This document shows, in pieces, positions 1 through 18,619 of a DNA stretch of 18,619 nucleotides (within the stretch, counting starts at the first letter, position 1; each line of letters opens with the position of its first letter). Source of the DNA: Desulfonatronospira sp. (GTDB taxonomy: Bacteria; Desulfobacterota; Desulfovibrionia; Desulfovibrionales; Desulfonatronovibrionaceae); NCBI GenBank assembly GCA_003563255.1, contig PWSL01000089.1, positions 1 to 18,619 of the forward strand, written 5' to 3'. Under the pieces are notes generated by a model. That model searched no databases. It saw only the letters and a program-made list of their open reading frames with translations, and was not told where the DNA came from. The position numbers were made by a program, and so were the translations under genes.

Positions 1-144
1 AACTTATAAAATATAATTACGTATCTCAATTGGGGACAGGCACCCCCGCACTTATTTTTATTACAAATGATCTTGGTTTTATTGGAAAAAATAAGTGCGG
101 GGAGAGCCAGTCCCCGGAGGTCAGTCATAAGTTTCGCTGTAGTG
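1..144 (+). repeat. Type A palindromic element, left end cut by window
   Basis: The right end TAAGTTTCGCTGTAGTG is at 128-144. The left arm begins mid-way (AACTTATA at 1), so about 11 bases of the matching inverted repeat lie outside the window. Inside, GGGGACAGGCAC (from 33) and GAGCCAGTCCCC (to about 117) bound a core whose halves, GCACTTATTTTT and AAAAATAAGTGC, pair. It has the same layout and orientation as the copies near 10.9 and 12.7 kb. The four bases after the right end are CTAT; the matching left flank cannot be checked here. Confidence 0.85.
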
Positions 145-186
145 CTATTAACAATTAACAAATAACAGATAACAGATAACTGGCTT

Positions 187-201
187 GCGGGCAAAGCCCG
201 C
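187..201. other. Small GC hairpin upstream of PTS IIA
   Basis: GCGGGC, AAA, GCCCGC form a perfect 6-bp stem with a 3-base loop, following a short tandem of ATAACAG units at about 160-180. No T-run follows on either side, so a terminator role is not supported. It lies in the untranslated stretch between the type A element and the IIA start. Confidence 0.4.
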
Positions 202-254
202 GTTAAATACATAATCCGTAAGTCTTCCTTACTTAAACCATCCAACCAGGCATC

Positions 255-680
255 ATGATAGGAATAATCTTAGTCTCGCACAACGATTTCGGCGCCTGCC
301 TGCTGCAGGCGGCACATACTATGGTCGGTGACAGCGGCAAGTGCTGCGCCATCGGGGTGGATGTGTCCAAGCCCATGCAGGATATCATAGACCAGCTCAA
401 GCAGAAAGTTAAAGAAATGGATTCCGGCCATGGAGTAGTGGTCCTGACTGACATGTTCGGGGGAACCCCCACCAATATCAGCCTCTCCCTTCTCAATCAT
501 GGCCGTATAGAGGTGATCACCGGGATGAACCTGCCCATGCTTCTGAAGGCTCTGTCCTGCAGGGAGAAGGAACTGGGGGATTTAGCCCAGGAAATTAAGG
601 CTGCAGGCAAACAGGGCATACTGGTAGCCGGTGACGTGCTCAAGAGGCAGGTGGCCAGTTCAGGGAAAAAGGCAGAATAA
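255..680 (+). CDS. PTS mannose-family EIIA component
   Basis: Cytoplasmic phosphocarrier that takes phosphate from HPr and passes it to the IIB protein. The 141-residue protein matches a stand-alone EIIA-Man domain. The phosphorylatable histidine is His9 in LVSHNDFG, and the family motif DMFGGTPTN lies near residues 67-75. The ATG at 255 starts exactly at the beta-1 strand MIGIILVSH; the preceding Shine-Dalgarno is weak. Its stop is followed after one base by the IIB start, so the pair is surely co-transcribed. Known: related Desulfovibrio clusters carry mannose-type PTS proteins that are often suspected of regulatory rather than transport roles. Inferred: the same may hold here, because the IIC partner is split between frames and no IID gene is visible in the window. 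Confidence 0.92.
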   Translation: MIGIILVSHNDFGACLLQAAHTMVGDSGKCCAIGVDVSKPMQDIIDQLKQKVKEMDSGHGVVVLTDMFGGTPTNISLSLLNHGRIEVITGMNLPMLLKALSCREKELGDLAQEIKAAGKQGILVAGDVLKRQVASSGKKAE

Positions 681-681
681 T

Positions 682-1146
682 ATGTTCTGGGTACGCATAG
701 ACAACCGCCTGGTTCACGGTCAGGTCATCGAGACCTGGCTGCCTTACGCCGGGACCAGGGCCCTTGTGGTGGTCAACGACGACCTGGCCGCAGATCCAGT
801 GCGTCAGGAAATCATGGGCCTTGCTGTCCCCAGCCATATAGAGATAACATTTTCTTCCGTGCAGGACAGTGCGAGACTGTTGTATTCAGCATTCCAAGAT
901 ATGCTGTCCTCGGTTTTCATCCTCTTTGACAACTGCCATGATGCCAGAAAGGCCTTTGACCAGGGGGTGAACTTCAGCCGGCTCAACATCGGCAACATCC
1001 ACTATGGCCCGGGCAAGAAGCAGGTCTGTTCCCATATCGCCCTGAGCCAGGACGATACGTACTGTCTGGAATATTTTTCCAGGCACGGAGTCAGGCTGGA
1101 CTTCAGATGCGTGCCCCACAAAAGCGTGCAGGTGGACCCATGGTAG
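682..1146 (+). CDS. PTS mannose/sorbose-family EIIB component
   Basis: Cytoplasmic sugar-phosphorylating subunit that receives phosphate from EIIA-Man. The 154-residue protein opens with MFWVRIDNRLVHGQVIETW; His12 in RLVHGQV is the expected phosphorylated histidine. Length is normal for a free IIB. The ATG at 682 is one base after the IIA stop. An upstream in-frame ATG at 631 would add 17 residues unlike the family and overlap IIA, so it was rejected. The GGCAG just before the IIA stop is a poor Shine-Dalgarno, which suggests translational coupling. The 3' end overlaps the IIC start: ATG at 1140 lies inside ...CCATGGTAG. Confidence 0.92.
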   Translation: MFWVRIDNRLVHGQVIETWLPYAGTRALVVVNDDLAADPVRQEIMGLAVPSHIEITFSSVQDSARLLYSAFQDMLSSVFILFDNCHDARKAFDQGVNFSRLNIGNIHYGPGKKQVCSHIALSQDDTYCLEYFSRHGVRLDFRCVPHKSVQVDPW

Positions 1147-1849
1147 CCCTAAACGAAATGAGCATACTTTCCACGCTCCTGCTGGGGGGTTTTTTTTTAC
1201 CGTTTTTTCCACGTTTCGTTTTGCTTTTCACTTAGGAGTGTTAGACCGCCCCCTGGCAGCAGGCTTTTTCCTGGCACTGCTGACAGGCGAGGTCTTTCCC
1301 GTCCTTTTTATTGCCCTCTTTTTCGAACTGCTGTGGCTGGACCTGATTCCCGCCGGCACCTTCATACCTCCCAACTCAGTATTCTGCCTTACCTCTGCGG
1401 CCGTTCTCACCACTCACTTTCAGCTGCAGCACACCGGCCACATTTTTTTACTGATGCTGATGAGCATTCCAGGGGCCTACATCCTTTCCCGCATCGAAGC
1501 ATGGTACAGGATCAGGCAGAATAAAATGTACAACCAGATCCTGCATCAGAGCAGGGACAGGTGGAAAACCTACAGCCCCGGAAAGATGGTCCTGCAGTCT
1601 CTGGCAGGGTCACTGGGTATTTTCATGGTTTCTTCCTGCCTGGGCATATATGTTCTGGCCCTGGCCCTTCCTCCGCTTATCAGCGTATTGGATTTCCAGC
1701 GGGAATTCGCATGGCCGGTACTGCTGATGATTGCCAGCATCAGCGCCCTGGCCGGGCTCAGGGTCAAAAAAGCTTATATTTCCTTTATTTTCGGCATAAT
1801 TCTGGTCAGCGCAGCCCTGGCCTGGATGCAATGGCCTGCAATACTGTAG
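1140..1849 (+). CDS. PTS mannose-family EIIC-like membrane protein, split by a -1 frame change
   Basis: Integral membrane subunit of a mannose-family PTS; residues such as ELLWLDLIPAGTFIPPN (about residues 67-83 of the joined protein) and four to six hydrophobic segments support EIIC. The reading frame from ATG 1140 (overlapping the IIB stop) encodes MVALNEMSILSTLLLGG and then runs to a TAG at 1233. The bulk of the protein is in the -1 frame, open from before 1190 to the stop at 1847-1849. A -1 shift on the T run at 1190-1198 gives one continuous protein of about 236 residues, close to family size. The in-frame heptamer T_TTT_TTA (1193-1199) could allow ribosomal slippage. Alternatives are a real disabling mutation or a homopolymer sequencing error. 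A GTG at 1238 would start inside the conserved region and is unlikely to be the native start. Confidence 0.75.
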
Positions 1850-1851
1850 GC

Positions 1852-2028
1852 GTAAGCATTCAGGGGGTCCTCGGTGGTGATAACTGGCACCAGGCCTGGG
1901 GACTGTCCCCCGCTAAGAAATATCTGTGCATATTCACAAAACTTCGCGCCTGTAATTATTGTAATTGTGCTGAAAAGGTGTCGCGGGGACTGTCCCCAGG
2001 CCGTTTGCAGCACCCCCTGAATGGTTAC
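1852..2028. mobile_element. Type C palindromic element with 8-bp target duplication
   Basis: The ends GTAAGCATTCAGGGGGT (from 1852) and ACCCCCTGAATGGTTAC (to 2028) are inverted repeats. Inside, GGCCTGGGGACTGTCCCC (about 1897-1914) and GGGGACTGTCCCCAGGCC near 1985-2002 pair again, so the unit folds on itself. It is flanked by exact direct repeats CTGTAGGC at 1844-1851 and 2029-2036, the left one carrying the last codon and stop of the IIC gene. It separates the convergent PTS and RND operons, where no other terminator is evident, so it may also end transcription. It encodes nothing. Confidence 0.8.
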
Positions 2029-2092
2029 CTGTAGGCGCTCAGCACCTTGACAGTCAAAAGTTCTTTCCGGATGCTGAACCTGCTGGTTTTCT

Positions 2093-2401
2093 TCAAGTCT
2101 CTTCTTCCGTACCCAGGGCCTGCTCCACAGATATGACAACTGCCCGCAGGTGCCGGTGCGAGCCTTTTTTCATCCTGAACCGCTGCAGACTTTCCATGAG
2201 ACCCATTACTATATCATCCTTGACCAGGGCCTGGCAGACGGTAACGCTGCCCGGATAAACCTGGCTGCCGAAATGCTTGCCTTCCTGGTCCTTACCCTCC
2301 ACCATGGGATATCTGACATAATCTTCTATGCCCGCATCATCCAGGATTCTTTCCACGTGATCCACGTATTCAAAACGAAAACTGATATGCACCAATTTCA
2401 T
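2093..2401 (-). CDS. Small PII-like protein downstream of RND pump
   Basis: 102-residue soluble protein with no signal peptide, starting MKLVHISFRFEYVDHVERIL. The predicted order strand-helix-strand, a long charged loop (VEGKDQEGKHFGS, about residues 36-48), then strand-helix-strand ending in AVVISVEQAL fits a ferredoxin-like, PII-type fold. Small proteins of this kind (DUF3240-like) are known next to heavy-metal or drug RND pumps, but I cannot confirm the family by search. ATG 2401 was chosen: it lies 2 bases after the RND stop, with AAGG about 6 bases upstream; a TTG at 2407 would overlap the RND stop. Last gene of the MFP-RND operon. Possible role: sensing or modulating the pump; inference only. 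Confidence 0.7.
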   Translation of the reverse strand: MKLVHISFRFEYVDHVERILDDAGIEDYVRYPMVEGKDQEGKHFGSQVYPGSVTVCQALVKDDIVMGLMESLQRFRMKKGSHRHLRAVVISVEQALGTEEET

Positions 2402-2403
2402 GT

Positions 2404-5400
2404 TCAACCTTTTGCAGCCTTGGGGGTTTTTCCAAAAAGCCTGAGTATAAGGTTCTGCAGCTCATCGTACAGGGTATAAACCACCGGGATTATGATAAGA
2501 GTCAGGGCGGTGGAGGTAAACAGCCCTGCTGCCACTGAAACGCCCAGGGGGGTCCTGGCTTCTCCACCTGCTCCGTATCCCAGGGCGATGGGAGTTACCC
2601 CCAGGATGGTGGAAATCGCGGTCATGACCACCGGGCGAAAGCGCTCCCTGGCGGCTGCCTGGGCCGCCTGCACCGGGTTGTTTCCTCTGGCCACCAGGAC
2701 ATTGGTGTAATCCACCAGTAAAATTGCGTTCTTGGTCACCAGCCCCATAAGCATGATAAGGCCGATAAAGGCATAAACGCTGAAATTCAGGTTCAAAAGC
2801 CACAAAATACCGAAAGCGCCTGCTGTGGCCAGAGGCAGAGCGGTCATGATGCTCAGGGGATATATAAATGACTCGAACTGAGCCGATAGAACCAGATATA
2901 TAAAAATGACTGCAAAGACCAGAGCCAGTGCCAGGTAGTAAAAGGATTCCTCAAAGACCTCGGACATGCCGGCCATGCGATAGTCGGTACCCGGAGGAAG
3001 TTCAGCCTGCAGATATCTTTCCAGAACATCCACGGCATCACCCATGGCCACTCCCGGTGGGTTGGAGGCTGTGACAGAAGCAGAGCGCACCCGATCGAAA
3101 CGGTGAATCTCACTGGGGCCGATGCTCTCCTGAATATGCACCAGGTTGTCCAGAGAAACCAGCTCATCCCTCTGGTTGCGCAGATAGACATGACGCAGGG
3201 CATCGGGAGTGGTCCGGCCTCGGTCGATGATTTCCGTAATAACGTCGTACCTGCGGGCATCCCGGTCCACGTGAGAGATATCCACTTCTCCGAACAGGTG
3301 GCGCAGGGACTGGGAAATGGCTGTGGCCGAGACCCACATTTCCGCCGCCTTTTCCCTGTCAATGGTCACATCCAGCTGAGGACTGTCCAGCTCCAGGTTG
3401 GAGCGGACCCCGACAAAGTATTCCGGGCGGCTCTGCATCCAGTCCACCACTTGTTCCTGCACTCTGTCCAGTTCCTGCAGGTCAGGGTTCTGCAGGACCA
3501 CTTCCACCGGGTCTCCACCCACTCCTCCAGGAGTAACATCCACGGCGAATGCCCTGCCGTCGGGAATTTGAGCCAGTCTTTGCCGGTATTGATGCATAAT
3601 CTGGCTCTGATGCATATCCCGTTCATCCCTGGGCACAAGGGTGACAAAGGCTATGCCCTCGTTGGGATGACCCGGGCCTCCTCCACGGCCCAGTCCGATC
3701 CCCATGAAAACGTGGCTGACATTGGGATCCTCGGCCAGCATATTTTCAATTCTGGCTGCAAACCTGTCCGTCTCCGGCAGGGTGGCCCCCTGGGGGGTTT
3801 CAAAAACTATCATCATCCTGGAACGGTCTTCATCCGGGGCAAACTCCTTGGGTACATTCATATAGGCCATGATGCCCGCCCCAAAGGCTATAAGCCCTAT
3901 AACCACCACCAGGGCCCGTCTCTTGAAGGCCCGGGCCAGGATCCAGGCATAGGCGGATTCCACGTGATTCAAATGCCTCTCGGACATCTTGAAAAACCAG
4001 CTCTTGCGCTCCTTATATTTCAAAAGCCTGGAACAGAGCATAGGGGTCAGGGTCAGAGCCACAAAAGTGGAGGAAAACACTGTTACAGCTACGGTGAGGC
4101 CGAACTCATAAAAAAAACGCCCGATTATCCCCCCGGTAAAGGCCACCGGGATAAACACCGCTCCCAGGGACAAAGAGTTGGCAATGGCTGGAAAGGCCAT
4201 CTCTGTAGTTCCCACCCGGGCCGCTGGCAGGGGATCAGCCCCGTGCTCCATGTGCCTGAAGTTGCGCTCCAGAATGACAATGGCGTCGTCCACCACTATC
4301 CCTATAACCAGGATAAGGGCCAGCATGGTCAGCACGTTGATGCTGAAGCCCAGGACATTTATTACAGCCAGACCCATGAGAAGCGACGTGGGAATGGCCA
4401 GGGCCACAATGACCGTACCCCGCCCGCTTCGCAGGAAAAACAGGACCACGAAGATCACCATTGTGGCAGCTATTAGAATGGTGGTCTGCAGGTCCCGGAT
4501 GTTTTCCTCGATATATTCCGAGGCATCCATGGCCTGCATGTAGGTAAGACCCGGAGGAAAGTTTTCGGCTGACCGGCGCATGCTCTCCCGGGCCGCATCA
4601 GCCATTTCCACGGTATTGGCCCCGGTCTGGCGCACCAGGCCCAGACCCACGGTGGGCTCGCCGTTGAAACGGGCCAGCCGCCTGTAGGATTCCACGCCGT
4701 CCATTGCCCGGCCCACGTCGGACAGGCGTACCGGAGCTCCGTCCCGGTGGGCGATTATCAGATCATTGAAGGGCTCGGCCTCGGAAAAGCGGGCCCTGGT
4801 GCGGATGGTGAATTCCCTGGTCATACCTTCGATGCGTCCTGATGGAATATCCACGTTTTCCATCTGCACCGTATCCACCACGTCCTGGATGGTCAGCCGG
4901 TACGCGGCCAGCAGCTCAGGATCCACCTTTACCCGGACTGCATAGTTCCTGGAGCCGCCTACAATGACGCGGCCCACCCCGCGCAGTGTCTCCAGTCTGG
5001 GCTTTAATACGTCTTCTGCATACTGGGACATGCTCATTTCGTCCCAGCGTTCGTCCCCCTGCAGGGCGAACCACATGATGGGGGCGGCGTCCATGTCCAG
5101 CTTGCGTACAACCGGGGCCTCGGCATCACCTGGCAGGTGCCGTCTGGCCCTCTCCACAGCATCACGCACGTCCTGGGCCGCAAGGTCCTGGTCCCTCCAG
5201 AGTTCAAACTGAGCAGTGACCGTGGCTGATTGCTGTTCCGCAGTGGAAATAAGCTCCTTGATCCCCTCGATGGTGCTCAACTCAGCCTCCAGGGGCTCCA
5301 CCACCTCCTGTTCCAGGATTTCCGGGGCTGCTCCCGGGAGGACCACCAGCACGCTCACCACCGGAAACTCCACGTCTGGGTTCTCCTGCACCGGCATCTG

Positions 5401-5487
5401 GGTAAAACCGTACACACCAAAAATGCCCAGGACCAGGAAAAAAACAATGGTCAGTACCGGGCGTCGGATACACAGGTTCCAGATCAC
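2404..5487 (-). CDS. RND efflux pump, AcrB/HAE1-type inner-membrane transporter
   Basis: Proton-driven exporter of the inner membrane, 1027 residues, close to AcrB length. The N-terminal transmembrane helix follows MIWNLCIRRP, then the periplasmic porter domain, helices TM2-6 at about 335-480, a second porter half, and TM8-12 at about 850-1010. The proton relay is intact: Asp400-Asp401 in GIVVDDAIVILERN (TM4) and Lys919 in GLVTKNAILLVDY (TM10). This Asp-Asp/Lys pattern points to the HAE1 drug/hydrophobe type rather than CzcA-type metal pumps; the substrate is unknown. The GTG start at 5487 directly follows the MFP stop TAA, with AGGAGG overlapping the MFP 3' end, so the two are translationally coupled. 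No outer-membrane TolC-type gene is nearby. A 457-aa open frame on the opposite strand is its shadow. Confidence 0.95.
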   Translation of the reverse strand: MIWNLCIRRPVLTIVFFLVLGIFGVYGFTQMPVQENPDVEFPVVSVLVVLPGAAPEILEQEVVEPLEAELSTIEGIKELISTAEQQSATVTAQFELWRDQDLAAQDVRDAVERARRHLPGDAEAPVVRKLDMDAAPIMWFALQGDERWDEMSMSQYAEDVLKPRLETLRGVGRVIVGGSRNYAVRVKVDPELLAAYRLTIQDVVDTVQMENVDIPSGRIEGMTREFTIRTRARFSEAEPFNDLIIAHRDGAPVRLSDVGRAMDGVESYRRLARFNGEPTVGLGLVRQTGANTVEMADAARESMRRSAENFPPGLTYMQAMDASEYIEENIRDLQTTILIAATMVIFVVLFFLRSGRGTVIVALAIPTSLLMGLAVINVLGFSINVLTMLALILVIGIVVDDAIVILERNFRHMEHGADPLPAARVGTTEMAFPAIANSLSLGAVFIPVAFTGGIIGRFFYEFGLTVAVTVFSSTFVALTLTPMLCSRLLKYKERKSWFFKMSERHLNHVESAYAWILARAFKRRALVVVIGLIAFGAGIMAYMNVPKEFAPDEDRSRMMIVFETPQGATLPETDRFAARIENMLAEDPNVSHVFMGIGLGRGGGPGHPNEGIAFVTLVPRDERDMHQSQIMHQYRQRLAQIPDGRAFAVDVTPGGVGGDPVEVVLQNPDLQELDRVQEQVVDWMQSRPEYFVGVRSNLELDSPQLDVTIDREKAAEMWVSATAISQSLRHLFGEVDISHVDRDARRYDVITEIIDRGRTTPDALRHVYLRNQRDELVSLDNLVHIQESIGPSEIHRFDRVRSASVTASNPPGVAMGDAVDVLERYLQAELPPGTDYRMAGMSEVFEESFYYLALALVFAVIFIYLVLSAQFESFIYPLSIMTALPLATAGAFGILWLLNLNFSVYAFIGLIMLMGLVTKNAILLVDYTNVLVARGNNPVQAAQAAARERFRPVVMTAISTILGVTPIALGYGAGGEARTPLGVSVAAGLFTSTALTLIIIPVVYTLYDELQNLILRLFGKTPKAAKG

Positions 5488-6726
5488 TTACACCCCTCCT
5501 GCGCTGCTTTCCGCAGGCTGAAAGCCTTCATCCGGCAGGGATTCATCCCACTGCTCCGCCCAGTCCCTGTCCATCTCCTCCACGATATTCACCCGCGATT
5601 GGTCTTCCAGCTGCATATGCCCTGCAGTGACCACCATATCACCGCCTGAAAGTCCGTCAGTGATCTGTGCCACCCCTGGACGGCGCATCCCTGTGCTCAC
5701 CCGGGTTCCAATGGCTCTGCCGTTTTCCGGGTCAACTTTAAAGACCATGAACCCGTCCCTGGTGGCTACCAGGGCCTTTTCAGGGATCACCAGGGCGTCC
5801 TTTTTCTGTCCCAGGATCAGGGTTGCCTGGGCGAAAAAGCCGGGACGCAGAAGATTGCCTGGGTTTTCAATGTCTGCGCGCACCATGAAGTTGCGGGTGG
5901 ATTCTTCTACGGATGGACTTATGTAATTCAGCGCACCCTCGAAACTCTGGTCCGGGTAAGCCGGTACAGCCACCCGCACCTTTTGTCCCAGCTGTGTTTG
6001 CCCGAAATATTTTTCAGGCAGATAAAACGATATCCTCAAGGGATCCACCTGGTAAAGCACTGTAAGGGTTTCTCCCTGAGAAACAAAAGAGCCTGGATCC
6101 ACCAGGCGCTGGGAAACATACCCGTCAAAAGGTGCCCTGACGATGGTTTCCTTTATCTCTTCGCGCACGTGCTCCAGGTCCGCCCTCAACCTGCGTACAG
6201 TTGCAGTTGTAGACTCCATCTCGGTTTTTACCTGCTCGTAATCATCCTCTGAGATCATCTCCTGCTCCCGCAGCATGGAAAAACGCTCGTAATTACGACG
6301 CAGGTTCCTCAGTTTGGCCCGGGCTTCCTCCAGGGCTGCTTCCTGCGAAGAAAGGCGCCTCAAAAGCTTTTGCTGCTCCAGCTCAAAAAGAATTTTATCC
6401 TTGCTTACAAAGCCTCCATCCTGGAAATGTACAGCCTTTATCCTGCCGCTGGTTTCAGGTTTGATCTCCACCTTTTGAAGCGGCCTGAGGGTCCCCACTC
6501 CCCGGACCGTATCCAGCAGAGTGATTTCACTGGCCGGCGCCAGTTCCACGGCGGCCGGCGGCCTTTCCCGGGGTTCATCGTTTTCTTGCACAGGTTCGTG
6601 TTCCAGGTAAAAATATGCCGCCCCGGCCAGGATGAGGATCAAAAACGTCCAGGGGCTGAAAATCCGCCCCAGCACACTTCTTTTCCGTTTATTTTCCTGA
6701 TCCTGAGGGCTGTTTTCACTTTCCAT
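5488..6726 (-). CDS. RND periplasmic adaptor (membrane fusion protein)
   Basis: 412-residue adaptor linking the RND pump to an outer-membrane channel. It has an uncleaved N-terminal anchor at about residues 27-44 (PWTFLILILAGAAYFYL) and no lipobox. A first lipoyl half lies near residues 85-115 (IKPETSGRIKAVHFQDGGFV), a charged coiled-coil hairpin at about 115-195, the second lipoyl half near IVRAPFDGYVSQRLVDPGSFV (about 193-213), a beta-barrel, and a C-terminal membrane-proximal domain ending in an acidic tail. The ATG at 6726 is followed by the basic residues KRKRS before the anchor, as expected for inside-negative topology. First gene of the operon with the pump. A truncated type B element sits about 22 bases upstream of its start and must be part of, or replace, its promoter region. 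Confidence 0.93.
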   Translation of the reverse strand: MESENSPQDQENKRKRSVLGRIFSPWTFLILILAGAAYFYLEHEPVQENDEPRERPPAAVELAPASEITLLDTVRGVGTLRPLQKVEIKPETSGRIKAVHFQDGGFVSKDKILFELEQQKLLRRLSSQEAALEEARAKLRNLRRNYERFSMLREQEMISEDDYEQVKTEMESTTATVRRLRADLEHVREEIKETIVRAPFDGYVSQRLVDPGSFVSQGETLTVLYQVDPLRISFYLPEKYFGQTQLGQKVRVAVPAYPDQSFEGALNYISPSVEESTRNFMVRADIENPGNLLRPGFFAQATLILGQKKDALVIPEKALVATRDGFMVFKVDPENGRAIGTRVSTGMRRPGVAQITDGLSGGDMVVTAGHMQLEDQSRVNIVEEMDRDWAEQWDESLPDEGFQPAESSAGGV

Positions 6727-6748
6727 GCTGCTGGTTCTCCGATTGAAT

Positions 6749-6856
6749 ATATCTGTTTAGCGCTTTGGATGTGGCATGGGGACTGGCTCTCCCGGTATAT
6801 ATTTTTCTAATCTGTTTCTTGTTCAATAAAAAATAAGTGCCGGGATGCCTGTCCCC
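6749..6856. repeat. Type B palindromic element, one arm missing
   Basis: Begins ATATCTGTTTAGCGCTTT (6749 on) followed by GGATGTGGCATGGGGACTGG, the arm that carries GGGGACTGGCTCT. A weak core follows (TATATATTTTT paired with AAAAATAAGTGC), and GATGCCTGTCCCC ends at 6856. The expected outer arm ending AACAGATAC is absent after 6856; unrelated sequence and a polypyrimidine stretch (about 6877-6900) follow. No target duplication can be seen. The orientation is opposite to the copies at 15-18 kb. Confidence 0.75.
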
Positions 6857-6978
6857 ACAAACATGCAAGCAAGGATTTTTTCTTTTTCTTTTCTTTTTCC
6901 CAGGCTCCAGTCTGGGGACATCGCTTTTTTGTGGCTCCAGCCACATTTTTAAGAAGCGGCTGGTGCCGCAAGAACTAA

Positions 6979-7006
6979 GCGTTCCCAGGTTGGAGCCTGG
7001 GAACGC
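6979..7006. repeat. Perfect 11-bp-stem palindrome
   Basis: GCGTTCCCAGG at 6979-6989 and CCTGGGAACGC at 6996-7006 pair perfectly around a six-base loop (TTGGAG). Hairpins built on this GTTCCCAGG/CCTGGGAAC theme are familiar as dispersed intergenic repeats in many bacterial genomes. A related piece, CCCAGGCTCCAGTCTGGGG, lies at about 6899-6917, and another hairpin, GTGGCTCCAGCCAC, lies near 6931-6944. It lies between the MopB gene and the MFP gene without a clear T-run on the minus strand, so it is a weak terminator candidate. Confidence 0.65.
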
Positions 7007-7054
7007 GAGGTAACCAGGAAAGAAGAACCAGGAACCAGGGGACGGCCGGTATCT

Positions 7055-7096
7055 GCCCCCTGAATGGTTACCAATTATCGAAGTTTCGCTGTTGTG
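7055..7096. repeat. Fragments of type C and type A right ends
   Basis: GCCCCCTGAATGGTTACC (7055-7072) matches the right end of the type C element at 2.0 kb, and GAAGTTTCGCTGTTGTG (7080-7096) matches the type A right end with one change. Neither has a left partner here. They lie immediately 3' of the MopB stop (TAA at 7102-7100). With the palindromes at 6.9-7.0 kb, they fill the 373-base space between the MopB and MFP genes, which holds no gene. Confidence 0.6.
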
Positions 7097-7099
7097 TTT

Positions 7100-9388
7100 T
7101 TATACAGCCTCAATACGACACATCAGAGCCGAATGGGGCCAGCTTCCGATTTCCGGGCTGCAGAACTTTTCATCCATGGGACAGAGCATATTGGCATTGG
7201 ATTCAAAGACCCCGAAAAGCTCCGGCCTGGCTTCCTGCCTTTCGGGAAACCACCAGCCGTGCTGTACGTCCACCATACGGGGATGCATAATAGTGGACGT
7301 CTGAAGCTTCACCCTGACCTCGCCCTGCGGTGATATCACTTTCACCCACCGGCCGTTTTCAAGTCCCAGCTCTTGGGCTGTATCGGGATGCACCAGCACC
7401 AGGGGATCCGGCATCACTTCCCTGGCCGACTCGATCTGGCGCTGCTCCGAGTGATACATGGGCATAAACCTGCTCCCGGTAATCAGTATCAAAGGAAAAT
7501 CCTGCGCTACTTCAGGATCTCCCTCAGGGCTCCAAGCCGGCTCTTTGTACTTGGGCAGAGGATCGTTTCCCAGCTCTTCAAAAATTGATGAGAAAAGCTC
7601 CACCTTGCCCGAGGGCGTGCCGAAGCCGTGTTTTTCATATCTCTTGTACTCAGGCGTACCTCGAAACCCGTAATCTCTGGTCAGCTCTTCAAAGGTAAGC
7701 CCCACAGGTTCCAGACAGTAGTCAAAGACCTGTTCCAGGTTTTCCCAGGGCCAGTCCTTTTCCTGGCCGAGCCTCAAGCCCAGGCCGCGGTAAAACTGAT
7801 AAGTATCCTTACGTTCATACATGGGCTCAATCCCCGGGGGACAACTCATGCAGAATCCGCCTGTAGTCCAGAGCTGGGGCTGCTCCACGGTGGTGGCCGA
7901 AGGAAAGACGTAGTCGGCCAGGGCCGCCGAAGGCGTCAGGTAGTATTCCATAACCACGTAGAGGTCCAGGGACTGCAGGGCCTCAAAGACCATTTTTGAA
8001 TCCGGGAAGGACAGCATGGGGTTGCTGGCCACGGAAAGCATGGCCTTCACCGGGTAGGGCTTGCCCGTGGTGACCGCCTGAAACACGTCTCTGGCGTGAG
8101 CCGCGCAGGTCCTGTACATGGACGGGGGGGAAACCATGCCCTGGGGCAGCTTTTGATTGTTTTCCAGGTTGCGCTCCCAGCCTGGAAAGCCGAAAAAGGG
8201 ATAAGTATCCGCACCCAGCTGTTTGGCCCTTTGCTCCCGGCTTATGGCCTCAGCTCTCACCAGGTCGAATTCACCGCGGACTTTTGCCGCCTCCGGGGTC
8301 TGGCTGAAGGTCTCTCCACCTTCTATTTCCAGGTTTCCGGTAATGGCCCGCAGGATGGCCCTGGCCCTGGCGCACTGGTTGGAATTGATGCCCTGCTTGT
8401 CCAGTCCGTATGCGTAAGGAATCTGGGCTGGTTTTGATCTGGCGTAAAGCCTGGCCGCAGCCTTTATCTTATCCGCCGGGACCCAGGTGATTTCGCTTAC
8501 CTTTTCCGGGGTGTATTCCCGTACCGACTCCTTGAGCTCATCAAAGCCCACGGTCCAGTTGGAAACGAACTCCCGGTCATAAAGATCCTCTTCAATAATC
8601 AGTCTGATCCAGGCCAGCATCATGGCCAGGTCTGTGCCAGGCCTGATCTGAAGCCACATTTCTGCAAATTCCACTTCCTGGATGCGCCTGGGATCCACCA
8701 CTATGAATTTGACCCCCCTGTCCCTGGCGTCTTTCAGGGCCGGCCAGGCCAGTACTGGAGAAGAATTGGCCGCCGCCCGCCCCCAGACCACGACACACTC
8801 CGCCTGGCGCGGGTTGCCCCTGGCCATACCCCCGTAGGTGGCGTACTCAGTGGCATAAGAGGGGCACATGCAGATATTGTTCACCCCGCAGACGTTTGGT
8901 GATCCGAAAAGGTTGAAAAACCGCCTGCAGTCCCAGTGATGGGTGCGGCTGGTTCCGTGAGTGAAGGCCAGGGTTTCCGGCCCGAACTCATCCCTCAAAG
9001 CGCCGAGTTTCCGGGCGACTTCGTCCAGGGCCTGCTCCCAGGAGATACGCTCCCATTTGCCTTCCCCTCTTGCTCCCTTTCTTTTCAGAGGATGGTTTAT
9101 CCGGTCAGGATGATGGATATGCTCAGGCATGAGCAGACCGCGCTCGCAGATGAGCCCTCTGGTCACCGGGTGGTCCGGGTCACCGCTGACCTCGAAAACA
9201 CGCCCGTTTTTCATGTGCAGCAGGGTGCCGCATCTGGGATGGCACAGACCGCAATAGCTTCTCCTGACCTCGTCGTGCTCTTCAGGCCCGGCATTGGGAT
9301 CGTATGCATAGAGGGGCAGCCCTGAAACAGCCAGTGATGAGGTAACCAGGGCCGAATAATGCAGAAATCTGCGTCTGGTTATAGTCAT
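7100..9388 (-). CDS. Tat-exported MopB oxidoreductase, acetylene-hydratase-like
   Basis: 762-residue tungsten/molybdenum bis-pterin enzyme of the DMSO-reductase superfamily. The Tat signal TRRRFLHYSAL (residues 4-14) directs it to the periplasm. The [4Fe-4S] site is Cys46-x2-Cys49-x3-Cys53 and Cys81. The metal ligand is probably Cys175 in NNICMCPSYATEY. The overall run of blocks (RGEGKWERISWEQALDE, CVVVWGRAAANSS, GVKFIVVDPRR, PYPVKAMLSVASNPM, TPSGKVELFSSIFEELG) resembles acetylene hydratase more than nitrate or formate enzymes. However, the position of that enzyme's catalytic aspartate, just after the second cluster cysteine, is His50, so acetylene hydration is not predicted. ATG 9388 has a strong AGGAGG four bases upstream (spacer CAAA); the longer frame from 9421 was rejected. 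It lies 51 bases after the TetR gene and has no FeS or membrane subunit beside it. Substrate unknown. Confidence 0.9.
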   Translation of the reverse strand: MTITRRRFLHYSALVTSSLAVSGLPLYAYDPNAGPEEHDEVRRSYCGLCHPRCGTLLHMKNGRVFEVSGDPDHPVTRGLICERGLLMPEHIHHPDRINHPLKRKGARGEGKWERISWEQALDEVARKLGALRDEFGPETLAFTHGTSRTHHWDCRRFFNLFGSPNVCGVNNICMCPSYATEYATYGGMARGNPRQAECVVVWGRAAANSSPVLAWPALKDARDRGVKFIVVDPRRIQEVEFAEMWLQIRPGTDLAMMLAWIRLIIEEDLYDREFVSNWTVGFDELKESVREYTPEKVSEITWVPADKIKAAARLYARSKPAQIPYAYGLDKQGINSNQCARARAILRAITGNLEIEGGETFSQTPEAAKVRGEFDLVRAEAISREQRAKQLGADTYPFFGFPGWERNLENNQKLPQGMVSPPSMYRTCAAHARDVFQAVTTGKPYPVKAMLSVASNPMLSFPDSKMVFEALQSLDLYVVMEYYLTPSAALADYVFPSATTVEQPQLWTTGGFCMSCPPGIEPMYERKDTYQFYRGLGLRLGQEKDWPWENLEQVFDYCLEPVGLTFEELTRDYGFRGTPEYKRYEKHGFGTPSGKVELFSSIFEELGNDPLPKYKEPAWSPEGDPEVAQDFPLILITGSRFMPMYHSEQRQIESAREVMPDPLVLVHPDTAQELGLENGRWVKVISPQGEVRVKLQTSTIMHPRMVDVQHGWWFPERQEARPELFGVFESNANMLCPMDEKFCSPEIGSWPHSALMCRIEAV

Positions 9389-9439
9389 TTTGCCTCCTGT
9401 AATTTTTTTTAGTTCTGACAAGACTGGTTGCCGGCAGTA

Positions 9440-10096
9440 TCATAAGCGCTGAACAGATGCTGTCTCCCTGATCCCTGCCAGGGAAAAGCGGGTGATGTGC
9501 TTTGATATTATTTCTATATCCCGGGGATCAAAGCTGTCTGGCTTTATCCTGGGTATGATATTTCTGCCGGTAAATTGGTACAGGCACTGCCCCAGAACAC
9601 TCATGGCGCAGAGAAAGGTCTGCTCTTCATTTTCCTGACCTGAGGGATCCCTGCTCAGAAGTTCGTCGATTATCTCCCTGAGATAGACATACATGGGCTG
9701 GATGGAGTTCTTGACCATCAGGTCCAGGGCATCCGAATGCTCGATAATCTCCCGGGCGATGAGCCTGCCGTGCCAGTCCGGAAGTTTTTCGCCCTGGATC
9801 CGGAGCAAAAAAGAGCGGATAAAGATCCGGAGCTTTTCTTCAGCGTTGGCTCCCTTTTCCAGGCCCAGGTCAGGAGGGTGCCTGCGTACCGAGCATGCAT
9901 GGGCGTGCTCCAGAACTGCGGCAAAAAGCCCCTGTTTGTTCCGGAAGTGGTAATTCACAGCGCCAACATGGGCCCCGGCCTTGTGGCAGATTTTTCTGAT
10001 GGTGGTGGCTTTGTAACCGTACTCGGCAAAGATCTGCCCGGCGGCTTCCATCAGCCTCTCCCTGACATCTGAACTGTTTTTCCGGGTATACTTCAA
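9440..10096 (-). CDS. TetR-family regulator with CecR-like C-terminal domain
   Basis: 218-residue transcription factor. The helix-turn-helix is at about residues 10-57 (ERLMEAAGQIFAEYGYKATT, then ICHKAGAHVGAVNYHFRNK). The C-terminal part (about 85-200; GRLIAREIIEHSDALDLMV, FTGRNIIPR) resembles the DUF1956 ligand domain of CecR/YbiH. In Escherichia coli, CecR controls an adjacent efflux adaptor operon. Start: TTG at 10096, 8 bases after GGAG at 10105-10108. An ATG at 10100 is in another frame and only 4 bases from the SD. It is transcribed with the MopB gene and points towards the MFP-RND operon, a plausible second target. A complete type B element lies inside its 5' leader. Confidence 0.88.
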   Translation of the reverse strand: MKYTRKNSSDVRERLMEAAGQIFAEYGYKATTIRKICHKAGAHVGAVNYHFRNKQGLFAAVLEHAHACSVRRHPPDLGLEKGANAEEKLRIFIRSFLLRIQGEKLPDWHGRLIAREIIEHSDALDLMVKNSIQPMYVYLREIIDELLSRDPSGQENEEQTFLCAMSVLGQCLYQFTGRNIIPRIKPDSFDPRDIEIISKHITRFSLAGIRETASVQRL

Positions 10097-10112
10097 GCAT
10101 CTATCTCCTGCA

Positions 10113-10251
10113 GTATCTGTTCAGCGCTTTGCATGTGGCACGGGGACTGGCTCTCCCCGCACTTATTTTTAAAATGCTGTCAATCATCCTTCAGAAAAAC
10201 AAGTGCGGGGGTGCCTGTCCCCTGCTTTCCTTAAAAGCGCTAAACAGATAC
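10113..10251. mobile_element. Complete type B element inserted in the TetR leader
   Basis: 139 bp with ends GTATCTGTTCAGCGCTTT (10113 on) and AAAGCGCTAAACAGATAC (to 10251) in inverted orientation, flanked by exact 8-bp direct repeats CTCCTGCA at 10105-10112 and 10252-10259. The core at 10142-10222 reads, on the minus strand, almost base for base like the cores of type A copies at 10976-11052 and 12767-12844. The left duplicate contains the Shine-Dalgarno used by the TetR gene. Confidence 0.9.
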
Positions 10252-10273
10252 CTCCTGCATGTTATATGTATAG

Positions 10274-10302
10274 ATTTTCGAACATTTGTTTTAAACTGTC
10301 AA
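10274..10302 (-). promoter_or_regulatory. Candidate sigma70-type promoter for TetR-MopB unit
   Basis: On the minus strand, TTGACA (10302-10297) is followed after 17 bases by GAAAAT (10279-10274), a perfect -35 with a 4/6 match to TATAAT. Transcription would begin about 15 bases before the type B element, so the whole element and a second copy of the Shine-Dalgarno octamer would be in the 5' leader of the TetR mRNA. Prediction from sequence only. Confidence 0.4.
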
Positions 10303-10358
10303 CCAAAATTGTAAACAATTATGCATCGAGTCGCACTCAGCTCCATTGTAACGTCACT

Positions 10359-10452
10359 ATTCAGGGGGTCCTCGGTGGTTACTACTGGCACCAGGCATGG
10401 GGTCTGTCCCCGGTGGCCGAGGCGATAATTTACACAAAGAGTCGCTGTAGTG
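10359..10452. repeat. Hybrid element: type C left end, type A right end
   Basis: The left end ATTCAGGGGGTCCTCGGTGG (10359 on) and ACTGGCACCAGGC match the type C element at 1.86 kb. The right part, CGATAATTTACACAAAGAG then TCGCTGTAGTG (to 10452), matches, reversed, the left arm of the type A copy at 12067. No target duplication was found, so it may be a recombinant or a ruin. The stretch 10303-10603 otherwise holds only the terminator described below. Confidence 0.6.
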
Positions 10453-10531
10453 CTAATGGAATGCAACCGTCGGTAATAAAAATCTGATTGCCGGTCATGT
10501 ATGCGGGTTCCTGATTGACCGCGGAAAAGTT

Positions 10532-10556
10532 GAGGCCCTCCACGGTGGAGGGCCTC
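10532..10556 (-). terminator. Hairpin terminator of the small lipoprotein gene
   Basis: GAGGCCCTCCA and TGGAGGGCCTC form a perfect 11-bp stem with a CGG loop. On the minus strand it is followed by AACTTTTCC, a short T-run. It lies 48 bases after the lipoprotein stop codon. A second imperfect hairpin (GGGGAAAGCCC with GGGCTCTTCCCC, about 10582-10625) overlaps the end of that gene. Confidence 0.6.
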
Positions 10557-10603
10557 ATAAGCCTGGAGGGGGTTAGCATGAGGGGAAAGCCCGAGGAGCT
10601 TTG

Positions 10604-10789
10604 TTAGAAGCTGGGCTCTTCCCCGGGTTCTCCTTCTTCAGGGGGTAAATATTCATCGGGTGGCGGCTCGCCGTATTCTTCAGGGAGCATAGGCTCTTCC
10701 ATGGGGTCTTCGTGTTCCGGTTCGCAACCCATAGAAAATCCAAGAACCAAAATCAGGGCCAGGGTCATGAGAAAACCTTTATACCACAT
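10604..10789 (-). CDS. Small acidic exported protein, probable lipoprotein
   Basis: 61 residues: a hydrophobic signal sequence (FLMTLALILVLGFSMG) followed by Cys22 with a degenerate lipobox (FSMGC), then a wholly acidic, Pro/Glu/Tyr-rich tail with MLPEEYGEPPPDEY and ending EEPSF. No domain is recognised. ATG 10789 was chosen because AGGAGG ends 8 bases upstream; the ATG at 10795 is only 2 bases from it. The terminal aromatic residue and motif PEEYGE recall the tetraheme cytochrome encoded at 15.0 kb, and the composition recalls the collagen-like protein at 11.7 kb. The hairpin downstream and excellent ribosome site argue that it is a real gene despite its size. Function unknown; probably cell-envelope associated. 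Confidence 0.65.
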   Translation of the reverse strand: MWYKGFLMTLALILVLGFSMGCEPEHEDPMEEPMLPEEYGEPPPDEYLPPEEGEPGEEPSF

Positions 10790-10863
10790 ATACATTACCT
10801 CCTTTGATTTTTCTTAATATTTTCCTTCCAGTCTGTTCATGAGCTCATTTCTGAGCTCATTAT

Positions 10864-11158
10864 CACTACAGCGAAACTTATTAAATATATATTGTACTTC
10901 AAATGGGGACAGGCACTTTTGCCGGTTAATTAGCACTACAGCGAAACTTATAAAACTTTCCAACCGTCAAAATAAGGGACAGGCACCCCCAAACCTTTTT
11001 CTGAAGGATGATTGACAGGTTTTAAAAATAAGTGCGGGGAGAGCCAGTCCCCGGAGGTGAATAAATAAGTTTCGCTGTAGTGTTAGTAATAATTGCTCCA
11101 AAAATTTGGCGGCAAAAGAGCCAGTCCCCGGAGGTCAAACATAAGTTTTGCTGTAATG
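10864..11158. mobile_element. Type A element, interrupted by a second type A element
   Basis: Outer ends CACTACAGCGAAACTTA (10864 on) and ATAAGTTTTGCTGTAATG (to 11158), with direct repeats TTAT at 10860-10863 and 11159-11162. Its core is the GCCG type: GGGGACAGGCACTTTTGCCG at 10905-10924 pairs with CGGCAAAAGAGCCAGTCCCC ending at 11129. The core is split by the intact element at 10934-11082; without it and one TTAG copy, the outer element is about 142 bp, the usual family size. Confidence 0.85.
10934..11082. mobile_element. Type A element nested inside the element at 10864
   Basis: Perfect 17-bp inverted ends CACTACAGCGAAACTTA (10934-10950) and TAAGTTTCGCTGTAGTG (11066-11082), with direct repeats TTAG at 10930-10933 and 11083-11086. 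The core 10976-11052 contains CTGAAGGATGATTGACAG. It is about 95% identical by eye to the copy at 12725-12874, which implies recent movement. Confidence 0.9.
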
Positions 11159-11162
11159 TTAT

Positions 11163-11720
11163 CCATTCTCCAGTTAACAGAAAAACCAGATAAATGATCA
11201 CACTTTCGTTTTTCATGACATGGTTTGAGGAGTCAGTCACGAAAGCGGGATGCGTCCGCAAAGTAAAAGAGATGCATCAGACTATGCAAACACAATGCCG
11301 ACAGCGATGTCTGAAGTGAAAGACAGTGTATTCGTGCTGTTTGGTGTAGAGGGCTTATGTATTTTCCATGGTCTCTGCCTTGCAGCAAGTACACATGTGT
11401 CAAAATGGCCCGGCAGATCAGCCCCTGGCCTGATGTCATGTTTGCAGATTTATTACCGGTCTTTGATTCTTCTGTTAATAACCAGACGGTATCTGTTCAG
11501 CGCTTTTGATGAAACCAGAAAACTTTTTATACCAGATGTGCCTGCAAAAACTCTGGATATTAATCATTCAGAGTCTCTGCGCTGTGTATTTCACAGGGTT
11601 TAACCCGGGAACACTGACTTTTGGCATCTGCCTAAGCGTCCTGCCACGCGCTTCGTGTGATTCGCCTGGTTCGCGTTATAAAATGAGTTTTTGCAGGCGC
11701 ATCAATTGTCGGCGGGTCTG
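11163..11720. other. Stretch without recognised gene; one lone B end
   Basis: No convincing gene is seen here: the open frames (up to 117 codons) lack family resemblance and good ribosome sites. The only repeat is a solitary type B end, GTATCTGTTCAGCGCTTTT at 11489-11507, without a core or partner arm. The stretch lies downstream of the collagen-like gene and upstream of the small lipoprotein gene, both on the minus strand. No clear terminator was found for the former. Confidence 0.5.
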
Positions 11721-12047
11721 TTAAAATTCGAATTCTTCTTCTGGCTCGTCAAAATCGTCCTGCTCAGGCGGCTCATATCTTTCAGGCGGCTGGTACTCAT
11801 CGGGAGCACCCGGCTGTCCCGGCTCGCCCGGCGCACCTGGCTGTCCCGGAGCACCCGGAGCACCTGGAGCACCTGGCTGTTCACCCGGAGCACCTGGCTC
11901 ACCCGGAGCGCCCGGCTGCTCTGTGCCGGGGACTTCAGGCTCGTACGGCTGGTCCCCTTCCATGGCTTGGGCACTGAGCCCGAATCCCGTAATCAGGATA
12001 AATGATAAGACGATACTGGATAATTGCTTGCTGATTTTTCCTGACAT
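11721..12047 (-). CDS. Exported small collagen-like acidic protein
   Basis: 108 residues. The Sec signal peptide (about 1-28, ending SAQA) is followed by a short acidic segment, then a Gly-X-Y run at about residues 46-82 made of GAP, GEP and GQP triplets with a single break (GEQP), and a tail rich in Asp, Glu, Tyr and Pro ending EEEFEF. Collagen-like triplets are known in bacterial surface proteins, where they may form triple helices; here the run is only about 12 triplets, so trimerisation is uncertain. ATG 12047 has AAGGAGG 10 bases upstream. A 32-bp segment carrying this ribosome site and start codon is repeated 163 bases upstream, on the far side of a damaged type A element. Function unknown; likely envelope or secreted. 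Confidence 0.8.
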   Translation of the reverse strand: MSGKISKQLSSIVLSFILITGFGLSAQAMEGDQPYEPEVPGTEQPGAPGEPGAPGEQPGAPGAPGAPGQPGAPGEPGQPGAPDEYQPPERYEPPEQDDFDEPEEEFEF

Positions 12048-12066
12048 CTTAAATAAACCTCCTTAT
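12035..12066. repeat. 32-bp direct repeat, proximal copy (RBS and start of collagen-like gene)
   Basis: Identical to 12198-12229. It contains, on the minus strand, AAGGAGG, the ATG and the first four codons of the collagen-like gene. It ends in TTAT, directly abutting the type A end CACTACAGCG at 12067. Confidence 0.9.
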
Positions 12067-12197
12067 CACTACAGCGATACTTTGTGTAAATTTTCGCCTC
12101 TTACCGGGGACACTTACCGGGGACAGGCACTTTTGCCGACCTCAAACCGTAAAACTGCCGGACTATCCGGCGGCAAAAGAGCCAGTCCCCTTCCAGT
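12067..12197. repeat. Type A element lacking its right arm
   Basis: The left end CACTACAGCGATACTTTG (12067 on) is preceded by TTAT, the usual type A flank. The core runs from GGGGACAGGCAC (12119) to AGAGCCAGTCCCC (12190) with pairing TTTTGCCG and CGGCAAAA, the same core type as the outer element at 10864. The expected right end TAAGTTTCGCTGTAGTG is missing; the 32-bp direct repeat follows instead. The left arm also has a duplicated CTTACCGGGGACA segment (about 12100-12126). Confidence 0.8.
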
Positions 12198-12229
12198 TTT
12201 TTCCTGACATCTTAAATAAACCTCCTTAT
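12198..12229. repeat. 32-bp direct repeat, distal copy
   Basis: Exact copy of 12035-12066. Read on the minus strand it supplies a second ribosome site and ATG (at 12209) that opens a 15-codon frame, MSGKNWKGTGSFAAG, closing inside the type A element. The native promoter of the collagen-like gene should lie beyond this copy. Confidence 0.9.
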
Positions 12230-12287
12230 GTAGATTTCATTATCAGCGGGTTGCTGTTTTCAATTATTTTAGCAACTGCCATGCCAT

Positions 12288-12431
12288 CTGGACAGTCAAG
12301 TGTTATTTAATAATCATTTAACTTCATCAACCTTTTTGATTCTTACGGTCCTTCAGTCCAAACCGGGTATATATCCAAATTAATTATTTTTATTTATTTC
12401 AACCAGGAACCAGGAACTTTGAACTCTCAAG
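12288..12431. repeat. Degenerate long repeat D, copy 1
   Basis: Shares beginning (CTGGACAGTCAA), middle (TATCCAAATT) and end (AACCAGGAACC, then TTGAACTCTCAAG) in the same order and spacing with 18276-18414. Overall similarity by eye is about two thirds. Not palindromic and not coding. Between it and the type A element at 12725 (12432-12720) I see no recognisable gene. Confidence 0.55.
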
Positions 12432-12724
12432 ATGCCATGAAAGGTGAAAAATGAGGCACAACCCGGTGGACAGGGATTGTCTCGATTCTATGGGAACATA
12501 TTCAGACCAGGGAAAAGACCAGGGTGTGCAAATATGGCCTGACGCTGCAGCCGGCTTCGGCAGACAAGGTTGAAAATCCGGACAGGATGTATTACAGGCG
12601 GACTCGAAGATCTAGCAGATGCAAGCCTTGGCGGACCGTAACCGTTCACCGGGCGTCAGTCGTGATCCTATCCAGGCCGGCATCTTAATCCAACTGAATG
12701 TTTACGATGGACCACAATATTTAG

Positions 12725-12874
12725 CACTACAGCGAAACTTATAAAACTTTTCAACCTGTCGAAATTGGGGACAGGCACCCCCAAACCTTTTTCTGAAGGA
12801 TGATTGACAGGTTTTAAAAATAAGTGCGGGGAGAGCCAGTCCCCGGAGGTTAATAAATAAGTTTCGCTGTAGTG
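12725..12874. mobile_element. Complete type A element abutting the S9 peptidase ribosome site
   Basis: Perfect 17-bp inverted ends at 12725-12741 and 12858-12874, with direct repeats TTAG at 12721-12724 and 12875-12878. The core 12767-12844 is nearly identical to those at 10976 and, reversed, 10142. The right end lies 10 bases before AGGAG of the S9 gene, so the element sits in that gene's leader or displaced its promoter. Confidence 0.92.
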
Positions 12875-12899
12875 TTAGTGAAACAGGAGTAATCCTATC

Positions 12900-14942
12900 A
12901 TGATGATTCTAAATTCTATTTTCAGGCTTATGCTTTCAGTGCTGGCAACGTTGATTTTATTCCTGCCGGCATCAGCCGGAGACAACAAAAAGCTGCCATA
13001 TCTGGACCAGCTCCCGCCCCTGATAGACAGGGAGTTGTTTTTTGACGACCCCGAGATGGATATGGCCAGGATTTCTCCAGACGGTGAACATATCGCCTTC
13101 AGACAGGAGTATGAGGGAACCATGAATATCTGGATCAGGGGTATTGAAGAAGCTTTTGAAGATGCCCGGCCCTTGACGGATGATGCCCGGCCCATAAGAG
13201 GCTTTTTCTGGAGCCGGGACAGCAGCCGCATTCTGTATGTGCAGGACATGGACGGGGACGAAAACTTTAATCTTTATGCAGTGGATCCCAGAGAAAAACC
13301 GAAAGATGATGCAGATGTGCCTCAGGCCAGGGCCCTGACTGATTATAAGGGGGTGCAGACCAGAATTGTGGCCAGGCCTAAAGAGGAGCTGGAATATGTC
13401 ATCGCAGCCATAAACAGCCGAGATCCGGCCCTGCATGACCTGTACAGAATTCATGTGCCATCCGGAGAAAAAGAAATGATCTTCAAGAATACTCATAATA
13501 TTACCAGCTGGACCCTTGACGATTCCGGTCAACTCAGATTCGCATCCAGGGAAACTCCTGACGGAGGAACAGAGATCCTGAAGCTTGAACAGGGGGAACT
13601 GAAGCAGGTCTACCGGGTGGACTTCGGGGAGAGCGCCAGGATAGTGCACCTGCCCCGGGATAACGATCGGGTTTATCTGGTAACCAACAAGGGTGATGCA
13701 GATTTGACCAGGCTGGTCCTTTTTGATCCCGCCAGCGGTGAAAAGGAGCTGGTTGAAAAAGATCCTGAAGGGGAGGTTGACTTTGGAGGGGCTATATTTT
13801 CCCGGGTCACGGACGAGCTCATGGCCACATATTATGCGGGAGATAAAGAACGGGTTTACTTTCACGACAATGAATTCCAGAAGGATTACGAAAGGATAAG
13901 GGCCGTGCTCCCCGAAGGCGAGATAAACTTCCGCTCCAGGACCCAGGATGAAGACATGTGGATCATCAGTGTCAGCCGGGATATTGATCCTGGTTCGGTG
14001 TATCTTTATGACCGGGACTCTGGAGAGGTCGAGCTGCTCTATCGTTCCCGGCCGGACCTGCCCATTCAATACCTGGCCAGCATGGAGCCAATAAGATACG
14101 AGGCCCGGGATGGCATGGAAATACCCGCCTACCTGACTCTGCCCAGGGGTGTTGAACCCAAAAACCTGGCATTGGTGGTCCTGCCACATGGAGGCCCATG
14201 GATCAGGGATACATGGGGATATGATGCCAGGGTCCAGTTTCTGGCCAACCGGGGATATGCCGTGTTGCAGCCCAATTTCAGGGGATCTTCTGGTTATGGA
14301 AAAAAGTTTCTCAATGCCGGCAACCAGGAATGGGGCACAGGGTATATGCAGCACGACATCACCGATGGAGTCAAGCATCTTATTGACAAAGGTCTGGCCG
14401 ACCCGGAGCGCATTGGTATTTACGGGGCCTCATACGGAGGATTTGCAGCCCTGGCCGGCCTGGCATTTACGCCTGAACTCTACTCCGCAGGTGTCTCCAA
14501 GGTGGGACCGTCAAATATAATCAGCCTGATAGAATCAGTGCCGGAATACTGGAAGCCCGTGCTGAAGTCATTCAAGCTCAGGGTTGGCGATCCTGACGAT
14601 CCAGAGGACAGAAATCGTCTGAAAGAGCAGTCCCCTCTGTTTTCTGCAGATGAGATCAAGGCGCCCCTGCTGGTGGCCCAGGGTGCCAATGATCCCAGGG
14701 TGCCCAAGCAGGAGTCGGATCAGATTGTTGCGGCACTCCGGGACAGGGAGCAGGTGGTACAATATCTTGTTGCTCCGGATGAGGGCCACGGTTTTGCCAG
14801 GCGGGAAAACAGGCTGGCATTTTTTGTTGAGCTGGAAAGGTTTCTGGCCAGTTTCCTCGGGGGACGCGGCCAGACAGATGTTTCAACCCAAGTGGCCCGG
14901 AGGCTGGCTGATATTATTTATGACCAGGACAGGCTGGATTGA
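12900..14942 (+). CDS. Exported S9 prolyl-oligopeptidase-family serine peptidase
   Basis: 680-residue peptidase. A signal peptide (about residues 1-26, ending PASA) sends it to the periplasm or outside. A beta-propeller of WD-like blades covers about residues 45-390 (for example ISPDGEHIAFRQE). The alpha/beta-hydrolase domain, about 400-655, has the catalytic triad Ser511 (GIYGASYGG), Asp598 (AQGANDPRVP) and His630 (DEGHGF), with an oxyanion region LPHGGPW near 428-434. Length fits acylaminoacyl or dipeptidyl-peptidase-like S9 members; exact specificity cannot be told. Propeller access restricts such enzymes to peptides, so a role in peptide scavenging is the simplest reading. AGGAG at 12885-12889 is 10 bases before ATG 12900; an ATG at 12903 is equally in frame. 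It ends at a bidirectional terminator shared with the cytochrome gene. Confidence 0.92.
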   Translation: MMILNSIFRLMLSVLATLILFLPASAGDNKKLPYLDQLPPLIDRELFFDDPEMDMARISPDGEHIAFRQEYEGTMNIWIRGIEEAFEDARPLTDDARPIRGFFWSRDSSRILYVQDMDGDENFNLYAVDPREKPKDDADVPQARALTDYKGVQTRIVARPKEELEYVIAAINSRDPALHDLYRIHVPSGEKEMIFKNTHNITSWTLDDSGQLRFASRETPDGGTEILKLEQGELKQVYRVDFGESARIVHLPRDNDRVYLVTNKGDADLTRLVLFDPASGEKELVEKDPEGEVDFGGAIFSRVTDELMATYYAGDKERVYFHDNEFQKDYERIRAVLPEGEINFRSRTQDEDMWIISVSRDIDPGSVYLYDRDSGEVELLYRSRPDLPIQYLASMEPIRYEARDGMEIPAYLTLPRGVEPKNLALVVLPHGGPWIRDTWGYDARVQFLANRGYAVLQPNFRGSSGYGKKFLNAGNQEWGTGYMQHDITDGVKHLIDKGLADPERIGIYGASYGGFAALAGLAFTPELYSAGVSKVGPSNIISLIESVPEYWKPVLKSFKLRVGDPDDPEDRNRLKEQSPLFSADEIKAPLLVAQGANDPRVPKQESDQIVAALRDREQVVQYLVAPDEGHGFARRENRLAFFVELERFLASFLGGRGQTDVSTQVARRLADIIYDQDRLD

Positions 14943-14970
14943 TCCGGGTGGAAAGACCGGGAAAGTGGTA

Positions 14971-15002
14971 ATAAAAAAGGGGAGCCGGGCTCCCCTTTTT
15001 TA
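14971..15002. terminator. Bidirectional rho-independent terminator
   Basis: ATAAAAAAGGGGAGCC pairs with GGCTCCCCTTTTTTAT around a single G: a GC-rich stem with an A-run on one side and a T-run on the other. It ends the S9 gene (plus, stop at 14942) and the cytochrome gene (minus, stop at 15027), which converge here. Confidence 0.93.
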
Positions 15003-15026
15003 TTGCTTCAGTTGTAACCATTCACT

Positions 15027-15476
15027 TTAGTCCTTGTGGCAATCGAAGCAGGCTACCGGGCCTTCGCCCATATCTCTGTGACAGCCCATGCACTGGTCAT
15101 GGTAGGCCTTTTCAAAGTAGCGGATATCGTCTTCATCTTCAGGTTCTTCCGCCACGGCCATGTCATGGCAGCCGGCTTCCATACAGCCGATGATCTTGTC
15201 GTCTTCAGTCAAAGGCTGTCCGGTATCATCGTGGTGGCATTCTCCGCACTCAAAGTCGCCGTGGACTGTGTGTGAAAAAGGAACCGGGCCATAGTCCATT
15301 TCTCCATACTCTTCAGGCGCGTAGAGCATCCATTCGTCAGCGTACTCACTATGGGCGTACTCCATGTCCTGGTCTTTCTGCTCGTGCTGAGAAGTCAACC
15401 CGGCATAAATGCCAGGTATAAAAAGAAACCCCAGAAAGAAGGCGCACACTGTAAAAATTGCAACGGATTTCTTCAT
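15027..15476 (-). CDS. Exported tetraheme cytochrome, class III (c3-like)
   Basis: 149-residue periplasmic electron carrier. Signal peptide about 1-25 (KKSVAIFTVCAFFLGFLF), then an acidic linker of about 40 residues (HSEYADEWMLYAPEEYGEMD), then four covalent haem sites: Cys77-x2-Cys80-His81, Cys98-x4-Cys103-His104, Cys129-x2-Cys132-His133 and Cys143-x2-Cys146-His147. Distal ligands are probably His69, His72, His82 and His126. The CX4CH second site is typical of c3 cytochromes, which shuttle electrons between hydrogenases and membrane complexes in sulfate reducers. The long acidic linker before haem 1 is unusual. ATG 15476 has AGGAGG 7 bases upstream; the longer frame from 15527 was rejected. 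Monocistronic, with its own upstream repeats and downstream terminator. Confidence 0.92.
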   Translation of the reverse strand: MKKSVAIFTVCAFFLGFLFIPGIYAGLTSQHEQKDQDMEYAHSEYADEWMLYAPEEYGEMDYGPVPFSHTVHGDFECGECHHDDTGQPLTEDDKIIGCMEAGCHDMAVAEEPEDEDDIRYFEKAYHDQCMGCHRDMGEGPVACFDCHKD

Positions 15477-15580
15477 AACCAAACCTCCTTGTGTTTTGGG
15501 AATTGTGTTTTGAAGCACAACCCACATTTCTTCGTAATGTATCCTGAATCCGGAAACTGCAAAGACATAAGTTGAAAACA

Positions 15581-15609
15581 GTATCTGTTTAGCGCTTTTA
15601 AGGAAAGCA
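15581..15609. repeat. Lone type B arm upstream of the cytochrome gene
   Basis: GTATCTGTTTAGCGCTTTT plus AAGGAAAGCA matches the arm that normally adjoins GGGGACAGGCAC, but no core follows. It lies about 105 bases upstream of the cytochrome start, outside any coding frame. Confidence 0.75.
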
Positions 15610-15662
15610 AATGGCTAACTGTTACAAAACAATAAACTTCACGGATTAAGGTGCACCTGCAA

Positions 15663-15813
15663 GTATCTGTTGAGCGCTTTTTAGGAAAGCAGGGGACTGG
15701 CAACTCCGGGACCCACTTGAACATCATTTTGTGATCAAAGCGACTCATTTTTTGGGACAAGTGGGTCCCGGAAGAGCCAGTCCCCGTGCGATATGCAAAG
15801 CGCAAAAAGATAC
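15663..15813. mobile_element. Complete type B element with long inner core
   Basis: 151 bp. Ends GTATCTGTTGAGCGCTTTTT (15663 on) and AAAGCGCAAAAAGATAC (to 15813); exact 8-bp direct repeats ACCTGCAA at 15655-15662 and 15814-15821. The core 15692-15785 is of a different type from the copy at 10113: TCCGGGACCCACTTG pairs with CAAGTGGGTCCCGGA around an A/T-rich centre. Confidence 0.92.
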
Positions 15814-15903
15814 ACCTGCAAAAAGTCAGTGAAGCAATATGGATTGCAAGCACAGTTTAAAAAAATATTATTTTGCAATAAATATACCATGCATGGTTAG
15901 ATG

Positions 15904-16055
15904 GTTTCTGTTTAGCGCTTTTTAGGAAAGCAGGGGACAGGCACCTCCGGGACCCACTTGAGCATCATTTTGTGCTCAAAATGACTCGATTTCTGGGACA
16001 AGTGGGTCCCGGAAGAGCCAGTCCCCATGCCACATGCAAAGCGCTAAACAGATAC
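15904..16055. mobile_element. Complete type B element, second copy of the array
   Basis: 152 bp. Left end GTTTCTGTTTAGCGCTTTTT (15904 on), right end AAAGCGCTAAACAGATAC (to 16055). Flanks GTTAGATG (15896-15903) and ATTAGATG (16056-16063) agree at 7 of 8 positions. The core 15933-16026 is the GGGACCCACTTG type, very close to the copy at 15663. Confidence 0.9.
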
Positions 16056-16063
16056 ATTAGATG

Positions 16064-16104
16064 GTATCTGTTCAGCGCTTACCTTAAAAGCGCTCAACTG
16101 AGAC
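16064..16104. repeat. Core-less type B palindrome
   Basis: GTATCTGTTCAGCGCTT runs through ACCTTAAAAGCGCT to a degenerate end CAACTGAGAC. Both type B arms are present back to back in 41 bp with no GGGGACAGG core between them. It directly follows the ATTAGATG flank of the element at 15904. The next 300 bases (16105-16410) contain no recognised gene, only a short repeat of CAGGAATCA near 16340-16366. Confidence 0.7.
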
Positions 16105-16414
16105 GTTCAATGAAGGATATGCCCGTATTGTGCGGGTCTTATGCTTTTTATTTTTGAGCTGGTAAAGCTGTTGCTGGTGGGGTGCGGTGAAGATGATACA
16201 GATGCTGTTCTGCGTGTTAAGCGTGCTGCCTGCTTTATGATGTATTAAAGAGGTAAGTCTAGACTGTGTCAAAATTGCACATGTATCGTCTTGCCTTTAT
16301 TGACGCGACTGCAAAAAAGCCCATTTTACAGTCACAAGAGTCAGGAATCAGGTGACAGGAATCAGTAAAAACAAAGAGTTATAAGATTTGGTTGTTTGCG
16401 AATTCTTCATTTCC

Positions 16415-16574
16415 GTAACAGTTCAGCCCGTTTTTAGGCAAGCAGGAGACAGGCAACCCCAGGACCTACTTGAGCATCATTTTGTGCTCAAAGCGACTCA
16501 TATTCTGGTACAAGTAGGTCCCGGAAGAGCCAGTCCCCTTCCATCTTAAATTAAGTGTCGCTGGTGAGTGTTAT
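16415..16574. repeat. Decayed element: B-like left end, A-like right end
   Basis: The left part (about 16415-16442, GTTCAGCCCGTTTTTAGGCA) is a diverged B arm. The core (AGGACCTACTTGAGCATC paired with CAAGTAGGTCCCGGA; GTCCCC ends at 16538) is the long B-type core with compensating changes in both arms (CCCACTTG to CCTACTTG, and CAAGTGGG to CAAGTAGG). The right end TTAAGTGTCGCTGGTGAGTG, followed by TTAT, looks like a diverged type A end. Confidence 0.55.
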
Positions 16575-16653
16575 TTGCACCATAAGCATCTCCTTATCGT
16601 TGTTATTTTTAAGTGAATAAATTTAATCAATCAATAGTGTACAAATTTATTCA

Positions 16654-16682
16654 TTGACAAACATCAAATTCATCCATATACA
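16654..16682 (+). promoter_or_regulatory. Candidate promoter for a leaderless ATPase mRNA
   Basis: TTGACA at 16654-16659, a 17-base spacer, then TATACA at 16677-16682. The ATPase ATG at 16689 is only 7 bases further on, which is where transcription would begin. No Shine-Dalgarno lies before the ATG. Prediction from sequence only. Confidence 0.45.
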
Positions 16683-16688
16683 TAACCC

Positions 16689-18083
16689 ATGGATCCCAGA
16701 TTTCTGCCGCATAACACTCATCTGGATTTTCCGGAACAATTCAGCCAGCTGGACCCCCACCTGCGCCTTCTTGGCAAACAGCCCCTTGTTCATAAATCCT
16801 ATCTTCTTGATATCCTGCCCCGCAATAAGCCGGGTATTTTCACCTTGACCGGCGGCCGGCAGATAGGGAAAACCACCCTGATGAAACAGTGGATGGCAGC
16901 GCAGCTTATGCATGGTACGCCCCCAGATAACATCCGTTTTATTACAGGTGGGCTTATACAGGACCATCACGCCCTGGTCAGGCTTTTAAGTGATATGCTG
17001 TTAGCCATGCCTGAAGCCGAACACAAATATCTGATTGTGGATGAAGTGACTTATATCCGAGAATGGGACAAAGCAGTCAAATACCTGACCGATGCCGGAT
17101 TATTGGAAAAGGCTGGGCTTATTTTAACCGGATCGGATATGACCCTTATCAAAGAGGCTCGGATGCGTTTCCCAGGCAGGCGAGGGACAGAGAGCAGGGT
17201 TGATTTTCATCTTTATCCCCTGAACTTTTTAGAAGCGGTCCAGCTGAAAAAAAAATTCAGTTCAGCTGATATCGATACCCTGCTCAATGGTCCGGAAGAT
17301 CCTTCTCTTGATCTTATGGACGGACTTTTCCATGAATTTGAATGGTATCTCATCCATGGAGGCTTTTTAACAGCCATAAATGATCTGGAGGAACATGGCT
17401 TTATTTTGCCGGCCACTTATTACACTTACACTGACTGGATCAGGGGTGATTTTTTGAAACGCGGCCGCCGGGAAAAATCATTGCAGGAAATTCTAAGGGC
17501 TATTATCAAATCTTATGGCAGTCAGGTAACCTGGAATTCCTTAACCCAGGAAATGAGCATTGATCACCCAAAAACCGTGGCAGACCATGTGGGTCTGCTT
17601 GAATCTATGGATGTGGTCTTTGTGCTGCACGCTCTTATTGAAGACAAGCTTTCAGCTGCACCTAAAAAAGCCCGCAAGGTGTTTTTTTGCGATCCCTTTA
17701 TTTTTCATTGCGCCATGTCCTGGCTTTGGCCCTGTTCCGATCCGTACCAGGATCAAACCCTGCCGCTGCTTGCTGATTCAGGCAAAGCCAGCCTGCTGGT
17801 GGAGGCTTGCTCCGCATCTTTATTCGGCCGAAACCACCCTGTTTACTATATCAAAGCCAAAGGCGAGGTCGATATAGCCTATGTTCATCAAGAAAGATTC
17901 TGGCCGGTGGAAGTCAAATGGACCTCGCAGCTGCGCCCTGGAGAGCTCAAGCAGATTGTCAAGTATCCCAACGGACTTATTCTCAATAAGTCCAGGCAAA
18001 AGGGATCGATACAGAACGTACCAACCCGGCCTCTGCCCCTGGAACTTTTACGACTTGGGGCACATAGCCAGAATAACCGGTAA
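16689..18083 (+). CDS. AAA_14/DUF4143-family ATPase
   Basis: 464-residue P-loop protein. Walker A GGRQIGKTT (residues 55-63), Walker B YLIVDEV with Asp118-Glu119, and a sensor-like LILTGSD (144-150). The block FHLYPLNFLEAV (about 173-184) is the typical join to the later part. A winged-helix-like segment (about 265-320: SLTQEMSIDHPKTVADHVGLLESM) precedes a C-terminal DUF4143 part with EVDIAYVHQERFWPVEVKW, resembling a PD-(D/E)XK nuclease-like core. Such proteins are common, often single, laterally moving genes of unclear function. The protein has normal family length and looks intact. The ATG is chosen from the promoter distance and the family N-terminus; there is no Shine-Dalgarno. Codon use is more A/T-rich than in the RND genes, in keeping with acquisition. 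Followed after 7 bases by a RecQ-like scrap. Confidence 0.88.
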   Translation: MDPRFLPHNTHLDFPEQFSQLDPHLRLLGKQPLVHKSYLLDILPRNKPGIFTLTGGRQIGKTTLMKQWMAAQLMHGTPPDNIRFITGGLIQDHHALVRLLSDMLLAMPEAEHKYLIVDEVTYIREWDKAVKYLTDAGLLEKAGLILTGSDMTLIKEARMRFPGRRGTESRVDFHLYPLNFLEAVQLKKKFSSADIDTLLNGPEDPSLDLMDGLFHEFEWYLIHGGFLTAINDLEEHGFILPATYYTYTDWIRGDFLKRGRREKSLQEILRAIIKSYGSQVTWNSLTQEMSIDHPKTVADHVGLLESMDVVFVLHALIEDKLSAAPKKARKVFFCDPFIFHCAMSWLWPCSDPYQDQTLPLLADSGKASLLVEACSASLFGRNHPVYYIKAKGEVDIAYVHQERFWPVEVKWTSQLRPGELKQIVKYPNGLILNKSRQKGSIQNVPTRPLPLELLRLGAHSQNNR

Positions 18084-18090
18084 AAATTTC

Positions 18091-18201
18091 ATGAGCGATA
18101 ATATGCTGGATCAAGCACTGGAAAAGATTTTTGGGTTTACCCAGTTTACGCCCGGGACAAGCTTCACCGGTGTGACGGTAAAGAGTAACAACTTGCTTTA
18201 G
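18091..18201 (+). pseudogene. RecQ-helicase-like N-terminal fragment
   Basis: 36 codons: MSDNMLDQALEKIFGFTQF followed by TPGTSFTGVTVKSNNLL and a stop. LxxxFGFxxFxPG is the start of RecQ helicases (usually FGY/F..FRPGQ), where it precedes the Q motif and Walker A; both are absent. The arginine and glutamine of RPGQ are replaced (TPGT). It may be a remnant left by a deletion, or a small chance peptide. It begins 7 bases after the ATPase stop and ends just before a terminator. Confidence 0.5.
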
Positions 18202-18215
18202 CCGTTACCCATAAT

Positions 18216-18260
18216 CCCGGATCAGGGTCCGGGACAGGCTTTGATCCGGGGGCTTTTTTT
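18216..18260 (+). terminator. Rho-independent terminator after the ATPase/RecQ fragment
   Basis: CCCGGATCA (18216-18224) pairs perfectly with TGATCCGGG (18242-18250), loop of 17 bases, followed by GGCTTTTTTT. An alternative inner pairing uses GGTCCGGGAC. Confidence 0.8.
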
Positions 18261-18275
18261 ACTGTTACTTATAAT

Positions 18276-18414
18276 CTGGACAGTCAAAAGTTTTTTGTAA
18301 CCATTTATTTTAATTCGCTTTTTTGGCAACTCAACATGTCTTTCTGGCCGAACCAGTTATCTATCCAAATTTATTGACTTTATTTCTTTAAACCAGGAAC
18401 CTTGAACTCTCAAG
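18276..18414. repeat. Degenerate long repeat D, copy 2
   Basis: Collinear with 12288-12431: CTGGACAGTCAA start, TATCCAAATT in the middle, AACCAGGAAC and TTGAACTCTCAAG at the end. A fragment of the start (GACAGTCAAAAGTTCTTT) also appears near 2049-2066. Confidence 0.55.
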
Positions 18415-18556
18415 TTATAAGTACAACAACCTGTTTACTATTTGCATTGTCAGTCAGCTCAACGGCTATCTTCATGCAGTCTTCGAGCTGAGTATTGCTG
18501 TCTCCTGAACCTGAAATTCGATTGATGTATCTGTTTAGCGCTTTTAAGGAAAGCAT
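18410..18556 (-). pseudogene. Possible truncated ORF running out of a type B arm
   Basis: On the minus strand, ATG 18556 opens inside the type B element (MLSLKALNRY) and continues in frame into unique sequence INRISGSGDSNTQLEDC, then MKIAVELTDNANSKQVVVLIT and a stop, 48 codons in all. The unique part, about 38 codons, has coding-like composition but no family I recognise. It could be the 3' end of a gene interrupted by the element at 18527, or chance. Confidence 0.3.
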
Positions 18557-18619
18557 GGGACAGGCAACTCCGGGACCCACTTGAGCATTTATTTGTGCTC
18601 AAAATGACTCATTTTCTGG
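18527..18619. mobile_element. Type B element, cut by window end
   Basis: Left end GTATCTGTTTAGCGCTTTT (18527 on), AAGGAAAGCA, then GGGACAGGCAACTCCGGGAC and the long B-type core (CCACTTGAGC, GTGCTCAAAATGACTCATTT), matching the copy at 15904. The right half is outside the window. Confidence 0.88.

Follow-up and report, generated by a model that had tools for sequence, protein, structure and literature searches.

The window, by which we mean the whole 18,619-nucleotide stretch of Desulfonatronospira sp. DNA analysed here, carries short elements with two kinds of end, A and B, and both kinds hold a cassette limited by the boxes GGGGACAGGCAC and GAGCCAGTCCCC. The elements, with the type of their inner core (P, T or G), are as follows.

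1-145, plus strand: A1 element with a P-type core of a different loop subtype; left end truncated by the contig edge
6749-6856, minus strand: one-ended B element with a P-type core; opposite flank unrelated
10113-10251, minus strand: B-ended element with a P-type core; CTCCTGCA at 10105-10112 is repeated without mismatch at 10252-10259, an 8-bp duplication
10142-10222, minus strand: core of the preceding element, with boxes at 10142-10153 and 10211-10222
10400-10453, minus strand: collapsed box GGGGTCTGTCCCC fused to an A2 left arm, recognised from the sequence
10864-11158, plus strand: outer A1 element with a T-type core, split by a nested A1 element into a left half (10864 to about 10932) and a right half (about 11083-11158, assigned by reading)
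10934-11082, plus strand: A1 element with a P-type core (10975-11052), TA-flanked and nested at a TA in the T core of the A1 element 10864-11158
12067-12195, plus strand: A2 left arm and T-type core (12119-12190); right end lost
12725-12874, plus strand: A1 element with a P-type core (12767-12844) and TA on either side
15663-15813, plus strand: B element with a G-type core and ACCTGCAA on both sides, by eye
15904-16055, plus strand: B element with a G-type core and a target duplication matching at 7 of 8 bases
16415-16570, plus strand: decayed chimera of a B2 left arm, a G-type core and an A2-like right arm; closing end not found
18527-18619, plus strand: B element with a G-type core, truncated by the contig edge

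When reverse-complemented, the B-ended core at 10142-10222 is identical to the A-ended core at 12767-12844 in 74 of 81 aligned columns, and to the A-ended core at 10975-11052 (whose first box base is A) in 73 of 81; the two A-ended cores are identical to each other in 77 of 78. The arms outside these cores are unrelated, with local scores of 5 on the left and 5 on the right against shuffled means of 5.4 and 4.5. On the minus strand, core 10142-10222 is predicted to fold as a single long DNA hairpin (z = -8.4). The preliminary description of this locus, that one core sits within two unrelated sets of ends, is thus borne out, and both the GGGACCCACTTG cores that it placed within B ends and the TTTTGCCG cores that it placed within A ends are real.

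Two element families and their cores

Of 43 A elements, 38 lie between two TA dinucleotides, and 31 of 43 B elements carry an 8-bp target duplication with at most one mismatch (control 0.000). A and B are different transposons, mini-transposon families with TA and 8-bp targets respectively. Genome-wide, counting matches up to the mismatches permitted in each search, the left box occurs in 755 places (34 for a reversed-pattern control), the A end in 521 and the B end in 508 (control 0 for each); exact box pairs number 322 (control 0).

IS630/Tc1-like elements are insertion sequences with TA targets, and IS66-like elements are insertion sequences with 8-bp targets whose repeats start GTA. As expected of MITEs of the former, A elements have terminal inverted repeats and duplicate a TA; as expected of MITEs of the latter, B elements show the 8-bp duplication and repeats starting GTA. 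Among DDE_3 and IS66 matches and in the stretches scanned for gene-bearing elements, we found no resident parent for either: i) an IS630 parentage of A through a resident DDE_3 transposase was rejected, as this genome yielded no DDE_3 match; ii) no transposase-bearing A-ended element was found among the stretches scanned, in which the six gene-bearing pairs of A ends were overlapping spans between MITEs or around non-transposase genes, and no pair of B ends enclosed a gene; and iii) the single IS66 match in this genome (contig C430), a candidate autonomous B element with B2 ends and boxes on both sides, was rejected on reading the sequence, being an IS66-type insertion sequence with its own repeats GTAACTTCTCAATAGTTCTGGG and 8-bp CAAAAACA that interrupts the loop of an S-core B2 element.

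In matched-end units from this genome and two others (G006 and G010), deduplicated by sequence, A ends enclosed 27 P, 20 T and 1 PT core but no G or S, and B ends 17 P, 24 G and 5 S but no T, in a table that leaves out two-family chimeras and pairs with unresolved ends (57 of 138 in this genome, 26 of 46 in G006, 15 of 23 in G010). The association of end with core is strong (chi2 52, a value reached in 0 of 5000 permutations), for stretches of G006 and G010 selected as box-containing and for loci of this genome chosen partly by box, A and B matches, whose core-type counts cover 0.62 of 3.52 Mb with overlapping loci counted repeatedly. P, mainly as one loop subtype, is the sole inner type common to A and B in these units; among them G and S are confined to B, and T to A. 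The suggestion that ends and cores combine freely was therefore overstated and is rejected by the table. Each end type nonetheless carries at least two core types; the outcome named beforehand as telling against the earlier account, a single core type per end type, was not obtained. By reading, inner loops were found in either orientation within the same stem, and one loop subtype is spread across A1, A2 and B.

The P-core tree needs 8 changes between A and B against 1 if cores and ends were congruent (300 shuffles gave a mean of 13.3 and a minimum of 9), although with few columns and many unresolved forks its starred branches force only 2. As the earlier account supposed, a simple MITE family of single origin does not fit this tree. 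In G006, P cores lie in A1 ends 7 times and in B ends 4 times, so that sharing is visible there without intermediates.

Nested elements and chimeras

Intact nests occur in all of the following arrangements: i) an A1 element with a T core inside a B element with a G core (locus L102, 8587-8884); ii) A1 in the P loop of a B element (L059, 1431-1734); iii) B within A (L043, 1298-1595); and iv) A within A (window, 10864). In 11 places of the stretches examined, 8 of them in loci selected by an A-end pattern, a stub of B gives way to an A end at the TA in B's terminal repeat; 3 of these places (L042, L047, L049) still show the remainder of B on the far side of the A element. Nest frequency is biased upwards, since the loci of this genome were picked partly by patterns favouring A and B ends.

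Also present are half-trimmed chimeras that retain the target signature of the outer element and, where inner types differ, junctions at the box. Among the 14 units whose two ends belong to different families, 7 retain the outer signature: the 8-bp duplication at 8/8 bases in L001, L043 and L051 and at 7/8 in L050, and TA/TA in L009, L107 and L015, the last of which joins A ends (an A1/A2 mix, the left arm scoring weakly) to a B-type G core. The 7 chimeras without a kept signature could reflect misassembly, this assembly consisting of 532 contigs. A/B composites make up 10 of 61 closed rows in this genome, that is, 7 distinct loci, and 0 of 26 and 0 of 15 in the G006 and G010 samples; L108 was dropped as a composite because its B match was false. 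Among 620 halves in this genome, 14 join B arms to a T inner segment or A arms to a G inner segment, some by weak classifier scores; clear mismatches include L004, L015, L030 and L043. Left arms go with left boxes in 33/33 (A1), 54/57 (B) and 22/24 (A2) cases, and right arms with right boxes in 49/52, 56/67 and 17/22, a coupling predicted by deletion between like boxes. The same coupling would likewise be expected if each family gained the cassette just once.

Origin of the shared cassette

We favour, with a probability of roughly 60%, an explanation in which the two mini-transposon families swap cassettes by nesting and then trimming. An A element would insert at a TA inside B, often the TA of B's terminal repeat GTATCTGTTTAGC, or a B element would insert in A; replication slippage or recombination between the boxes or cores, now directly repeated, would then delete the intervening stretch; and the outer element would retain its ends and target duplication while acquiring the other element's arm or core. 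The box would have entered A and B in an earlier step of its own, for which a Y1 (HUH) transposase may have been responsible. What we infer from these structures is the sequence of events, the deletion and a nest-and-trim origin for the core shared within the window; no two-sided swap was traced through all its steps. Nested insertion followed by box deletion, with its intermediates present, fits better than the two mechanisms proposed earlier, gene conversion and a core jumping into palindromes.

A jumping core would make the box-to-box cassette a mobile REP/TIR-like unit that a Y1 (RAYT/TIRYT) transposase carries into palindromes in the form of a single-stranded hairpin, and that A and B acquired separately; we think this rather unlikely. 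Boxes with identical precise limits do recur in Planctomycetota, Geomonas, Desulfoscipio, Diplocloster and others around differing inner, and within differing outer, sequence, and an outer palindrome surrounds 39 of 96 such cross-phylum units as against 5.6% of mismatched pairs (six Desulfonatronovibrio-like loci left out). Boxes lie on both sides of Y1 genes at L252 and L394, and further out at L266 and L381; at L394 GGGGWSAS inverted repeats (GGGGACAGGCGCGCTTAT/ATAAGCGCGCCTGTCCCC) enclose a 230-aa frame, at the Geomonas loci L252 and L266 box pairs enclose the Y1 gene, and the cassette of the host genome shares with these three arrangements its box alone. One RAYT subfamily of this genome and G006 begins, on its 5' side, at GGGGACAGTCTC; box-less B-like palindromes exist (L098 at 14019; window at 16064; L281 of G006 at 2324-2374); and REP dimers within palindromes, as well as GGGGWSAS at Y1 terminal repeats, are reported in PMC3733652.

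Against this, box position and polarity are nearly constant across A1, A2 and B copies, and an exact whole-genome search gave no clean empty B site, its 3 matches all carrying box remnants; the stretches of this genome examined, the only ones in which A sites were sought, held no clean empty site of either kind. An empty outer palindrome sought in one Rhodopirellula genome gave a single place, counted on both strands. None of the Y1 genes at the 4 loci of this genome, two of them cut by contig ends, is enclosed by full boxes, nor, within 450 bp, is any at the 23 places examined among 31 matches listed in G006; on these loci the host RAYTs were rejected as box-flanked genes. One G006 Y1 gene has a B element upstream. 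Of the 121 Y1 frames whose flanks were covered for 300 bp in each direction, just 3 have box-like sites on both sides, one of them (L383) matching poorly, and Y1 genes are present in box-free relatives and absent from box-bearing G005 and from 5 of 14 control genomes. As for REP or REPIN character, the boxes start GGGG, and by reading no GTAG or CGTC tail is constant at their limits. For the self-mobile core proposed earlier the support is indirect, coming from the cross-phylum boxes and the few Y1 genes that they flank. Given these boxes, the cassette may formerly have been mobile on its own; we raise as a tentative possibility that a box hairpin cassette present in several bacterial phyla, and first mobilised by an HUH Y1 transposase, came to serve unrelated DDE-type MITEs as a common part that can be exchanged, with three transposition systems sharing and reshuffling one small set of parts.

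Dispersed copies might also swap inner segments without nesting, through gene conversion or template switching with the 12-base box and P stem as homology. This would account for junctions at the box, for loops of either orientation in one stem and for a loop subtype common to A1, A2 and B. A-end junctions nevertheless fall at the TA of B's terminal repeat, as insertion predicts, intact nests exist, and a 12-base match is short by the standards of homologous recombination; we regard conversion as improbable. That short-read contigs were merged within common cores is more doubtful still, and would surprise us: several of the 532 contigs begin or end in the A, B or box repeats and A/B composites are lacking in the sampled stretches of G006, an assembly of 5 contigs, and of G010, one of 130 contigs, yet matched-end elements with intact target signatures hold the shared core type in both this genome and G006, and the outer signature survives in 7 of 14 chimeras.

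Comparison with known systems

MITE families are usually classed by their ends, and each is taken to be what is left of a single parent transposon. In A and B, ends and middles partly differ in history, and the apparent intermediates within one genome mean that a mosaic process may be followed stepwise. A cross-phylum 12-base box tied to a few Y1 genes likewise makes it testable whether REP-like hairpins come to lie in palindromes by insertion or by nesting and trimming. Searches of full-text literature with four box spellings returned unrelated matches alone, and literature titles and abstract openings held nothing matching nested or mosaic MITEs or Desulfonatronovibrio repeats.

With MITEs of TA- and 8-bp-target insertion sequences, A and B share terminal inverted repeats, target duplication, short non-coding length and high copy number; they differ in having one cassette common to both families and mosaic arms. 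According to PMC3733652, REP dimers lie inside palindromes in A. variabilis (GTAG-15), H. neapolitanus (CGTC-1) and T. roseum (GTAG-23), and empty target palindromes were not found in the first two. Common to those cases and ours is a palindromic unit within a longer, unrelated palindrome; here, however, the unit lacks a GTAG/CGTC tail, the outer palindromes are TA and 8-bp transposons, and the inner types are partly swapped. In TIRtrons/TIRYT, described in the same paper, Y1 transposase genes have terminal repeats with the common motif GGGGWSAS. The box start GGGGACAG fits this motif, and a few of the Geomonas and Planctomycetota Y1 genes in our analysis are box-flanked; this genome, in contrast, has hundreds of boxes, those sampled lying mostly in MITEs, and the Y1 genes examined are without full boxes on both sides. 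REPINs and their RAYTs (PMC3116915, PMC2817692) likewise have hairpin-forming inverted boxes in high copy, but in our elements the boxes pair mutually instead of each folding into a REP hairpin of its own, and mobility is attributed to the outer transposon ends.

The shared core and its boxes

The window holds at least ten short palindromic elements, and its source genome (G000; 3.52 Mb in 532 contigs) belongs to the same family as G015. Five of its features concern us here:

10142-10222, minus strand: core within B ends
12767-12844: core within A ends
10975-11052: core within A ends
10864-11158: A1 element with a T core
10934-11082: A1 element with a P core, nested at a TA of the preceding element

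The preliminary description held that the same core lies within unrelated A and B ends, and alignment bears this out: the B core, read on the minus strand, is identical to the A cores at 12767-12844 and 10975-11052 in 74/81 and 73/81 columns, and beyond the cores the arms of the B and A elements show no similarity above that of shuffled sequence. Because the A1/P element is nested in the A1/T element, the core at 10975-11052 belongs to a nest. Two boxes, GGGGACAGGCAC and GAGCCAGTCCCC, bound the cores; they base-pair with one another, leaving A-A mismatches. Folded as single-stranded DNA, the B core reaches z -8.4 (minus) and -7.3 (plus), and the tested G and T cores -7.9 and -5.7; the A cores at 12767-12844 and 10975-11052 reach only -1.7 and -1.3 because the left stem is altered. 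Elsewhere in the window, a further repeat (ATTCAGGGGGTCCTCGGTGG...CTGTCCCC; 1851-1910 and 10352-10411, 87% alike) terminates at a collapsed box, and the minus strand at 11721-12047, adjoining an A2 element, encodes a short protein that is collagen-like in its Gly-X-Y sequence (GAPGEPGAPG...) and signal-like at its start.

End type and core type

A and B are different transposons, each with subtypes distinguished by their arms (A1/A2 and B/B2). Among the 43 A units whose two ends were both read, 38 have TA on either side; an 8-bp duplication, exact in 17 cases and otherwise with a single mismatch, accompanies 31 of 43 B units (mismatched-pair control 0.000). Among matched-end units of the source genome and its relatives G006 and G010, A ends enclose P 27, T 20, PT 1, G 0 and S 0, and B ends P 17, G 24, S 5 and T 0, so that P is the sole inner type common to both. 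The free combination of ends and cores proposed earlier therefore fails, G and S being found in B only and T in A only (chi2 52; 0/5000 permutations as high). Sharing of P involves mainly one loop subtype, CTGAAGGATGATTGACAG (13 units at 15% distance: B 7, A1 5, A2 1); each remaining P loop cluster of more than one unit has a single end family (e.g. A1 11/11). On a P-core tree of 44 rows and 58 columns, with many forks not settled and starred branches forcing only 2 changes, the A/B label switches 8 times, against a mean of 13.3 and a minimum of 9 in 300 shuffles. From these label changes and the end/core counts we conclude that cores neither follow the ends congruently nor combine with them freely.

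Two other arrangements were seen in the source genome: four tandem copies of a P cassette, box to box and spaced at ~103 bp, following a single B arm (L112 8312-8730, G000:C54), and an IS66-type insertion sequence inside the loop of a B2/S element, with GTAACTTCTCAATAGTTCTGGG as its repeats and CAAAAACA as its 8-bp duplication (L307 467-3234, G000:C430).

Nested and composite elements

Taking as closed any element with TA/TA or at least 7/8 duplication bases matching, sampled sequence of the source genome gave 61 closed rows: 27 simple A, 14 simple B, 10 A+B (7 distinct loci: L009, L043, L050, L051, L059, L102 and L107) and 10 others, which are A-in-A, B-in-B, degenerate or collapsed forms. 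An A1/T element is nested inside a B/G element (L102 8587-8884), an A1 inside a B/P loop (L059 1431-1734), and a B inside an A (L043). In a recurrent junction, A is inserted at the TA of a B terminal repeat (11 places in the sampled sequence, 8 from loci picked by A-end pattern), and the B far side remains in 3. Fourteen units have ends from two families; the outer signature is kept in 7 of them, which would not be expected from the joining of two different loci.

Such combinations probably arise when one element inserts into another and a deletion between direct boxes or cores follows. Deletion between direct boxes would yield i) precise core limits; ii) left/right polarity of arms and boxes; and iii) arms joined at a box to foreign inner types. 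A G core, a type otherwise confined to B, lies between TA/TA at L015 1119-1282 (its left arm scores weakly), and the collapsed form GGGGACAGTCCCC in an A1 element of G006 (L282) is readable as the product of one deletion between CAG repeats. Counting against nesting and trimming, A/B composites number 0/26 and 0/15 among closed elements in the G006 and G010 samples.

Boxes in other genomes and Y1 transposases

A search of 81 genomes found exact box pairs in 5 of them (source genome 322, G010 92, G006 65, G015 30, G005 4). A scan of genome contigs found at least 99 box-pair stretches, and most of those listed are titled Planctomycetota or Geomonas, with six Desulfonatronovibrio-like. Several of these genomes have many single left boxes (262 in Geomonas paludis, G081; 346 in Rhodopirellula sp., G082), and some others no more than 10 to 18 (controls 0 to 4). 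Box units from other genomes have an outer palindrome in 39/96 (control 5.6%) and an inner stem in 37/84 (control 7.5%). The same A1 and B2 elements are present in two contigs labelled Actinomycetota (T3Sed10_139; L149, L152), possibly mis-binned Desulfonatronovibrio-like DNA.

Y1 transposase genes are present in 17/18 genomes reached through box loci, and also in 5/14 control genomes and in box-free relatives. Boxes stand on both sides of a Y1 gene within ~170 bp (L252, L394), ~390 bp (L266) or ~680 bp (L381); box-like sites flank only 3/121 Y1 frames that have 300 bp of sequence on each side. One RAYT subfamily in the source genome and G006 starts at GAAGAAGGGGACAGTCTCTTCTT, another at a shorter motif, GGGACAGAC. 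PMC3733652 describes a GGGGWSAS motif in terminal repeats of Y1 transposase genes, and GGGGACAG matches it. Boxes flanking some Y1 genes, the RAYT starts and this match together suggest a possible past for the cassette as a Y1-type unit; none of them shows it moving in that way today. In the multi-copy RAYT genes of G006 (L340-L348; MPRIARF and MPRNARF subfamilies) the left end is conserved, as GAAGAAGGGGACAGTCTCTTCTT or GGGACAGAC, and the flanks are for the most part unrelated, a pattern that recent mobility would give. A planctomycete Y1 gene (L394 905-1815) has GGGGACAGGCGCGCTTAT terminal repeats and sits with them, by reading, between two direct repeats of ~56 bp.

No earlier description of such parts combined, with apparent intermediates, was found in the literature searched. 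The mosaic is real and informative, and its parts are of known kinds: MITEs, REP-like hairpins and TIRtron-like repeats.
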